From positions 62,001 through 126,000 of the forward strand of contig NZ_JARZHF010000011.1 in NCBI RefSeq assembly GCF_029891575.1: a DNA stretch of 64,000 nt. Reading direction: 5' to 3'. Source of the DNA: Salipaludibacillus daqingensis. GTDB taxonomy: Bacteria; Bacillota; Bacilli; Bacillales; Salisediminibacteriaceae. This document shows, piece after piece, positions 1 to 64,000 of this stretch. A model generated the notes under the pieces. The model searched no databases. It saw only the letters and a program-made list of their open reading frames with translations, and was not told the DNA's origin. Numbering within the stretch: the stretch's first letter is position 1; each line of letters begins with the position of its first letter. Position numbers and translations under genes: made by a program.

Positions 1-79
1 ATATTTGAAAGTATGCTGTTCTCGTCTCACGGTCTTCAAGTTCTTGGAGAGCTAAGACCGAACGTTCAAGTGTTTTCAT
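1..79 (-). CDS. Partial hypothetical protein, N-terminus only
   Basis: An ATG at 79 opens a frame that runs off the left edge; the visible residues begin MKTLERSVLALQELEDRE. It is preceded by GAGGG and its ATG overlaps the TAA of a tiny upstream frame (TTG at 153, 24 codons, ending at 79) as TAATG, which looks like translational coupling. It lies about 125 bp downstream of the anti-sigma gene on the same strand, so it may be the next gene of that operon. It does not resemble the membrane protein YhdK that follows yhdL in Bacillus subtilis. Function unknown; only about 26 residues are visible. Confidence 0.4.
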   Translation of the reverse strand, partial: MKTLERSVLALQELEDRETRTAYFQI

Positions 80-203
80 TAACCCTCTTTCTCTTTATAG
101 CTTTTCCAAATCTCAACCATATAACTAAGAAGCTGTTCTTTCTGTTTTCTCAATCACTAGAACTTCACTTTGGTCTGGTAAAGGGAGATAAGTGGTAGGT
201 AGT

Positions 204-1367
204 TCAATCATACTCGTTCCAATTCCATAAACTTACCTCATCCACTTGTAAAGCTTCGACCCATGCCTCTTCTTGTAAGGTCAAAACTTCCTTTGTTGGT
301 CCTGTTATGACAGCGCCATAATGAAAGAAGCCGTTGTTTTCTAAGTAAGAGATTCTTTCTGAAAGCTTCAACCCTCCAGAAACGAGATTATTCGCTTTCG
401 TTTCATGATCTTCTAAAAAAAATAACGTTTTCATGAATTGCTCATGAAGGACTTCTCCCTCCCCTACCGTGTAATCTGGTGACGAACGTGTTTCCGATAC
501 AGTCCTACTACCAAATAACCCTTGTTCCTGCTCTCTTGAATCCAAAATCATGTCATCTTCGTGCCAAATCGGAAAACTAGGAAAACCTATTGGGTTATCG
601 ACGATCCCTTGATTCCATTCTTCTGTTGCTTCTACACCCGTATCAACGGCTAACCAAGTCAAATCCATCTCCATGTTCTCGAATCTCTCAAATACATCTT
701 CCGTTTCTAATAGTTCTTCAAAGGAAACATACGCAGAAACAACCGTTCCTTCAGGTAGTTTATCTAACTTATTCCATTCGCTAGCACTGTCGAGATCAAA
801 CTCGCCGTCCGGATAAGCAAAAACAGCTCTGTTTTGAGTTCTCTCTCCTGAATATTCTCGTTCTGGATGACTCATCATTGAGAATAGAAAATTCACTTCC
901 ATTTCTCCGACTTTCACCGTTTCATGTCCTACATTTTTTTGCAAATCTCTTGTTGCCTTTAAACCAAAAAAAGGTGTCGTATTGGTGCTCGTTCCACCAA
1001 AAGTTTGATGAGGATCCGTAATGGTTAAGGTATGATCGATCACATTTCTAAAAACATCCACGCGATCTGGAGTTCCCCACGAATAGTAGACTGAGGTAAG
1101 AATAGAGGAAACTATTGTCAAAGCAAGAATCATCGTAATAGCGAAGAATGCCGTTTGTAACCTTGCTTTCCATTTGCTTCGCTTTAAGATTTTCTGCTGT
1201 TTCTTTTCGTTGATTTTAGAACCGTTTGATCCAGGTGATTCGTTTTCTTCCAAATGTTCCTGATACATTTCAAGTTTTTCTAATTCTTGTTCGAATGCAT
1301 CAAGCTCAGCATCTGATAGTTCCCCTTTTTCATAAGCTGCAAGTTTTCTTTTAAATTCATCGCTCAT
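204..1367 (-). CDS. Anti-sigma factor, YhdL-like (Sigma_reg_N/C type)
   Basis: A 387-residue single-pass membrane protein. The N-terminus is cytoplasmic, acidic and helical (about residues 1-65), followed by one hydrophobic segment (about 72-92, AFFAITMILALTIVSS) and a large extracytoplasmic domain. This is the layout of the sigma-factor-regulator family that includes B. subtilis YhdL, which holds SigM inactive at the membrane. Its start overlaps the end of the upstream sigma gene by 11 bp and the GGGAG ribosome site lies inside that gene, so the two are translationally coupled. Which sigma factor of the SigM/SigX/SigW group is the partner is inferred from context. No cysteine-zinc motif of the RsiW type is seen. 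Confidence 0.75.
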   Translation of the reverse strand: MSDEFKRKLAAYEKGELSDAELDAFEQELEKLEMYQEHLEENESPGSNGSKINEKKQQKILKRSKWKARLQTAFFAITMILALTIVSSILTSVYYSWGTPDRVDVFRNVIDHTLTITDPHQTFGGTSTNTTPFFGLKATRDLQKNVGHETVKVGEMEVNFLFSMMSHPEREYSGERTQNRAVFAYPDGEFDLDSASEWNKLDKLPEGTVVSAYVSFEELLETEDVFERFENMEMDLTWLAVDTGVEATEEWNQGIVDNPIGFPSFPIWHEDDMILDSREQEQGLFGSRTVSETRSSPDYTVGEGEVLHEQFMKTLFFLEDHETKANNLVSGGLKLSERISYLENNGFFHYGAVITGPTKEVLTLQEEAWVEALQVDEVSLWNWNEYD

Positions 1368-1851
1368 TTTCTCCCGCCTTTCTTATCGCTTGTCTGCCAC
1401 GGAACAATAATACTTTGAAATGTGTGACAGGGACATTCATTACTTGTGCTGCTTCCTTGTATGATAACTCATGAAAATCATGTAAAAGCACGGCATATCG
1501 CTGCTTCTCTGATAATCCAGATAACATATGGATGACTGCATGAATTTCTTCTTGAACAACGTATAATTCTTCTGGATCCTTTCTCTTATCAAAATACTGC
1601 ATAAAAAAGTTCTTTTCTTTCACTATCATTCTTTTGTGTTTACGGTAATGATCAATAAATGCGTGATGTGCAACGGTAAAAAGCCATGTTTTAATATTTT
1701 CTCCTTCATAATTCTCCACAAATAAATGAGCACGAAAAAAAGTTTCTTGCACTAAATCCTCTGCGGTGTGATGGTCATGACAAAGGGAAAGGAGAAAACG
1801 GTAAATATCATGGAAATAATCATTATAAATGCTGTCAATATTTTCTCTCAT
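1357..1851 (-). CDS. sigM: ECF RNA polymerase sigma factor, SigM-like
   Basis: A 164-residue extracytoplasmic-function sigma factor with the two expected helical domains. Region 2 (about residues 8-75) contains AEDLVQETFFRAH and IKTWLFTVAHHAFIDHYRKHKR, the core-binding and -10 recognition helices. Region 4 (about 105-160) contains LSYKEAAQVMNVPVTHFKVLLFRGRQAIRK, a helix-turn-helix for the -35 element. The order sigma then membrane anti-sigma matches B. subtilis sigM-yhdL. The start has a strong GGGAGGAG site, and an ECF-type promoter lies directly upstream, suggesting autoregulation. Family assignment is firm; SigM rather than another cell-envelope sigma is inferred. Confidence 0.75.
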   Translation of the reverse strand: MRENIDSIYNDYFHDIYRFLLSLCHDHHTAEDLVQETFFRAHLFVENYEGENIKTWLFTVAHHAFIDHYRKHKRMIVKEKNFFMQYFDKRKDPEELYVVQEEIHAVIHMLSGLSEKQRYAVLLHDFHELSYKEAAQVMNVPVTHFKVLLFRGRQAIRKAGENER

Positions 1852-1873
1852 TTTCTCCTCCCTTCATTAATAA

Positions 1874-1899
1874 CACGGATAAGATTGAAAAATGTAACA
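1874..1899 (-). promoter_or_regulatory. Predicted ECF sigma autoregulatory promoter
   Basis: Reading the minus strand, TGTTAC (1899-1894), a 16-bp spacer, then CGTG (1877-1874). This fits the general ECF pattern TGAAAC-N16-CGT known for B. subtilis SigM/SigW-type factors. It sits about 23 bp upstream of the sigma gene start, giving a short leader with a GGGAGG ribosome site. One -35 position deviates from consensus. Confidence 0.5.
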
Positions 1900-2116
1900 C
1901 GAGATTAGAAAAAAATTAATTTATTTTATCATTAGCTACTCCTGATTGAGTTTTATGATTCTATACAAACTAATTATACAGACACAGAGGTAGATTCTGT
2001 AAACCAATTTCTGAACCATAAATGTTAGGATCAGCTTTGCTTGCCTGCACATCGGGTTTCATTTTTACATACATTAGTTTAAAATGTACCCGCTATCTTG
2101 ACTGGAGGTGTGATGA

Positions 2117-2569
2117 TTGTTTTCCAAAAACAAACTCTCTGTTACGTTCATCCCCCCTGCCTCTGTCTGTGATCCCGTCCTCGGGCGAAAATACACGCTA
2201 ACCCACTCTGACGAGACAGGTGAGTTATTTTTGAGTGCGGGACTAATCTACGATACGAATGCCATTGACATGACCATGCGTGATGAAGTAATCGCTGAGT
2301 GGCAAAAAAATAGTGACGGCAGTGTGGCATTGAAGGGCTGCGCATTCGTTGACGCGGGAATATTCGATGAACAGACGGCAAGGAGAAGATATGCCATTTT
2401 CAAAAGAGAAATATCCTTGGCATTAATGGGAATGGTCAACGGCGACTCTGCTTTTTTTAGCTGCCATCCCACCCTCCTTGATTCTCCGATCTTCATACAA
2501 TACGTTTCCGTTTTTCCGCAATTTCATCAGGTTTCGTATGAAGGCACGCCGCGGCAGTACTTAGTTTAA
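2117..2569 (+). CDS. Stay-green family protein
   Basis: A 150-residue soluble protein. Family signatures are YTLTHSDETGELFLSAG (about residues 26-42), DEVIAEW (about 56-62) and RRRYAIFKREISLALMGMVNGD (about 88-109), matching the stay-green (SGR) family. In plants SGR removes magnesium from chlorophyll a; bacterial members occur in non-photosynthetic Bacillaceae and their native substrate is not established. The start is TTG at 2117, six bases after GGAGGTG; no in-frame ATG fits. It stands alone between divergently and convergently transcribed neighbours. A GC-rich stretch and T-run after the stop (about 2615-2650) could terminate it. Confidence 0.75.
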   Translation: MFSKNKLSVTFIPPASVCDPVLGRKYTLTHSDETGELFLSAGLIYDTNAIDMTMRDEVIAEWQKNSDGSVALKGCAFVDAGIFDEQTARRRYAIFKREISLALMGMVNGDSAFFSCHPTLLDSPIFIQYVSVFPQFHQVSYEGTPRQYLV

Positions 2570-2614
2570 TATAAATTCTGGAGATGTTTTAGTAGAAGTG
2601 TAGACCCTAATAAA

Positions 2615-2650
2615 GGGCTGTCCCAAAAGGCCCGAGAACAGTTTTTTTAA
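2615..2650. repeat. Possible insertion-sequence end remnant or terminator
   Basis: GGGCTGTCCCAAAAG at 2615-2629 resembles the terminal inverted repeats seen at ends of several Bacillaceae insertion sequences. It is followed by GGCCC and a run of seven T, so it could equally be a weak terminator for the stay-green gene. No transposase or second end is visible. Confidence 0.3.
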
Positions 2651-2731
2651 TATTTTTTCAGAGGTATTTTAAACGTAAATGTGATGGGAAACATGTTATT
2701 CAATAAAGTCATTCATTTTACAACCTTCACT

Positions 2732-3910
2732 TTAAAGAGCAGCGGATCCGCTTTTTCCTCTTTTAACACTCATGCTCAAACCGAACATAACAAGAAAAAA
2801 AACGGCTCCACTCATAAACGGAAAGGAATAATTAACATCAAACAAGCTGCCTGCCCATAATGGTCCCAGGATTCTTCCTAAACTCATAAAAGATTCCGTG
2901 ATTCCCATCGTCCTGCCCTGACTGTATACAGACCTTTTAGACACATAAGCTAATGCTGAAGGTTTTAAAAGAGCATTTAGTAAAATAAAAAAACTGACGG
3001 ACAAAATAATCATAGGGAACGTTTCAGCGTTCATGATGAGAATAAAACCTGCACCATTGCCGATTAAAGCACCTTTAATTACGTTTTCTTCCCCGAACTT
3101 TTTAGTTAAAGGCCCTACTAAAGCGCCTTGGGCAATTAAATAGATAAAACTCATAACCATTAATATAATACCTACTTCTCTAGGGCCATATCCAAACCTT
3201 TCTAATACGTAAAGTCCATAGACGCTTGAAAAATTTGATTTACCGAAATTAACAGCAAAAGCAGTGATTAGTCCAAAGGCCATAGGTGTCAGTAAGGCTT
3301 GCCATAGCCCAGACATACGAAAAAGTTTTATATTTTCCTTTTCAACGGCTCTTTTATTTTCCGGCAGGGATTCAGGAAGCCCAAACCAAATAATGATGCA
3401 TGTAGACAATGCAAACCCCGCAGCCAAAAAAAATGGAAGATATAGCGATTCTGCTCCAAGGAGCCCTCCAATGGCAGGACCTAAGATGATACCAAGTCCT
3501 GCCGCCGCCCCGATTTTACCTATGGCGCCTCCCCTGTCTTCATCTTCCGTTACATCACTTGTATAAGCCATCGCCACCGGAAAAACGGCAGAAGATAAAG
3601 CGCCTGAAAATAATTGCGCCGCATACAGCATCCAGAGATGGGTTGAAAATCCAAAGAAAATCATAGCTGCTCCCAAGCCGCCCATACCTATAAGCAGCAT
3701 CGGCTTTCTCCCATACTTATCGGAAAGGCTTCCCCAAATCGGTGCAAAAATTAGCTGCATGGCTCCATAGCTTGCGATAAGCAGTCCAACTTGTAATCCA
3801 CCCCCTCCGTATTTCTCTATTAGAAAAGGAAATAAAGGTAAAGCGATCCCGTAACCTGTCATGGCGATGGCGATACTGGTGAATAAGATAATTAATTTTT
3901 TTCTATTCAT
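2732..3910 (-). CDS. MFS multidrug-type efflux transporter
   Basis: A 392-residue membrane protein with about twelve hydrophobic segments. The loop GSLSDKYGRKPMLLIG (about residues 62-77) is the classic major-facilitator motif A between helices 2 and 3, and GAAAGLGIILGPAIGGLLG in helix 5 is the antiporter motif C of drug/proton exporters such as TetA and NorA. The long open frame continues upstream to 4207, but that extension is low-complexity and runs through an operator; ATG 3910 with GAAGGAT in front is the better start. It follows the phosphotransferase-like gene by 98 bp and has its own TetR-type operator, so it likely exports the drug that induces the cassette. Substrate unknown. Confidence 0.85.
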   Translation of the reverse strand: MNRKKLIILFTSIAIAMTGYGIALPLFPFLIEKYGGGGLQVGLLIASYGAMQLIFAPIWGSLSDKYGRKPMLLIGMGGLGAAMIFFGFSTHLWMLYAAQLFSGALSSAVFPVAMAYTSDVTEDEDRGGAIGKIGAAAGLGIILGPAIGGLLGAESLYLPFFLAAGFALSTCIIIWFGLPESLPENKRAVEKENIKLFRMSGLWQALLTPMAFGLITAFAVNFGKSNFSSVYGLYVLERFGYGPREVGIILMVMSFIYLIAQGALVGPLTKKFGEENVIKGALIGNGAGFILIMNAETFPMIILSVSFFILLNALLKPSALAYVSKRSVYSQGRTMGITESFMSLGRILGPLWAGSLFDVNYSFPFMSGAVFFLVMFGLSMSVKRGKSGSAAL

Positions 3911-3943
3911 AAGTGATCCTTCTTTCTTAATAGTTTCATAATT

Positions 3944-3960
3944 ATACCGACCGTCGGTAT
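3944..3960. promoter_or_regulatory. TetR-type operator before the MFS gene
   Basis: Perfect palindrome ATACCGAC-C-GTCGGTAT with 8-bp arms and a 1-bp centre. On the minus strand it overlaps a TATAAT (3946-3941), so a bound repressor would cover the -10 region. It has the same design as the operators at 6687 and 7427. Confidence 0.7.
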
Positions 3961-3974
3961 GTATATGAGGTAAA

Positions 3975-3999
3975 TACAGGTGGAATTTCTCCACCTGTA
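3975..3999 (-). terminator. Hairpin between phosphotransferase-like gene and MFS gene
   Basis: TACAGGTGGA (3975-3984) and TCCACCTGTA (3990-3999) form a perfect 10-bp stem with a 5-base loop, just downstream of the 4009 stop on the minus strand. Only a short T-run follows, so it may attenuate rather than fully terminate. Confidence 0.45.
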
Positions 4000-4008
4000 A
4001 TATCATAC

Positions 4009-6630
4009 TTATTCCTGCTCTACCAATTCTACGACCCCTGTTTCCCCATTGACTTTGACTATTTGACCGTCTTTCAGTACCAACCTTGCATGGCCCACCC
4101 CTGCCACTGCAGGTACCCCATATTCTCTGGCTACGACAGAACCATGGGAGATTGGTCCGCCGGTTTCCATAATGAGTGCGCCGATCTTTAAGAATAGCGG
4201 CGTCCATGAAGGATTTGTTCCGGCAGTTACGAGAATGTCGCCCTTATCCAGTTTTCGACCTTCTTCCGGCGTTTCTAACACCTTAACTTTCCCTTCATAA
4301 ATTCCGGGGGAAACCGCTACACCCACAAGAGAATTATCGCTTGACTCCTGGAATGCAGAATATATACTTTCTCCTGTACTCGTCAGGAGCCTCGGAGCGT
4401 TCATTTTTAATTCTCTGTGGTACTTTTCTTTGTTTTCAGCTGCGAGCTGACGCAGATCTTCTTCGGATAAAATATCATCTATCGTGACAAAAAATATATC
4501 TAATTTATCCGTTAACTTGCCTTCCTCCTCTAAGTGCGTACCGACCTCAATCAGTTTATCTCTGTAATTGCTGAAAACTTCGGTTATGACAAATTTAGAA
4601 AGCTCTCTAATGCCAAACATTTCCCGGAAATCCCTTAATAATTTTTCAACTTTTCTTGCATCTTTTTTGTAACCCTTTTGTCTCAGATTCGTCTTTATTC
4701 TTTCAATAGCAGCTTCGGCTTCTTTTTCACCTTCAAAAAATTTATTGATACCTTCCTGGTAGTTTTGATTGTCAATATAGGCATTTATCAGATCTATTAC
4801 ATATTCCGGTTCTTCTCTCCATTCCGACACGCCAACATCAAGCTCGACAGAAGACCTGTGTCCATACTTCTTAAGGAACGACGTCATCTCCTCATCTGCG
4901 GGATCAGGCTTTTTACCTTTTTGATCATATTGTTCCGCAAGCTTTAAAATTTCTATGCCCATCTGTGTGGTAACACTGTACGGAACTGACTTTTCTACCT
5001 CGTATAAATCCGACAGGTCATCCAAGCGATTCCCCAATATCTTTTTAGCTTTCTCAATATAAGTGGAAGAAACAGCAACATAGAAGAGCAAATTCCCACA
5101 GTTCTGAATAAGCTTATGACTGTTTTGACGAATAAAACGGAAAATTTCCTCCGGCGTTTTTAGCTTATCCGTCTCTTCCTTAAACTCTTTAACGGTCTCT
5201 TTTGCAATATGAATCGCCTTGTTTCTCGCAGCTTTTGGTGAGAAGATGCCTCTGCTGTACTTCAAACCTGCCCCTGTTAAATATTTTACAAGACGGAGAT
5301 TAATGAAACGAAGCAAGTTAACTGCTTCTTTATGATTTATAAGATCTGCTTTATTTCTTTCTGCCAGTTGAAGTAAAGCTTTCGTGGTCATCGGATCTTT
5401 GTCGGCTGTATCATTCTTTCTGAATTTATCCCAGCTTTTCTCTTTTCTTAGAAAGTCTGTTATATCGATAAAGATTCGGCCCCCAACAACCTGATACCAC
5501 CAAAGATCTAGATCGCTTCCTTTTCTATTTTCAGCACCAAACACTCTCGCTGTGTCCAGTACCATTACTCTTATAATATCTTCACCCATAGGAGTAAATG
5601 GCTCTTTCATTGCCTGCGAATAATTATTTAAATTCAAGTGAATTCTGAGACCGTCTTTACCGGATTGTTTCTCCGGTAAAGGATAAAGAGAGGTGATTGG
5701 CCTTGATTGGACGAGATAAAAGCGTTCATCTCGGTAAGCCCATTCCAGATCCTGCGGCGAACCGAAATAATTTTCCGCCAGTACAGAAAGCTTCAGGAGC
5801 TCCTTCACTTCCTGGTGAGTTAAGGTAGCTACATTTTGTTTTTCATCTGGAATTTTAACCGTATCAATACCTTTTACCTTTCTTACAGTCATCAGCTGCT
5901 TCCGGCCAATCAATTCCTCCAAAATTTCTCCGGTTTTTTTGTCAACGACCCATTGGTCAGGAGTGACTTCACCGCTGACAATAGCCTCCCCCAGGCCCCA
6001 TGATGAATTAATTAAAATCTGATCCCGTCTTCCGTTTACAGGATTTGCTGTAAAAAGAATGCCTGACTTTTCTGCATTGACCATACGCTGAACAACGACG
6101 CCATGCGCCAATTCAGTATTCTCAATCCTTTGTTCAAGCCGATAAGAGATGGCTCTGCTGTTCCATAACGAAGCCCAGCACGCTTGAATGCTGTGGAAAA
6201 GCTCGTCCTCTCCTTTTACGTTTAAGAACGTATCATACTGTCCCGCAAATGATGTGCCAGGTAAATCTTCTGCTGTAGCTGACGACCTCACAGCAACCTC
6301 CTGTGCACCTGATAAGTTGAACGCAGCTTTAATCTCATGATTGATCTGATGTGGTATAACTCCCTCTTTAATGAAGTTCTGTATTTCGGATGCCGCCTTC
6401 TCAATTAACTCAATATCGTTGCCAACAGTAGCATCTAAAATTTTTCGGATTTTTTCTTCCAAGTTATTCTCTTTTATGAATAATTTATAAGCATCTGTTA
6501 ACACAACAAATCCTTCCGGCACAGGCAGTTGAGCCTCTAACATATCCCCAAGATTAGCGGCTTTTCCACCCACCGACTGAAAATCTTTACCTCCTATCTC
6601 CTTTAAAAACCTCACATATTCGTACCCCAT
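4009..6630 (-). CDS. PEP-synthase/rifampin-phosphotransferase-like enzyme
   Basis: An 873-residue three-domain phosphotransfer protein. The N-terminal ATP-grasp domain (about residues 1-320) has VGGKAANLGDM and AVRSSATAEDLPGTSFAGQYDTF. The middle part (about 325-760) is unlike PEP synthase, as expected for the substrate-binding domain of rifampin phosphotransferase (RPH). The C-terminal swivelling domain has GGPISHGSVVAREYGVPAV with the phospho-accepting histidine near residue 829. Length and histidine position match RPH enzymes of Listeria and Bacillus (about 865 residues, His825); full PEP synthases lack this middle domain. RPH phosphorylates rifamycins using ATP. The linked TetR repressor, shared operator and drug pump support a resistance role, but the actual substrate is inferred. 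ATG 6630 has AAAAGGAGGG. Confidence 0.75.
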   Translation of the reverse strand: MGYEYVRFLKEIGGKDFQSVGGKAANLGDMLEAQLPVPEGFVVLTDAYKLFIKENNLEEKIRKILDATVGNDIELIEKAASEIQNFIKEGVIPHQINHEIKAAFNLSGAQEVAVRSSATAEDLPGTSFAGQYDTFLNVKGEDELFHSIQACWASLWNSRAISYRLEQRIENTELAHGVVVQRMVNAEKSGILFTANPVNGRRDQILINSSWGLGEAIVSGEVTPDQWVVDKKTGEILEELIGRKQLMTVRKVKGIDTVKIPDEKQNVATLTHQEVKELLKLSVLAENYFGSPQDLEWAYRDERFYLVQSRPITSLYPLPEKQSGKDGLRIHLNLNNYSQAMKEPFTPMGEDIIRVMVLDTARVFGAENRKGSDLDLWWYQVVGGRIFIDITDFLRKEKSWDKFRKNDTADKDPMTTKALLQLAERNKADLINHKEAVNLLRFINLRLVKYLTGAGLKYSRGIFSPKAARNKAIHIAKETVKEFKEETDKLKTPEEIFRFIRQNSHKLIQNCGNLLFYVAVSSTYIEKAKKILGNRLDDLSDLYEVEKSVPYSVTTQMGIEILKLAEQYDQKGKKPDPADEEMTSFLKKYGHRSSVELDVGVSEWREEPEYVIDLINAYIDNQNYQEGINKFFEGEKEAEAAIERIKTNLRQKGYKKDARKVEKLLRDFREMFGIRELSKFVITEVFSNYRDKLIEVGTHLEEEGKLTDKLDIFFVTIDDILSEEDLRQLAAENKEKYHRELKMNAPRLLTSTGESIYSAFQESSDNSLVGVAVSPGIYEGKVKVLETPEEGRKLDKGDILVTAGTNPSWTPLFLKIGALIMETGGPISHGSVVAREYGVPAVAGVGHARLVLKDGQIVKVNGETGVVELVEQE

Positions 6631-6686
6631 AGATGTACCCTCCTTTTAATTATTTTGACCTGAAACCGTTAATTGATTTAGGCAGT

Positions 6687-6703
6687 ATACCAACGGTTGG
6701 TAT
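6687..6703. promoter_or_regulatory. TetR-type operator before the phosphotransferase-like gene
   Basis: Perfect palindrome ATACCAAC-G-GTTGGTAT, 8-bp arms and 1-bp centre. It lies in the 91-bp gap between the tetR stop and the next start and overlaps a TATACT on the minus strand. Confidence 0.65.
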
Positions 6704-6721
6704 GTTCATGTGTAAAAAAAA

Positions 6722-7405
6722 TCAAAAATATCTTTCCATAAAGGTTTTTTTGATCTTAAACGTATTTTTATCTACTTTAAAAAATCTCTCTACTACCTCT
6801 TCATAAAACTCCAATTTTTGTTCCAAGGCTATTTTAAATTCCTGCTCATTTAATGTCTTATTTTCCAGCATGTCCTCTTCCAGTACGTCAATTGATTTGC
6901 TTAAATTATCGAATATAAACAGTAAAAACTCAGCCATTTCTGAGGAATCAGGTATATCGAATAAGTTGTCTTTTAACCCCTCATCCAGCATCTTTTTATA
7001 ATACGGAAGAATACTTGCTTTCAGCTTATCTATTATTTTTTTCTGGAGCTTTAAATTTTCTTCACTGTTGAACGCACTTTTGATTTTTTTACGTTTGTCT
7101 TTAAACTGTTTCTTATGCTGCTGAATAACTTTAATGGAATAGTTTATCTTTTCCACAGCATCCATGTCCGTTCGCTCAGATAATTTTCTAACTTGATAAA
7201 TGACCTCTTCAGCAAAAGTTTCAGAAATTTGTTCAATAACGTCCTCTTTTGATTCAAAATAATGATAAAAGGCGCCTTTTGAAAGACCAACTTGGTTAAT
7301 GATGTCTTTAATAGTCGTTTTTTCGTATCCTTTTTCGTAAAACAATTCTAACGCCGTATCCAGAAATTCCTGTTTTCTGTCTTGCCGCTCTTTTCCATCT
7401 CTCAT
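6722..7405 (-). CDS. TetR family transcriptional repressor of the resistance cassette
   Basis: A 227-residue regulator. The N-terminal helix-turn-helix is ILDTALELFYEKGYEKTTI-type: TALELFYEKGYEKTTIKDI followed by GLSKGAFYHYFESKEDV, the hallmark TetR/AcrR DNA-binding region. The C-terminal ligand/dimer domain is all-helical and lysine-rich. The frame is open to 7489, but the extension would run through the promoter and operator; ATG 7405 with GAGGGTG six bases upstream is chosen. The promoter is TTGACT-N17-TAAAAT with the operator at about +2, so autorepression is likely. Matching palindromes precede the two downstream genes, making a three-operon regulon inside 5 kb. Ligand unknown. Confidence 0.85.
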   Translation of the reverse strand: MRDGKERQDRKQEFLDTALELFYEKGYEKTTIKDIINQVGLSKGAFYHYFESKEDVIEQISETFAEEVIYQVRKLSERTDMDAVEKINYSIKVIQQHKKQFKDKRKKIKSAFNSEENLKLQKKIIDKLKASILPYYKKMLDEGLKDNLFDIPDSSEMAEFLLFIFDNLSKSIDVLEEDMLENKTLNEQEFKIALEQKLEFYEEVVERFFKVDKNTFKIKKTFMERYF

Positions 7406-7426
7406 TGCTTTCACCCTCTCTTTAAA

Positions 7427-7443
7427 ATACCGACCGCCGGTTT
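7427..7443. promoter_or_regulatory. TetR-type operator of the tetR gene
   Basis: Imperfect palindrome ATACCGAC-C-GCCGGTTT, same spacing as the two perfect copies downstream. It sits just after the predicted transcription start of the tetR promoter. Confidence 0.6.
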
Positions 7444-7451
7444 GTAAATTA

Positions 7452-7480
7452 ATTTTATCCTGTCTTTTTAAAGAAGTCAA
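7452..7480 (-). promoter_or_regulatory. tetR promoter
   Basis: On the minus strand TTGACT (7480-7475), 17-bp spacer, TAAAAT (7457-7452). This is a near-consensus housekeeping promoter that drives the repressor gene and probably the downstream cassette by readthrough. Confidence 0.6.
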
Positions 7481-7846
7481 TACCTCCACAAATCGAAAAA
7501 CACCGTTAAATCATGCTTCTAACCTCTCTTAATTGTGACAAAATTATGTAAAAAATAAAAAGTATATCTTCTATATCCCTTTGAAACGAAATGGATGAAA
7601 GGGAAAAAGGTTTCAGACTTTAAGCCAGCATAAATATTGGTCATCAGGGACACAAATCCATCGATGGACTGAGCCGTATCATTTTTCGTGAGGGTATTAA
7701 ATTTTCGTTCCGATCATCATGGAAGGCCGCACATTATTGCGCGGCCTTCCCTTCTATAAACCGGTGTTGCCTTTCTCGCAGATGCTATTCAATGAGTCTT
7801 GGGCAAATCCAGCCAAACAGCCAATTAAGACCCGGGCACCTCACAC
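7481..7846. other. Intergenic stretch without a recognised gene
   Basis: No convincing reading frame. It contains one strong hairpin, GGAAGGCCGC (7721-7730) with GCGGCCTTCC (7741-7750), without a T-run on either side. Its role is unknown. Confidence 0.4.
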
Positions 7847-7887
7847 ATTAAAAACCGCACCAGCACGCTTATATGCTGGTACGGTTT
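7847..7887 (-). terminator. Rho-independent terminator of the aldehyde dehydrogenase gene
   Basis: Stem AAACCG-C-ACCAGCA (7852-7865) pairs with TGCTGGT-A-CGGTTT (7874-7887) around an 8-base loop, with one internal mismatch. On the minus strand it ends in TTTTTAA. It starts seven bases after the stop codon. Confidence 0.75.
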
Positions 7888-7893
7888 AATTTA

Positions 7894-9318
7894 TCATTTC
7901 GGCATGCCGTGGACGGACTTGATTTCGAGGTATTCTTCAATTCCGAAGTCACCCCATTCACGGCCGATTCCAGATTGCTTGTAACCGCCAAATGGCCCGT
8001 TGAAATCAGTTTCTGCGCCATTCACTTTGATGCGGCCAGCGCGAATGTTCGACGCCACATACCGCAGTGTTTCCGGGTCTTTTCCAACCACATATCCTGC
8101 AAGTCCGTAGACATTATCGTTTGCCATTTCAATGGCATCTTCTAAGTCATCGTAAGTGATAATCGTCGTGACCGGTCCGAATATTTCCTCCTGGGCAATC
8201 ACCGAATCGTTAGACACATCTGTAAAAATAGTCGGCTTTGCATAATACCCTGTGTCCAGCCCTTCCGGCTTTCCGGTTCCCCCGACGAGGAGAGTCGCTT
8301 CTTTTTTCCCTTTTTCAATATACGATTGAACAGTATCCCACTGATCCTCTGACACAAGTGGACCAGTAGCAATTCCTTCCTTCCACGGGTCACCTACCGG
8401 AAAGGTTGGAAGCAGGTCAAGAATCATTTCCTCAAATGATTGTTTCATTGACTGAGGTATAAACACCCTCGTCCCTGCAGAACACACCTGACCAGTGTTT
8501 GTCATCATATTGGAAAGGGCTGTTTTGGCTGCATCTTTCACGTCCGCATCGCCAAGTACGACGATAGGGGATTTTCCTCCCAGTTCCAATGCTACTTTCT
8601 TAATCGTTTCTGCGCCGTTTTTCATAATTTTTTCACCGACAGCACCTGAACCCGTAAAGGATACGAAATCAATACCAGGGTGGGAGCTGATCCCATTTCC
8701 AATGTCTGATCCGGAGCCGTTCACAAGATTAAACGCCCCTTTCGGCAAACCAGCTTCGTCAATGATCTCGGCTAGCATCATAGCAGCGAACGGTGTCTTA
8801 GACGCTGGCTTCAAGATGACCGGACTTCCAGCCGCTATTGCGCTGGCAATTTTCGTGGAGGCCTGATTGGTCGGGAAATTCCACGGTGTAATAAGACCAC
8901 TCACTCCGATCGATTCTTTTAATAGCGTATGGCCGCCCCTGTCTTCTGAAAAGGAAAATTCTGCGAGGGAATCGACCGCCTGTTTAAAGTGTCCCAGACC
9001 CATCGGATAATGAACTTCTTCTGACACGGTAAGAGGCGAACCTAGTTCATCAGTCATGACGTCGATAAACTCCTCCTTCCTTTTCTCATAACCTTCTACA
9101 ATATTATTGAGCCATTGAATCCGTTCCTCTTTCGTTGAACGGGAAAAAGCAGGGAACGCTGCTCTTGCAGCCTTCACCGCTTTATCTAAATCTTCCTCTG
9201 TACCTGAGCTGATTTTGCCCATCACTTCTTCCGTTGCCGGGTTGATGACGTCTATCGTTTCAGAGCCTGTTGACTCCACCCATTCACCATTAATATAATG
9301 TTTGATCTGCTTTCGCAT
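7894..9318 (-). CDS. NAD(P)-dependent aldehyde dehydrogenase family protein
   Basis: A 474-residue enzyme of normal length for the aldehyde dehydrogenase superfamily, oxidising an aldehyde to its acid. Motifs in order are the cofactor-site GVSGLITPWNFPTNQ with the catalytic Asn (about residues 138-152), the Rossmann loop SFTGSGAVGEKI (about 220-231), the general base in ELGGKSP (about 245-251) and the nucleophile in NTGQVCSAGTR (Cys near 279). The C-terminal EEIFGPVTTI and GGYKQSGIGRE are typical. It is a single-gene unit: a good ribosome site before ATG 9318 and a terminator right after the stop. The specific aldehyde cannot be read from sequence; DhaS-like or AldA-like roles are both possible. 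Confidence 0.85.
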   Translation of the reverse strand: MRKQIKHYINGEWVESTGSETIDVINPATEEVMGKISSGTEEDLDKAVKAARAAFPAFSRSTKEERIQWLNNIVEGYEKRKEEFIDVMTDELGSPLTVSEEVHYPMGLGHFKQAVDSLAEFSFSEDRGGHTLLKESIGVSGLITPWNFPTNQASTKIASAIAAGSPVILKPASKTPFAAMMLAEIIDEAGLPKGAFNLVNGSGSDIGNGISSHPGIDFVSFTGSGAVGEKIMKNGAETIKKVALELGGKSPIVVLGDADVKDAAKTALSNMMTNTGQVCSAGTRVFIPQSMKQSFEEMILDLLPTFPVGDPWKEGIATGPLVSEDQWDTVQSYIEKGKKEATLLVGGTGKPEGLDTGYYAKPTIFTDVSNDSVIAQEEIFGPVTTIITYDDLEDAIEMANDNVYGLAGYVVGKDPETLRYVASNIRAGRIKVNGAETDFNGPFGGYKQSGIGREWGDFGIEEYLEIKSVHGMPK

Positions 9319-9420
9319 AAGAAACCTCTCCTTTTCGTTTATGCTGTCATTCTCTTATTTTTCCAAAATGAGTTTACAGCACTCCTTTTCCCAGCAAAGC
9401 TCAGGCTAAAACAATTAGCA

Positions 9421-9655
9421 ACCAAGGGGACGGTTCCTTCGGTTGCCTCCAGTTACATTATTCCCGTTCTTAACCTATAATTAGTTTAACTACGAGAAAC
9501 ACCCTTATTTTTTGAGTGCTTCATTGCTTAGTTGAAACCGATAATGGTTATGTGATGTGTGTTAGTTTCTCTAGGATTTCTTATTAATAGAACGAATTTT
9601 ACGCATTCCTAACTAGACGAAATATCATTTTCTAACCACTAGAACTGTCCCTGTA
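9421..9655. repeat. MITE-like element, family A, copy 1
   Basis: Begins ACCAAGGGGACGGTTC and ends AACCACTAGAACTGTCCCTGT, so the two ends are inverted versions of each other. The interior shares GTTGAAACCGA and an ACTAGACGAAATATC block with the other copies. It fills most of the 416-bp gap between aldehyde dehydrogenase and aldo/keto reductase. No coding capacity. Confidence 0.6.
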
Positions 9656-9734
9656 TTGCAAGCAAAAAAGACGGTTGCCGGGGTCTGAATTCCCTGTCAA
9701 CCGTCACATAGTTGCACTTATGAGTTAAAGAAAC

Positions 9735-10670
9735 TTACCACGGAAGGGAACTGTCTTTTAAATGACTTTCCCACATTTTCTGTAATTGCTGAAATGTCTG
9801 CTCATCCATCGACCCTTGACTCGCAGAAAAATTCTCTTTTAATTGCTGAACGCTCTTAGCTCCTGGGATAACCGTTGATACTTCCTCATAAGCTAAAATA
9901 AATTGCAGTGCTTTTTTTACGAGACTTTGATTTGCGTTCACATATTTTTTCGTCTCTTCTAACATTTTCGTTCGTCTTTGTATAATATCCGGAGTCCAGC
10001 GGCTTCTAATATCGTTAAAGGAACTCTGAGCATTATATTTTCCTGATAACCAGCCAGAATCAAGAGGCACTTTGATGATAAGTCCAATTCCTTTTTCATG
10101 AGCTGCTTGAAAAGCTTTCGCAGGATCCTGGTGAAAAATATTGAACATGACTTCAATCACTTGACTGTCTGTTTTATTTATCACCTCAAACATCTCTTCA
10201 CTCGAATCGACAGATGCACCATAAGCACCGATTTTTCCTTTCTCTTTTAATTTCTCCAATTCCTCGAAATGTTTACTCGAGCCATTCAGGTATTCAAATG
10301 GTGGATTATGCAACAGAACACAATCAAGATAATCGGTTTGGAGACGGCTGAGGCTTTCGTCAACGGAATTTTCTATTTTAGTTGAATCGAAGTCAATCTC
10401 ACCACTGGCGTGATGACCGAATTTACTACTGATAATCACCTGATCTCTCTTACCTTTTAGTGCTTTACCGAGAATTTTCTCGCTTTTCCCTAGCGCATAA
10501 TTGGGTGCTGTATCGAAGAAATTGCAGCCTAATTCAAGCGCTTTATTTACAATCTCTATTCCTTCACTTTCCGTCATCTCATTTTCATTTTTCCCATTAC
10601 CGAGCTGCCATGCCCCTAATCCAATTTCTGATACGAACTTACCCGTGTTTCCGAACGACCGTTTTTCCAT
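9735..10670 (-). CDS. Aldo/keto reductase
   Basis: A 311-residue NADPH-dependent oxidoreductase with the (beta/alpha)8 family pattern. FFDTAPNYALGKSEKILGKAL (about residues 51-71) contains the catalytic Asp and Tyr, SKFGHH holds the Lys, and LLHNPP the His position. The C-terminal VSTVIPGAKSVQQLKEN is the cofactor-binding segment. It probably reduces a small carbonyl compound; substrate unknown. ATG 10670 follows GAGGAGG. A long perfect inverted repeat in the promoter region suggests repression by a factor encoded elsewhere. Confidence 0.85.
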   Translation of the reverse strand: MEKRSFGNTGKFVSEIGLGAWQLGNGKNENEMTESEGIEIVNKALELGCNFFDTAPNYALGKSEKILGKALKGKRDQVIISSKFGHHASGEIDFDSTKIENSVDESLSRLQTDYLDCVLLHNPPFEYLNGSSKHFEELEKLKEKGKIGAYGASVDSSEEMFEVINKTDSQVIEVMFNIFHQDPAKAFQAAHEKGIGLIIKVPLDSGWLSGKYNAQSSFNDIRSRWTPDIIQRRTKMLEETKKYVNANQSLVKKALQFILAYEEVSTVIPGAKSVQQLKENFSASQGSMDEQTFQQLQKMWESHLKDSSLPW

Positions 10671-10701
10671 GATTCTTCCTCCTCATTTCCATTTATAATG
10701 T

Positions 10702-10727
10702 CTTTTACGAAATCGGTTTCGTAAAAG
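10702..10727. promoter_or_regulatory. Inverted-repeat operator before the aldo/keto reductase
   Basis: CTTTTACGAAA (10702-10712) and TTTCGTAAAAG (10717-10727) are perfect 11-bp arms around TCGG. On the minus strand it lies just upstream of a TATAAA. Symmetry and position fit a TetR/MarR-like dimer site; no adjacent regulator gene is present. Confidence 0.6.
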
Positions 10728-10842
10728 GCAATAATTAAATGATTGCTTTCCCGGATCATCTTAACCTTATTTTAGCATAAAAATATCATATTTTTCATTG
10801 AAAAATGGAATAGAGGGCCGCCGCTAAACAAGGTAACCGGTA

Positions 10843-11056
10843 ACCAAGGGGACGGTTCCTTCGGTTGCCTCCTAGTTACATCAGCTACAAAAACATCAGA
10901 ATTTCTTTAGAAAGAGAATGATTTATTGCTTAACAGAAAATAGTTACGAGGTGTTTGTTATAGTTTCTATTGGAGTGCTTCTCAATCAAACTAATTTTAT
11001 TCCTTTCTCACTAGAAGAAATATCAATTTTTTAACCACAAGAACCGTCCCTACGGT
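10843..11056. repeat. MITE-like element, family A, copy 2
   Basis: Starts ACCAAGGGGACGGTTCCTTC and ends AACCACAAGAACCGTCCCTA-CGGT. The ends form a terminal inverted repeat. The interior aligns with copy 1 by eye. It occupies half of the 447-bp gap upstream of the aldo/keto reductase; the rest shows nothing recognisable. Confidence 0.6.
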
Positions 11057-11117
11057 CTTTCGTGGACAGGACAAGGTATTAGTTTATGTAGCCAGCTCAA
11101 CTGTGCAAAACGACTCA

Positions 11118-11669
11118 TTATAATTCTTTGATATCATTGACAAGTTCAGGCAATCCATCACTGAAAAGATGTTCCGTTCCATCGAGTATTCGAGTCTTTG
11201 CATGTGGAAGGTTTGCCTCATAGTGTTCAACGTGTGCAGACGGTACTATTTCATCGTTATGGCTATGATAAAGGAAAATCTGCGGTATGTGCGGGAGTTT
11301 TGAAGCAAAATTCTTAGTCAAAATAAAATCCTCAATCCGCCAATCATCGTCCAATCCCCAGTATGGGGATGCAATCATAAACAAACCGGAAATGGGTTGT
11401 TTGAATGCTTGCTCCGAAAGATATTTCAACAAAACCGAACCGCCCAAAGAATGACCGATAAGAATTATCTCCTCGTCAAATGAAGCGAACTCTTTTTCTA
11501 GTTGAGCTTCCCAATTCGTATATTTTGGTTTTTCTGGATCAGGCATTTCCGGGTCTAATAATGTGTATTCATCACCAAGTACCTTTTGTAAATATGCCTT
11601 CAGACCGCTGCTCCCTTGGTGAAGGTCCTGTGGTCCCGCACTATGAATGAATAATATCTGTTTTTTCAT
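11118..11669 (-). CDS. Alpha/beta hydrolase, RBBP9/YdeN type
   Basis: A 183-residue compact serine hydrolase. FIHSAGPQ near the N-terminus is the oxyanion region, IGHSLGGSV (about residues 68-76) carries the nucleophilic Ser, and the C-terminal HSHNDEIVP supplies the Asp and GTEHLF the His. Size and order match the RBBP9/YdeN family, whose bacterial substrates are mostly unknown. The frame opens at 11708, but ATG 11669 with AAGGGGAG is a better start. Upstream on the same strand lies a decayed NmrA-like gene, so this may once have been an operon. Confidence 0.8.
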   Translation of the reverse strand: MKKQILFIHSAGPQDLHQGSSGLKAYLQKVLGDEYTLLDPEMPDPEKPKYTNWEAQLEKEFASFDEEIILIGHSLGGSVLLKYLSEQAFKQPISGLFMIASPYWGLDDDWRIEDFILTKNFASKLPHIPQIFLYHSHNDEIVPSAHVEHYEANLPHAKTRILDGTEHLFSDGLPELVNDIKEL

Positions 11670-11685
11670 ATTTTCACTCCCCTTC

Positions 11686-11957
11686 TTATGATGATTCTCT
11701 GTTGTCATTGTTTGTGTACTCCCATTCGTGTATGTGCTCTCTCACCCACTGCTCAAAGGTTCGGGGAGAATCCCCCTGTGATCTGCTTAACAGTTGCGAC
11801 AACCGTGTAGGCCATCTTAGGAGGATCAGTGAATCATTTTATGACCATCTCGATATGTTCTTCTAGGATGTTCTGTTTCTGCATCCTTGCGCGAGCATGT
11901 TTTTCGGTAAGCTCAACGAATCTGATATCTCGGCTAAATACTTGGGCCTGATTTCAA
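11686..11957 (-). pseudogene. Remnant of an NmrA-like NAD(P)-binding oxidoreductase
   Basis: Three minus-strand frames join into a C-terminal piece of an NmrA/SDR-like protein: FSRDIRFVELTEKHARARMQ, then MAYTVVATVKQITGG, then TFEQWVREHIHEW with stop at 11686. A TGA and a frameshift separate the parts and no start remains. It is squeezed between the hydrolase and VOC genes. The family call rests on the typical RDIRFVE...ARARM and PRTFEQWVREH pattern and is tentative; that it is broken is clear. Confidence 0.55.
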
Positions 11958-11971
11958 TAGCCAGCTGTGGT

Positions 11972-12349
11972 TTACTTTTTATCCATGACTGCAAAGTAAT
12001 TTTCTTCATTATCGGCAAAGTTAAATACCCTACCAGAAGGCATTTTGGCAATTTCACCTACTTTGATATTTTTATTAGTTAAATCGGTATATAATTCATC
12101 AAATCTTTCCGAGAAAAACATTAGCGAAGGTGTACCAAGATTTAATTCAGGTGCCATTTTAGCAACCAATTCCTTATTGTGTAGAATGATGCTTGTTTCT
12201 GAATCCTTTGTTGGAGCAATTTCAATCCATCTCATTTCACCTTTGTTTTCTTCAGAAATTACACTAAAACCTATTTTGTCAGTCCAAAAATCCATTGCTT
12301 CATCTTGGTTATTTACATACAACATAATTTGACCAACTTTACTAATCAT
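11972..12349 (-). CDS. VOC (glyoxalase/bleomycin-resistance) family protein
   Basis: A 125-residue protein with two beta-alpha-beta-beta-beta halves. The first is VGQIMLYVNNQDEAMDFWTDKIGFSV and the second includes MFFSERFDELYTDLTNKNIKVGEI and VFNFADNEENYFAVM. The fold binds small molecules or a metal; function ranges from glyoxalase to drug binding and cannot be chosen here. The frame opens at a GTG (12361) that overlaps the AAAGGAG site, so ATG 12349 is taken. Confidence 0.75.
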   Translation of the reverse strand: MISKVGQIMLYVNNQDEAMDFWTDKIGFSVISEENKGEMRWIEIAPTKDSETSIILHNKELVAKMAPELNLGTPSLMFFSERFDELYTDLTNKNIKVGEIAKMPSGRVFNFADNEENYFAVMDKK

Positions 12350-12582
12350 ATTTTTTCCCACTCCTTTGTGTAAGTAATTACTAATCGACCTTTTTAAATT
12401 TCTTCTTCTGACAATAGGACAACGCCACTACATAAATGAATTTTACCGATGCGATTAATATTTTAAATATTCTAATAATTATAACAAAAAATCCTGATCC
12501 TTGAAACCAAATCAGGAATAAAATATAATTATTGATAAAATATGTCATTTAACTAGACAGAACTCCTTTTATAACTTCAGCA

Positions 12583-12707
12583 ACCGAGGGGTGTTCTTAC
12601 GGTTGAACCCAGTTACACGTATTAGGTGCCTTATGAATGGAACGAATTTTATGCTCACCTCACGGGGTGAAATCTCATTTCTCAACCACTAGAACCGTCC
12701 CTGCGGT
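12583..12707. repeat. MITE-like element, family A, shortened copy 3
   Basis: Begins ACCGAGGGG and ends CAACCACTAGAACCGTCCCTG. It retains the CAGTTACA and GAACGAATTTTA blocks of copy 1 but lacks the central part, giving about 125 bp. It lies in the 447-bp gap between the VOC and DUF1048 genes. Confidence 0.5.
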
Positions 12708-12796
12708 CTCAATAATAGAATAGCACGAGCAAACTCGTACGATAATTTAGGTTTGTTTCGTGTCGAGGCTAGTCGAACATCCACTGAATTTCACTG

Positions 12797-13135
12797 TTAA
12801 TCACGACCAATCTTATCGTTCAACTCCGTTCGATATTTGTCCCTCCAAGTTTTCGTGTCCTTCACTAGTTCGTCACAAAAAGCTGCCACGTTTTCACCAG
12901 TAAGGTCAGTCACTTTCTTGCCTTCCGCTGCACCTTCCTCAAAGAGGTCGAGAATGCCGCCAAAGATAAGGCGTATCTCTTTCCAATCGGAAGGACCACC
13001 AGAAGTCCATATATATTTTTTGATGGCGCTGTATGCGTTACGGTACTCACTAGGGAGTGTTTTTGCACGTGCCTCCATCGCCTTCCATTCTCGCTTGTCA
13101 TCCAGATTCCCGATAATTTTTTCGACAATACTCAT
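12797..13135 (-). CDS. DUF1048 family protein
   Basis: A 112-residue all-helical soluble protein. [20 protein letters not shown] and the conserved YIWTSGG fit the DUF1048 family, which is usually encoded directly after a PadR-type regulator, as here. Biochemical function is unknown. ATG 13135 is placed one base beyond the PadR stop, with GAGGAG seven bases before it, so the two are translated as a pair. The longer start at 13150 would lie inside the padR-like gene and lacks a site. Confidence 0.8.
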
Positions 13136-13136
13136 A

Positions 13137-13472
13137 TTAATTCTCCTCATTTTTTTTAGTTTTTAGTTCGTTCAATTTGCTTGATATGGATTCCCATTTA
13201 CCCCAAAAAGTTCTAAGATGCTCTTTACCTGCTGCGTTGAGTGTGTAAAATTTTCTCGGAGGACCCTTAGTGGATGCCTTTTTCTTGATGTTAACCAAAT
13301 TGTTTTTCTCAAGCCGAATGGTAATCGCATAAACTGTGCCTTCAACCACATCAGTGAAGCCAAGTTCTCGCAACTGTTGTGTGATTTCATAACCGTAAGT
13401 TTCGCCACGGTTGATGATCTCAAGCACACAACCCTCAAGAACCCCTTTCAACATTTCTGTGTTATTTTCCAA
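13137..13472 (-). CDS. PadR family transcriptional regulator
   Basis: A 111-residue winged-helix regulator. [21 protein letters not shown] is the recognition region opening of PadR proteins, [18 protein letters not shown] the second helix-wing, and [17 protein letters not shown] the wing turn and C-terminal helix. It is short, of the PadR-s2 type, and forms dimers that sense small molecules. The start is TTG 13472 after GGGAGGG. It likely represses its own operon with the DUF1048 gene; AGTA/TACT repeats overlap its -10. Confidence 0.85.
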
Positions 13473-13530
13473 ATTTCTCCCTCCCCATTTTTATTTACCT
13501 ATAATTTTCAGTGCTCTTCATCACCTGTAT

Positions 13531-13583
13531 TTAGTATTACTTACTACTAGTATATAGTATCGCTTATTAGCATCATTTGTCAA
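13531..13583 (-). promoter_or_regulatory. padR-like promoter with overlapping AGTA/TACT repeats
   Basis: On the minus strand TTGACA (13583-13578), 18-bp spacer, TACTAT (13559-13554). Between 13531 and 13560 the sequence repeats AGTA/TACT motifs (ATACTATATACTAGTAGTAA and on), a plausible PadR dimer site covering the -10 and start. Confidence 0.5.
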
Positions 13584-13835
13584 GAATGAAATTTTTCGTC
13601 AAAAATCAAAAATTCCCTTATCACAGTCATCACAAGGATTTTATCAAGTTTGACCGTTCCATAATTTAGTCTGATTTTACAAAAAGCAACCGTCCCTACG
13701 GTTACTTTCTCTCATCCTTTACTTCCCGAAAACGTTGCGGGTAGCAACTGAAAGGATCTTTTCAACTTTCTTACTTTCTTTCATCGTCGACGCTCTCTCG
13801 CTTCGGGCACTATACGCATCCTTTCCTTCCCGTCA

Positions 13836-14009
13836 ACCAGGGGGACGGTTCGTTCGGTTGAGAGAGTGTTTCAATGCCTAGTTGAAACCGAAAACGAAGA
13901 ACTGGCGTGTGTTAATATTCCATCGGACTTCTTATCAAAGGAAAAAATTCTATGACTATCTCACTGGACGAAAAACCTTTACTCAACCACTAGAACCGTC
14001 CCTGCGGTC
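13836..14009. repeat. MITE-like element, family A, copy 4
   Basis: Starts ACCAGGGGGACGGTTCGTTC and ends AACCACTAGAACCGTCCCTG-CGGT, about 174 bp. The interior carries CCTAGTTGAAACCGA and CTGGACGAAAAACC like copy 1. A further isolated end (AACCGTCCCTACGGTT, 13688-13703) lies upstream. Together they fill much of the 658-bp space before the next aldo/keto reductase. Confidence 0.6.
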
Positions 14010-14130
14010 TATCGCCTATACTCTCCCTCTTCCATGTGTTTATTTTTCAAGTTTTTCGGTAACGGACAAAAGAACACCTTAAATACACCTACAATAGATG
14101 CTATATAAATTAAAGGGAGGAAAAATCAAC

Positions 14131-15117
14131 ATGATAGACTTGAAACAGAATGGAAAACTTGGCTTTGGCACAGCGCCTTTAGGAAATATGTTCCGAGACG
14201 TACCAGAGGAAGAAGCACTTGAAACAGTCAAGTGTGCTTGGGATAAGGGAATTCGCTATTTTGACACTGCGCCATTTTACGGTGCCGGTCTCGCTGAAAT
14301 GAGATTAGGGAAAGTCTTGTCTAATTACAATCGCGACGACTATGTGTTAAGTACCAAAGTCGGACGACTCATCTTAGACGAAGAAGAAGAAAAAGAAGGT
14401 CTGTTTGAATTTGGCCGGAAGAATAAAATTGTCAATGATTATACTGCAGAAGGTACTCGCCACTCCATTGAGGATAGCTTGAAACGATTGAAAACCGATC
14501 GACTGGACTTTGTTTATGTTCATGATATCTCACAGGATTTTCTTGGAGACGAATGGCTTTCGAAATTTGAAGAAGCAAGAACTGGAGCTTTCCGTGAGCT
14601 GAACAAACTTCGTGACGAAGGTGTTATTAAAGGTTGGGGATTAGGCGTTAACAAAACAGAACCCATTGAGCTGGCAAATGAGTTAGAAGAAACAAAGCCA
14701 GATATTCATGTTCAGGCTACCCATTACACCCTACTAGATCATGAGTATGCTCTGCAGCGGTTAATGCCCGGTTCTGAAGAAAAAGAAATCAAAATCGTTG
14801 TCGGTGCTCCTTTTGGATCAGGTGTCATCGCTGGCGGCTCTCATTACGCATATCAAAATGCATCATCAGAAATTAATTCAAGGGTAGAGCGCATGAATGA
14901 GATCGCTAAGCGTCATCAGGTCAGCTTAATTTCAGCTGCTCTTCAATTCTCTGCGGCCCATCCGGCAGTAGCGGCAGTCATTCCAGGTACCACTCGTCCT
15001 GAGCGCATTCTAGAGAATATCATTGCCATGAATGCAGATATTCCTGTAGCCTTCTGGCAGGAAATGAGAGAACAAAAATTAATCTCTCCTGAAGCACCGT
15101 TGCCAATAAACGAATAA
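14131..15117 (+). CDS. Aldo/keto reductase, aldose/pyridoxal dehydrogenase-like
   Basis: A 328-residue oxidoreductase. LGFGTAPLGNMF opens the barrel, IRYFDTAPFYGAGLAEMRLG has the catalytic Asp and Tyr, VLSTKVGRLI the Lys and FVYVHDIS the His. The C-terminal AVIPGTTRPERILENI binds NAD(P). The length and the PEEEALETVKCAWDKG opening resemble the D-threo-aldose 1-dehydrogenase/pyridoxal 4-dehydrogenase subgroup, which oxidises sugars or pyridoxal; the substrate is inferred only at that level. ATG 14131 follows AAAGGGAGG; the frame's earlier ATG at 14098 has no site. It is a single gene. Confidence 0.85.
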   Translation: MIDLKQNGKLGFGTAPLGNMFRDVPEEEALETVKCAWDKGIRYFDTAPFYGAGLAEMRLGKVLSNYNRDDYVLSTKVGRLILDEEEEKEGLFEFGRKNKIVNDYTAEGTRHSIEDSLKRLKTDRLDFVYVHDISQDFLGDEWLSKFEEARTGAFRELNKLRDEGVIKGWGLGVNKTEPIELANELEETKPDIHVQATHYTLLDHEYALQRLMPGSEEKEIKIVVGAPFGSGVIAGGSHYAYQNASSEINSRVERMNEIAKRHQVSLISAALQFSAAHPAVAAVIPGTTRPERILENIIAMNADIPVAFWQEMREQKLISPEAPLPINE

Positions 15118-17833
<2,716 letters not shown>

Positions 17834-17912
17834 AAGAACTTGGCACGACTATGCAAAATTAAAAATTGGGGCTCGTTTACAAGATCCTATTGTTGGATAA
17901 GACCCCAGTTCT

Positions 17913-17996
17913 AAAACACCTTACGAAGTTTCTGATAATGGCAACGCATTAACGTGCTGTTAGTTCAGGAGCATGACTAAGGTGTTTTTTCTTTTT
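17913..17996 (+). terminator. katG transcription terminator
   Basis: AAAACACCTTA (17913-17923) pairs with TAAGGTGTTTT (17978-17988), enclosing a 54-base region with some internal structure, and is followed by TT-C-TTTTT. Unusually large loop for a terminator. Confidence 0.55.
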
Positions 17997-18042
17997 AAAA
18001 GAGAAGGCTTCTGTAAGTTTTTAATCGGCGTAAGATACCGTA

Positions 18043-18063
18043 TTGGGGGTCAGGAACCACAAA
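18043..18063. repeat. GGGGGTCAGG element, family B, copy 1
   Basis: TTGGGGGTCAGGAACCACAA in a gap with no gene. The same core recurs at 19367-19388 and 35277-35300. Confidence 0.4.
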
Positions 18064-18161
18064 TTAATTGAATTACAACAAGATTTAAAAATACCGACAT
18101 ATAAACCCTCCTTAATTAAATTGGACACTTTTTTCTAGTTAAGTTAAATCACCTATTTTAT

Positions 18162-19019
18162 TCATTGTCTGTAATCCTCAGCTTGTAAAAAATCATCGAT
18201 CCTTCCTGTGAGGTTTTTAAGGATATGCCCTTCCCCTGGAAGAACATGTAATTTAGCATGTAAGAGAATACTACTTATTCGATGTGCCGTCTGTACTGAA
18301 TGTATTAACATATCCTTTTCTCCTACAAAAAGGGTCAAAGGCATAGTTAGTTCCCTTAAATCATTATCGTCAAATAAAGGTAAGACCTCTCTGCGGTAAT
18401 TATGATGTTTACTAACAAGCATTTGGTATTTAAACACCGATTCAGGTAGGGATATGTTTCCATTTATCTTTTTGTACAGCCTCTTCATTCCTTTTTCTCC
18501 AAAAAGCATATAGACTAAAGATTTAATAAAGAATGAAGTTCTTTGTGCGCCTATTCCGCCAGGAGAAATCAGCACAAGCTTATTTACCTTTTCGGGATAA
18601 TGCGTAGAAAATTTAATTGCCAACCACCCGCCTAAAGAACTTCCGATGATGCTTGCTTTGTCAATGGCAAGTGCGCTAAATACTTCGTTAAGCCAATCTG
18701 CAAATGCAGTACTTTTGTAAGGAATTTGGTTTTCACTACTTTTTCCAGGTTCACCAGGTATATCAATTGCATATACACGATACTTCTTCGAAAAATCTTG
18801 TGCATCTTTCATCCACATTGTCGAGTTCATTGCACTGCCATGAAGCAAAATAAGGGGAGGGGAATCAACATTGCCGCTTGCAATGATAAAAGTGGATCCA
18901 AAACTTGAATTTACATAAAACATTTCATTTGGCTGAGGCCATTGTTCAAGTAAAGTGTCGTAATAATTTAAAATTGCACCTCTACCTTCTGGTGACTTAT
19001 AAACAAGCTTCCCATTCAT
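18162..19019 (-). CDS. Alpha/beta hydrolase
   Basis: A 285-residue hydrolase of the prolyl-aminopeptidase/esterase-like fold. PPLILLHGSAMNSTMW is the oxyanion strand-loop, IIGSSLGGWLAIK carries the nucleophilic Ser (about residue 135), VGEKDMLIH the Asp and LPGEGHIL the His. A lid domain lies between them. Substrate unknown. The frame opens at a GTG inside AAGGGGTGA; ATG 19019 is taken instead. Single gene, no clear partner. Confidence 0.8.
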   Translation of the reverse strand: MNGKLVYKSPEGRGAILNYYDTLLEQWPQPNEMFYVNSSFGSTFIIASGNVDSPPLILLHGSAMNSTMWMKDAQDFSKKYRVYAIDIPGEPGKSSENQIPYKSTAFADWLNEVFSALAIDKASIIGSSLGGWLAIKFSTHYPEKVNKLVLISPGGIGAQRTSFFIKSLVYMLFGEKGMKRLYKKINGNISLPESVFKYQMLVSKHHNYRREVLPLFDDNDLRELTMPLTLFVGEKDMLIHSVQTAHRISSILLHAKLHVLPGEGHILKNLTGRIDDFLQAEDYRQ

Positions 19020-19337
19020 TTGTAAAATCACCCCTTCTAATTGTTATATCTTTCAAACATACTTTGGTGACTTGATGCATGCTGATGTATTCCCTGCTGG
19101 ATTAGATTCTCACTCAACTGATAAACGTCCAAAATGCTCTTTATAATCTATAGTAAAGTGATTATACATATAAAAACCAAACAATTATAGTCTGTAAATT
19201 TATTCCAATATATGATATAATTTAAATAAGAAATTGATGCAAAAAATCCTCCATTACAGGGATAGCTTTTTTAATGACCACCTAACAGGAGAGTCAATGT
19301 CATTTATAATAAAAGGTGCCTGAATAAAAAATAAAAA

Positions 19338-19379
19338 CTGACCCCCAGTGCGGTAAAGTTTTACTGCACTGGGGGTCAG
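19338..19379. repeat. Perfect inverted repeat, family B element
   Basis: CTGACCCCCAGTG (19338-19350) and CACTGGGGGTCAG (19367-19379) are perfect 13-bp arms, and the interior GTAAA/TTTAC extends the stem. Followed by the GTACCACAA tail shared with other family B copies. It could act as a bidirectional terminator or be a mobile repeat end. The remaining part of the 398-bp gap (19020-19337) shows nothing clear. Confidence 0.55.
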
Positions 19380-19417
19380 GTACCACAATAGGTGCCACAA
19401 TAGTAAAAGCCTGCTCC

Positions 19418-19693
19418 TTAAATATCTAAAAACTTCTTCACATCATCTAATTGTTCTTTGTTCTTTATCTTGTTCTCAGCAATCTCATCTAAAATTTTTT
19501 CTACTTCTTTCACTTCTACTCTCCTATTAAAATGATCATTAATATATTCACACAAATAACCATCTTTTAGTAGAAAATATTTATTAGACCCTAAATCTCT
19601 ATATTCAAAAGCATTTAATTCAAAATAAACTTTCTCTCCATCCTTTAATTGCTTTTTTAAAACGTTAATTAGTTCTTCTTTTTTATTGTCCAT
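19418..19693 (-). CDS. Hypothetical protein, 91 residues
   Basis: A small, highly charged (Lys/Glu-rich) soluble protein, likely helix-strand-helix: KKEELINVLKKQLKDGEKVY, a beta-rich middle (YFLLKDGYLCEYI) and a helical tail. No signal, membrane segment or known motif. Real coding is supported by a strong AGGAGGGGAAATGA site at the ATG and by codon pattern. Not recognised. It lies between a hydrolase and the ABC exporter with no operon link. Confidence 0.65.
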   Translation of the reverse strand: MDNKKEELINVLKKQLKDGEKVYFELNAFEYRDLGSNKYFLLKDGYLCEYINDHFNRRVEVKEVEKILDEIAENKIKNKEQLDDVKKFLDI

Positions 19694-19944
19694 TCATTTC
19701 CCCTCCTAAAAAAAACTATAGTTATTATTTAACTGATTCCCCTTTATTATAAAGCTTTCATTAAAAATTCTGAAGTAAGAAAAGTTCTGGAACAAAACAC
19801 AAGAGTATTATTTAAATCCTTTTAAAACTAAGAATGGCAGTCGCAACTAAAAAACTCACACCTATATGCTTTTCAGACAAAACTAAATACCAGAATTTCA
19901 AGCATTTTCTGGTATTTGCACCAGAAAAAAAGCATTTTCCTTAG

Positions 19945-20000
19945 TGCGTGATGTCTAACTAGAAGAAATTTTTTTTAACCACAAGAACCGTCCCTATGGT
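19945..20000. repeat. Family A element, right-end fragment
   Basis: TCTAACTAGAAGAAA then AACCACAAGAACCGTCCCTA-TGGT, matching the right end of family A copies. The left end is absent. It sits directly after the ABC ATPase stop in the 313-bp gap. Confidence 0.45.
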
Positions 20001-20006
20001 AAAAAC

Positions 20007-20759
20007 CTAAAACCCCTGTTTTTCTAACCACTCAAACAATCGTTTCTCACGAGATGAACTTTTATTTTCGTCTTCGTTATATTTCCCTAATAATAGTTCA
20101 TCATGGATATTTCCATCCAGAAGGAAAATTACTCTGCCTGCCCTTGTTGCGACTTTCACATCATGAGTAACAATCATGACGGTGGTACCTTCTCTATTAA
20201 TAGCATTGATAATATCCATTACTTCTTTTGTGGTACTGCTGTTTAGTGACCCGGTAGGTTCATCCCCAAATAAAATATCCGGCTGATTGACCAATGCTCT
20301 GCAAATTGCAGCACGCTGTAGCTGACCACCTGATACCTTTTTTATATCATGAGTTGCAACACTAGTGATTCCTGTCTTTTCCATCAGCTTGTCAGCATGT
20401 TGATTTATTTCGTCTCTCAATAGCTTTGCAGACTTAAATCCTGGAAGGACAATATTATCTCGAATAGATAAATTTTTTAGTAGATGGGAGTTTTGAAAAA
20501 TAAATCCCATTTTATTAAGCCTTACTTCGGCCATTTTTTCATCTTCCAGATTTGAAATATCTTTACCACTAAGCAATACGTTGCCTTTAGTAGGTCTGTC
20601 CATTCCACTTATACTATAAAGTAAAGTGGATTTCCCAGAACCAGACTGGCCCATGATAGCAATGAACTCGCCTTCGTCAACCTTGAAATTTATATTATTT
20701 AAAACCTTTGTATCTTCATAGTTTTTACATAAATTTTGCACTTCTAAAATTGTTTTCAC
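20007..20759 (-). CDS. ABC transporter ATP-binding protein, MacB/LolD type
   Basis: A 250-residue ATPase energising the membrane protein encoded just upstream. Walker A is GQSGSGKSTLL (about residues 35-45), the signature VSGGQLQRAAICRAL, Walker B ILFGDEPTGSL, and the switch His in VMIVTHDV. SGMDRPTKGNVLLSGKDISNL is typical of the MacB/LolD/BceA class, which works with FtsX-fold permeases to export peptides, lipids or antibiotics. It begins 19 bp after the permease stop with AAGGAGGTG. No two-component system, as found beside BceAB-type exporters, is nearby. Confidence 0.9.
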   Translation of the reverse strand: MKTILEVQNLCKNYEDTKVLNNINFKVDEGEFIAIMGQSGSGKSTLLYSISGMDRPTKGNVLLSGKDISNLEDEKMAEVRLNKMGFIFQNSHLLKNLSIRDNIVLPGFKSAKLLRDEINQHADKLMEKTGITSVATHDIKKVSGGQLQRAAICRALVNQPDILFGDEPTGSLNSSTTKEVMDIINAINREGTTVMIVTHDVKVATRAGRVIFLLDGNIHDELLLGKYNEDENKSSSREKRLFEWLEKQGF

Positions 20760-20778
20760 ATTGCACCTCCTTCATTTC

Positions 20779-23133
20779 CTATTCATTAATAATAGAAACA
20801 ATATTGTATTTTTTAATTGTTCTCATAACAAACCAAGTTACAAACAGTATTAGCATTAGCAAAAACAATGGAAACACAATATACTGAATCACAGGGTTTG
20901 CAATAAGCTCAACTTTCTTAATCCCAAGTCCTGAAATACTTAATGCAACATTGACAAGCCTGTCACCTAAGAAATCTGTTAAAATAATTCCTACTAGGAT
21001 GCCAGTTATCGAAACGAATCCTATTTTTATCATGTACTGCTGTTTTATATCATGTTCAGAAAAACCTATAGCTTTCAAGACTGCAATTTCCGATAAATCC
21101 TTTGCTATGCGCAGTTTTAAAAATAGAATCGTAAATAGGATCACCAAAGATGCTCCAATGAGTATAATCCCAAATACAACAGTCTTGAGCTGGTTAACAA
21201 CCCCACCCAAAGTCTGGTTGATAAATTCCTCCATAGGATCTACCGTAATCCCTGCTCCAAGGAGTTCAGACCATTCTTCAGCCTTTTGTTCTTCGTCAAC
21301 ATTATCATTTAAATTAACTGAAAATGTATATTTTCCAGCATCAATATCTGAAAAAATGTATTTTGACTTCGCTGTATATCCACCACTAGTAACATCCTGG
21401 TAGATTCCTGAAATAGTAAATTCCTGCTCCTTGTCATCAAAGAAAAGCACCATTGTTTCTCCGACCTCTTTCCCGATTTCATTTGCGTTAAGGTAGGAAA
21501 TAACTATCTCGCTTTCTTCTTCAGGTGCCTTTCCACTTAGATACTTTAAGTCGTTCCCCGCGTTTTCTCCACAATCTATATTTAAATTCATAAGTTGATT
21601 TTCAGAATCAGTAGTTTTCACACGTACCCTTCGATATTCAAAGTAATTTTCAATAGAATTATCGTTTTCTAAAACCTCTTTTACCTTTACATAGCTAGTT
21701 TCGAGATTTTCCCCCTCTTCCACTTCGATCAGGATATCCTCTAGAGAGCTCCCCATATAGGTAATAAATTCAGGTGCCTCAAAGGTATTCATTAGATTAG
21801 CAGGAACTAGAACCATCAGTGTTGTAATTAATACAATTGCAAAAACAATCGTCCAGTTTTTAAACTTGTAAAAAACTTCACGTATTCCTATAAGCCAGTT
21901 AACAGAAAGTTTCTTGGATTTATATAGGCCGTCCTTTATGCCACCGTTGGCTTTATCAAATCCCTTTCCACTAACCAACGCATCAACAACCGTAACCTTT
22001 TTTATTTTCTTTAATATCCTTTTACAATAATTGTTTATAAGAAGGTAAACAAGGAAACTAATTACAAGAGATAATATTAAAGCCAAAGGAGTTAGCCTCA
22101 TCTCACCAAATGTAGCGTTGATCTGCTTTATGAATAGACCGCTAATCAATAATGCTAATAAATATCCAGCAATAACACCTACCACAGCAAGTACCCTATA
22201 CTTGTTAAGATAAAGTTCTCTGATATCGCCAAATGGAATTCCAATAGCTTTCATTGTACCAATTTCAGCAATATCTTCTTCTAAAGCTGCCATGATCGTA
22301 TACTTAACACTGATAAAAGAAACAAAAATTAACAATACACTAACTAGAAGCATAACAAATACTGTAATGATATCCGTTATAGCACTCAGCAAGAAAATCA
22401 TTGTATAAGTCACTGCTTGACCATTCTGTGGAAGTCCTGCATTTTCGTAGGCTGTCTGAAAATCTGAAGCCTCTTTTGAATCAGTAAAATAAGCTTCAAT
22501 TAGATACTCTTTCTCTCCAAACTTACCTTGAAGCATCGCAAAATCTTCATCGCTTAATAATATTCTTGTAGAAGAAACCAATGGTGAGTTCATCTGAGAA
22601 TCCAAAATGAATTCTTTAATGACAAAATCCCTCTTAATCTCATTATCGGCTAAAATAATATGATCGCCGATTTTCATATTATACCTATCCTTTAGAAGTA
22701 CAGGGATTCCAATTTCCCCCTTATGAAGGGTTACTTTTTCATGTGTAGAATTTAGCAGTAAATCCTTAGCTTCGTTCTGCTTTACTAAACCAATATCAAG
22801 ACGGCTATCTGAAAGATCGTACGTCTTTTCATTACCAATGACTGTAAGACTATTACCATAGATATTAACCATTGTTATAGTCTGCCAATCTGTTATTCCC
22901 TTATAATCTGACATAAACTTATCTATTTCCTCTTGATTGATTTCTCCTTTATGCATCTGAAGAAAATGAGGCGGTTGTGCTGTCTTATATAATTCAGAAA
23001 TTGATGTAAAGGTTTGAACTGCAATTAACATTGACAAAGCTGCAAGTCCAGTAGACAACATCATAAACAAAACTAATGCCAGATTTATGACTTTATTTCT
23101 TTTAAGATCATTTTTAACTATTAACCAGTTCAT
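20779..23133 (-). CDS. ABC transporter permease with two FtsX domains
   Basis: A 784-residue membrane protein. One N-terminal helix is followed by an extracytoplasmic MacB-like domain (about 45-230), a first FtsX block of three helices (about 240-370, with EDIAEIGTMKAIGIPFGDIRELY), a central helix near 435, a second extracytoplasmic domain, and a second FtsX block with DLSEIAVLKAIGFSEHDIKQQY. The duplicated coupling-helix motif (MKAIG/LKAIG) is diagnostic. It likely exports a hydrophobic compound or peptide together with the adjacent ATPase. The frame extends to 23241, but ATG 23133 (MNWLIVKNDLKRNK) is the natural family start, with GGAAAGGAG in front. Confidence 0.85.
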   Translation of the reverse strand: MNWLIVKNDLKRNKVINLALVLFMMLSTGLAALSMLIAVQTFTSISELYKTAQPPHFLQMHKGEINQEEIDKFMSDYKGITDWQTITMVNIYGNSLTVIGNEKTYDLSDSRLDIGLVKQNEAKDLLLNSTHEKVTLHKGEIGIPVLLKDRYNMKIGDHIILADNEIKRDFVIKEFILDSQMNSPLVSSTRILLSDEDFAMLQGKFGEKEYLIEAYFTDSKEASDFQTAYENAGLPQNGQAVTYTMIFLLSAITDIITVFVMLLVSVLLIFVSFISVKYTIMAALEEDIAEIGTMKAIGIPFGDIRELYLNKYRVLAVVGVIAGYLLALLISGLFIKQINATFGEMRLTPLALILSLVISFLVYLLINNYCKRILKKIKKVTVVDALVSGKGFDKANGGIKDGLYKSKKLSVNWLIGIREVFYKFKNWTIVFAIVLITTLMVLVPANLMNTFEAPEFITYMGSSLEDILIEVEEGENLETSYVKVKEVLENDNSIENYFEYRRVRVKTTDSENQLMNLNIDCGENAGNDLKYLSGKAPEEESEIVISYLNANEIGKEVGETMVLFFDDKEQEFTISGIYQDVTSGGYTAKSKYIFSDIDAGKYTFSVNLNDNVDEEQKAEEWSELLGAGITVDPMEEFINQTLGGVVNQLKTVVFGIILIGASLVILFTILFLKLRIAKDLSEIAVLKAIGFSEHDIKQQYMIKIGFVSITGILVGIILTDFLGDRLVNVALSISGLGIKKVELIANPVIQYIVFPLFLLMLILFVTWFVMRTIKKYNIVSIINE

Positions 23134-23333
23134 AGGCTTTTCCCAAACTCCTTTCCATTTCTTTAATGGTGTCATTGGAGCCAATTTTGCATGCTTAAAA
23201 GATAAAGAAACAAGGCATACTCTATAGATAAATTTTATCACTTAAAAAAGGGGGTTGATTTGTAAATAAAGTAGTTTATGTGAAGTATCAGCGAGGAAAA
23301 GGTCCTGTCTCCGGCACTTTCTTCACCACACAC

Positions 23334-23367
23334 AAAAAAAGCTAAGTCAGATAATCTGACTTAACTT
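23334..23367 (-). terminator. Rho-independent terminator after ykoC
   Basis: Stem AAGCTAAGTCAGA (23339-23351) with TCTGACTTAACTT (23355-23367), a three-base loop and one mismatch; on the minus strand it ends in a run of seven T. It is the likely end of the thiamine-precursor operon. The rest of the 372-bp gap (23134-23505) shows no gene. Confidence 0.7.
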
Positions 23368-23505
23368 CGTTTACCGTATTATACCTTTCTTTTACAATTC
23401 TTCACAAAACCACGACGATAAAAAACGTGTGCCCCATCGAGTTAACATTTTAAGCGAATAAGAGCAGGAACGAGAAACTAATTCGAGTTAAATACGATGC
23501 TTTTA

Positions 23506-24294
23506 TCAAAATTGCACTCCAAAGATATTCAAATAGCCTAACTGATAAGAAGCGATAATCACTAAGCAGAACGCGCCTACGATACTTGTGAAAAACGCCC
23601 AGTCTTTTCTACCGATAGACATCTGATGATAATGAGTTCGGTCTGTCTCACCTGTGAACCCTTTCGACTCCATCGCAATCGCCACGCGCTCCGCTTTGCG
23701 AATAGCATTGGCCATTAACGGAATCGCATAGCGACGGAACTGGTGAATTCGACCTTTCAACCCTTTCGCACGACCAATTCCACGAATCCGATGCGCCTGT
23801 CTTAGCACTTCAAATTCATGTTTAAACGTCGGCAGAAATCGATAGCCTGCAAGAATACCGTAAGTGAGCTTTGGTGGGAGCTTGAACTGTTGCATAAGAC
23901 TAAGCATGAATTTAGTTGAGTCTGTCGTTAAGATAAACATGAGCGACAGAGCGACAAAGCAGAGTGATCGGAGCGCAAGGCTGATTCCGACCATGACTCC
24001 TCCCGTCGTCACTTCAAACCACCAAAATTCGAAAAGAACACGTCCGCCTGCGAAACTATCACTCGTATAAAGAACGGTCATCCACGCAAAACCTATCGCT
24101 AGAAAGACAAATGGTGAAAATAACAGCAACCATTTTTTGATAGAGATTTTGCTGAACATAAACGTGAACGCGACAACAAATATAAGATAGATAAGTGGTG
24201 TAAATATGTCAAAGCTAAAGCTCAATAACACCCCGGGGATAAGAATGGCTACCATTTTCAACGCTGGATTAACGGACGAGATCATACGTTTCAC
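23506..24294 (-). CDS. ykoC: ECF transporter transmembrane component YkoC
   Basis: A 262-residue membrane protein with five to six hydrophobic segments, the T component of an energy-coupling-factor importer. The cytoplasmic EAPRG-like motif is present as VLRQAHRIRGIGRAKG, followed by a second arginine-bearing coupling helix AIRKAERVAIAMESKGF. It transmits ATP hydrolysis by YkoD to the S component YkoE. The order ykoF-E-D-C matches B. subtilis, where the system is assigned to the thiamine precursor hydroxymethylpyrimidine. It overlaps ykoD by 26 bp. The first start is GTG; ATG at 24285 is an alternative. Confidence 0.9.
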   Translation of the reverse strand: MKRMISSVNPALKMVAILIPGVLLSFSFDIFTPLIYLIFVVAFTFMFSKISIKKWLLLFSPFVFLAIGFAWMTVLYTSDSFAGGRVLFEFWWFEVTTGGVMVGISLALRSLCFVALSLMFILTTDSTKFMLSLMQQFKLPPKLTYGILAGYRFLPTFKHEFEVLRQAHRIRGIGRAKGLKGRIHQFRRYAIPLMANAIRKAERVAIAMESKGFTGETDRTHYHQMSIGRKDWAFFTSIVGAFCLVIIASYQLGYLNIFGVQF

Positions 24295-25897
24295 CAGCTT
24301 TCTGCTGTTTCAAATTCTGTTTTCGAATCCGATAAGGTTGTCTTAGCCTAGCTGTATGAAGCAGCTCTTCGTTTTTCCACAACTTCTCGGGGTGGCCATG
24401 AAAAACGATCCGCCCCGAATCTAAAACAAATGTCCGTTCACAATACTGATCGACTAAATCCATATCGTGCGTAACGAACACTACCGTTGTTCCTTGTTCT
24501 TTTAATTCCAGAATGATAGTCATCAGCTCTTCTGTCGTTTTTGCATCTTGCCCAAAAGTCGGTTCATCAAACAGGAGAAGTTCCGGTGTTTCATCGAGCA
24601 TCGTTGCCACACTGAGACGACGCTTTTGACCACCACTAATTGAAAATGGATTGCTCCATTGGTGATTTTGTAACTGGAAGTGATCCAAAAGAACGTCTAT
24701 CCTTGCTTTCATTTTCCGTTCACCAGTCCCGTTCAATTTCATGCCAAAAGCCAATTCATCATAGACAGTGTCAGTAATAAATTGATGCTCAGGATTTTGG
24801 AAAACAAAGCCCATTTTCTGCCGTAATTCCTGTTCACGCCATTGTTTCAGTGACTTATTGAGGAAATCAATCTTCCCTTTATACGGCGTTAGAATTCCAG
24901 CCATGAGCTGAAGAAGCGTCGACTTCCCTGCTCCATTTTCACCGACAATAGCGACAAACTCTCCTTTGTGAAGAGCTAGATCGATCTCATCTAAAATCAC
25001 GTTCCCCTTCCGTTTAAATGACAAATGACTTATTGAAATCGTTCGTTCCAAAAACCTAGGGGCCTTGTCTGCCAATCTTTTATGCTTCTCTGCTGGAAAT
25101 TTAGTGATATCTTTCGGTAAATGAATTCCTTCCGCACCTAACATTGCCAATTGTTCCTTAAATACGAGATCAGGTCGACCGTCAGCAATGAGTTTTCCTT
25201 CTTGACTTAACGCAAGAACGTGGTCTGTGAACAGAACCCAGTCGTCGAGCTGATGTTCGATCACGAACACAGACATGCCTCGTTCTTTCTGTAACTCGGA
25301 TACCAACTTGATAAACTCCATACTAGAAACAGGATCCAAGTTCGCTGTTGGTTCATCTAGGATGAGCAATTCAGGCTCCAACAATAGCACGGATGCTAAT
25401 GCAACCTTTTGTTTTTGCCCTCCTGAAAGTTGGTGAATCGGTCGTTTTTGGAAGTCTTTTAACCCCACCGCTTCAAGAATACGATCTATTTTTGACGACA
25501 TATCCTTTTGCGGAATACGGATATTTTCCATCGTAAAGGCTAATTCATTTTCCACTGTCATCATACAAAATTGACTTTCCGGGTCTTGAAACACAATGCC
25601 GATCTTTTGATTAAGTTCTCCTTTTTCAAACTGGCGGATCTCCCGGCCACGAAAAAACACGTCCCCTTTTTTATAGCCCTCAACCGCTTCAGGATAAAGA
25701 CCATTTAAACAAAGAGAAATCGTACTCTTACCGGATCCACTGGCCCCTAAAAGAAGCGTCACTTCCCCTTGTAAAAGAGAGAAACTTACATCATCAATCA
25801 ACGATGATCCCGCTTTTTTTTCATAATCAAACGATAGGTTCTCTACGCGAATGAGTGGCTCAAGTTGCTGCCGATTCAAATCAGGCTGATTTATCAC
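24269..25897 (-). CDS. ykoD: Double ATPase of the thiamine-precursor ECF transporter, YkoD
   Basis: A 542-residue fusion of two ABC ATPase domains. The first has Walker A GASGSGKSTIS, signature LSGGQKQKVALAS and Walker B LLILDEPTANLD. The second (from about residue 285) has GENGAGKSTLLQLM, ISGGQKRRLSVAT and LLLFDEPTFGQD. Both halves appear catalytically complete, as in other EcfA1-EcfA2 fusions. It drives uptake through YkoC and YkoE at the membrane. The GTG start follows GGGAGGAG, and the gene overlaps ykoE by 17 bp, so the operon is tightly coupled. Confidence 0.92.
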   Translation of the reverse strand: MINQPDLNRQQLEPLIRVENLSFDYEKKAGSSLIDDVSFSLLQGEVTLLLGASGSGKSTISLCLNGLYPEAVEGYKKGDVFFRGREIRQFEKGELNQKIGIVFQDPESQFCMMTVENELAFTMENIRIPQKDMSSKIDRILEAVGLKDFQKRPIHQLSGGQKQKVALASVLLLEPELLILDEPTANLDPVSSMEFIKLVSELQKERGMSVFVIEHQLDDWVLFTDHVLALSQEGKLIADGRPDLVFKEQLAMLGAEGIHLPKDITKFPAEKHKRLADKAPRFLERTISISHLSFKRKGNVILDEIDLALHKGEFVAIVGENGAGKSTLLQLMAGILTPYKGKIDFLNKSLKQWREQELRQKMGFVFQNPEHQFITDTVYDELAFGMKLNGTGERKMKARIDVLLDHFQLQNHQWSNPFSISGGQKRRLSVATMLDETPELLLFDEPTFGQDAKTTEELMTIILELKEQGTTVVFVTHDMDLVDQYCERTFVLDSGRIVFHGHPEKLWKNEELLHTARLRQPYRIRKQNLKQQKAGETYDLVR

Positions 25898-26483
25898 GTT
25901 TCTCCTCCCACTCCTTTCCTAATGCATAGCCACGAAGTACGCCTGTTTGCGCAAGCTGATCACTGATATATTTTCCAAGTAACCCTGCCAATAGTGCACC
26001 ACTGATCACTCGAACGGTCAGCGTCGCAATAATTAATCCTGGCGTAAGAGCTGCCAATCCTGATTGGAACCAACCCCATGCGTAGCTGAAAACTGCGGCG
26101 GACATCCCAGCCATCATCAGTACATAGAGAGAAAAGTTTCGATACCTTGTCGCTAAGAAGACCACCTCAGCTCCAAGTCCTTGAATGGCCGCAGAAATAA
26201 TTAATTGAGGTCCAGCAGGACTTCCGATTAATACTTGCACAGTTCCTGCAATTAGCTCTGACCAAAACGCTGCGCCTCGTTTACGGATCACATATGCCGC
26301 AATGATCGAGACAATAAACCAAATGCCGAAAATGACTTCATAACCAAATGGAGCTAGCCCGAATGGTGTAAGAAAATTACGCAGCCCTTGGCCAAAAAAA
26401 TAAAACATTAAGTAAATAACGGCGAAAACGACACCGAAAATGGACATTAACACAATTTCTTTCAGTTTCCATTGTCTCATCAT
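25881..26483 (-). CDS. ykoE: ECF transporter substrate-binding membrane component YkoE
   Basis: A 200-residue integral membrane protein with about five to six helices, the substrate-specific S component. WKLKEIVLMSIFGVVFAVIY opens the first helix; the central GSPAGPQLIISAAIQGLGAEVVF and the C-terminal GLLGKYISDQLAQTGVL fit the YkoE family. In B. subtilis it is assigned to hydroxymethylpyrimidine or related thiamine precursors on the basis of the TPP riboswitch and gene context. ATG 26483 has GGAGGCG upstream; it starts 15 bp after ykoF. Confidence 0.9.
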   Translation of the reverse strand: MMRQWKLKEIVLMSIFGVVFAVIYLMFYFFGQGLRNFLTPFGLAPFGYEVIFGIWFIVSIIAAYVIRKRGAAFWSELIAGTVQVLIGSPAGPQLIISAAIQGLGAEVVFLATRYRNFSLYVLMMAGMSAAVFSYAWGWFQSGLAALTPGLIIATLTVRVISGALLAGLLGKYISDQLAQTGVLRGYALGKEWEEKRDKSA

Positions 26484-26498
26484 GGTTACATTCGCCTC

Positions 26499-27101
26499 CT
26501 ATTTATCTTTCTTCGATGGACTGTTGGCCGAAATCGCCGCCGTCATTGTGACATGACTATGTTTATTTGTACTAGATGCATTCACAAATGCTTCTTCTAA
26601 CGTTTTGAAAACATCATTCGTATCACCATCTAAACGAGACGCGTAATGAACCCCTTTTGTAAACGTACCGTGCTTATCAGCCACTTCTTTTTGATCAGCA
26701 ATGACTTGCATGTAATCGGGATTGTTAAGCGGATATAAAGCAAACTGAGACGCTACCTCCACTTTTTCATTTATCGAGCCCTCTTCGTTCAAACGATGAT
26801 CATCTTCTGACATATACGTGTCCGCCTCTGAGTCACCTGGACACCCAATCGAAAACGTCCCGTTAAAAACAACGTGGACACCGGTTTTCGCCGCGTGAAT
26901 AAAGATTGCTTTTGTCACATCAAATACATGTTCACTTCGACCACGAATACACGTGCTCACATCATCTGTATGTTGCCACACTTTTGATGTATCCACCTCT
27001 TTCAATGCGCCTTTAATCACATCCACAAAATTATCTGTCATCGGGTACACCGAGAAACGGCACCCGACAATTCGACTTGTTCCACAACTTAATCCTTGCA
27101 T
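26499..27101 (-). CDS. ykoF: Thiamine/HMP-binding protein YkoF
   Basis: A 200-residue soluble protein made of two repeats of a ferredoxin-like (ACT-type) half. Repeat 1 contains GCRFSVYPMTDNFVDVIKGAL and GTFSIGCPGDSEADTY; repeat 2 has ASQFALYPLNNPDYMQVI and KGVHYASRLDGD. These motifs match B. subtilis YkoF closely; that protein binds thiamine. It probably buffers or delivers the vitamin or its pyrimidine part. The open frame extends to 27191 through the riboswitch region, but ATG 27101 with GGAGG seven bases before is clearly right. First gene of the operon. Confidence 0.93.
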   Translation of the reverse strand: MQGLSCGTSRIVGCRFSVYPMTDNFVDVIKGALKEVDTSKVWQHTDDVSTCIRGRSEHVFDVTKAIFIHAAKTGVHVVFNGTFSIGCPGDSEADTYMSEDDHRLNEEGSINEKVEVASQFALYPLNNPDYMQVIADQKEVADKHGTFTKGVHYASRLDGDTNDVFKTLEEAFVNASSTNKHSHVTMTAAISANSPSKKDK

Positions 27102-27171
27102 GCAACATCCTCCTCTATGATCGATATGTAAATCAATATGACTATCAGTGACTCGCCCAGAAGGGGTGGGA

Positions 27172-27211
27172 AAAAATATAAAAAACTGCACCTCCCATAA
27201 GGAAGATGCAG
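27172..27211 (-). terminator. Expression-platform terminator of the TPP riboswitch
   Basis: CTGCACCTCCC (27186-27196) and GGAAGATGCAG (27201-27211) form an 11-bp stem (two G-U pairs) with a 4-base loop; on the minus strand it is followed by TTTTTT-A-TA-TTTTTT. It lies between the aptamer and ykoF, so TPP binding would stop transcription before the operon. Confidence 0.85.
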
Positions 27212-27249
27212 TGAAAGTTCATGTAAATCAAACAGGCTACATGTAGCTT

Positions 27250-27338
27250 ACCTGCACTTCCCCACGCTAGTATTACCTAGTTCGGGTTCAAAGGGTTAAC
27301 AGGAATTTCACCTGTCTCTCAGCTTATAGCACCCCTAG
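27250..27338 (-). ncRNA. TPP (THI-box) riboswitch
   Basis: On the minus strand the aptamer reads AGGGGTGCTATAAGCTGAGA, then CCCTTTGAACCCGAACTAGG, then TAATACTAGCGTGGGGAAGT. These are the conserved THI-box blocks (GGGGTGC, CTGAGA, CCCTTTGAACCTGA, TAATACCAGCGTAGGGAA). It precedes ykoFEDC and, together with the downstream terminator, would shut off precursor uptake when thiamine pyrophosphate is plentiful. Confidence 0.95.
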
Positions 27339-27422
27339 TGCGATCACGAATATCATATTGTTGATTTCATTGTAACGGCAACGAGCAACGTTTGTAAACA
27401 CCCTTATTTCACTTCCGTCTCG

Positions 27423-27813
27423 TTCTATAATGCACTTCTGTCATTCTATAATGCACTTCCGCCATTCTATAATGCACTTTCTCCACTATAATGCACTTTC
27501 TCCATTCTATAATGCACTTTCTCCACTATAATGCACTTTCGGTATTCTATAATGCACTTCCGCCATTCTATAATGCACTTTCTCCATTCTATAATGCACT
27601 TCCGCCATTCTATAATGCACTTCCGCCATTCTATAATGCACTTTCTCCACTATAATGCACTTTCTCCATTCTATAATGCACTTCCGTCTTTCTATAATGC
27701 ACTTTCTCCATTCTATAATGCACTTCCGTCTTTCTATAATGCACTTCCGCCATTCTATAATGCACTTTCCCCTCTCTATAATGCACTTTCGCTACTCTAT
27801 AATGCACTTCCGC
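27423..27813. repeat. Tandem array of a CTATAATGCACTT unit, 19 copies
   Basis: Nineteen head-to-tail copies, usually 21 bp, a few 19 bp. Each has an invariant CTATAATGCACTT core and a 6-8 base variable part (CCGCCATT, TCTCCATT, CCGTCTTT and others). Each core has a perfect TATAAT hexamer, at about two helical turns spacing. Frames across it translate to MHFR-SI repeats, an artefact. It lies between the riboswitch leader and msrA. A six-copy array of the same unit is at 35310. Confidence 0.9.
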
Positions 27814-27898
27814 ACCCAGCCAAAAGCATTCATTTGACAACACTACCTGTTTTCATTGCTCCGATTCGGTTCAGACTGGGGTACTTGATTATTCTCCC

Positions 27899-28369
27899 TT
27901 ACTTATATCTACTTAATATTTCGTCTGGAATATGGCAATAATCATTTGGATATCTAGCTAACCTATCTTGATGTTCTTCTGCACTTCTCACATAGTTTGT
28001 GAGAGGTAATACTTCAACAACGATAAGGTCATAATCATTTCTCTCACTTAGAAACGCCTCCGCCTCTTGCAAGTGTTCAGGCTTTTCACTATATACTCCT
28101 GTTCTGTATTTCTCGCCAACATCTTGTCCTTGTTTATTCAAACTGTATGGATCAATGATTTCAAACAAATATCCCATCAATTCCCTGATTGTTACAACCT
28201 TCGGATCAAATTCGATTTTTACACATTCGGCGTAGCCATCATAATCACCCTCAAGTGTATGACTGGTTCCATTAACTCTTCCCGCTTCTGTAAACTTAAC
28301 TCCAGGTAAAGTTTTTATAAAAGCTTGTACTCCCCATAAACATCCACCTGCAAAATATACTACTTCCAT
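27899..28369 (-). CDS. msrA: Peptide methionine sulfoxide reductase MsrA
   Basis: A 156-residue enzyme that reduces methionine-S-sulfoxide in oxidised proteins. YFAGGCLWGVQAF at the N-terminus carries the catalytic cysteine (residue 10); most MsrA proteins have GCFWG, so Phe is Leu here, a variant I recall from other Bacillus MsrA proteins. DPYSLNKQGQDVGEKYRTGVY and AEEHQDRLARYPNDYCHIP are the substrate and recycling regions, with Cys in the last block. ATG 28369 follows AGAGGGAG. Single gene, no msrB nearby. Confidence 0.9.
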   Translation of the reverse strand: MEVVYFAGGCLWGVQAFIKTLPGVKFTEAGRVNGTSHTLEGDYDGYAECVKIEFDPKVVTIRELMGYLFEIIDPYSLNKQGQDVGEKYRTGVYSEKPEHLQEAEAFLSERNDYDLIVVEVLPLTNYVRSAEEHQDRLARYPNDYCHIPDEILSRYK

Positions 28370-28570
28370 ATTGACTCTCCCTCTTTGTTTAAAACACCAA
28401 CAATTCTATTCCTAGCATTTATTAAAAACACTGATTTATATTCTAGATCAAACTTCGACGAAAATTTATTCAACTCCTGCAAAACTGATAAAGAATGACT
28501 ACTTTAAAATGGAGAGCTGAACATTTATAGTCCTAAAGCTCCACAATTGTTCTTTCTTTGACCGTTATTT

Positions 28571-28610
28571 CCATACAAAAAACGCTCAATCTGAGCGTTT
28601 TCTTGTATGG
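28571..28610. terminator. Bidirectional terminator-like hairpin
   Basis: CCATACAA...AACGCTCA-ATC-TGAGCGTT...TTGTATGG forms a long stem with A- and T-rich flanks inside. It sits 136 bp downstream of the 28746 stop on the minus strand. Apart from it, the 376-bp gap (28370-28745) shows nothing recognisable. Confidence 0.55.
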
Positions 28611-28745
28611 ATCTGTTCAACATCCCGAAAATTAGTTTTTTCGCTTTAACTTTTTTTGGGGTGTTACCATCTAATCACATGAGTTTTCACTTATGAATGG
28701 GTTTGTTTGACTTATGATGTAAATTTGTAAAAGACGACCAGCCTA

Positions 28746-30359
28746 CTATTCTTCCACTGTCCTTGTCACATCGACCATTTCGTAGAGACTGCTCGGGTGA
28801 ATATAGAAATTTTCGATGTCTGAACGCAGGCCGGCTAGGTGTTCTACGTGGTAGAGTGGAACCATAGGCGCTTCATTGATGATAATCTGCTGGGCGTCGT
28901 GGTATAGGGCGTTACGCTCTTCGCCATCCATTTCCTGACGGGCTGCTTCAAGCAAGTCATCTACCTCATCATTACTGTAAAACATACGGTTACCTGTCAT
29001 CCCGTGGCTGTCGGAATGAAAGACGGGATACAATCCGTAATCAGCGTCTCCCGTAACGGTTCCCCATGCTCCAAGGAACAATTCATGCTCTCCTTCAGAG
29101 ACTAGTTCACGGTGTACGCCACTTTCCATCGATACAATCTCCGCGTTCACATCAATTTGAGCAAGCTGGCTTTGAATCAGTTCAGCTGTATCCAGTCTTA
29201 CCCTAGAGTCGTCAATCCATAATTCAGTCTCAAGACCGTCTTCAAATCCGGCTTCCGCCAGTAATTCTCTGGCAGCGTCCACATCCTCTACAATCGGATC
29301 TAAATTGTCTGACGCCCCTAAAACCGGCGGCGCAAGTGGCCCATCTGCTTTCAACGCAGCACCATTCAATACCCCTTCAATAATATCTTCTTTATTAATC
29401 GCCATGGCAATTGCTCGGCGCACATCTGGATCGTCAAACGGTTCAGTATCAGTATTGAACCCAAAATAGGCAAGAGACGCACTGTCATAACGCGCTACCT
29501 TCGTGTCTTCATTTTCTTCCAATCGTGAGATGTCGTTTGCATTTAAATGACCAATAATTTGCGCTGAATCTGTCTCAAGCTCTCCAACCCGTGTCAGATC
29601 TTCCGGTACTATTCGAAAAGTAAGAGTATCCGATCCTGCTTCGCCATCGAAATAATCCTCGTTTTTTACAAGACGAATTTCCTCCCCTGGCGTTTGACTT
29701 TCGAACTTGTAGAAACCTGTTCCGATAGGATGATCGTTAATGACTGATCCTGGTTCCTCCCCATCTGCAAAGGCTTGCTGGTCCTCTTCAATCAGATCAG
29801 GACTGATCATCTGACCTGCTGGATGGGCGAAATGCGTTTTCAGAGGCGCAAATGGATACTCCGTGTGGAAGCGTACCGTGTAATCATCGACAATCTCCAC
29901 CTCTTCAATCATGTTGAACATGAATGCTACGGAAGAACCAACCTCCGGATCAAGCATCCGTTCCACATTTACTTTGACTGCCTCTGCATTAAACTCAACT
30001 CCGTCATGGAACGTAACCCCTTCTTTCAACGACACCTCCCATAAATCAGGCTCCTCCTGTTCAAACGACTCAGCCAGACTCATATGTAAATCCAAATCCT
30101 CATCCGTGCGAACGAGCGTATCATAAATTGTTCGCTTCACGTTAAGAGATGCGTGATCGTTCCCGAAATGAGGGTCGAGGGCATTAACATCCGATTGCAT
30201 ATTGACAACTAATGCGTCAGGATCTGCGTCAACTTCTTCATTACTAGAATTGCTATTGTTCGGCACATTCGCCGGATCTTCTGAATTTAAAGGCTCTCCA
30301 TCCCCTGCGCAGCCTGCTAATACCGTCGTTGCTCCTGCAATTACAAACCACTTTTTCAT
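28746..30359 (-). CDS. Oligopeptide/glutathione-type ABC substrate-binding lipoprotein
   Basis: A 537-residue secreted lipoprotein of solute-binding protein family 5. The signal peptide MKKWFVIAGATTVLAGC ends in a lipobox with the lipid-anchored Cys at 17, followed by an acidic Ser/Asn linker. NALDPHFGNDHASLNVKRTIYDTLVR and EEPDLWEVSLKEGVTFHDG are family signatures; the C-terminal VDDLLEAARQEMDGEERNALYHDAQQII is also typical. It binds peptides, glutathione or nickel-like cargo for an Opp/Dpp/Gsi-type importer. The high Asp/Glu content is typical of exported proteins in salt- or alkali-adapted bacilli. No permease or ATPase genes flank it, so it is an orphan or works with a distant system. Confidence 0.85.
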   Translation of the reverse strand: MKKWFVIAGATTVLAGCAGDGEPLNSEDPANVPNNSNSSNEEVDADPDALVVNMQSDVNALDPHFGNDHASLNVKRTIYDTLVRTDEDLDLHMSLAESFEQEEPDLWEVSLKEGVTFHDGVEFNAEAVKVNVERMLDPEVGSSVAFMFNMIEEVEIVDDYTVRFHTEYPFAPLKTHFAHPAGQMISPDLIEEDQQAFADGEEPGSVINDHPIGTGFYKFESQTPGEEIRLVKNEDYFDGEAGSDTLTFRIVPEDLTRVGELETDSAQIIGHLNANDISRLEENEDTKVARYDSASLAYFGFNTDTEPFDDPDVRRAIAMAINKEDIIEGVLNGAALKADGPLAPPVLGASDNLDPIVEDVDAARELLAEAGFEDGLETELWIDDSRVRLDTAELIQSQLAQIDVNAEIVSMESGVHRELVSEGEHELFLGAWGTVTGDADYGLYPVFHSDSHGMTGNRMFYSNDEVDDLLEAARQEMDGEERNALYHDAQQIIINEAPMVPLYHVEHLAGLRSDIENFYIHPSSLYEMVDVTRTVEE

Positions 30360-30791
30360 AAAAAATCAATCCTCCTATTTTCATAATTCCTTAACCCTAT
30401 CTGATAAGTCGGATTTATGCAAGTATTTTTACTCAGGTTTTTTCAGTTTCTAGGAAACAACTTTTACTCATTACAATGTACAAACGCACGTTCTTATTAT
30501 ATAATAGATACAGGTCTTCTATAAGACTGCCTTACCTTTTCACAATCTGATTAAGTGCTGCTGGGCTTAGATAGCCCCCTCCTATAAGCAGTACTATGCG
30601 CCCCTTATATAACCTTCCATTGGTACCAGTCATCCCAAGAAATACTCTCAAATGCCAAATCCAACGATTAAGGTGGTGAGCTGTGCCGAAATATCGTTCG
30701 AGATTCTCTTTCTAGCAAAATTTATCTCAGGTAAACTAGCCATAATTAAAAAATGTCGATGCAAAAGGAACCCTTTCGAGGAGGAAAATGC
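30360..30791. other. Intergenic stretch without a recognised gene
   Basis: Divergent spacer between the lipoprotein gene and the coiled-coil gene. It contains TATAAT-like and A/T-rich patches (about 30498-30510) but no convincing reading frame or strong hairpin. Confidence 0.35.
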
Positions 30792-31175
30792 ATGAGCGAA
30801 AAATTGCTTCATCAAATAATCAATACGTTAAAAGTTGTGCAAGGGGATATTTCGGAAATGAAAGGTGATATTTCTGGCTTGAAGAGTGATGTATCTGGCT
30901 TGAAAGACGAAATGTCAGTAATGAAAGACGACATTTCCAGTCTCAAGGAGTCTCAGGCTCTTATAAAAGATGACATCTCCAGTCTCAAAGAAACAACTGC
31001 AAGAATGGAAAAAAAGTTAGATGCAACGAATGAGCAGACTGGTAAACTTATTGAGCAGTACCAAACTAAAATGGCGCGTCTTGATAATATGGTAACAAAA
31101 AACGACCTGGAGTATTTCGACATGAAAATAGGCAAACATGAACGTGAAATTTATAAATTAAAAAAGCAGGCATAA
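30792..31175 (+). CDS. Small coiled-coil protein with SLKDD heptad repeats
   Basis: A 127-residue protein that is almost entirely predicted coiled coil. About residues 20-75 are near-perfect 7- and 14-residue repeats: GDISGLKSDVSGLKDEMS, then DDISSLKE twice. The tail (KNDLEYFDMKIGKHEREIYK) is a second helix. Proteins of this layout are usually annotated only as hypothetical; a scaffold or toxin-immunity-like role cannot be shown. ATG 30792 follows GAGGAGG; the frame's earlier start at 30753 lacks a site. The last third, its terminator and the following intergenic DNA recur 2.4 kb downstream as a fragment. Confidence 0.7.
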   Translation: MSEKLLHQIINTLKVVQGDISEMKGDISGLKSDVSGLKDEMSVMKDDISSLKESQALIKDDISSLKETTARMEKKLDATNEQTGKLIEQYQTKMARLDNMVTKNDLEYFDMKIGKHEREIYKLKKQA

Positions 31176-31181
31176 TGATAG

Positions 31182-31221
31182 AAAAGCACCTGATTTGATA
31201 CACGTTAAATCAGGTGCTTTT
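31182..31221 (+). terminator. Terminator of the coiled-coil gene
   Basis: AAAAGCACCTGATTT (31182-31196) and AAATCAGGTGCTTTT (31207-31221) are perfect 15-bp arms with a 10-base loop and trailing T residues. Confidence 0.8.
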
Positions 31222-31270
31222 ATTGCGTATATAACTTTCTCTTTATGTACACCACTTTCAAGACTCACAA

Positions 31271-31312
31271 CCAAGGGGGCGGTTACTTCGGTTGAGAGAG
31301 TCCTTCCATGCT
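31271..31312. repeat. Family A element, left-end fragment
   Basis: ACCAAGGGGGCGGTTACTTC followed by GGTTGAGAGAGT, matching the left end of family A copy 4. No right end is seen before the tetR stop. Confidence 0.4.
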
Positions 31313-31364
31313 TATTTTTGTTGTTCTTCATATGATCTAAATTATTTCAAATAATCAAAAATTA

Positions 31365-31976
31365 CTATTTTTTAAAACCACTTGCTTGAAACGGTCCCTC
31401 TACCGTGATAATCCCAATATATCGAGCAATCTCTTGTGGAGATTCCTTTAACTCATTTTGTAGCCATTGTTGTATGACACCTAAGTGGGCTGAAACTATA
31501 TAAGAGAGCAAATATTCTCTAGGAACTTTCATGCGATCTTTATTTCCTTCTGCTTCCTTTAAAAATACTTTCCCGATGTTTGTTTTAATATATTCCTTAA
31601 GCTTAATTTGAAAGGCAACATTTCCATTCGGTCCAAGGACTGCTCTCATAAAAGCTGCATTGTTTTTAATGTACTCGAGTAGCTTCACTGAATACGCAAG
31701 CGGTTGCTGATTTTCGCTGAATTTCCTTATATCATTAACTTTAATATCTTTTGCAATGTCTTCGATTTCTTGGAAAAATTCGTTTTCACATTTCTTTAAT
31801 AAATCAAACTTATCCTGATAATGTAAATAAAAGGTACCACGATTTATATCTGCTTCGGAGGTAATATCTCTTACTGTAATCGATTCAAACCCCTTTTCCT
31901 CTATTAATGCTGCTAGCGCCTCCCTAATCATTCTTTTCGTACGAGCAATTCGACGGTCAACCTTTTGAACTGACAT
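31365..31976 (-). CDS. TetR/AcrR family transcriptional regulator
   Basis: A 203-residue repressor-type protein. The N-terminal TKRMIREALAALIEEKGFESITVRDI plus DINRGTFYLHYQDKFDLL is the TetR helix-turn-helix and following helix. The C-terminal domain (FMRAVLGPNGNVAFQIKLKEYI, LSYIVSAHLGVIQQWL) fits the TetR_C group common in Firmicutes. Its own DNA is divergent from the iron-sulfur protein gene downstream of the shared 440-bp spacer, suggesting it controls that gene. ATG 31976 is preferred over the GTG at 31985. Confidence 0.85.
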   Translation of the reverse strand: MSVQKVDRRIARTKRMIREALAALIEEKGFESITVRDITSEADINRGTFYLHYQDKFDLLKKCENEFFQEIEDIAKDIKVNDIRKFSENQQPLAYSVKLLEYIKNNAAFMRAVLGPNGNVAFQIKLKEYIKTNIGKVFLKEAEGNKDRMKVPREYLLSYIVSAHLGVIQQWLQNELKESPQEIARYIGIITVEGPFQASGFKK

Positions 31977-32151
31977 TTTATACACCCACTTTTAAAATTT
32001 TTTTGAGATTATGAACAGAAGACCTTTAAAGTGTTGATTTCACAACAATAATCCAATTACTGATTATTGAATTCTCTGATATACAAATTATAATAGATAC
32101 TATGATCATTAATCAACACAGCGTTAATTAAAAGGTAGTGTCAAAAGTTTT

Positions 32152-32328
32152 ATGAAATGCTTCAAACAAAAATTAGTAATCATCTCACCATTACTTCTCC
32201 TTAAAGTTGCTCTTATTTTTCACTTAACCCTACTCCGAAGCATGAAATTGAATAGGGGGAATAAACTTGTTGAAAAAGTTCAATCTATGTCCAAAGAAGA
32301 CTCTGATGAAGAATCTACTATTAATTAA
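32152..32328 (+). CDS. Possible small single-pass membrane protein
   Basis: A 58-codon frame from ATG 32152. Basic start (MKCFKQK), a hydrophobic segment of about 20 residues (LVIISPLLLLKVALIFHLTL), then a charged tail ending KEDSDEESTIN. The composition looks like a real small membrane protein. The best ribosome site (AAAGG) is about 15 bases away, which is weak. It precedes the iron-sulfur protein gene on the same strand by about 90 bp and could be co-expressed with it. Not recognised. Confidence 0.35.
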   Translation: MKCFKQKLVIISPLLLLKVALIFHLTLLRSMKLNRGNKLVEKVQSMSKEDSDEESTIN

Positions 32329-32418
32329 TATCTATTTCAGATAGAGACAAGGTAATGGAAAGGCACCAAAAATGAGCAAGGCAGCTTTAAAGTAAACATA
32401 AATGAGGGGTGATTGGAA

Positions 32419-33408
32419 ATGGCAGAGTTATCACAAAGGAAAAATGAAAGAAATTTAGATGATCTCATAGATTTTATGGAAAAGAAGCCTAGTAACTTTG
32501 GAGGACTTATTCACTCAGCAGCTAATTCTAAGCCACGCCGGTCTTTTGCTCCATTAATTCCCAAAAACGAGACATCGATTAAAAAATTTACGTTGTCACA
32601 AAAAATGAAAGTTGCGCCTAGAATGGCTAGAGTAATGAAAGGAATGTGGAAAGGGAAACGATATTATAGTAAAAGAGTTACATCCAAACAGACAAAAGCT
32701 CCAATGGAAGGTTTTGAGGAAATTAAACAATTCGCTCAAAAATTAGGAGCGATTGATGTAAAATTTATAAAGGATTTACCTTCCAAGCAAGTATTTAAAG
32801 GAAAATCTATTCCTCACAAAAACGCAATCGTGTTCACTGTTGAAATGGACAATGAAAAAATCCAAACTGCCCCTAGTTTTGAATGCTTTGCTGAAGTAGC
32901 AAAAGGATACGGTGATTTGGCTGTAATTTCAAATAAAGTGTGTGATTTTATTCGAAAAAAAGGGTTCTCTGCATACCCAAGCACTGCGATGGGTGGGCAA
33001 ATGGATTATGTTGCAATTGGTGAATTAGCGGGCTTGGGAGCAATCGGATATCATGGACTTTTAATCACACCTGATGCCGGGTCTCGAGTTCGAATAAGTA
33101 CCATATATACGAATATCGATACGTTTCCTGTCGAGACAGAGAATCCCCACCTATGGGTCCGAGAGTTTTGCTCATACTGTAGAAAATGTGTTCGAAGTTG
33201 CCCAGTCCAAGCAATCAACAATGAACCACAAGTGAATGAAAATGGAGATATGCAGTGTATCGATTACAAAACGTGTGTTAAATATTTCTCGGCAAACTAC
33301 GGTTGTGCGATTTGCATTAAAGCATGCCCTTTTAGTACAGCTGGTTATCATAAAATACAAAAGGGCTATTTAAAGAAAAAGACTGTAAAAGAGAGTAATA
33401 ATAGTTAA
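32419..33408 (+). CDS. Reductive-dehalogenase/QueG-like 4Fe-4S protein
   Basis: A 329-residue protein. The C-terminal third has two ferredoxin-type clusters: CSYCRKCVRSCP (about residues 253-264), and a second formed by CIDYKTC with CAICIKACP (about 282-306). The central GGQMDYVAIGELAGLGAIGYHGLLITPDAGSRVRISTIYT matches the cobalamin-protein core of epoxyqueuosine reductase and reductive dehalogenases. No twin-arginine signal is present, so it is probably cytoplasmic and not a respiratory dehalogenase. The basic N-terminal 90 residues are unusual. Substrate unknown; the divergent TetR may regulate it. ATG 32419 has GAGGGG upstream, better than the TTG at 32413. Confidence 0.75.
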   Translation: MAELSQRKNERNLDDLIDFMEKKPSNFGGLIHSAANSKPRRSFAPLIPKNETSIKKFTLSQKMKVAPRMARVMKGMWKGKRYYSKRVTSKQTKAPMEGFEEIKQFAQKLGAIDVKFIKDLPSKQVFKGKSIPHKNAIVFTVEMDNEKIQTAPSFECFAEVAKGYGDLAVISNKVCDFIRKKGFSAYPSTAMGGQMDYVAIGELAGLGAIGYHGLLITPDAGSRVRISTIYTNIDTFPVETENPHLWVREFCSYCRKCVRSCPVQAINNEPQVNENGDMQCIDYKTCVKYFSANYGCAICIKACPFSTAGYHKIQKGYLKKKTVKESNNS

Positions 33409-33465
33409 GTAGAAACTAATTTAGTTTAGCAGTATACTGAAGAGTGGCATTCCAAAAATACAATA

Positions 33466-33570
33466 ATGGTACACCTTGATAATATGGCAACCAAAGAGGA
33501 TCTGGAGTTTTTCGATATGAAGATTGGGAAAAATGAACGTGATATTTATGACTTAAAAAAGCAGGCATAA
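33466..33570 (+). pseudogene. Duplicated 3' fragment of the coiled-coil gene
   Basis: The frame VHLDNMATKEDLEFFDMKIG...KKQA matches the last 35 codons of the gene ending at 31175, including the same stop and following TAATGATAG. No ribosome site or upstream part survives. The similarity continues through the terminator hairpin (33578-33616) and about 50 bp of flanking DNA. Confidence 0.75.
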
Positions 33571-33662
33571 TGATAGCACAGCACTTGATTTGATACATGT
33601 TAAATCAGGTGCTTATTGCGTATATAACTTTCCCCTCTATGTACACATTTTCAAGATTCACA

Positions 33663-33704
33663 ACCAATGGTGCTCTATTCAACCACTAGAACCGCCCCTA
33701 TGGC
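33663..33704. repeat. Family A element, internally deleted
   Basis: ACCAATGG near the left and AACCACTAGAACCGCCCCTA-TGG at the right, only about 42 bp apart. It sits at the end of the duplicated block, at the same relative place as the fragment at 31271. Confidence 0.35.
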
Positions 33705-33716
33705 CTCAACAACCCT

Positions 33717-34523
33717 TTAAGCACCGCAGCACTTTTTAAATTTTTTCCCACTGCCGCAAGGACACGGATCGTTTCTGCCAACCTTCTGTGGCTTTGATTC
33801 TGTTTTTTTTGCTGGCTTTATAAACGGTTTTGTACTTGGAGGTGGCTGAACGAAGGAAGGACGCTGCTTCTCAGTCTCTTCTCTAAATTTCTCTTCTGCC
33901 TCAGCCTTTTCGTCTATCATGTTGCACTCCTCATAAATCCCAATGAGCCTCTCATAGAAAACGTCTCTGTCATTCACGTTATCGATTTGCAATCCTTGTT
34001 TAAGGATTCGGATCGCTTTATCTTTATCCATATTCTTTTCTCTGGCAAAGATAAAGTACATATCCGACCAGTTAATCCACCCGAAACCTGATGTGGGATA
34101 CATTTTCGTATACTTCTTGAAAAGTCTCTCTCCCTCTTCTTCCTCACCTATCAGGAAGTATGATTCTGCAATCACCCGTTTCATTACTAAGGCGTTATGG
34201 CTATGTTTCTTTTTCATACGCACGATAAATTCAGACAAGAAATCAAGCCGCTTCTGATACAGTTGATTGTATTTAACGGCAGCACTTCCGAAGAACATTT
34301 CAACATCCTGCGCCCAATTAAATATCATTTCATTTCCTTGAAAAAGCTCTTCTAATTCCTCTATGTATGGAATGCTTTGATCCTTCATAGCCGCCTTTAT
34401 GTCTTCCCATAAAGCGAGCCAAACGTCCACAACCTCTTCCTCTCTCCCGTTAGCTTTAAGCTTATAGCCCTTCTGCATTTGAGCATCAATATGATCGTTT
34501 ACGTCTTTTGGTAAAGTCGCCAT
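33717..34523 (-). CDS. TPR-like protein with C-terminal SEC-C zinc motif
   Basis: A 268-residue soluble protein. Most of it is helical with tetratricopeptide-like pairs ([44 protein letters not shown]). The last 21 residues form a SEC-C motif, [18 protein letters not shown], which binds zinc and in SecA contacts SecB or ribosomes. Many proteins combine helical repeats with this tail; the role is unknown. ATG 34523 follows AGGGAG; the longer start at 34532 lacks a site. Confidence 0.8.
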
Positions 34524-34865
34524 TTCTAACACTCCCTAAAAAATGACTTAGCCTTATTTTAAAGCTAAGTCGGCGTTCCTTCAATGATTCCTAGCAGTTT
34601 AGATTTATATGCACTGGGTTTCACCACCACAAAAACTGTTGTTTCCCTTCTCTTTGAATTATCGCCATTGATAGTGCCTCAATATCCACCGTAACACCTA
34701 TCTCTCTTTTTATTGTCATAAATCTACAAAAACAGAGTGGTGATCGGTAAGAGATAACTGTTCCATTAACTTAATCAAATGTATATAATACATAAAATAA
34801 GTTTCCTGAGAGCAACTTTGTTTCACTAGAGAAAACCTTTTTTTGTTATTTAAGGAGGAGAGATA

Positions 34866-34952
34866 ATGACAGAAGCAATCGCCTTGATAATAATTTTCTT
34901 GTTATACACTTCCACAGCTAAAGTAAAAGAAATTATACGTAAAATAGATTGA
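34866..34952 (+). CDS. Small hydrophobic peptide, 28 residues
   Basis: ATG 34866 follows a very strong AAGGAGGAG. The 28-residue product (MTEAIALIIIFLLYTST then AKVKEIIRKID) has one membrane-spanning segment and a basic tail. A terminator hairpin follows 30 bp after the stop, so it forms a complete little transcription unit. The shape resembles type I toxin or small regulatory membrane peptides, but no antisense RNA was identified. Function unknown. Confidence 0.55.
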   Translation: MTEAIALIIIFLLYTSTAKVKEIIRKID

Positions 34953-34982
34953 TTAACTAGGCATGAGAAATTAACAATGAGC

Positions 34983-35014
34983 AAAGAGAGTGATCAACTG
35001 TCTCACTCTCTTTT
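34983..35014 (+). terminator. Terminator of the 28-residue peptide gene
   Basis: AAAGAGAGTGA (34983-34993) and TCACTCTCTTT (35003-35013) make a perfect 11-bp stem with a 9-base loop and a short T-run. Confidence 0.65.
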
Positions 35015-35174
35015 AGTATGCAATTAATTAGGAGACTCTTACAATACAGATTAAACTCTTCTAAATCCTTTAACTAATCGCCCGTTAAGAGACTTATTAA
35101 GTGCATCCTTAGCCTCAAAAGATAATTCACAACTTTTACGACCAGTGTCTGGCACAGTTTATAATAACATCAGT

Positions 35175-35206
35175 AATAAGCCCTCCACTTTGAGAGGGCT
35201 TATTTT
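35175..35206 (+). terminator. Terminator-like hairpin
   Basis: AATAAGCCCTC (35175-35185) and GAGGGCTTATT (35194-35204) pair perfectly and are followed by TTA. No gene ends close by on the plus strand; it may belong to a decayed unit. Confidence 0.5.
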
Positions 35207-35276
35207 ACGTGGAATCTATGTCTTTTATCAACAAGCTCGAAATCGTTTTTGGAACCCGACACTTTAAAGTTATACC

Positions 35277-35300
35277 ACACTGGGAGTCAGGAACCACAAA
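35277..35300. repeat. Family B element, copy 3
   Basis: CACACTGGGAGTCAGGAACC-ACAAA, similar to the elements at 18043 and 19367. It abuts the short tandem array. Confidence 0.4.
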
Positions 35301-35309
35301 TACGTGTCT

Positions 35310-35436
35310 TTCTATAATGCACTTCCGCTATTCTATAATGCATTTACGCCTTTCTATAATGCATTTACGCCTTTCTATAATGCACTTCCGCCACACTATA
35401 ATGCACTTCCATCATTCTATAATGCACTTTTGTCCG
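35310..35436. repeat. Tandem array of the CTATAATGCACTT unit, 6 copies
   Basis: Six copies of about 21 bp with core CTATAATGCA-CTT or CTATAATGCATTT and variable spacers. Same unit as the 19-copy array at 27423. Lies downstream of the small membrane protein at 35466 on the other strand. Confidence 0.85.
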
Positions 35437-35465
35437 CCTGTTTAGTTGAAAACACTGAAAATTAT

Positions 35466-35729
35466 TTAAATGATTAATACATCATAAAACCAACTAACTG
35501 CTGCATAAATTAACCATACTACCATAATGGCATATAGAATTGCTGCCACAACTTTAATAGTCTTAGTTTTACTTTTTTCTACACCCGAAAAAGTTAAAAT
35601 AGATATCGTAAATAATATGAATAAAAATGGCGATCCTGAAGCAAATCCTATTGAAAGTAACGCAATAGAAATGATTAAACCAAAGACACCTTTTCGCTCA
35701 TTCATATTTCTTGACATGACATTCTCCAT
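35466..35729 (-). CDS. Small membrane protein, 87 residues
   Basis: A short basic N-terminus (MENVMSRNMNERKG) is followed by hydrophobic segments at about 15-32, 34-48 and 60-82 (VVAAILYAIMVVWLIYAAVSW), so two or three membrane helices. A good AAAGGAG precedes ATG 35729. No family recognised. Single gene. Confidence 0.65.
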   Translation of the reverse strand: MENVMSRNMNERKGVFGLIISIALLSIGFASGSPFLFILFTISILTFSGVEKSKTKTIKVVAAILYAIMVVWLIYAAVSWFYDVLII

Positions 35730-35820
35730 ATACCTTCTCCTTTGCGGTCTAAGCCCTGGGTAGATTTTGTTATAAGTTCATTTATCCACTTTCATCTATT
35801 AAATAGATTTTAAATAACAG

Positions 35821-36531
35821 TTAAATGACTTTTCCCGTTAGCGAGATAATATTCATATACCTTCCATTATCCGTTGCCATCATTTCTCTATCTCCAATAG
35901 CATATGGGTTGTCCGTAGATAACCAATCACTCCATGCTTTATCAAAACACTGCATTTCTTTTATTTCAAAATCTTTTAACTTCCCTGCAAATTTTTCTTT
36001 CCACCAGCCAATAGAGTGCCACATCTCAAGCGCTTCACTATCCCAAAGCTCCTTCATTTCATTAGGGATATTGTTATGCACTTCGTATTTCATTCCAGGA
36101 AATGCAAAGGCTACAAAAGCATCTTTTTTCAGGAGAGGTCTGAGGTATTTGTCGAAGTATTTATCATTATTCCCAAAATAATGATAAGCATCAACGCTTA
36201 TCACAGCATCGAAATACTCATCAGCAAATGGAAGTTCATGAGCATCTGCATGGATAGGTATCACTAAATCATCAACTTTCATTTGTTGCAAACGCTTATC
36301 ATTGTCGGTAGCTGAAACCCATAAGTCCACAGCAAAGACTTGCACATCACATTCTTTAGCCAAAAAAATAGAAGTCAAAGCATTACCACAACCTAAATCC
36401 AACACTCGCATACCTTTTTTTAGTGGTATATTTTCCAAAAGTTCTTCAAGAATGATCATCGAATTAGGACCCATCAAATTTTTAGCTACAAAATTTTTAT
36501 CGTACTTTTCAGTTTTAACATACTGATTCAT
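35821..36531 (-). CDS. Class I SAM-dependent methyltransferase
   Basis: A 236-residue methyltransferase. Motif I is MRVLDLGCGNALTSIFLA (about residues 40-57), motif II VFAVDLW, motif III-like PIHADAHELPFADEYFDAVISVDAYHYFG. The fold transfers a methyl group from S-adenosylmethionine to a small molecule; substrate unknown. ATG 36531 with GTGGAGGG is better than 36555, which overlaps the ribosome site. Single gene. Confidence 0.8.
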   Translation of the reverse strand: MNQYVKTEKYDKNFVAKNLMGPNSMIILEELLENIPLKKGMRVLDLGCGNALTSIFLAKECDVQVFAVDLWVSATDNDKRLQQMKVDDLVIPIHADAHELPFADEYFDAVISVDAYHYFGNNDKYFDKYLRPLLKKDAFVAFAFPGMKYEVHNNIPNEMKELWDSEALEMWHSIGWWKEKFAGKLKDFEIKEMQCFDKAWSDWLSTDNPYAIGDREMMATDNGRYMNIISLTGKVI

Positions 36532-36648
36532 TATATAATTAACCCTCCACTTCATTATTAAAATTTAGCCCCGGAACAGACATTCGCTCAAGCTTTCTTT
36601 CTTTCGAATTCACGGTCTCTTCTTTGCGGAAGTAACCATCAGAATGTG

Positions 36649-37188
36649 TCATGCACTACTATTTTCACTTTCTCGTTCAACATAATACTTTTTCAGTTCG
36701 TTTAATACAAAATTTTCACAATGGATCCATCGATTTTGCTCATACTTCTGCAGACATTTTTCGTTGGCGTGAACCGCCTCATCGATGGACAGCCAGTGAG
36801 GCGTAAATTCTTGGTCAGCCTCATAATCATCTAATCGTTGAGCAACTGTCTCGTCATTGATCAATTCACATAGATAATAATGAGAGTTCATTTGGAAATA
36901 CGCATCGTCATCGTATTCATCTTTACTACGTTCTATCACTATGCCTAGTTTTTCCTTGACTGCACAGTTCTTATATCCGGATTCCTCAGTGACTTCACGG
37001 AGTAGTCCATCTATGTGACTCTCATTCTTTTCCACTCCACCGCCAGGAAATTTATAGTCTCCCATATTCGATTGAATGAGAAGAATATGATCATTTTGAA
37101 CAATCACAGCTCTGACTGCTTCTCGATAGTTCATTTTCCATTGCTTTTCATTGATGTTCTTCGTTCCGAGTACTTCATTTAAAACCAT
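36649..37188 (-). CDS. Nudix hydrolase downstream of the McrBC-like pair
   Basis: A 179-residue Nudix protein. The Nudix box GGGVEKNESHIDGLLREVTEESG (about residues 49-71) is intact, with all metal-binding glutamates. It hydrolyses a nucleoside-diphosphate-linked compound; the substrate is unknown. It begins 33 bp after the stop of the DUF2357 gene on the same strand with AAGGGTG, so it likely belongs to the defence operon. That placement is shared with the second defence locus at 51-55 kb, which also ends in a Nudix gene. Confidence 0.8.
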   Translation of the reverse strand: MVLNEVLGTKNINEKQWKMNYREAVRAVIVQNDHILLIQSNMGDYKFPGGGVEKNESHIDGLLREVTEESGYKNCAVKEKLGIVIERSKDEYDDDAYFQMNSHYYLCELINDETVAQRLDDYEADQEFTPHWLSIDEAVHANEKCLQKYEQNRWIHCENFVLNELKKYYVERESENSSA

Positions 37189-37221
37189 TGGATCACCCTT
37201 CCCTTTTCCAAATCATCAAAA

Positions 37222-38694
37222 TTATAATTCCGTCATTTTTTTACGAATCCATTCATCAAGCCACTCTTGCTGTTCACCTGGGTTCATCACAATAGCTCCC
37301 ATTCGGTGTTGTTCTTGATAGTCCTCATTAAAAAATTTCGGGATGTATTGACCATCTTGCCAAGGAGTCATAACATAAACTTCCCGCACTGCTCGACTAC
37401 CCGATTTCTTTGACAAAATGCCATCTCTATACTTGTGCATTTCTCCAATTGCGTTCGACAAGTTCGCAGGGACTCGATACTTAGGGTCAAAGACAACCAT
37501 CTCCTTCGATCCTTCAAGGACAATATCAGGAATCATCCGATGAGTATATGTAAAGAACAAAGGAGAATTTCCTTGATATACTCGCTGAAAATAAAGTTTC
37601 CATCCATTATTAAGTGAAACTTTGCTTTGATGATTCACCGATAAATCAAGAAAAATCCCATCATTTTCTATGCGGTATAAGGAAGATGTGTCTTGCAATA
37701 AGCCTGACTTACGACAAGATTTCATCACTTGGAAGTAACACCACATTTCATAGAGGTCGAACGTATTCTTCAAGGGTATAGAATATCCAAATCCAACATG
37801 AAGTTGGCCATGTCGAAATAACCTTTCAAACCATTGATAGATTAACTTGTATGTTGGATGTTTTCTAAAGACTTGTGTAATTACTCGACTCCCTGTTAAT
37901 TCACTTACTTCTCTAAGAAAGGTATGGCTTAACCAATATCTGACTCTTGCTAACAAACGATTTGCTTCTGTTTCAACCTCTTTATAACCACACTCATAGT
38001 AACGAAGTAAAAGTTGCTCTAATTGCCTTAACTGACTTTTAATCAGCCTGTTTTCATAGACATCAATATTTTCTTCTCGAATGGATGTCTTAAGTTGCTC
38101 TGGAACGCCCTCCTGGTTACCTTTCCCATATGTCTGTTCTAACCATCTTTCTGTCTGTGGAGACAAACTTTTGACCGTCTCTCTTCGAACGAATTCCGTA
38201 CGATTATGAAGAACGCGTAAGGGACGTTGAACGAGCTTCCCCATCAATAAGCTTAAATTGGAAAACGTCGTGATAATATATTGCCATTGAGACCACGACA
38301 TATCTCGCTGGAAACCAGAATGCTCTAGTGTTCTGGTAGATCCTGCATATTGGAAACAAACAGCAGCTTCTTGGAGAATCTCGATGAGCATTTGATCATA
38401 TTGCGTTTCGGTCATCTTTCTCGAATCAGGATAAAGATACATCCTATACTCTTCATCATCGACTGAGAAAGTAATTTCTCCTGATTGAAAAGGGGTGACG
38501 ATGCTTCCTGTCAATCCATCATCCACCATTTGATACGTAAGTGGTATGTTAGCAAAACGAAGATCATTCGCTCTTTTCCTAGATAGGTGCCATTCGTACG
38601 TTGCTCCTTCCATGAGATAAGATTCATTAAGAGGAATCCATTCTTCTCCCGGAACTCGGATCATGACATCATCGCCAATACTGCGTTGCGCCAT
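37222..38694 (-). CDS. McrC-like nuclease, DUF2357 with PD-(D/E)XK domain
   Basis: A 490-residue partner of the AAA+ gene. The N-terminal half fits the DUF2357 domain of McrC homologues. The C-terminal part holds the nuclease: MIPDIVLEGSKEMVVFDPKYR (about residues 401-421) gives the P-D...D-X-K active site, and GEMHKYRDGIL is the following helix motif. Such proteins cut DNA or RNA when bound to a McrB-type NTPase in modification-dependent (type IV) restriction; some DUF2357 relatives are in RNA-linked CoCoNuT systems, but no coiled-coil extension is seen. It overlaps the ATPase gene by 26 bp, with AAGGAG upstream. Confidence 0.75.
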   Translation of the reverse strand: MAQRSIGDDVMIRVPGEEWIPLNESYLMEGATYEWHLSRKRANDLRFANIPLTYQMVDDGLTGSIVTPFQSGEITFSVDDEEYRMYLYPDSRKMTETQYDQMLIEILQEAAVCFQYAGSTRTLEHSGFQRDMSWSQWQYIITTFSNLSLLMGKLVQRPLRVLHNRTEFVRRETVKSLSPQTERWLEQTYGKGNQEGVPEQLKTSIREENIDVYENRLIKSQLRQLEQLLLRYYECGYKEVETEANRLLARVRYWLSHTFLREVSELTGSRVITQVFRKHPTYKLIYQWFERLFRHGQLHVGFGYSIPLKNTFDLYEMWCYFQVMKSCRKSGLLQDTSSLYRIENDGIFLDLSVNHQSKVSLNNGWKLYFQRVYQGNSPLFFTYTHRMIPDIVLEGSKEMVVFDPKYRVPANLSNAIGEMHKYRDGILSKKSGSRAVREVYVMTPWQDGQYIPKFFNEDYQEQHRMGAIVMNPGEQQEWLDEWIRKKMTEL

Positions 38695-40915
38695 AACGGT
38701 CTAACTCCTTCTGCATTCTCGTTAAATCCACTAACGATCCTGCCTCATTTCCTAGTTTTTTTCGAATTAAATCTATCAATTCTTGGAAAAGTGGGGCTAT
38801 TCGTTCATCTCCTTTGATTTTCGGAAGAACTTTCTCTCTAATGACAACATCTAATGCCTCTTCACGACCCATCTGATAGTCAAAGTCTAACTCCATATTT
38901 CTCATCAGCTTTCGGACCATTTCATTCATAGAACGATAACCGAAATGAAGATCATAAGGTAATAGTACATGATGGATCTCCTTAAGCAGACTGAATTCAC
39001 CCTGAAGCTTTTCTCGAGTTGTCTGACTAACAGACTGCCAATATGGATCAAAGTTCACATCAGATAATGTCATCACAAAGGCTCTATCCAACACTTTATC
39101 TGATATAGAGTGCGTTGTTTCATCCACATTGATCGTTCCAACAATATACACATTCGGAGGAATCGTAATCGTTTGAGGAACGTCAACAACATCGTTCCTG
39201 TCATGAAGAGGGATCGATTTTTGTGATTCGACGGCGCTTAAATAGTCACTTAAGTAATATTCCACCCGAGCTAAATTCATCTCATCCAAAAGAATGAAGT
39301 GGGGCTTATCTCTTTCCTGACGGGCTTTAAGAATCATTCGCAAAAATTCAGGCATAACGTACCTTTTGTCAAAAGAACTATAATAACCGAACAACGCCGT
39401 AGCATCCATCCAATCTGGTCTCACAGGGATAATCGTTAAATAAGGATTGGTCTCTTCTATTGAAAGATCAAACACCGCATTGGCGTACAACTTAGCTAAC
39501 TGCGTTTTACCCGTTCCAGATATTCCACTCAAAATCACAAAGTGCTTGTCCTCTAAAGCCGTTAAATTTAGGTGGAAATCTCGAATGACGGACGTCTGAA
39601 AAGTTAACTTAGACGTTTTAACGTGTTCAATAATCGCAGAAAAATCAAAGTTACTTTCAAGTTGAGTGGATTGCTCACCTTCTTCGTCTTCTCCTTCAGT
39701 CAAGGTGCCTTCCTTTTCTCCTTCTGGCAAAACTAATTTCTCACTCACATGAGCAAAAATTAGTGCCGCCATTGCTAACCTTGACTTTACAAGATCTGCT
39801 TCTTCTTCAAATCGTTCACGGTCATTGTCATACGTACCTGGTGAATAGCGACTATCGGATGTTTCAATGCCAAGCTCATTCAAATGTTGGAAGGCCTTTT
39901 TTAAAATTTGTTGATTATTTAATGTATGAGTAGCAAACGTTTTATGAATCCACCATGTCGTTTTCCCATCCCCGACTAGATCACGTATTTTTGCCCACAT
40001 ATGATTATGACCATCGATGATGACAGCTAGTCGATGTGGGTATACGGTGTTATATTTATCAGAAAAGGCATGAAAGCTCATGATCCCTTTCACGACCAGT
40101 TGTTCCTGATCATACAGATAAAAAGACTGTTTATGGCCTTCATTTTTATTACGTTCCATTTCTCCATACTCAATTTTGTAGGCGTGTCCTAATAAAGAGA
40201 CTTCCTTGCTCTCATTCTCTTTCATTAGTAAGGAAAAGATATTGTTCGTTTGGAATGATACAGATCGCTCTTCATCAATAAAACGGTAAATAGGCGATAA
40301 CTGATCAAATAAATCTTTTAGTTCCTCCATCAAGACCTCTTCGGTTAGCTCTCCCGTAAGTGGACGATCGATACCAAAATAAAACGGTGGTCTTTTAGCT
40401 GGTTTTACATATGATTGAACCGTTTTAGACAATTCGTCTTTAGGGATTTCCGTTTTTCCGTTATTAGGTTGTTTAACATATGTATGAATAGATTTCGGTA
40501 ATTGAATAATCAACTGGTCAAGCTTTTTACTCTGTAAAGCTGCCCAAAGAGGATAAAATGCTGTTTCCACATACATTCTGTAAGAGTGGTCTATTCCATT
40601 GAATTCGAGAGTGAGGACATTCACTTCGTCCTCGTAAACCTTCTTTTGCAATTTAATAAAATACTTTCGACCAATATTCGTATCTTTTTTAGATTCGGCG
40701 TATTTGGGGTTTTGCGAATCATGGTACGTTGTTCTTAATGTGACACCATAACTTTTTATTTCATAAACATCATTCACATCTCTATTTTGTTCAAATTCTT
40801 CTTTCAATCTACTGAAAAGCTCTTGCATGTGAGGCTCAATATGATCCAATACTTTCCGACAACGTTCTGTCGTATCATCAATATTAAATAACTCTTGATA
40901 CCGATCAAGTTTCAT
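38669..40915 (-). CDS. McrB-like AAA+ NTPase
   Basis: A 748-residue protein. The N-terminal about 430 residues are a target-recognition region without a clear known motif, ending in an acidic linker (GEDEEGEQ). The AAA+ domain has Walker A LSGISGTGKTQLAKLYA (about 462-478), Walker B HFILLDEMNLARVEYYLSDYL and the McrB-type signature GTINVDETTHSISDKVLDRAF in place of MNTAD. It should form hexamers that drive the DUF2357 nuclease. ATG 40915 follows GGAGGGAAAA; the start at 40930 overlaps that site. The recognised modification or ligand is unknown. Confidence 0.8.
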   Translation of the reverse strand: MKLDRYQELFNIDDTTERCRKVLDHIEPHMQELFSRLKEEFEQNRDVNDVYEIKSYGVTLRTTYHDSQNPKYAESKKDTNIGRKYFIKLQKKVYEDEVNVLTLEFNGIDHSYRMYVETAFYPLWAALQSKKLDQLIIQLPKSIHTYVKQPNNGKTEIPKDELSKTVQSYVKPAKRPPFYFGIDRPLTGELTEEVLMEELKDLFDQLSPIYRFIDEERSVSFQTNNIFSLLMKENESKEVSLLGHAYKIEYGEMERNKNEGHKQSFYLYDQEQLVVKGIMSFHAFSDKYNTVYPHRLAVIIDGHNHMWAKIRDLVGDGKTTWWIHKTFATHTLNNQQILKKAFQHLNELGIETSDSRYSPGTYDNDRERFEEEADLVKSRLAMAALIFAHVSEKLVLPEGEKEGTLTEGEDEEGEQSTQLESNFDFSAIIEHVKTSKLTFQTSVIRDFHLNLTALEDKHFVILSGISGTGKTQLAKLYANAVFDLSIEETNPYLTIIPVRPDWMDATALFGYYSSFDKRYVMPEFLRMILKARQERDKPHFILLDEMNLARVEYYLSDYLSAVESQKSIPLHDRNDVVDVPQTITIPPNVYIVGTINVDETTHSISDKVLDRAFVMTLSDVNFDPYWQSVSQTTREKLQGEFSLLKEIHHVLLPYDLHFGYRSMNEMVRKLMRNMELDFDYQMGREEALDVVIREKVLPKIKGDERIAPLFQELIDLIRKKLGNEAGSLVDLTRMQKELDRYGATQYWR

Positions 40916-40930
40916 AAATTTTCCCTCCAT

Positions 40931-41031
40931 TAGTAAACTTTTGCCTTAAGGAATATTTTACTAGTACATGAAAAAGATTGCTATAATATTAGTAAACTAG
41001 TCCTAAGAAAAAACTTAATTAATAGTAAACT
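40931..41031. promoter_or_regulatory. Promoter region of the McrB-like operon with TAGTAAACT repeats
   Basis: TAGTAAACT occurs three times in the same orientation, at 40931-40939, 40990-40998 and 41023-41031, and CTAGTAAAA-type inverted matches lie at 40957-40965. These could be binding sites of a regulator of the defence operon. A TATAAT-like CTATAATATT lies within. Confidence 0.45.
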
Positions 41032-41216
41032 CTATTGTAAAATTTCTAACCTTTTCCTCGTCAATTTACAACGAATGAAAAAAATAGATCTTATCCTTCT
41101 GACATTTCGTAAGATCTTAATAAATGAAAAGAAGAAATGATCTACATAGAAATTTGGTCTCACTAAAAAATATACCTTTGTTATAATAACTAATAAAGAC
41201 AAATTAGGAGGAATGT

Positions 41217-41393
41217 ATGGGGTTATTTGATATTTTCAAGAAGAAGAAAAATGTAAAGCCTGAACAAAAGCAAAGAGCGACCAATTCTCATAAACAAATG
41301 AGGTCCAGTGAACAAGTGGCTTCTAGAAAGGGAGAATTATCATCCCTTTACGAGAATGGGTTCTATTCTAAACTAATGACCCACATAAAGTAA
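41217..41393 (+). CDS. Small basic protein, 58 residues
   Basis: Begins MGLFDIFKKKKNVKPEQKQR, a common N-terminus of much longer bacterial proteins, then ends at 58 residues with ...YSKLMTHIK. AGGAGG lies six bases before the ATG and a terminator follows eight bases after the stop. It may be a real short gene or the truncated start of a larger one. Function unknown. The 41032-41216 stretch upstream shows nothing else. Confidence 0.5.
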   Translation: MGLFDIFKKKKNVKPEQKQRATNSHKQMRSSEQVASRKGELSSLYENGFYSKLMTHIK

Positions 41394-41401
41394 GAGTATT
41401 A

Positions 41402-41437
41402 GAAACGGCTGCACTCATAGGAGTACAACCGTTTTTT
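41402..41437 (+). terminator. Terminator of the 58-residue gene
   Basis: AAACGG...CCGTTTTTT with a paired inner part around CACTC/GAGT and a T-run on the plus strand. Confidence 0.65.
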
Positions 41438-41461
41438 GTATGGTCTCGATTTAGCGATATG

Positions 41462-42709
41462 CTATTGCGCTTTCTGCAGGCCTTGGACTTTCACTGCATT
41501 TTTCCCATAGGTCAGCCTTCTCCATAGCCACTCCATCGGTCCAAACCGGAATCGCTTCATCCAATAATAACTGTAGACAATTTGCAGGGAGTAGATACCT
41601 ACTGTCATTAAAATGCCTCCGAAAGGCCCAATACTTCCGAATAAGCCGAGCCCGTAGCCGTAGAAAATCGTCGTGCAAAGGAGTGTCTGCATGAGATAGT
41701 TCGTCAGCGCCATTTTACCGACTGGCTGTAAAAATGTCGTTGCTTTTACCAAACGGTTTTTGTTTTGGAGAAGTAACAAAATACTCATGACATAGAAGAT
41801 ACTAATCGAAGGTCCACTGATGAAAAGCCCTCCATACTTGACGAAATACCATGGAGAATCAGCCCCATCAATGAAAAGCTTTCCTAAGCTTGCAAGGATT
41901 AAGCCTAGCACACCTACCATTAACATTCTTTTTGCAATTCGACGGATTCTGCCAAGATTGTCTACCGTATTCGTAAAAATTCCAGTTTTCCAAAAATACA
42001 TTCCAAAGAAAAACATCGTTAGAATAACGCCGAAAAGAAAAATATTGCCAACAGCAATGATTGAAATATCATTGATTCGTTGCTGTAGAATTTCAACGAA
42101 CGTACCTTGACTATATACTTCTGCGATGCGATTAACTTCGTTTTCCATTAATGCCTGTTGCTCTGAGTTGGTCTCTATTTGAGCAAAAAACATGAAAGAA
42201 GCCATGAGCATAAAGAAAGTGACAATAATACTCCAAGTAATAATCGCTGCCTTCTTTAAGGAACGAGGCTGTTTCCCCTTCATAAAAAATAAAAGAAAGC
42301 CAAGCACGGCATAGAAAGTCAAAATATCCCCATACCAGAAAAAGAAAATATGAATAAGACCAAACATGAGTAGTACGAGAAGACGACGTTTAAAAAACTT
42401 CTTTACGTCAATCCCCTTTTCTTCTCCCCGTTCCATAAACAAAAGGAACCCAATACCGAATAACATGGAAAACATAGAAACGAATTTAACTTCTGCAAAA
42501 ATAAAGATAAACCATGTGCTTACGGTGTCGAGCAGATTATTGCTACTAAAAGAGCTACCGAGCATTTCCGCTTGAATGGCAGGTGTGGAGAAAAATCTCA
42601 TGTTGACAAGTAAAATACCAAAAAGTGCGAAAGCCCTAATAATATCAAGGGTGACAATTCGCTCATCTGCTGCAGTAGGAACAAAATGATGCTGTTTCGG
42701 TTGCTGCAT
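41462..42709 (-). CDS. DUF418 family membrane protein
   Basis: A 415-residue protein with about ten hydrophobic segments. RIVTLDIIRAFALFGILLVNM opens the family; FSMLFGIGFLLFMERG and the C-terminal YYWMKRFRFGPMEWLWRRLTYG are the DUF418/YeiB signatures. Members relate to acyltransferase-like membrane proteins and their role is unknown. ATG 42709 follows AGAGGGGG; the frame's 38-residue extension to 42823 has no site. Single gene. Confidence 0.85.
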   Translation of the reverse strand: MQQPKQHHFVPTAADERIVTLDIIRAFALFGILLVNMRFFSTPAIQAEMLGSSFSSNNLLDTVSTWFIFIFAEVKFVSMFSMLFGIGFLLFMERGEEKGIDVKKFFKRRLLVLLMFGLIHIFFFWYGDILTFYAVLGFLLFFMKGKQPRSLKKAAIITWSIIVTFFMLMASFMFFAQIETNSEQQALMENEVNRIAEVYSQGTFVEILQQRINDISIIAVGNIFLFGVILTMFFFGMYFWKTGIFTNTVDNLGRIRRIAKRMLMVGVLGLILASLGKLFIDGADSPWYFVKYGGLFISGPSISIFYVMSILLLLQNKNRLVKATTFLQPVGKMALTNYLMQTLLCTTIFYGYGLGLFGSIGPFGGILMTVGIYSLQIVYSYYWMKRFRFGPMEWLWRRLTYGKNAVKVQGLQKAQ

Positions 42710-42979
42710 AGTGTTTCCCCCTCTCGAAATACTTTTCAAGACAATTTTACTATAATTTGATATAGCAAAAAGGGAGGAAATAAGTCTTTTATATGACAGA
42801 ATAAGAGCTGCAAAGCCTGACACGGCAACTTTTGGAGCATTGGGGTATTAAAAAAAAACGAAGAAGAGTTATATGATAAAATCAATCATTTTCATCATTC
42901 ACTTTTTAACAAAGCAAACACTTTCAGAATAACAGTTATACCTTTTAAAGAATTGATTTATTAACTTTGGTGTTGATTT

Positions 42980-43115
42980 TCGCTTCAGGATGCTCGCTTT
43001 TCGCGGGCAACGCTTCAGCCTCCTCGTTCCTGCGGGGTCTTCTGCTGCTCCTGCGGTTACTCGTCGCATGAAGAGCTTTTGTTGTTTTTCCGGCAGGAGT
43101 CTAGCTGCTTTCGCT
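42980..43115. repeat. GC-rich palindromic intergenic repeat
   Basis: GATGCTCGCTTTTCGCGGGC, then GCTTCAGCCTCCTCG, CCTGCGGGGTCTTC and GGCAGGAGTCTAGCTGC. This resembles a dispersed GC-rich repeat I recall from Bacillaceae intergenic regions. It stands out from the A/T-rich surroundings in the 526-bp gap between the DUF418 and amidohydrolase genes. Confidence 0.45.
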
Positions 43116-43235
43116 ACTAACAACGCTATTATCACGTTGTTTCATTAAATTTTAAGCATCGCTCTTTCCAGGCGATGGAACCACGTGCTGGTTCTAATAT
43201 TTTTAGAAGTCCTTTCTTTAAAACTAGAATTTTAG

Positions 43236-44285
43236 TTAAATATTCAATAGTGTCTTTGCATTACGAGAAAATATATTTGTTCTATCTTCCTCATTTGTAC
43301 TTGATCGCAATACAGAAAGTATAGAAAAGGCATGATTAAAAAACGGATAATCCGTACCAAACAAAAGTCTACTACTCCCAATCTCTGTAATTAACCTTTT
43401 GATATTTTGGGCGGGTTGTGTACTTATATCGGTGTAGGTGTTGGGATGCTTTTTCATAAGAGCAATTAAGTCCTCTATTTCAAACATCGCAGCATGAGCA
43501 AAAATAAAAGGGGTTTTAGGAATTTCTTTTAATACTGCGTAAAATTTTGAAACCTGTTGCAATTGCTGCTCCATTTTTTGTTTTTTAGTTAAAACTCTAG
43601 TAGCCATAAACTCCTCTTTTAACACACCACTACAAGATAGGATCGGTAAGTTTGTTTCCGCCAATCGCTTAATTAATTGGATTGTAGCACGATCATCAAT
43701 TGGATAATTTGCAACATGCGGATTAAGCTTCCACCCTTTTATGTCTAAATTTAAATATTGTCCAATCTTATCCTCAATATTTTCATCTTGAGGATGAATG
43801 GCTCCAAACGTCAGGAATTGTTTATTCTGTTGAATAATATCATTCATTTCCGCTGCTGAATTTTTATTTGGTGGATTAATTTGCATCACAACCGCTTTGC
43901 TAATATTATTTCGCTGCATATCTCTCCAGGTTCTTTCAGGGGTGGCTTTTCTAACAACCAATCCGCCTAACTGAAGCATTTTTCTAGCTTGAATACCGTC
44001 AGAACTTGCTAGTGTTGCTGGATAACGGGTAAAAGAAATTTGAGTTAAGTCAAACATCTTTAATGAAAATGGAAAGCAGCTTTCCTTAAAAAAGGATGCA
44101 TTCATATCCTGCTTCTCTTTTTTTAATAATGCAGGAAAAAGAGCCTTTAACCCCGCAAACATATGGCAGTGAAAATCAATGATTTCGTAAGACTTTACAT
44201 ATTTTTCGTTCATGACGAAATCACCAAATTCCGATATCTCTAGCTCTGGATACTCATCAAGGACCTCCTGCTTCGTTTTATACAT
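43236..44285 (-). CDS. Amidohydrolase (amidohydrolase-2 type) family protein
   Basis: A 349-residue TIM-barrel metal hydrolase. DFHCHMF (about residues 38-44) gives the first metal histidines, FIFAHAAMFEIEDL the later His, and RLLFGTDYPFFNHAF the catalytic Asp, all in the order of the ACMSD/amidohydrolase-2 family. Such enzymes hydrolyse or decarboxylate small aromatic acids or lactones; substrate unknown. It overlaps the preceding hydrolase gene by 8 bp, with GGAGGGG before ATG 44285, so the two form an operon. Confidence 0.75.
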   Translation of the reverse strand: MYKTKQEVLDEYPELEISEFGDFVMNEKYVKSYEIIDFHCHMFAGLKALFPALLKKEKQDMNASFFKESCFPFSLKMFDLTQISFTRYPATLASSDGIQARKMLQLGGLVVRKATPERTWRDMQRNNISKAVVMQINPPNKNSAAEMNDIIQQNKQFLTFGAIHPQDENIEDKIGQYLNLDIKGWKLNPHVANYPIDDRATIQLIKRLAETNLPILSCSGVLKEEFMATRVLTKKQKMEQQLQQVSKFYAVLKEIPKTPFIFAHAAMFEIEDLIALMKKHPNTYTDISTQPAQNIKRLITEIGSSRLLFGTDYPFFNHAFSILSVLRSSTNEEDRTNIFSRNAKTLLNI

Positions 44286-45336
44286 TTTGTTCCCCTCCAT
44301 CCATTACTTTTTCCATGATATATATAACCTTATCTTTTACTGCATTCATTTCGGAAATAAGCCCTATATGTCCAGCCTCATAATCTATCTCATACACACA
44401 GTTAAATTTTTCTCGCAATTCTTTTACTGTATCAAATTTCACTAACTTATCATAAATTCCCCCTATAGAAACAGTCTGTTCTGGTGAAACAAGCGGATGG
44501 TAGTGCGTTAGTTGTATAGGAGAATACAGACGTTCAAAATCAAGTCCTTTTTTTATCCATTTCTCTCTTTTTTCTGCTAAACCAGGACATATCGTAAGTT
44601 CCTTTAACGTTCTTGGAAGTCTAGCTCCTGCCTGCCCAATAATATATAAATTGGCTCTAGCATCACATACTCCTAAGAAGGAGGTGATAAATCCACCTAA
44701 GCTAAATCCGCCCACCATAACCTTTTTATCTCTTTCTTTTACATAAGATAATACTTGAGAAACATCATGAACCGCTTGTCTTATCCCTTCAATAGTTATA
44801 AGCGGAGATGAATCAAACAAATAACAGCCTGAATAGGGCTGGTTTTTGGGGCTCCTCAACATATGATAAGGTAAGTGAACCGCAATAATTTCTAAATTCG
44901 GAAACTTCCTCAAAATTCTTGGGAATAAGTATTTTATTTCATTTTCATAGCTTCTCTCCGAAAAACCGTGGAGATAGATAAAACTATTCTGTGGAGGTAT
45001 TTTAGAACTACGATCACTAACATGTTCATAAACAATTTGATTATTATCTGGAAAAGATTCATAAAAGGATTGGAGCTCTTTGATAGGTTTGTAGCTAGAA
45101 GGCATAGTCAGCGTTTGAATGTGAAGGTTCTTTTTGAAACAAGTATTAATGACTTTAGGTACTGTGAAACTCTCACTATTATTAAATATCTGTACATTTG
45201 AATAGATCGCTTGAACACTTTCCTCATCTACTTCATTAACATCACGAAAAATTTCATCCATTGCTCTTTTTTTATTAATAGCTTTAAAAAACTCAGTACC
45301 TGTATACTCTACTAAGTTGGATAAAATTTTATTCAA
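44278..45336 (-). CDS. Alpha/beta hydrolase, ABHD18-like
   Basis: A 352-residue hydrolase. NSFIYLHGFSERSYENE is the oxyanion segment, VMVGGFSLGGFITSFLG carries the nucleophilic Ser (about residue 213), GGIYDKLVKFD the Asp and EAGHIGLISE the His. The length and the helical N-terminus (about 100 residues) before the fold resemble ABHD18-type proteins. Together with the downstream amidohydrolase it may process one compound in two steps; that is an inference. AGGAGGGGG precedes ATG 45336. Confidence 0.65.
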   Translation of the reverse strand: MNKILSNLVEYTGTEFFKAINKKRAMDEIFRDVNEVDEESVQAIYSNVQIFNNSESFTVPKVINTCFKKNLHIQTLTMPSSYKPIKELQSFYESFPDNNQIVYEHVSDRSSKIPPQNSFIYLHGFSERSYENEIKYLFPRILRKFPNLEIIAVHLPYHMLRSPKNQPYSGCYLFDSSPLITIEGIRQAVHDVSQVLSYVKERDKKVMVGGFSLGGFITSFLGVCDARANLYIIGQAGARLPRTLKELTICPGLAEKREKWIKKGLDFERLYSPIQLTHYHPLVSPEQTVSIGGIYDKLVKFDTVKELREKFNCVYEIDYEAGHIGLISEMNAVKDKVIYIMEKVMDGGEQNV

Positions 45337-45528
45337 GATACCCCCTCCTTAACTTTTCCAGAACTAATCAACAATTACTATTGGCTAATTCTGCCTCATT
45401 ACTTCAAGTGCACTATTTCACAAATACAATTATATTTTATCATAAATATCACGTTTAGAACTCGTTAGGTTATTTCATAGTTCATTTTCTTATGACGCAG
45501 TATTAGTCTACTACGCACTAGAAGAGTT

Positions 45529-45562
45529 ACTCCTCAGTCTGGCATGATTGAGGAGTATTTTT
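45529..45562 (+). terminator. Orphan plus-strand terminator hairpin
   Basis: ACTCCTCA (45529-45536) pairs with TGAGGAGT (45549-45556), followed by ATTTTT. No plus-strand gene ends nearby; the 314-bp gap otherwise shows nothing. Confidence 0.4.
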
Positions 45563-45650
45563 AAAACACCGCTTCTATATGGTGAGTGTATAACATCACA
45601 TCCGTCGATTTCCCCGCTTAATATCAACTTCTATCACTGTTATAACAATA

Positions 45651-46055
45651 CTATTCTCGCGGCATCAGATTTACCAACTTCTCCACAGCCGGCAAATCTG
45701 CTGGTGCCCACTCAATTGTCCTCAACTCTCCCGGAGAAAGCCACGCTATTTTCTCATGTTCCGTTAGTGTCGGCTCTCCTTCAATTAACATAGCGTAAAA
45801 CGTTGTCAATTCAACGATACCGAAGTCATACTCATATATCGTCCGTTTCAATTGATCTCCTACCTCAACTTGACAACGCATCTCTTCATAAATTTCTCTC
45901 TTCAAAGCTTCTTCAGGGCTCTCCTCAGATTCTACCTTTCCACCTGGGAACTCCCACATCAACGGTAATATCCTATCTTCTGATCCTCGATGTGCACAAA
46001 GGATTTTTCCACCTTCCATGATCACAGTACCTACAACATGAATCACTTTTTTCAT
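45651..46055 (-). CDS. MutT-like (d)NTP pyrophosphohydrolase, copy 1
   Basis: A 134-residue Nudix enzyme. The Nudix box is WEFPGGKVESEESPEEALKREIYEEMRC (about residues 33-60), and the N-terminal HVVGTVIMEGGKILCAHRG is MutT-like. Members clean oxidised or unusual nucleoside triphosphates such as 8-oxo-dGTP. It is a near-duplicate of the gene at 51307, in protein and DNA, including the sequence just upstream of the start. GTGGAGG precedes ATG 46055. No partner gene adjoins this copy, so it is likely the secondary copy. Confidence 0.8.
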   Translation of the reverse strand: MKKVIHVVGTVIMEGGKILCAHRGSEDRILPLMWEFPGGKVESEESPEEALKREIYEEMRCQVEVGDQLKRTIYEYDFGIVELTTFYAMLIEGEPTLTEHEKIAWLSPGELRTIEWAPADLPAVEKLVNLMPRE

Positions 46056-46239
46056 AACATCCTCCACTTCCATTCAACACGAGCAAAGCAATATAAGCTT
46101 CAGATGAAAACATTGAACAATGGTCTTCCAAGCAAAAAGTAATCACCGTCTATCAATTCCATTATTGGCGTAATAAATTTAAAAAGTAAGCGTCATATAA
46201 AAGCCTCTCTCAAAAAAAACTTAAATCCAAGAATTTTCG

Positions 46240-46339
46240 TTAAGTGCCAGGCGCCAGCCGTTAATATTCTTTACTTACATATATATTATCAACGACTTAT
46301 TCGACATATTTCGAGGAGTGACTAGGCACCAGGCACTAA
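46240..46339. repeat. GTGCC/GGCAC inverted-repeat element, family C
   Basis: About 100 bp bounded by TTAAGTGCCAGGCGCC (46240-46255) and GGCACCAGGCACTAA (46325-46339), inverted with a few mismatches. A shorter relative lies at 55379. Such GTGCC/GGCAC ends recur in Bacillaceae intergenic DNA. The remainder of the 520-bp gap (46056-46575) is featureless. Confidence 0.5.
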
Positions 46340-46575
46340 TGTCTGTTAGCCCATTAATTGAGTTTGTAAGTATTAGAGACGCATAATGATCGCGCGTTCA
46401 CTCTCAGCCATACCATATCAATTCAACCTCTCCCCTCGAAATGGTAATATCGAATTATTCCAGTAATAAACGTTATACATATCATTCAATGTATTTAAAA
46501 GGGAGCTTCTTTATTCCATTAAAACGCCCATTTCTGGAACATCTATTAGCTAGTTTAAATAGTATTGATGAACAA

Positions 46576-47394
46576 CTATGATTGCAAGTTATCCTTTCCT
46601 GAATTGCAACAGGAGTTCGATTCTTTATTATGATCATATTCATCATGACGACGGAGCCATGTCTTGCCGTTGCCGTCACTGCGTCCAGGTGGCTGTTCCC
46701 AGTCCTCCTGCCTGCCGAGAGCCGTTAAATCGAGGTAGTTGAAGGTACCAAGTATCAGGTCAGTTCCACGGGCGTAAGTGGTATACGTGTGAAAAATTCT
46801 TTCTCCGTCACGAAGAAAGGTGCTTACGCCAGGCACTTCCATCGACTGTCCAGAATCAACGGGTACGCCTTTCTGAACAAGCTCGTCCTTGGTCAAATAG
46901 TTGTATTCGATTGGGGTTACAGTTTCGTCCAGTGTAACGTGAAAGTCATAGTTAAAATCGCTACCGTAGGACGAGTACCAAGGAATGTTCCACCCCATGC
47001 GTTTCTTGTAGCATTGAAGCTTGGGAAGTGGAGCGCGGGATATCAGTGCCAGTGACGTGTTTCGTGCATGCAGGTGAGCGAGATGGCCGATGTTGTCGAC
47101 CGCGAGCGAGCAAGCCGGACAACCCGCTTCCCAATCAGGATCGAACATAAAGTGATGCACGATAAGTTGAGGGCGTCCTTCAAACAGATCAAGCAGACTG
47201 GTCTTACCATGCGGACCATCTAATACATAGTCCTTATGAATCTCTACCATTGGGAGTCGGCGGCGCTCGGCATTCAGCACATCACGCGCCCTAGTGAATT
47301 CCTTCTCTTTGCTCAGCAGTTCCTTACGAGCCATATGCCATTCGTTTAGTGACACAATATTTGGTAGTTGCAGATGATTATGGTTTTTTTTCAT
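46576..47394 (-). CDS. DUF899 family thioredoxin-like protein
   Basis: A 272-residue protein. The core is a thioredoxin-like fold with FDPDWEAGCPACSLAVDNIGHLAHLHARN (CPAC motif about residues 93-96), then LISRAPLPKLQCYKKRMGWNIPWYSSYGSDFNYDFHV, and C-terminal GTFNYLDLTALGRQE. This is the DUF899 pattern; function is unproven, possibly thiol redox. ATG 47394 follows AAAGGAGAAG. Single gene. Confidence 0.85.
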   Translation of the reverse strand: MKKNHNHLQLPNIVSLNEWHMARKELLSKEKEFTRARDVLNAERRRLPMVEIHKDYVLDGPHGKTSLLDLFEGRPQLIVHHFMFDPDWEAGCPACSLAVDNIGHLAHLHARNTSLALISRAPLPKLQCYKKRMGWNIPWYSSYGSDFNYDFHVTLDETVTPIEYNYLTKDELVQKGVPVDSGQSMEVPGVSTFLRDGERIFHTYTTYARGTDLILGTFNYLDLTALGRQEDWEQPPGRSDGNGKTWLRRHDEYDHNKESNSCCNSGKDNLQS

Positions 47395-47919
47395 ATAATC
47401 TTCTCCTTTCTGTTTTCTTAAGCTTTTTTGTCCCATTTGGTTCTAGGCACCGTGAATACAGCCGTCTGCTGTGAAGATCAGTTCGACGAAAGGGAGAACA
47501 ATGAAGACTGCTTTTCTGTTCTTGCTACCCGGAACTGCTTCTAGTCGAGCAGGGACGTTGTCTGATTTTCCAGCGTTTCGAACTAGTCGTTATGTCTAGA
47601 CCATATCCAGTTCGAAAAATCATCTTTTTAATCCCCACCACCTCTTATTTTTTATACCATCACAACTGTTTACAAGGCTCTTTATGGAGCCACTCTAGCT
47701 GAAAGGATCCCGAAGTCAACAAGTAAAGAGTATTAACTTTACAAATTCGAATATTATATTTTTGTAACCGTCACTCTGTCATTAATAATGGTCAAGATGT
47801 CCATACATCTCTCCCCTCATTTCCCAGTTGGTATAAGTCGAGTCTCTTTTATCTTCCTTAAAGGAATAGCCTAGATATAACGATTTATGTTTTATCCTTC
47901 ACGTCAGTTTCCGGAGGAA
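47395..47919. other. Intergenic stretch without a recognised gene
   Basis: No supported reading frame. A GGCACCGTG near 47445 resembles a family C end. The middle part (about 47500-47630) is richer in G+C and could be decayed coding DNA, but no family can be read. Confidence 0.3.
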
Positions 47920-48372
47920 TCATCGATCCACCTTACTACAATACAGCGCCCATACAATAAATATGGGCTGAAAAAGTAACCTGACCCATGACATGGCTGG
48001 GGAATTAAAAGTGCCTCCAATTTCAATGTCGCTCATCGCTTTAATTACATTAGCAGGGAAAACGGCAACGAAGTAAATTGCTAACAAAATGCCTGACCAC
48101 CTGCGCGTTCCTGGTATAATCAAACCTGCTGCCAATACAATCTCAATGATTCCAGTCAGATAGACGATAAATACTGGGTAAGGTAAAAAGTCAGGAACCA
48201 TTGCGACCAATTCTTCTTGAAGGAAAAAGTGACTGGTTCCGAAAAAAACAAGGAAAACAGCCATCGCATAGGCTGCTAACTCCCTTTTTGATTGATGACG
48301 AAAAGCAAGGCCTGAACGAGATAAAATTAGAAATAAAGCAAAACTGCCTAATAAAACTATAATAGTAATCAA
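47920..48372 (-). CDS. DoxX-like membrane protein
   Basis: A 150-residue protein with four membrane helices. The first is the leading hydrophobic stretch; KRELAAYAMAVFLVFFGTSHFF, PYPVFIVYLTGIIEIVLAAGLIIPG and the C-terminal SWVRLLFQPIFIVWALY follow the DoxX/DoxD-like pattern. Role unknown. The start is TTG 48372 with AAAGGAG. Single gene. Confidence 0.75.
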   Translation of the reverse strand: MITIIVLLGSFALFLILSRSGLAFRHQSKRELAAYAMAVFLVFFGTSHFFLQEELVAMVPDFLPYPVFIVYLTGIIEIVLAAGLIIPGTRRWSGILLAIYFVAVFPANVIKAMSDIEIGGTFNSPAMSWVRLLFQPIFIVWALYCSKVDR

Positions 48373-48687
48373 TTCTATATCTCTCCTTTTGAACTATCTT
48401 GTTGATGATTAATTTTTTGTATGCTTAATCAACAGACCAATAAACAACCAGCAAATCTTTATATGACAAGCAGGTTATTTCCTAATGAAACGAGCAGGAA
48501 TAAACTCAAACATTATATCAAGTCACGAAACCCTGACTTACCTGACAACTGAGGTTAAGAATTAATTTCGATGAACTGTTGATAGAAAATAAATTTTATC
48601 ACGAAAGGTTTGATAACATTTCTTCTCAATTGCTATATATATACCTTCTTCGATAACAATATTCTATTTTTGGCAATAAAGCATCGA

Positions 48688-48801
48688 AACCAAGGGGACG
48701 GTTCCTCCGGTTAAACACCAGTTACATCATTTCCTTTACCCTAAACCAAGGGGACGGTTCTTCCGGTTGAACACCAGTTACATCATTTCCTGTACCCTAT
48801 G
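48688..48801. repeat. Two tandem 57-bp copies of the family A left end
   Basis: Units 48688-48744 and 48745-48801 both read ACCAAGGGGACGGTTC, a CCGGTT block, then CACCAGTTACATCATTTCC. They differ at a few bases. No right end follows within 150 bp. The rest of the 595-bp gap (48373-48967) shows no gene. Confidence 0.65.
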
Positions 48802-48967
48802 ACTAAATTAGCTAAGACAACAAGAGTGCTTTATTATTGTTTAGATGAAATCGAAAAATTCTCTTATGGTTTGATGTGGTTGGTCACTAAAAAATCCCTA
48901 ACAATGATGTCAAGGATTAAAGATTAAAACATTTAGTTAACTCTACTTCAAAGAATCTATACGATTA

Positions 48968-49573
48968 CTAAATAATTCCTACTTCTTTAAACTTTATAAT
49001 ACTATCGATTAGATCTGCTACATTTCTTGAAGAATTGCCTTTAGTGTTATTCCTTTGGTCTTTTATATAACCAAACATTGCCGCAACATTTTCTTCTAAA
49101 CTCTTCTTAAGTTTACTCATTCTGGCTTTCAATTTCACGTTTTCATTCAAGATAAATTGATGCTGCTGTTCCATACTTTCTAGTTTGGTAAGCGGAACAT
49201 GTATTTTGGGATCGACTTTCACTTTCGTCTTTGCATCTAAATCAAATGTCTGGATATCAGTCTCCTCAATTAGTTTATATTCGTAGCCTTTTTTATGTAA
49301 ACCTTCTTTTATTCCCTCTTTAAAGGACAACCCAACGAGCATAAATCGTGCCTCCGCATTATTTGCTAATCCATCATACTTAACCAACTGCCCAACTCCA
49401 TGCTCATTTGCCTTAATTTTCACTTCGCAATATAAATAGGTTCCATTTTTGTCCAGAAAAAGCAGATCACACTTTGTTCCTTTTATATCCACTTCTCGCT
49501 TCACAAACGTTAACCCTTCTTCAATTAAGTATGGATTCGCAATCAGTAGATCATGTAGTGCTAATTCATTCAT
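48968..49573 (-). CDS. NucS/DUF91-like nuclease domain protein
   Basis: A 201-residue protein. The N-terminal domain has VDIKGTKCDLLFLDKNGTYLYCEVKIKANEHGVGQLVKYDGL, giving the D...E-X-K nuclease core and following glutamine helix of NucS-like endonucleases. The C-terminal third (about 125-170) is coiled coil. NucS itself cleaves mismatched or branched DNA; this short form lacks the archaeal N-terminal clamp-binding part. It lies inside the defence-rich region, as a single gene. ATG 49573 is nine bases after GAGGAGG. Confidence 0.6.
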   Translation of the reverse strand: MNELALHDLLIANPYLIEEGLTFVKREVDIKGTKCDLLFLDKNGTYLYCEVKIKANEHGVGQLVKYDGLANNAEARFMLVGLSFKEGIKEGLHKKGYEYKLIEETDIQTFDLDAKTKVKVDPKIHVPLTKLESMEQQHQFILNENVKLKARMSKLKKSLEENVAAMFGYIKDQRNNTKGNSSRNVADLIDSIIKFKEVGII

Positions 49574-49823
49574 TATTCTCATCCTCCTCTAATTTTTGTT
49601 TCTCACTTAATAAGTACAGACAAAACAAAAAATCAGGGGAGGTAGATGGTAGATTATTTATCAGAATAAAACATTAAAAATATAAGCCCTGAAGAACATG
49701 TCCTTCAAGGCTTACTTAGGAAAATATATTAAAGTTTCATTTTATTGAACAAACAGTAAATATTTTTCTGCAAATGTTATTTACAAATCTTTTTTTACTT
49801 TACCATTGCACAGTACCCTTGTA

Positions 49824-49983
49824 CTAAGTAGTAAACGACTTTGTTTTGTTAGTTGTTATTTCTTTATAATTAATACCCTTAGGTAAATGGGGACGGCACT
49901 TGCTAACTAAATTTTGTAAATTATCATAAGCAGATAAGTAATCGTAAAGCTCTGGGTTAAAGGTGAACCCTCTTAGGCTTTTG
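49824..49983 (-). pseudogene. Unrecognised coding remnant
   Basis: After the dehydrogenase stop, another minus-strand frame reads SLRGFTFNPELYDYLSAYDN, then LQNLVSKCRPHLPKGINYKE and ends at TAG (49824). It looks like the well-formed C-terminus of a soluble protein, but no start codon or ribosome site exists and it overlaps the end of the dehydrogenase. Probably the tail of a deleted gene. Family not recognised. Confidence 0.4.
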
Positions 49984-50806
49984 GTTTTTCTTTTCCCATA
50001 GAGTCAAATAACTGTTTAGATGATAAATCATTGAAAGGTAATGTGACATTGTGTTTAAGTCCTTCGTTGTAAGATGCTTTTAAGTCTGTAATTAGAACGC
50101 CTAATTCGGTATCTGCAGTCCATTCAGAAATATCGTTCCAGTTTCGAACTACCCAACTATCACCTGTACTTACTTGAAGTAAGTTTAATATCTCTTCCTC
50201 AGGCAAGTCATATTTATTCGCTAATTTAAGTCCTTCAGCTACTGCATTTATGTTAATACCCAAAATCATATTGTTAATTAATTTTGCTGCCTCGCTGTTA
50301 CCTGGCTTATTACCGTAGTAGAACGTATGGGACCCTATCACATCAAAGTATCCCTTTAAATTATCCACGATTGTCTTAGAACCTGATGTCATAATTGATA
50401 ATGTACCAGCTTGAGCACCTGAAATACCACCACTTACCGAAGCTGAAATTATTTTTAATTCACTTTCTTCATCGACTTTCTTACTTAAATCATTCATTTT
50501 ATCAGGGGCGAGAGTACTCATGACAATAATTGTTTTATCTTTTGGCTGGGCAGATAATAGACCATCTTCTCCAAAAATGATGTCAACATTTTGTTCATAG
50601 TCACGAACCATTGAAATGATCGCTTCGTCAGCTTGTTCTGCTACCTCTTTTAAAGTTTCTACCATTTTTATTCCAGCACCATTTGCCTTTTCATATACCC
50701 CTTTGAAAGCGTCATAACCTATCACTTCAAAACCGGCTTTCTTTAAATTAACTGCCATTGGAAAGCCTATCGCTCCTAGTCCAACAAATCCAATTTTTTT
50801 ACTCAT
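49973..50806 (-). CDS. 3-hydroxyisobutyrate dehydrogenase-like oxidoreductase
   Basis: A 277-residue NAD(P)-dependent beta-hydroxyacid dehydrogenase. IGFVGLGAIGFPMAVNLKKAGFEVIGYD is the Rossmann GxGxxG region; SASVSGGISGAQAGTLSIM is the substrate-binding loop, and GNSEAAKLINNMILGINI carries the catalytic Lys. It may act on hydroxyisobutyrate, tartronate semialdehyde or similar. ATG 50806 follows AGGAGG; the frame's 50-residue extension has no site. Single gene. Confidence 0.85.
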   Translation of the reverse strand: MSKKIGFVGLGAIGFPMAVNLKKAGFEVIGYDAFKGVYEKANGAGIKMVETLKEVAEQADEAIISMVRDYEQNVDIIFGEDGLLSAQPKDKTIIVMSTLAPDKMNDLSKKVDEESELKIISASVSGGISGAQAGTLSIMTSGSKTIVDNLKGYFDVIGSHTFYYGNKPGNSEAAKLINNMILGININAVAEGLKLANKYDLPEEEILNLLQVSTGDSWVVRNWNDISEWTADTELGVLITDLKASYNEGLKHNVTLPFNDLSSKQLFDSMGKEKPKA

Positions 50807-51306
50807 TAAAATTCCTCCTATTACAAAAAAGTTATAATCTATCACATCATTAACTCTATAAAAAGTTGATTGGCTTTGTTTTTGTATGATAAGTCGACAC
50901 AATCGTGTTAAGGTTATGACCTTAGGAATTATTAAGCTAACCCTAGAAGAAATCATGACGACAACAAGGGCTATAGAAATCTCAGGGTAACACTTATTCT
51001 GATCCCAGCTATTTTATTCAATATTATCAAGAATTCAGCTTAAGGAACAATTGATATGGTTCCTGACTCGATTGTAATAGCCCGGTGAACCGTTCGAGTC
51101 TTCTAGCCTTACAGAAATAATGTTTCTTTAGTCCAAAATTAATTTAGATCTATTATGAAATTATCTCGAATTCAAGTCTTCAAGGTAATGGCCCATTTTT
51201 TGCACATTAATGGTCTACTTCCCCAATAAAAGAGTTATTCCACAATCTCCCCCCACAAAACATCAACGTTAAAACTCTTCTTTTCATTGTAATTGCAATA
51301 CTATTC
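50807..51306. other. Intergenic stretch without a recognised gene
   Basis: A 500-bp spacer between a dehydrogenase promoter and the end of the Nudix gene. The last part (about 51240-51306) resembles the sequence downstream of the duplicate Nudix gene at 45600-45650, marking the edge of a duplicated block. Otherwise nothing is seen. Confidence 0.35.
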
Positions 51307-51705
51307 TCACGGCATCACCTTTACCAACTTCTCCACAGCCGGTATATCCGCCGGTGCCCACTCAAGTGTCTTCAACTCTCCCGGTGAAAGCCACGCTATT
51401 CTTTCATGTTCCGTCAATACTGGTTCGCCTTCAACCAACGTAGCGTGAAACGTTGTCAAATCAACGATACCGAAATCATACTCATAAACGGTCCGTTCTA
51501 GCTGGTCGCCAACATCTATGTGACAACGCATCTCTTCATGAATTTCTCTTTTCAAGGCCACTTCAGGGCTCTCACCAGATTCTACCTTTCCACCTGGGAA
51601 CTCCCACATCAACGGTAATATCTTATCTTCTGATCCTCGTTGTGCACAAAGAACTTTTCCATCTTCCATGATCACAGCACCTACAACATGAATCACTTTT
51701 TTCAT
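51307..51705 (-). CDS. MutT-like (d)NTP pyrophosphohydrolase, copy 2, with helicase
   Basis: A 132-residue Nudix enzyme with WEFPGGKVESGESPEVALKREIHEEMRC. It begins 36 bp after the stop of the large helicase gene, with GTGGAGG before ATG 51705, so the two form an operon. By eye most residues are identical to the gene at 45651, and DNA similarity continues into both flanks. Nudix enzymes of this type are repeatedly seen beside or fused to PLD-helicase-DUF3427 proteins, as I recall, suggesting a joint role, perhaps in defence. Confidence 0.8.
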   Translation of the reverse strand: MKKVIHVVGAVIMEDGKVLCAQRGSEDKILPLMWEFPGGKVESGESPEVALKREIHEEMRCHIDVGDQLERTVYEYDFGIVDLTTFHATLVEGEPVLTEHERIAWLSPGELKTLEWAPADIPAVEKLVKVMP

Positions 51706-51740
51706 AACAGCCTCCACTTCCATTCAACACGAGCAATGTC

Positions 51741-54700
51741 CTATAATATACTCTTATTCGCCTTTGGAGCGAGCCACGGTGCGATCGGTTCATCCAGTTT
51801 CCAGATGAAGCTGACAGGTTTACTTCCTGAATGGCTCACATAGTTACACGTTCCAAGAAAAGTAAACGGTGCCGTTAAGCCCTGTTCTTTCTTGTATTCT
51901 CTCACGAATAAAGCAATCTGATGCCCCGAACTTCGATGCGTCCGATATCGTTTCGCTGTGTCGCTCGTATCAGAAACGCGACTTTGCGACTGCCAATGGA
52001 ACAAACGATCGTTAATCGCATAATCTTCATAGAGTGTGGACGGTGAGAAATCCTTTTCTGATTTATTTAACGTGATAAAAAAGATATCTAAGTTTTTCTC
52101 AGGGAAGTGTTTCACCCCTTCACGGAAATTCGGACAGCTTTCCTCTGTATAAAGTCCGAGCGCTGCCATCACTTGTGCCGTGGAATAAGTTGAATGCACG
52201 CCTAACGGGTCTTGATCATGCAGATAACTTCGCTTTTCCACCGTCTTTAACGTTTCATACAAATACTCCAACACTTGAACGACTTCCTTAATCAATCGTT
52301 CATGTGAAAAAATGGTTTTAAGAGCGTCATGAGCGGAATCATAGCCCGCTTTCAGTGGCGATTCTCGGTCAAAAAAAGTATAGTAAAGCATTAATTCCAT
52401 TTTTCGTTCTTCATCTGAATCAACGTTAACCATTCGCCCTGGCAACCCTTTCATATACTCAAGTAAAAATGCCAAAAACCTTTCTGAATTAAGATGAAAA
52501 AGGCCAGACAATCGTTTCGTAACGACGTCTTCATGATTGCTCGTAAAGTCGTCTCCCACTCCTGCTTCAACCTTCATTCTTTCAAACGTTCTATTTCGAC
52601 TTTTCCCATAAAAATCAAAGATAGAGATTCCTTCATATGAAAGAAAGTTTGATAACGTCAACGCTAAACCTGTATCGTTAGTAAAATGAACCAATTTGCT
52701 GATCAAATGAGCCTTCGTATTGGCCGACTGACTGATGTTTTGCAACACATACTCTTTAGCCTGTTTCTCTAACTGAATAAAACACCCCTTCGGTAAATTG
52801 AAAAAGCCATGATCGACAAAGTGCTTCACAGAATGCTTTGTTTTTCCGATCAATGAACGAAATTTGTCCTCGAATTTGTAGTTTTTATGGGCTCGACCGA
52901 TGAAATCCAACACAGTCAAGCATTCTTTCCCATCTGCTAAACGAAGCCCACGACCTAACTGCTGCATAAATACGGTTAAACTCTCTGTCGGCCTCAAAAA
53001 TAACACGGTATTTACTTCAGGAATATCCACACCTTCATTATATAAATCGACGACAAAGATAAAACGCAGCTCACCAGACTTTAACTTGGCTTTTGCTTGA
53101 TCTCTCGTCTCTTTATCCGTTTGGCCATAAAGAGCCACAGAAGGAATCCCTTTCATGTTAAAAAAGTCAGCCATATACTTGGCATGTTCAATCCCGACAC
53201 AAAAGCCAAGACCTTTCACTTCATCAACATCCGTCACGTACGTTTCGATACTTTTAATCACTTGGGTGCTGCGTCTCGTGTTGTGCGTATAAACATTTTC
53301 CAACTCTTTTAAGTCATACCCACGTTTACTCCACTGCAGTTTTGATAAGTCTTCGGTATCACTGACACAAAAATAATGAAACGGACTTAATAGTTTGCGG
53401 TCAACAGCCTCCGTCAATCGCATTTCAGACGCAATTCGATAATCAAAGTATTGGAGAATATCTTCGCCATCCATTCGCTCAGGCGTTGCGGTTAATCCAA
53501 GTAAAATAGAAGGTTCGTAGTAATTTAACAACGTTTGATACGACTTAGCAGCTGCGTGATGAAATTCATCGACAATAATATAATCGTAAAAATCAGCAGA
53601 TGTTTTCTCATAAAGTTTGATACTATTGAACGTTTGAATGCTGATAAATAAATGGTCAATCTCTTCAGGTGTATGTCTTCCAACAAAAAGATCTCCGAAG
53701 TTGAAATCCTTTAAAATCGCTCGAAACGTATCGCGACTTTGTTTTAATATTTCTTCTCTATGTGCAACGAACAGCAATCTTGGTCGCTGAGATCTCGTTT
53801 GTTTCTCTGCAAACCGTTTATAGTCAAATGCAGATACAACCGTTTTTCCAACACCTGTTGCTGCGACAATGAGGTTTTTATGCCTTCCGAAAATGTCTCG
53901 CTCTGCTTGAAGTTTTTCTAAAATCTCTTGCTGGTAATGGTAAGGCTGAATATCCAACATAAAATGGATGTCATTTTCATATGTAGATTCTTTTTTCGAT
54001 AAAGCTTGTTTTAATCGGTCATGATCGCTTTCTTCCCTTGCGTCAAAAAGTTGATATTCCTGATCATTCCAATAGCTTTCAAATGTCGCATTAAATTTAT
54101 TGATAATATCAAAGGAGTCTTTTTCCGTTACTTTCATATTCCATTCAAGTCCTGACGTCAAAGCAGGATTGGATAAATTCGAAGAACCTATGTATGCCGT
54201 TGTAAAACCCGTTTCTCTGTGAAAAAGATATGCTTTTGCATGTAATCTTGTTCGTTTCACGTCATATGAAACTTGAATTTCCGTATTCGGCAACTTACTT
54301 AACTCTACAATCGCTTTATAATCGGTCGCTTCCATATAAGAAGTCGTAATAATCCGCAGATGTGTCCCCTCTCTGCTCGTAAAACGTCTCAGTTCATCGA
54401 TAATACAACGAATCCCGCTCCACTTAATAAACGATACAAGCATGTCTACTCGATCGGAAGTCAAGATTTCCTTCTTCATTTCACTGAGCATATTCGGCTC
54501 ATAATGAGATCCTGTGAACAAGGAACTTTCCGAAATAGGTGTCACAGGTCTCGTCGATTTCTGATGAGTAATCGCTCGTTCCGTATTCAACTTTGCATAA
54601 ACCGCTTCTAGCACACGTCCTTCTTCTGAAATCGCGAGAGACGCCTCATCATCTAATTCCGAACTAAGTTTGGCAATCACTTGATTACACATTTGAATTT

Positions 54701-54914
54701 GCTTGAGCAACGCTTGTCCATCGTTGTTACCCTCTCGTTCACGTACAAAGCGAAGAGCTCTGCGAGTAACGGTAGATACATAAGAAGCAAGCATCTTCCG
54801 CGCCTCCTCTACATCTAAGGCGGACTCTTCTAAATAAAATTCATCGTCTCCAAGTTCCTTTAACTGTCGTCGCAAATCATCCGTAATGACTTGCTCATAA
54901 ATTCCGTCCCGCAA
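51741..54914 (-). CDS. PLD-nuclease/superfamily 2 helicase with DUF3427
   Basis: A 1057-residue multidomain protein. An N-terminal helical region (1-130) leads to a phospholipase-D-type nuclease (about 135-285) with one HKD motif, H225-x-K227, followed by GSSNLSNPAL. A superfamily 2 helicase (about 320-690) has ATGVGKT (352-358), VDEFHHA (448-454), LTATP and QQLGRGLRLADGK. A linker and a C-terminal DUF3427 domain (about 860-1050) follow. This architecture occurs in defence islands and may process foreign DNA. The start is TTG 54914 with AGGAAGTGA. The Nudix gene follows. Confidence 0.85.
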   Translation of the reverse strand: MRDGIYEQVITDDLRRQLKELGDDEFYLEESALDVEEARKMLASYVSTVTRRALRFVREREGNNDGQALLKQIQMCNQVIAKLSSELDDEASLAISEEGRVLEAVYAKLNTERAITHQKSTRPVTPISESSLFTGSHYEPNMLSEMKKEILTSDRVDMLVSFIKWSGIRCIIDELRRFTSREGTHLRIITTSYMEATDYKAIVELSKLPNTEIQVSYDVKRTRLHAKAYLFHRETGFTTAYIGSSNLSNPALTSGLEWNMKVTEKDSFDIINKFNATFESYWNDQEYQLFDAREESDHDRLKQALSKKESTYENDIHFMLDIQPYHYQQEILEKLQAERDIFGRHKNLIVAATGVGKTVVSAFDYKRFAEKQTRSQRPRLLFVAHREEILKQSRDTFRAILKDFNFGDLFVGRHTPEEIDHLFISIQTFNSIKLYEKTSADFYDYIIVDEFHHAAAKSYQTLLNYYEPSILLGLTATPERMDGEDILQYFDYRIASEMRLTEAVDRKLLSPFHYFCVSDTEDLSKLQWSKRGYDLKELENVYTHNTRRSTQVIKSIETYVTDVDEVKGLGFCVGIEHAKYMADFFNMKGIPSVALYGQTDKETRDQAKAKLKSGELRFIFVVDLYNEGVDIPEVNTVLFLRPTESLTVFMQQLGRGLRLADGKECLTVLDFIGRAHKNYKFEDKFRSLIGKTKHSVKHFVDHGFFNLPKGCFIQLEKQAKEYVLQNISQSANTKAHLISKLVHFTNDTGLALTLSNFLSYEGISIFDFYGKSRNRTFERMKVEAGVGDDFTSNHEDVVTKRLSGLFHLNSERFLAFLLEYMKGLPGRMVNVDSDEERKMELMLYYTFFDRESPLKAGYDSAHDALKTIFSHERLIKEVVQVLEYLYETLKTVEKRSYLHDQDPLGVHSTYSTAQVMAALGLYTEESCPNFREGVKHFPEKNLDIFFITLNKSEKDFSPSTLYEDYAINDRLFHWQSQSRVSDTSDTAKRYRTHRSSGHQIALFVREYKKEQGLTAPFTFLGTCNYVSHSGSKPVSFIWKLDEPIAPWLAPKANKSIL

Positions 54915-55233
54915 AGGATCACTTCCTAGATTGTATTTTTAATTGTGGGTAGAGAGTTTTGAACAAATGAGTTTGTGGAATAATATTACATTCTAAAACA
55001 CCCTTCGACGGGAATTTAGTTATTTCCTGCTCAATTGATAATATTATAACTTCTTCATTACTAAACCAGTCTAGCAAGTGTCATAAAATAGCCTGGCTAA
55101 TGGCGAATAATAAAAAATGATATAAGGAAAACACACATTCGAAACTTTAACTTTAATAGTATCTAATAACAGATTCAATTAAAAATATTATAAGAGCAAA
55201 CATTAATAGTGAAGTTAAACTATAAGAAACTTC

Positions 55234-55258
55234 AACTATTCGGAATAACCGAATAGTT
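55234..55258. promoter_or_regulatory. Inverted repeat between helicase and dndB genes
   Basis: AACTATTCGG (55234-55243) and CCGAATAGTT (55249-55258) are perfect 10-bp arms with a 5-base centre. It lies between two divergent defence operons, 265 bp before dndB and 320 bp before the helicase. It could bind a regulator or form a hairpin; no T-run follows. Confidence 0.4.
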
Positions 55259-55378
55259 TAATCTGAAAGAAAACGAGAAGAGAGATGTACCATTTATAAT
55301 CTTGAAATAATTATTGCTATGTACTTATATTTACTCAGCCAAAATTTCTTAAACGTATTTACATATTAATCCGAAAAA

Positions 55379-55420
55379 AGTGCCTGTCGCCCCTGCTTTA
55401 CAGCATGCGGACCAGGCACT
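55379..55420. repeat. Family C element, short copy
   Basis: AGTGCCTG (55379-55386) and CAGGCACT (55413-55420) flank a core with GCTTTACAGC and GCATGC. It is related to the element at 46240. Confidence 0.45.
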
Positions 55421-55451
55421 AGAAACTAACAAAATTTCTAAACTAAATCTC

Positions 55452-55480
55452 TTGCCAAATTTATGCACTTCTAATATGAT
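55452..55480 (+). promoter_or_regulatory. Promoter of the dnd operon
   Basis: TTGCCA (55452-55457), 17-bp spacer, TATGAT (55475-55480). A transcription start near 55487 would place the palindrome at 55492 inside the initially transcribed region. Confidence 0.55.
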
Positions 55481-55491
55481 AATATTATAAG

Positions 55492-55505
55492 ATTACGTAC
55501 GTAAT
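55492..55505. promoter_or_regulatory. Palindromic operator in the dnd leader
   Basis: ATTACGTACGTAAT, a perfect 14-bp palindrome, directly after the predicted start and just before the GAGAGGAG of dndB. DndB is a known repressor of dnd transcription in other bacteria, and the ribbon-helix-helix protein encoded at 61940 is another candidate binder. Confidence 0.55.
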
Positions 55506-55522
55506 AGAGAGGAGTTATAATT

Positions 55523-56620
55523 ATGGAAGCAAATTTTTCTTACTCTTTTCCTGCTCTTCGGGGGAAACAGGCAAATAGAGAATACTATGTTGTTATGTGT
55601 CCCTTAAGATTAATCCCTAGAATATTTTTATTTGATGAGGAAGAAATCCCACCTGAACATCGCTCACAACGGATATTAAACAAAAATAGAGTTCCGGAGA
55701 TTACAAATTATATACTTGAGAATATTAAAGATTACGTGTTCTCTTCGCTTACAGCTTCAGTTGATGGTAAAATGGAATTTCAGCCTTATTCAGATGAAGA
55801 ACATTTTAAAGATTTAGGAAAACTAGTAATCTCATTAGATTCTAAGTTTCTTATTAATGACGGTCAGCATCGCCGTGCTGCTATTGAAGAGGCATTAAAA
55901 ATGGCACCTGAGCTCGGTAATGAAACTATCTCTGTTGTTTTTTACAACGATAAGGGCTTAAGAAAGTCACAACAAATGTTCGCTGATTTGAACCGTCATG
56001 CTGTTAATACTACATCTTCAATTGGTATTCTTTATGACCACCGAGATCAGATGGCAACTTTAACAAAAGAGGTAGTCAACGATATTCCATTATTAGAACG
56101 ATACACTGATAAAGAGAGGGTTTCAATTTCTAAGTTATCGCCAAAGCTTTTCTCGTTAAATAATATTTTTAATACAAACTGCAAATTGCTGAATAAGAGA
56201 AAAGGCGAACTTATTTCTCAACAAGAAAAAGAGTTTATTATGGAATTTTGGCTATTAATATCTGAATCTATTACAGAATGGCAACAAGTCATTCGAAAAG
56301 AATTAACCCCTACTCAATTGAGATCTAACTATATAGTTGCTCATGGTGTTTTTTTAGAAGCAGTGGGTGTTGTTGGTTATTATTTATATCAAAATTATCC
56401 AACCAATTGGAAAGAATATATAAAAAAATTATCTAAGGTAGACTGGAACCGTTCAAACAAAAAAGATTGGATGGGACGAGCTTTTGGTTCAACTGGAAGG
56501 ATTAACAAAAACAATCAAACGATTCAATTAACCGCTAATTTAATCAAACAAAAATTATCTCTTCCATTACTAGAGCATGAAATCGAAATGGAAGAAAAAC
56601 TAAGGTCTGGTGATATTTAA
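55523..56620 (+). CDS. dndB: DNA sulfur modification protein DndB
   Basis: A 365-residue protein with the diagnostic DGQHR motif at about residues 113-117 (FLINDGQHRRAAIEEAL), followed by MFADLNRHAVNTTSSIGILYD. In other bacteria DndB is not needed for modification itself but tunes its frequency and represses the operon. Length fits the family. It is the first gene of the cluster, with GAGAGGAG before ATG 55523, and its TAA shares a base with the ATG of dndC (TAATG). The presence of dndB right before dndC is the usual order. Confidence 0.93.
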   Translation: MEANFSYSFPALRGKQANREYYVVMCPLRLIPRIFLFDEEEIPPEHRSQRILNKNRVPEITNYILENIKDYVFSSLTASVDGKMEFQPYSDEEHFKDLGKLVISLDSKFLINDGQHRRAAIEEALKMAPELGNETISVVFYNDKGLRKSQQMFADLNRHAVNTTSSIGILYDHRDQMATLTKEVVNDIPLLERYTDKERVSISKLSPKLFSLNNIFNTNCKLLNKRKGELISQQEKEFIMEFWLLISESITEWQQVIRKELTPTQLRSNYIVAHGVFLEAVGVVGYYLYQNYPTNWKEYIKKLSKVDWNRSNKKDWMGRAFGSTGRINKNNQTIQLTANLIKQKLSLPLLEHEIEMEEKLRSGDI

Positions 56621-58119
56621 TGTCAACTAAGTTTATTAATGCAGAAATGATAGAGACAACTAAGAAACATATTCAAGATGTATATTTAATGGATGATCGT
56701 CCATGGGTAGTCGGATACAGTGGTGGAAAAGATTCCACTGTTGTGGTTCAACTTGTATTCGAAGCATTAAGAGAATTGAAATCGGAGCAACTAAAAAAGA
56801 AAGTATATGTCATTTCTTCTGATACTTTAGTTGAAACTCCGCTTATTATTTCCTCTATTAATACAACTTTAATGAGGATTCAAGATAAAGCATTGGAGAT
56901 AGGTCTTCCAATCGAAACTCATAAAGTTCGTCCAGATGCTAGTAAGTCGTTTTGGGCTTCGTTGATCGGCAAAGGTTATCCATCACCACGGCAAAAGTTC
57001 CGCTGGTGTACAGACCGTTTAAAAATTGACCCTGCAAACAAGTTTATTTTAGATAAAGTGTCAAAGTTCGGCGAAGTCAATATGGTATTAGGTGTGCGCG
57101 ATAATGAAAGTCAAACAAGAGATCAAGTCATGAAATCTCACACTATTGAAGGAAAAGTTTTAATGAGACACTCTTCCTTATCCAATGCTTTTGTATTTGC
57201 ACCTATACGTCAATTTTCTGTCGATGACGTTTGGGATTACTTGTTAACATACCCTTCACCTTGGGGTAATGATAATCATGAGTTATTATCTTTGTATCAA
57301 AATTCAAACAGTGAATGTCCACTTATTGTAGACAAAGATATTAAAGAAAGTGCTGGATCTTGCGGAAACAGTAGATTTGGTTGCTGGGTATGTACAGTCG
57401 TTAAAAAAGATAAAGCATTAATTGGCTTTATCGAAAATGGTGAAGATTGGATGGTTCCATTACTGGAATTCAGAAATTGGCTTTCAGATATTCGAGATAT
57501 ACCTAAGTATCGACAAAAGCACAGAATGAATGGTCAAGTTTATATGTTACCTGTAAATTTAGAAGACATTGATGAAGAAGATAAATATACAATTATTGAA
57601 GAAGAAGAACTTTCTAATTATATAGAGAAAAATCAAATTAATCTAGCAACTGTCGAAGAACTTAACCTGTTAGTTAAAGATAAAGAAGGAAACCATAAAA
57701 AACTTGGCCTTGGTCCCTTCACTTTGAAAGCCCGCGAAGAAATATTAAGATTTCTATTAGAAACACAAATGAAAGTTCAAGAACAGCATCCAGATGATCC
57801 TGAATTCGAACTGATTAGAGAAGATGATTTACAAATGATTCGTAAATATTGGCTTACAGATGGTGATTGGGATGATCGAGTACCAAAGATTTATAAAGAG
57901 GTTACTGGTAAAGATCTTGATTGGGAATATAATGACCGTCCTCTTATTGAAGAAGAGCAACTGACAGATTTGGAAATATTATCACAAGATTATGGCCTCA
58001 ACCTTCAACTTTTGAAAAAATTAATTTCTATTGAGAAAAAATACTCAGGCTACAAAGTTAGAAGAGGACTTCACCAAGATATAGAGAAGACATTAAAGCA
58101 AGATTGGTTGCATTTGTAA
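56620..58119 (+). CDS. dndC: DNA sulfur modification protein DndC
   Basis: A 499-residue PAPS-reductase-like enzyme that activates the DNA backbone for sulfur incorporation. The PP-loop is GYSGGKDSTVVVQ (about residues 32-44), which binds and hydrolyses ATP. Four cysteines likely hold a 4Fe-4S cluster: C130 in KFRWCTDR, and C248, C255 and C258 in SCGNSRFGCWVC. The C-terminal half is family-specific. It works in the DndCDE complex and takes sulfur from the cysteine desulfurase. It overlaps dndB by one base and precedes dndD by 19 bp. Confidence 0.95.
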   Translation: MSTKFINAEMIETTKKHIQDVYLMDDRPWVVGYSGGKDSTVVVQLVFEALRELKSEQLKKKVYVISSDTLVETPLIISSINTTLMRIQDKALEIGLPIETHKVRPDASKSFWASLIGKGYPSPRQKFRWCTDRLKIDPANKFILDKVSKFGEVNMVLGVRDNESQTRDQVMKSHTIEGKVLMRHSSLSNAFVFAPIRQFSVDDVWDYLLTYPSPWGNDNHELLSLYQNSNSECPLIVDKDIKESAGSCGNSRFGCWVCTVVKKDKALIGFIENGEDWMVPLLEFRNWLSDIRDIPKYRQKHRMNGQVYMLPVNLEDIDEEDKYTIIEEEELSNYIEKNQINLATVEELNLLVKDKEGNHKKLGLGPFTLKAREEILRFLLETQMKVQEQHPDDPEFELIREDDLQMIRKYWLTDGDWDDRVPKIYKEVTGKDLDWEYNDRPLIEEEQLTDLEILSQDYGLNLQLLKKLISIEKKYSGYKVRRGLHQDIEKTLKQDWLHL

Positions 58120-58138
58120 TGAAAGGATTTAATTAATT

Positions 58139-60148
58139 ATGAGACTTAATAAAGTAATTCTTAGTAATATTGGAGCATATCACGGACATTATGAAATAGA
58201 CTTATCAATTGACAGTCCAAAAAGAAAATTAATTCTTTTTGGTGGGAAGAATGGCGCTGGGAAAACTACATTATTAGATTCCATTCGATTAGCTCTATTC
58301 GGTCCTTATACTTATGGTTTTCGCACAGAGAACGAACAATATTTCAACAAAATAAAACCTATGTTAAACAAGACCGCAGTTAATACTAATGAAAATTTAT
58401 ATCGAATTATTTTAGAATTTGATCGTGTAGAGGATTATCAAAGAAATTCTTACACCATTAAAAGAAGCTGGAGAATAGATAAAAATAAGATTAAAGAAAC
58501 TTTCGAAGTTCTCAAAGATGGCATGCACCTTAATGAAAGAGAAAGTGAAATATTTCAATCAAGACTACGTGAAGAAACACCACCTCAATTATACGAGCTT
58601 TGTTTATTTGATGGAGAAGAAATTTCTAGAATAATTACAGATCAAAAATTATCAGATTATATTCGGAATTCTGCTAGAGTTTTATTTAGTTTAGACCTAT
58701 TTGAAAATTTAGAGCAAGATATCAATCAATACATGAAACAAACCTCTGCTGAAGGAAAAAAATCTGAACATGAAAATGAGTTAGAGCAATTTGAAAAAGA
58801 TTTAACTATTAAACAAAATGAATATAACAACCTCCATAATGAAAGATCTTCTCTTTACGATTCTATTGAAATGAAACAAAATGAAGTAGATCATTTAAAA
58901 AAGGAATTTGAAATTCATGGTGGTTTAGTAAAAGATGAACGGGACCAATTACTAAAAAAAATAAATGAAATAGAATACCGCAGAAAGATAAATAGTGAAA
59001 GTATTCGTTCGTTTATAACAGGACTCCTCCCTATCTATCTAGTAAGGAATTTATTGACAGATGTTCAACAGCAAATGATAAGTGAAAAAGAAATAGAAAG
59101 CTACGATTTTGTTTCAAAATCCGTAGATACAAATCAGTTAACTAATTTAGCTTCTAAACTTAAAGCCTCAGGTTTAAGTGCAGAAATAAATAACGAAAAG
59201 TCTTTGGAGCAACTTTTATTAGATGAATTTTTAACTGCTATTAAACCCGACGACAGTTCATTTATTCATCGAGCTTCATTTAATCAAAGAACAGAAATTG
59301 AAACAATCTTAAATGAGTTAAAAAAACTAGATAAACATAAGTACATTGACTTATACTCTGAAAATCAATCCCTTTTATCCAAACTAAAGAAACTAAAAAA
59401 TCAAGTCGAAGATAATGATAAAAACCAAGATTTCAAAGAATTGTTTGATAAAATGCAAGAATTGAATCAACAAATAGAACAATCAAATGTAAAAGTCGAT
59501 AAAATTGACCAGCAATTGATTAATTTAAATGAAGTTATTACAAAACTAAATACCGATCATGAACGCATAAAAACTAAGCTGATTGAATCTACAAAATCAG
59601 AGACTACCTTGTCTCTTTCTCTTAAAATTTCAGAAGTTAGTAAAAAATTTAGAAGTCTTCAATTAAAAAAGAAACTTCAACAAGTAGAATTTGAAGCGAC
59701 AGATATGATTAATCAACTTTTTAGTAAGGAAAACTTTATCCACCAAGTGAAAATCGATTCTGAGACATTCGAAATTACTCTTCTTTCATCACAACAAGAA
59801 GAAATAGACCAGCATAAGATCTCTGCAGGAGAAAAAGAACTCCTACTTCTATCAGTAATTTGGGCAATGTTTAAAACCTCCGGTAGTCGCATGCCATTTA
59901 TATTTGATACGTTATTAGGAAGGTTAGATAAAACACATAGAGAACGGTTATTAACCAAGTTAATTCCTAATTTCGGGGAACAAATCATAATACTCTCTAC
60001 TGATTCTGAAATTGATAAAGAGCATTTTGAGTTAATTGAACCTATCCTATCAAAGACATATACCTTGAACTTTGATGAAGAAAATCAAAAAGTGCAAATT
60101 CAAAAAGGTAAATACTTCGATTTAAGTGAAACGGAGTGGAGCAAATGA
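58139..60148 (+). CDS. dndD: DNA sulfur modification ATPase DndD
   Basis: A 669-residue SMC/Rad50-like ATPase. Walker A is LFGGKNGAGKTTLLDS (about residues 33-48), two coiled-coil arms span about 200-280 and 400-520, and the C-terminal lobe has the signature ISAGEKELLLLSVIW (561-575) and Walker B MPFIFDTLLGRLD (585-597). The DTLLGRLD form is typical of DndD. It supplies nicking or remodelling energy during phosphorothioation. Its last codons overlap the ATG of dndE as ATGA. Confidence 0.95.
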   Translation: MRLNKVILSNIGAYHGHYEIDLSIDSPKRKLILFGGKNGAGKTTLLDSIRLALFGPYTYGFRTENEQYFNKIKPMLNKTAVNTNENLYRIILEFDRVEDYQRNSYTIKRSWRIDKNKIKETFEVLKDGMHLNERESEIFQSRLREETPPQLYELCLFDGEEISRIITDQKLSDYIRNSARVLFSLDLFENLEQDINQYMKQTSAEGKKSEHENELEQFEKDLTIKQNEYNNLHNERSSLYDSIEMKQNEVDHLKKEFEIHGGLVKDERDQLLKKINEIEYRRKINSESIRSFITGLLPIYLVRNLLTDVQQQMISEKEIESYDFVSKSVDTNQLTNLASKLKASGLSAEINNEKSLEQLLLDEFLTAIKPDDSSFIHRASFNQRTEIETILNELKKLDKHKYIDLYSENQSLLSKLKKLKNQVEDNDKNQDFKELFDKMQELNQQIEQSNVKVDKIDQQLINLNEVITKLNTDHERIKTKLIESTKSETTLSLSLKISEVSKKFRSLQLKKKLQQVEFEATDMINQLFSKENFIHQVKIDSETFEITLLSSQQEEIDQHKISAGEKELLLLSVIWAMFKTSGSRMPFIFDTLLGRLDKTHRERLLTKLIPNFGEQIIILSTDSEIDKEHFELIEPILSKTYTLNFDEENQKVQIQKGKYFDLSETEWSK

Positions 60149-60519
60149 ACTTCAGACTAAAAACATCAAAGTATGCAGAAGAAAAACTTAAACAGCTTCA
60201 AGCAGCAACCGGAATTACACCAAATATTTTATCTCGAATTGCAGTTTCTTTATCTCTAAATGACCAAAGTGAAGTAACGGCCGATTCCGTCCCAAATGCA
60301 AATGGTCAAGAGTTTAATCGAAATACGCTAACTGGGGAATATGATTATGTATATAACACTCTCATAGCACAACATGCAAAGCGAGAAGTTAAAGATGAAG
60401 AATACTTTCCAGGATTATTTAATGCACATCTCGAACGAGGTATTCGCATGTTATCTAATGAATATCAATATGCTGGAAATTACGAAAAATTAATTACAAA
60501 CTTAATTAAAGATCACTAA
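60145..60519 (+). CDS. dndE: DNA sulfur modification protein DndE
   Basis: A 124-residue small basic protein. RLKTSKYAEEKLKQLQAATGITPNILSRIAVSLSL is the conserved helical N-terminus, and FNAHLERGIRMLSNEY the C-terminal block. DndE binds nicked DNA and joins the DndCD complex. ATG 60145 overlaps the dndD stop (ATGA) and has GGAG eight bases upstream; a GTG at 60136 would add three residues. Immediately followed by the cysteine desulfurase gene. Confidence 0.93.
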   Translation: MNFRLKTSKYAEEKLKQLQAATGITPNILSRIAVSLSLNDQSEVTADSVPNANGQEFNRNTLTGEYDYVYNTLIAQHAKREVKDEEYFPGLFNAHLERGIRMLSNEYQYAGNYEKLITNLIKDH

Positions 60520-60533
60520 TTGGAGTTGTTTTT

Positions 60534-61661
60534 ATGATCTATTTGGATAATAGTGCAACAACAGCCATCGCACCTGAAGTGTTAGACGTTATGCTTCCAT
60601 ACTTAAAAGAAGAGTATGGTAACCCTTCAAGTAAATATTACAGTCTAGCTGAGAATGCCAAAAAAGCAGTTGCTGATGCTAGACAAAAAGTAGCTAATCT
60701 TATCGGTTGTGAAGAAGATGAAGTAATATTTACTAGTGGGGCTACAGAAAGTAACAATATGATTCTTAAGGGAGTGTCCGATTTCTATAGTAACAAAGGG
60801 AATCATATTATAACGTCTAAAGTCGAACACCCTTCAACCATAGAAACATGTAAATATCTAGAAACAAAGGGGTTCAAAGTAACGTATTTAGATGTTGACC
60901 AATATGGAAGAGTAAACATTGATGACCTTGAATCGTTACTTTCCTCAGATGATAAACCAATACTATTAAGTATTATTTGGGGTAATAATGAAATTGGATC
61001 ATTAAATAACATAGAGTCTATTTCAAAACTTTGTCATGAATACAACGTCTTTTTCCATACAGATGCTACTCAAGTTATGGGAAAAGTAGATGTAAATATT
61101 GACTCTACTCCAGGTATTACTTTTTTATCTTGTTCAGCTCATAAAGTCCATGGACCTAAAGGTGTGGGGGCTTGTGTTATCCGTAAAAACAAGCTAGGGT
61201 TAAAAACGAAAATTACCCCCCTACTTCACGGTGGTGGGCAAGAAAATGATTATCGTAGCGGAACTCTAGCAGTTCATAATATAGTTGGGTTCGGTAAAGC
61301 TGCCGAGTTGGCTAAAGATAACCTTGAACAAAATAGTCATAGATTACACGACTTTGAAAGCCAAACTAAATCACTACTAATTGAGAAATTCGGCAATGAT
61401 ATTTATTTCAATAATGATGAAACCAATAAAATTCCAGGTTTGATTAGTTTACAACTTAGAAGTGTTAATAATGAACTTTTCATTCGAAAAGTTGCTGATC
61501 GTTTAGCAATATCTACTGGTTCTGCATGCAGTTCAACAAAGCCAAGCCACGTATTAGCGGCTATTGGTAAAGATATTAATGAAGTAAGAAGTACTTTAAG
61601 AATAACTTTATCGCAACAAGTAGATATGGAGCAACTATCTAAAATAATAAAAGACATATAA
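60534..61661 (+). CDS. dndA: Cysteine desulfurase DndA/IscS-type
   Basis: A 375-residue PLP enzyme that extracts sulfur from cysteine for transfer to DndC. The PLP lysine lies in SCSAHKVHGPKG (K204), HTDATQ holds the cofactor-ring Asp, and the catalytic cysteine is in STGSACSSTKPS (C332). The N-terminal MIYLDNSATT is standard. In many dnd clusters dndA is divergent or absent and a housekeeping IscS is used; here it is last in the operon, 14 bp after dndE, with GGAG upstream. A terminator follows at once. Confidence 0.92.
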   Translation: MIYLDNSATTAIAPEVLDVMLPYLKEEYGNPSSKYYSLAENAKKAVADARQKVANLIGCEEDEVIFTSGATESNNMILKGVSDFYSNKGNHIITSKVEHPSTIETCKYLETKGFKVTYLDVDQYGRVNIDDLESLLSSDDKPILLSIIWGNNEIGSLNNIESISKLCHEYNVFFHTDATQVMGKVDVNIDSTPGITFLSCSAHKVHGPKGVGACVIRKNKLGLKTKITPLLHGGGQENDYRSGTLAVHNIVGFGKAAELAKDNLEQNSHRLHDFESQTKSLLIEKFGNDIYFNNDETNKIPGLISLQLRSVNNELFIRKVADRLAISTGSACSSTKPSHVLAAIGKDINEVRSTLRITLSQQVDMEQLSKIIKDI

Positions 61662-61695
61662 AAGAAATGGTCAACTGACCATTTCTTTTATTTTT
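61661..61695 (+). terminator. Terminator of the dnd operon
   Basis: AAAGAAATGGTCA (61661-61673) and TGACCATTTCTTT (61676-61688), a perfect 13-bp stem with a tight 2-base loop, followed by TATTTTT. It begins at the stop codon of the desulfurase gene. The following 245 bp to the convergent gene show nothing else. Confidence 0.8.
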
Positions 61696-61939
61696 AAATA
61701 TTTATAAAACCTCTTAGGAAATTAAGCAGAACACAAAAGAATCACTATCAGTAAAATCAAAATACATTAAATAAAATTGTACGCTCAATTAATCTTACAG
61801 CTTATCCATCTACTTTTTTGATATTCATATTTAATAATCATTATTTTTAAAATAATCTTATAGTGATCTTTCAATATTTCTTGACCTACTTGTGCACTAC
61901 TTCTTTTGTGGGAAGGAACATCCTCTGGCAATTTATTAA

Positions 61940-63226
61940 CTATGCATCACCAGTTTTATTTAAGTATTCTTTTAAAGCTTCTTCAATAACTCTAGATTTG
62001 CTACTGTCGTTTTTTTCAGCATATATATCTAAGTTTTGATAAATAGATTCAGAGATGAAAATTGTACTCTTTATTTTTCTTGTATTCTCCTCTCTATCCT
62101 CTAACTCCTTCATAAACTTCCTAATCTTACCTATATCTTCAACTGATAAAGCCATCGATTCATTAATTGAATCATCTACTTTATTTAAATTATCTTCTTC
62201 TTTCTGCGTTACTTCATCAGATTCATTGTGCAGCACCGGTCTGTCTTTTTCCTCTTGATCAGAAGAAGGAGTTGGTAGTATCACCCCGTGTTTTCTTAAC
62301 TGGTCATTTAGTGTATTGGAATTGATGCCATACTCTAAACTTGCATCTAAATAACTTATTTCTCCCTTGTTTATACGCTCTGCTACTTCTCTCAAAAGGC
62401 TTTCACGTGAAATTTCTGTCCACATTCCAAAGTAGGAATCATACCTGATATTCTCTTTATCTAGAATCCTTCTAATTTTAAACGCAGTCGTCTTATATTT
62501 CTTTGCCACTTTACTTACTGACTTGGTCAACTTTACCTCAGAAATAATCCGTGCTTCGTCCAACTGACTATTACTATCAGGTACTTCTTCCTTAACTTGT
62601 TTATTATCCTTAGTTTCCTCTTGAATGACTTCTTTGCTAACAATATCATTTTTTTTAGTTAAATTACGATTTTTATTGTCATAATGGTAACCTATCTCTT
62701 TCAATTTACTCTCTAAATTAATAACAAAAGAAGTGCGTTTTTTTCTATTTATAGCAAACTCTTTAGATAAGTCATAAAGAGTTATACCACTTTTAAGGTC
62801 TGCTACTATTTCATTAATTAATTCCTCCTCTTTTACGGTTGACCAATGATCGATAAAGGAATGGTAGATAAGATTGTATTCTGCGATTAGTTTAGATATT
62901 GTTTCTCTATCTAGCTTTAATCTATCAGTTAACTCTTGTTTGTCTTCCACTTCATTTAGTATAACTTTTAGTTCTGAAGCTGTTGGTATAAGAATTTTAG
63001 ATTCATGTGGCTGAGCCGAAGTTTTATGAGTAGAAGCTGTTGAAGTGTAATGTTCATTTTTTTCGATTTTAGACTCATTCTCAATTAAATTTCGTTCTCG
63101 TTCTCGTTCACGTTCACTTGCATTTTCAGTCTCAGATTCACTTATAATTTCACTATCTTCTAATTCTGCTTGAATTTTATTTTTGGGCTTTTTCATATAA
63201 TCGTCAATCAGTTTTATAATGTCCAT
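61940..63226 (-). CDS. Unrecognised protein with duplicated HTH module and RHH tail
   Basis: A 428-residue protein not assigned to a family. Residues 1-80 are charged and low-complexity, with a run of alternating Arg-Glu at about 38-45. Two similar modules follow, each two helix-turn-helix-like stretches around a tryptophan: YHSFIDHWSTVKEEELINEI (121-140) in the first and YDSYFGMWTEISRESLLREV (262-281) in the second. Each continues with a YDLSKEFAI/YLDASLEYGI helix pair. A variable linker (320-385) leads to a C-terminal ribbon-helix-helix domain, STIFISESIYQNLDIYAEKN and SKSRVIEEALKEYL. This suggests DNA binding and dimerisation. Last gene of the operon facing dnd. ATG 63226 with AGAGGG nine bases before is chosen over 63235. 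Confidence 0.75.
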   Translation of the reverse strand: MDIIKLIDDYMKKPKNKIQAELEDSEIISESETENASERERERERNLIENESKIEKNEHYTSTASTHKTSAQPHESKILIPTASELKVILNEVEDKQELTDRLKLDRETISKLIAEYNLIYHSFIDHWSTVKEEELINEIVADLKSGITLYDLSKEFAINRKKRTSFVINLESKLKEIGYHYDNKNRNLTKKNDIVSKEVIQEETKDNKQVKEEVPDSNSQLDEARIISEVKLTKSVSKVAKKYKTTAFKIRRILDKENIRYDSYFGMWTEISRESLLREVAERINKGEISYLDASLEYGINSNTLNDQLRKHGVILPTPSSDQEEKDRPVLHNESDEVTQKEEDNLNKVDDSINESMALSVEDIGKIRKFMKELEDREENTRKIKSTIFISESIYQNLDIYAEKNDSSKSRVIEEALKEYLNKTGDA

Positions 63227-63240
63227 AATTAACATCCCTC

Positions 63241-63690
63241 TTAATATAATAACTTAGTAATATCATTGAATTCTTTCTGAGAGGAATCTTTAATTCCTTC
63301 CATTTCTAATAAAAAATCATAAAGGTTGTCCGTGAAGTTTGAAGGAGAATCGTTGTAGACTTGCATTATTCTCTCTAATCCTCCTGCAGCATATTCTTCG
63401 AATATAGTGATTTTGTCATCAAACCTATCAGGATTTATAATATCAAGGTCTTTTGTATCTTTTATAGCTACCATATCTATAACGATTTCATCCGTATTCA
63501 GATTAAACACATTCCAAGAGATTCCTTCAGTTGAATTGTCAAAAGATTTTTTTCTTTTATAAAAGAATCCAATCAGACCTGCCAACATAAAAATATCTTT
63601 ATAAGTTGAAAATATGCCGTATTCCTCTTTGTCTACTAGCATCGTATAATAAGCTTCTTGGTCTTTTGGCCTTCTAACTCTGCGCATCAT
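63241..63690 (-). CDS. Dnd system-associated protein 4-like
   Basis: A 149-residue soluble protein. The opening RRVRRPKDQEAYYTMLVDKEEYGIFSTYKDIFMLAGLIGFFYKRKKSFDN resembles, from memory, the Dnd system-associated protein 4 family, found beside phosphorothioation genes in several phyla and of unknown function. The C-terminus is acidic and helical. It starts 17 bp inside the preceding ATPase frame, with GAGGTG just upstream; ATG 63687 is an equal alternative. It ends shortly before the HTH-RHH gene. Confidence 0.65.
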   Translation of the reverse strand: MMRRVRRPKDQEAYYTMLVDKEEYGIFSTYKDIFMLAGLIGFFYKRKKSFDNSTEGISWNVFNLNTDEIVIDMVAIKDTKDLDIINPDRFDDKITIFEEYAAGGLERIMQVYNDSPSNFTDNLYDFLLEMEGIKDSSQKEFNDITKLLY

Positions 63691-64000
63691 TATTCACCTC
63701 AATTATTTGAGTATATTCATAAGGCTCACTATTTTCATGACGAGGATCATTATATTTTAAGATATATTCTTTTCCGACCTTTTTCTTAATTTCTGATTCT
63801 ACCTCTCCACTCCACTGGGATGGGGATACAATTATAACTACTTGGTCAGCTAGTAAATGAATTCCTTCAGCTACCCTTCTTCTATGATCAGTATCAAGTG
63901 CTCCAAAAGGAGAATCCATTACTAGAGGATAGATTCCTCCTTCTTCTAAGAAGTTTTTATTTTCTTTGTTAAATTGTTCTCGTGTCAAATTAACAATAGC
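63674..64000 (-). CDS. SMC-like ATPase, C-terminal part (partial at the edge)
   Basis: The frame is open to the right edge (codons upstream of TTG 63988 continue without stop), so this is the C-terminus of a larger gene. YPLVMDSPFGALDTDHRRRVAEGIHLLADQVVIIVSPSQWSGEV is the Walker B (VMDSPFGALD) and switch region of SMC/Rad50/DndD-type ATPases. It resembles ATPases found in Dnd-associated clusters more than DndD itself, whose Walker B here is FIFDTLLGRLD. The rest, including Walker A and coiled coil, lies beyond the window. Confidence 0.75.
   Translation of the reverse strand, partial: AIVNLTREQFNKENKNFLEEGGIYPLVMDSPFGALDTDHRRRVAEGIHLLADQVVIIVSPSQWSGEVESEIKKKVGKEYILKYNDPRHENSEPYEYTQIIEVNNDAQS

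Follow-up and report, generated by a model that had tools for sequence, protein, structure and literature searches.

Which system is encoded by the minus-strand operon that faces a dndBCDEA modification operon at the right edge of the analysed window (64,000 nucleotides of Salipaludibacillus daqingensis DNA, contig NZ_JARZHF010000011.1:62001-126000), and what does it contribute beside the phosphorothioate genes around it? The first-pass annotation of the window described three tightly packed minus-strand genes convergent with dndBCDEA, which is borne out by the ORF coordinates (5 nt gap between the genes of X and PbeD, 17 nt overlap between those of PbeD and PbeC). The two operons converge on a terminator-like hairpin with perfect 16-bp arms, the start of which coincides with the dndA stop codon; terminator-like sites number 6 in the stretch vs 2.7 in shuffles. 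Extension of the contig past the right edge (L004, L005; window position = L004 position + 58000) revealed two further genes of the operon upstream of that for PbeC (Table 1). Judged by sequence, the operon is PbeABCD, i.e., an SF2 helicase (PbeA), a small protein (PbeB), a CxC ATPase (PbeC) and a DndE-fold protein (PbeD), followed by the gene for protein X (P0003).

Table 1. Features of the phosphorothioate locus (window positions unless marked L004 or L005)
Feature	Position	Strand	Evidence
X (P0003), fifth, 3'-terminal gene, 431 aa	61940..63235	-	ORF list; AF2 model; repeat profile; RHH matches
PbeD (Dnd-associated protein 4), 149 aa, predicted DndE fold	63241..63690	-	ORF list; TIGR04062
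PbeC 3' part, CxC-type ABC ATPase	63674..64000, open at window edge	-	ORF list; PADLOC PbeC 757 bits
PbeC complete, 667 aa	L004:5674-7677	-	contig extension; CxC motif
PbeB-like, 61 aa	L004:7667-7852	-	ORF + conserved place
PbeA-like SF2 helicase without HKD	L004:7876-9282	-	TIGR04095, PADLOC PbeA
Bidirectional terminator-like hairpin	61658..61691	both	between dndA and minus-strand operon
dndBCDEA modification operon	55523-61661	+	PADLOC DndB, C, D, E, A matches; TIGR03183 592.8 bits (cut-off 290.4)
Sp-DndD, DndD2, DndE2	L004:9308-11971	+	PF20306; TIGR03185; DndE profile
dptH, dptG	L004:12009-18564	-	TIGR family matches
dptF	L005:570-2945	-	PADLOC DndF 706 bits

PbeD is a member of the Dnd-associated protein 4 family, as previously annotated (TIGR04062, dnd_assoc_4, 92.8 bits vs cut-off 74.25); it represents a DndE cognate adjoining the ATPase and is predicted to have the DndE fold. 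Among 11 genomes matching TIGR04062, 7 exceed the curated cut-off, the PbeD of G241 not being among those 7. The ATPase itself had been taken for an SMC-like protein. SMC ATPases possess a hinge domain and a long coiled coil spanning 800-1000 residues (Rakesh et al. 2024, PMC10853773), features that PbeC lacks; with a total of 667 aa and a CxC motif in mid-protein, SMC identity was ruled out and the protein reassigned to the CxC-type ABC ATPases. The C333-I-C335-G motif, a CxC zinc hook in place of the SMC hinge, is invariant in 7 aligned PbeC proteins, and CxC is present in 85/85 PbeC rows, but in 0/36 DndD and 0/13 DndD2 proteins. PbeC scores only 132.7 bits with TIGR03185, below the cut-off of 245.85, while the PADLOC PbeC label alone is unspecific, since its models also match both DndD proteins (880 and 413 bits). 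The PbeB-like ORF is preceded by a GGAGGT stretch and assigned by its position between PbeA and PbeC, with relatives in the equivalent place in L020, L035, L036 and L037. PbeA carries the SF2 helicase (PADLOC PbeA 555 bits, with profile coverage beginning at residue 246 and extending to 668; TIGR04095 547.3 bits, under the cut-off of 600). PbeABCD of Xiong et al. (2019, PMC6459918) corresponds to the CxC ABC ATPase-centred system of Rakesh et al. (PMC10853773), and the present operon shares with it the A-B-C-D order and families, the CxC ATPase, the DndE-type PbeD and adjoining dnd genes. The first-pass idea of an effector-type unit tied to Dnd and driven by an ATPase can be retained; rather than an alternative to PbeABCD, the operon is PbeABCD itself. 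It differs from the described system by a PbeA without HKD nuclease, an HTH-RHH gene after PbeD, and the presence of DptFGH together with a second DndDE set.

The latter set (Sp-DndD, DndD2, DndE2) is divergent from the pbe operon. Its small protein matches PF20306, DndD2 exceeds the TIGR03185 cut-off (313.6 bits), and the family profile of DndE2 (P0007) aligns with DndE at 96% match, although the single sequence yielded a BLASTP match to DndE of just E 0.005 and no Pfam match. Beyond it, DptF, DptG and DptH are all encoded (TIGR03237 1113.7 bits and TIGR03236 255.5 bits, both above cut-offs). The absence of DndFGH and PbeABCD noted in the first-pass annotation holds for the letters up to the window edge but not beyond: 6.0 kb separate the edge from the 3' end of dptH, and the complete dptFGH set is on the same strand as the pbe operon, i.e., dndFGH-type partner genes of the kind named there as speaking against its proposal do follow. 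That proposal, a stand-alone phosphorothioate-sensing effector replacing DndFGH, was rejected with dptFGH found beyond the edge and is considered very improbable; it would find a precedent in archaeal PbeABCD, which together with DndCDEA restricts virus without DndFGH (PMC6459918), but conflicts with the complete dptFGH in the same locus and with the missing HKD domain of PbeA. The other observation that would have counted against it, occurrence of the genes mostly apart from dnd, does not apply to X, since dndC is present in 10/12 genomes carrying X. As for pbe in general, a minority of the 553 PbeAC pairs surveyed, 42.1%, co-occur with dndCD (PMC6459918), so that most pbe in that survey is found without dnd.

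From its sequence, the whole region is a four-part phosphorothioate locus: dndBCDEA, pbeABCD-X, sp-dndD2-dndE2 and dptFGH. In 39 taxa, duplicated DndBDE/DndDE clusters were described as enclosing a CxC pair (section 16 of PMC10853773), and dndCD clusters that hold PbeAC as well as DndFGH number 25 in the earlier survey (PMC6459918); the layout as given in these accounts is therefore already known. With the former clusters the locus shares the succession dndBCDEA, CxC pair, DndDE2, whereas the directly adjoining dptFGH and the X gene differ from them as described in that section. The three-gene DndFGH/DptFGH module is complete here, yet forms a separate minus-strand operon distinct from the pbe-X genes. 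What seems to be new are the X family and the nuclease-less PbeA.

According to Rakesh et al. (PMC10853773), the great majority of PbeA proteins carry a fused HKD nuclease. In the loci compared here, the N-terminal domain of PbeA usually bears an HEKxGIxxD-like motif. The present PbeA has no HKD, with Walker A already at residue 49, and no HKD remnant was found in L004 (tblastn, E <= 0.01); the pbe operon is hence classed as a variant. HKD is also absent in L036, L048-L052, L057, L060, L082 and L093; in L035 and L045, other residues stand in place of the catalytic H and K of the domain. This survey started from 84 loci (the present one, L034-L036 and the best 80 of 91 relatives), 78 of which have a PbeC over 600 aa; 9 of these were left unscored, as PbeA was lacking, cut or frameshifted (L056, L063, L077, L081, L094, L097, L103, L106, L109). 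Intact HKD was called from a PbeA length >640 aa plus the motif column, DptFGH from TIGR03237 across the whole genome, or in case of L034-L036 from whether the locus contains dpt genes; in the genome of L113, not included in the tree, the TIGR03237 match falls short of the cut-off. Among the 69 scored loci, 13 either have no HKD or have one without its catalytic residues, and DptFGH genes accompany 12/13 of these (L082 being the only exception) vs 7/56 with intact HKD (Fisher 6.6e-8, kinship ignored). On the tree, 4 supported independent contrasts remain (mean: DptFGH changing the same way 0.9, the opposite way 0.0, no difference 3.1), and the association is not significant. The coupling of HKD loss to DptFGH is thus a lead, the independent losses being too few for proof.

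The same figures may indicate that the pbe operon has been decaying since the arrival of DptFGH, with HKD loss as the first step and the modules uncoupled, as the HKD-deficient loci almost all possess DptFGH genes and the tree-based test failed to reach significance. This explanation is regarded as improbable, since the remaining pbe genes are open in the present locus, HKD-less helicases persist across a five-genome clade with PbeA-D present, and Walker A is retained in 11/11 HKD-less PbeA proteins. We consider it moderately probable that the operon represents a form of Pbe without nuclease to which a subunit for DNA targeting has been added, embedded in the four-part locus. DndA-E would place phosphorothioate on host DNA, PbeC and the DndE-fold PbeD would form a DNA-scanning or looping complex, and the SF2 helicase PbeA would serve as its motor. 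Lacking HKD, the module may halt replication and leave the DNA uncut, the mode of action reported for PbeABCD of archaea (PMC6459918), or have DptFGH do the cutting; dependence of Pbe on DptFGH is considered somewhat less likely than not. DNA cutting by PbeABCD is disputed, Xiong et al. having reported no cleavage (PMC6459918) and Rakesh et al. arguing for cleavage from the HKD nuclease (PMC10853773). With its pbe genes open, HKD missing, and dptFGH and dndBCDEA complete nearby, the locus provides a natural test case for this dispute.

The added subunit would be protein X, which according to the AF2 model and the repeat profile contains four tandem HTH modules (residues 86-134, 137-195, 224-275 and 278-322), the first three modelled with a beta-hairpin wing, followed by a helix (365-385) and a C-terminal ribbon-helix-helix (RHH) at about 387-430. 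Across the family, the repeat profile detects 1-7 related HTH modules plus the C-terminal RHH. The latter does not match the DndE, DndE2 or PbeD profiles (0.1-1.4%), and P0003 belongs to no family in NCBIfam or PADLOC. X was found in 11/80 PbeC loci (best 80 of 91 relatives) and the present one, 12 in total, and is terminal and co-directional after a pbe, dndD2E2 or dndBCDEA operon in 10/12. In the tree-based test, the 5 supported pairs show no significant link of X to DptFGH. Using tblastn, P0003 gave no match in plasmids or phages, X of L044 none in phages and X of L060 none in plasmids; viral contigs gave no match either, and P0003 alone had none in genome contigs. In the genome searches, up to three candidates were scored per genome and two samples overlap; in one sample, 18/23 matching genomes match the C-terminal part only (model position 319 on). 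A phage origin of X may be considered, phrog_2727 (unknown function) matching 7/12 X proteins. X seems to be a new accessory protein family, undescribed in the literature text searched; figures and supplements, outside that search, may show it.

Two chromosomal proteins of ~180 aa with one HTH and an RHH (L157:9642-10196, L158:9664-10203) are miniature relatives of X and possibly its ancestors; the 20 kb read around them contained no dnd or pbe genes.

X may dimerise via its RHH and read DNA with its HTH array, acting as an added DNA-targeting subunit of ATPase-DndE complexes comparable to the triple-wHTH target-recognition subunits DndG and SspB (PMC10853773); the proposed likeness would lie in tandem HTH modules beside a phosphorothioate-system ATPase. 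It differs from them by its RHH, its variable module number and the lack of DUF4007, which is not among its five Pfam matches at E <= 0.1. The matches listed in the fold comparison are generic HTH folds, the DUF4007/SspB-DndG fold not being among those listed. The targeting role is judged to be close to an even matter, falling slightly short of it. The main rival, possible if somewhat doubtful, sees X as a local transcription regulator, i.e., a repressor of the Arc/CopG type, extended by HTH arms, that would adjust dnd, pbe and dpt expression to one another and stay outside the effector complex. The RHH indeed matches CopG chains (E 4e-4) and Arc-like repressor phrogs, the short one-HTH relatives have no dnd or pbe genes within the 20 kb read, and X lies between operons and has changed places among three of these. 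However, X is the last, co-directional gene in most loci, the variation from 1 to 7 HTH modules would be unexpected for an autoregulator, a promoter scan scored the region about as high as its shuffles (46 vs 44.3), an operator-like repeat was not conspicuous there, and DndB is already proposed as dnd regulator (section 24 of PMC10853773). As a targeting subunit, the X family might explain how DNA is selected by ATPase-DndE complexes. A more far-reaching version, in which X forms a modular DNA-reader family that directs CxC-ATPase/DndE immune complexes to their sites, can be swapped between pbe, dndD2E2 and dndBCDEA operons and is used with Dnd-type or Ssp-type phosphorothioation or adenine methylation, and in which HKD-less Pbe are non-cutting sensor/motor partners needing the DptFGH nuclease, appears unlikely as a whole.

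Several neighbouring genes and related loci deserve mention. Divergent to dndB, a 1057-aa PLD/HKD + SF2 helicase + DUF3427 protein is encoded (window 51741-54914, minus strand; PADLOC Type IV methyl-directed REase, 774 bits), and DUF3427-type proteins adjoin dnd/pbe genes in L045 and L047 too. Right of dptF on contig 11, further defence-type genes (L005:4937-14805) encode a NERD+HRDC protein, a Drt2-type reverse transcriptase (499 bits), an HNH protein and a helicase with MTES_1575 nuclease. The DptH open frames comprise 1297-1340 aa in the genomes of L049-L052, L057, L072 and L093 vs 1693-1782 aa in the other 8/15, so the HerA/FtsK part is probably absent from the short ones. In L097, L103 and L109, PbeC-PbeD is preceded by a 1386-1420-aa protein with DptF-profile match in place of PbeA. 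SspB- and SspC-like genes were detected in 21/80 PbeC loci (best 80 of 91 relatives: L076, L078, L083, L085, L088, L089, L091, L096, L098, L102, L104, L110-L112, L114-L116, L118-L121), with dndD/dndE seen in 0/21 of the stretches read. Ssp-type modification genes thereby adjoin PbeA-C-D, and in L096 four upstream genes match BrxP/SspD, SspB, SspC and SspA.
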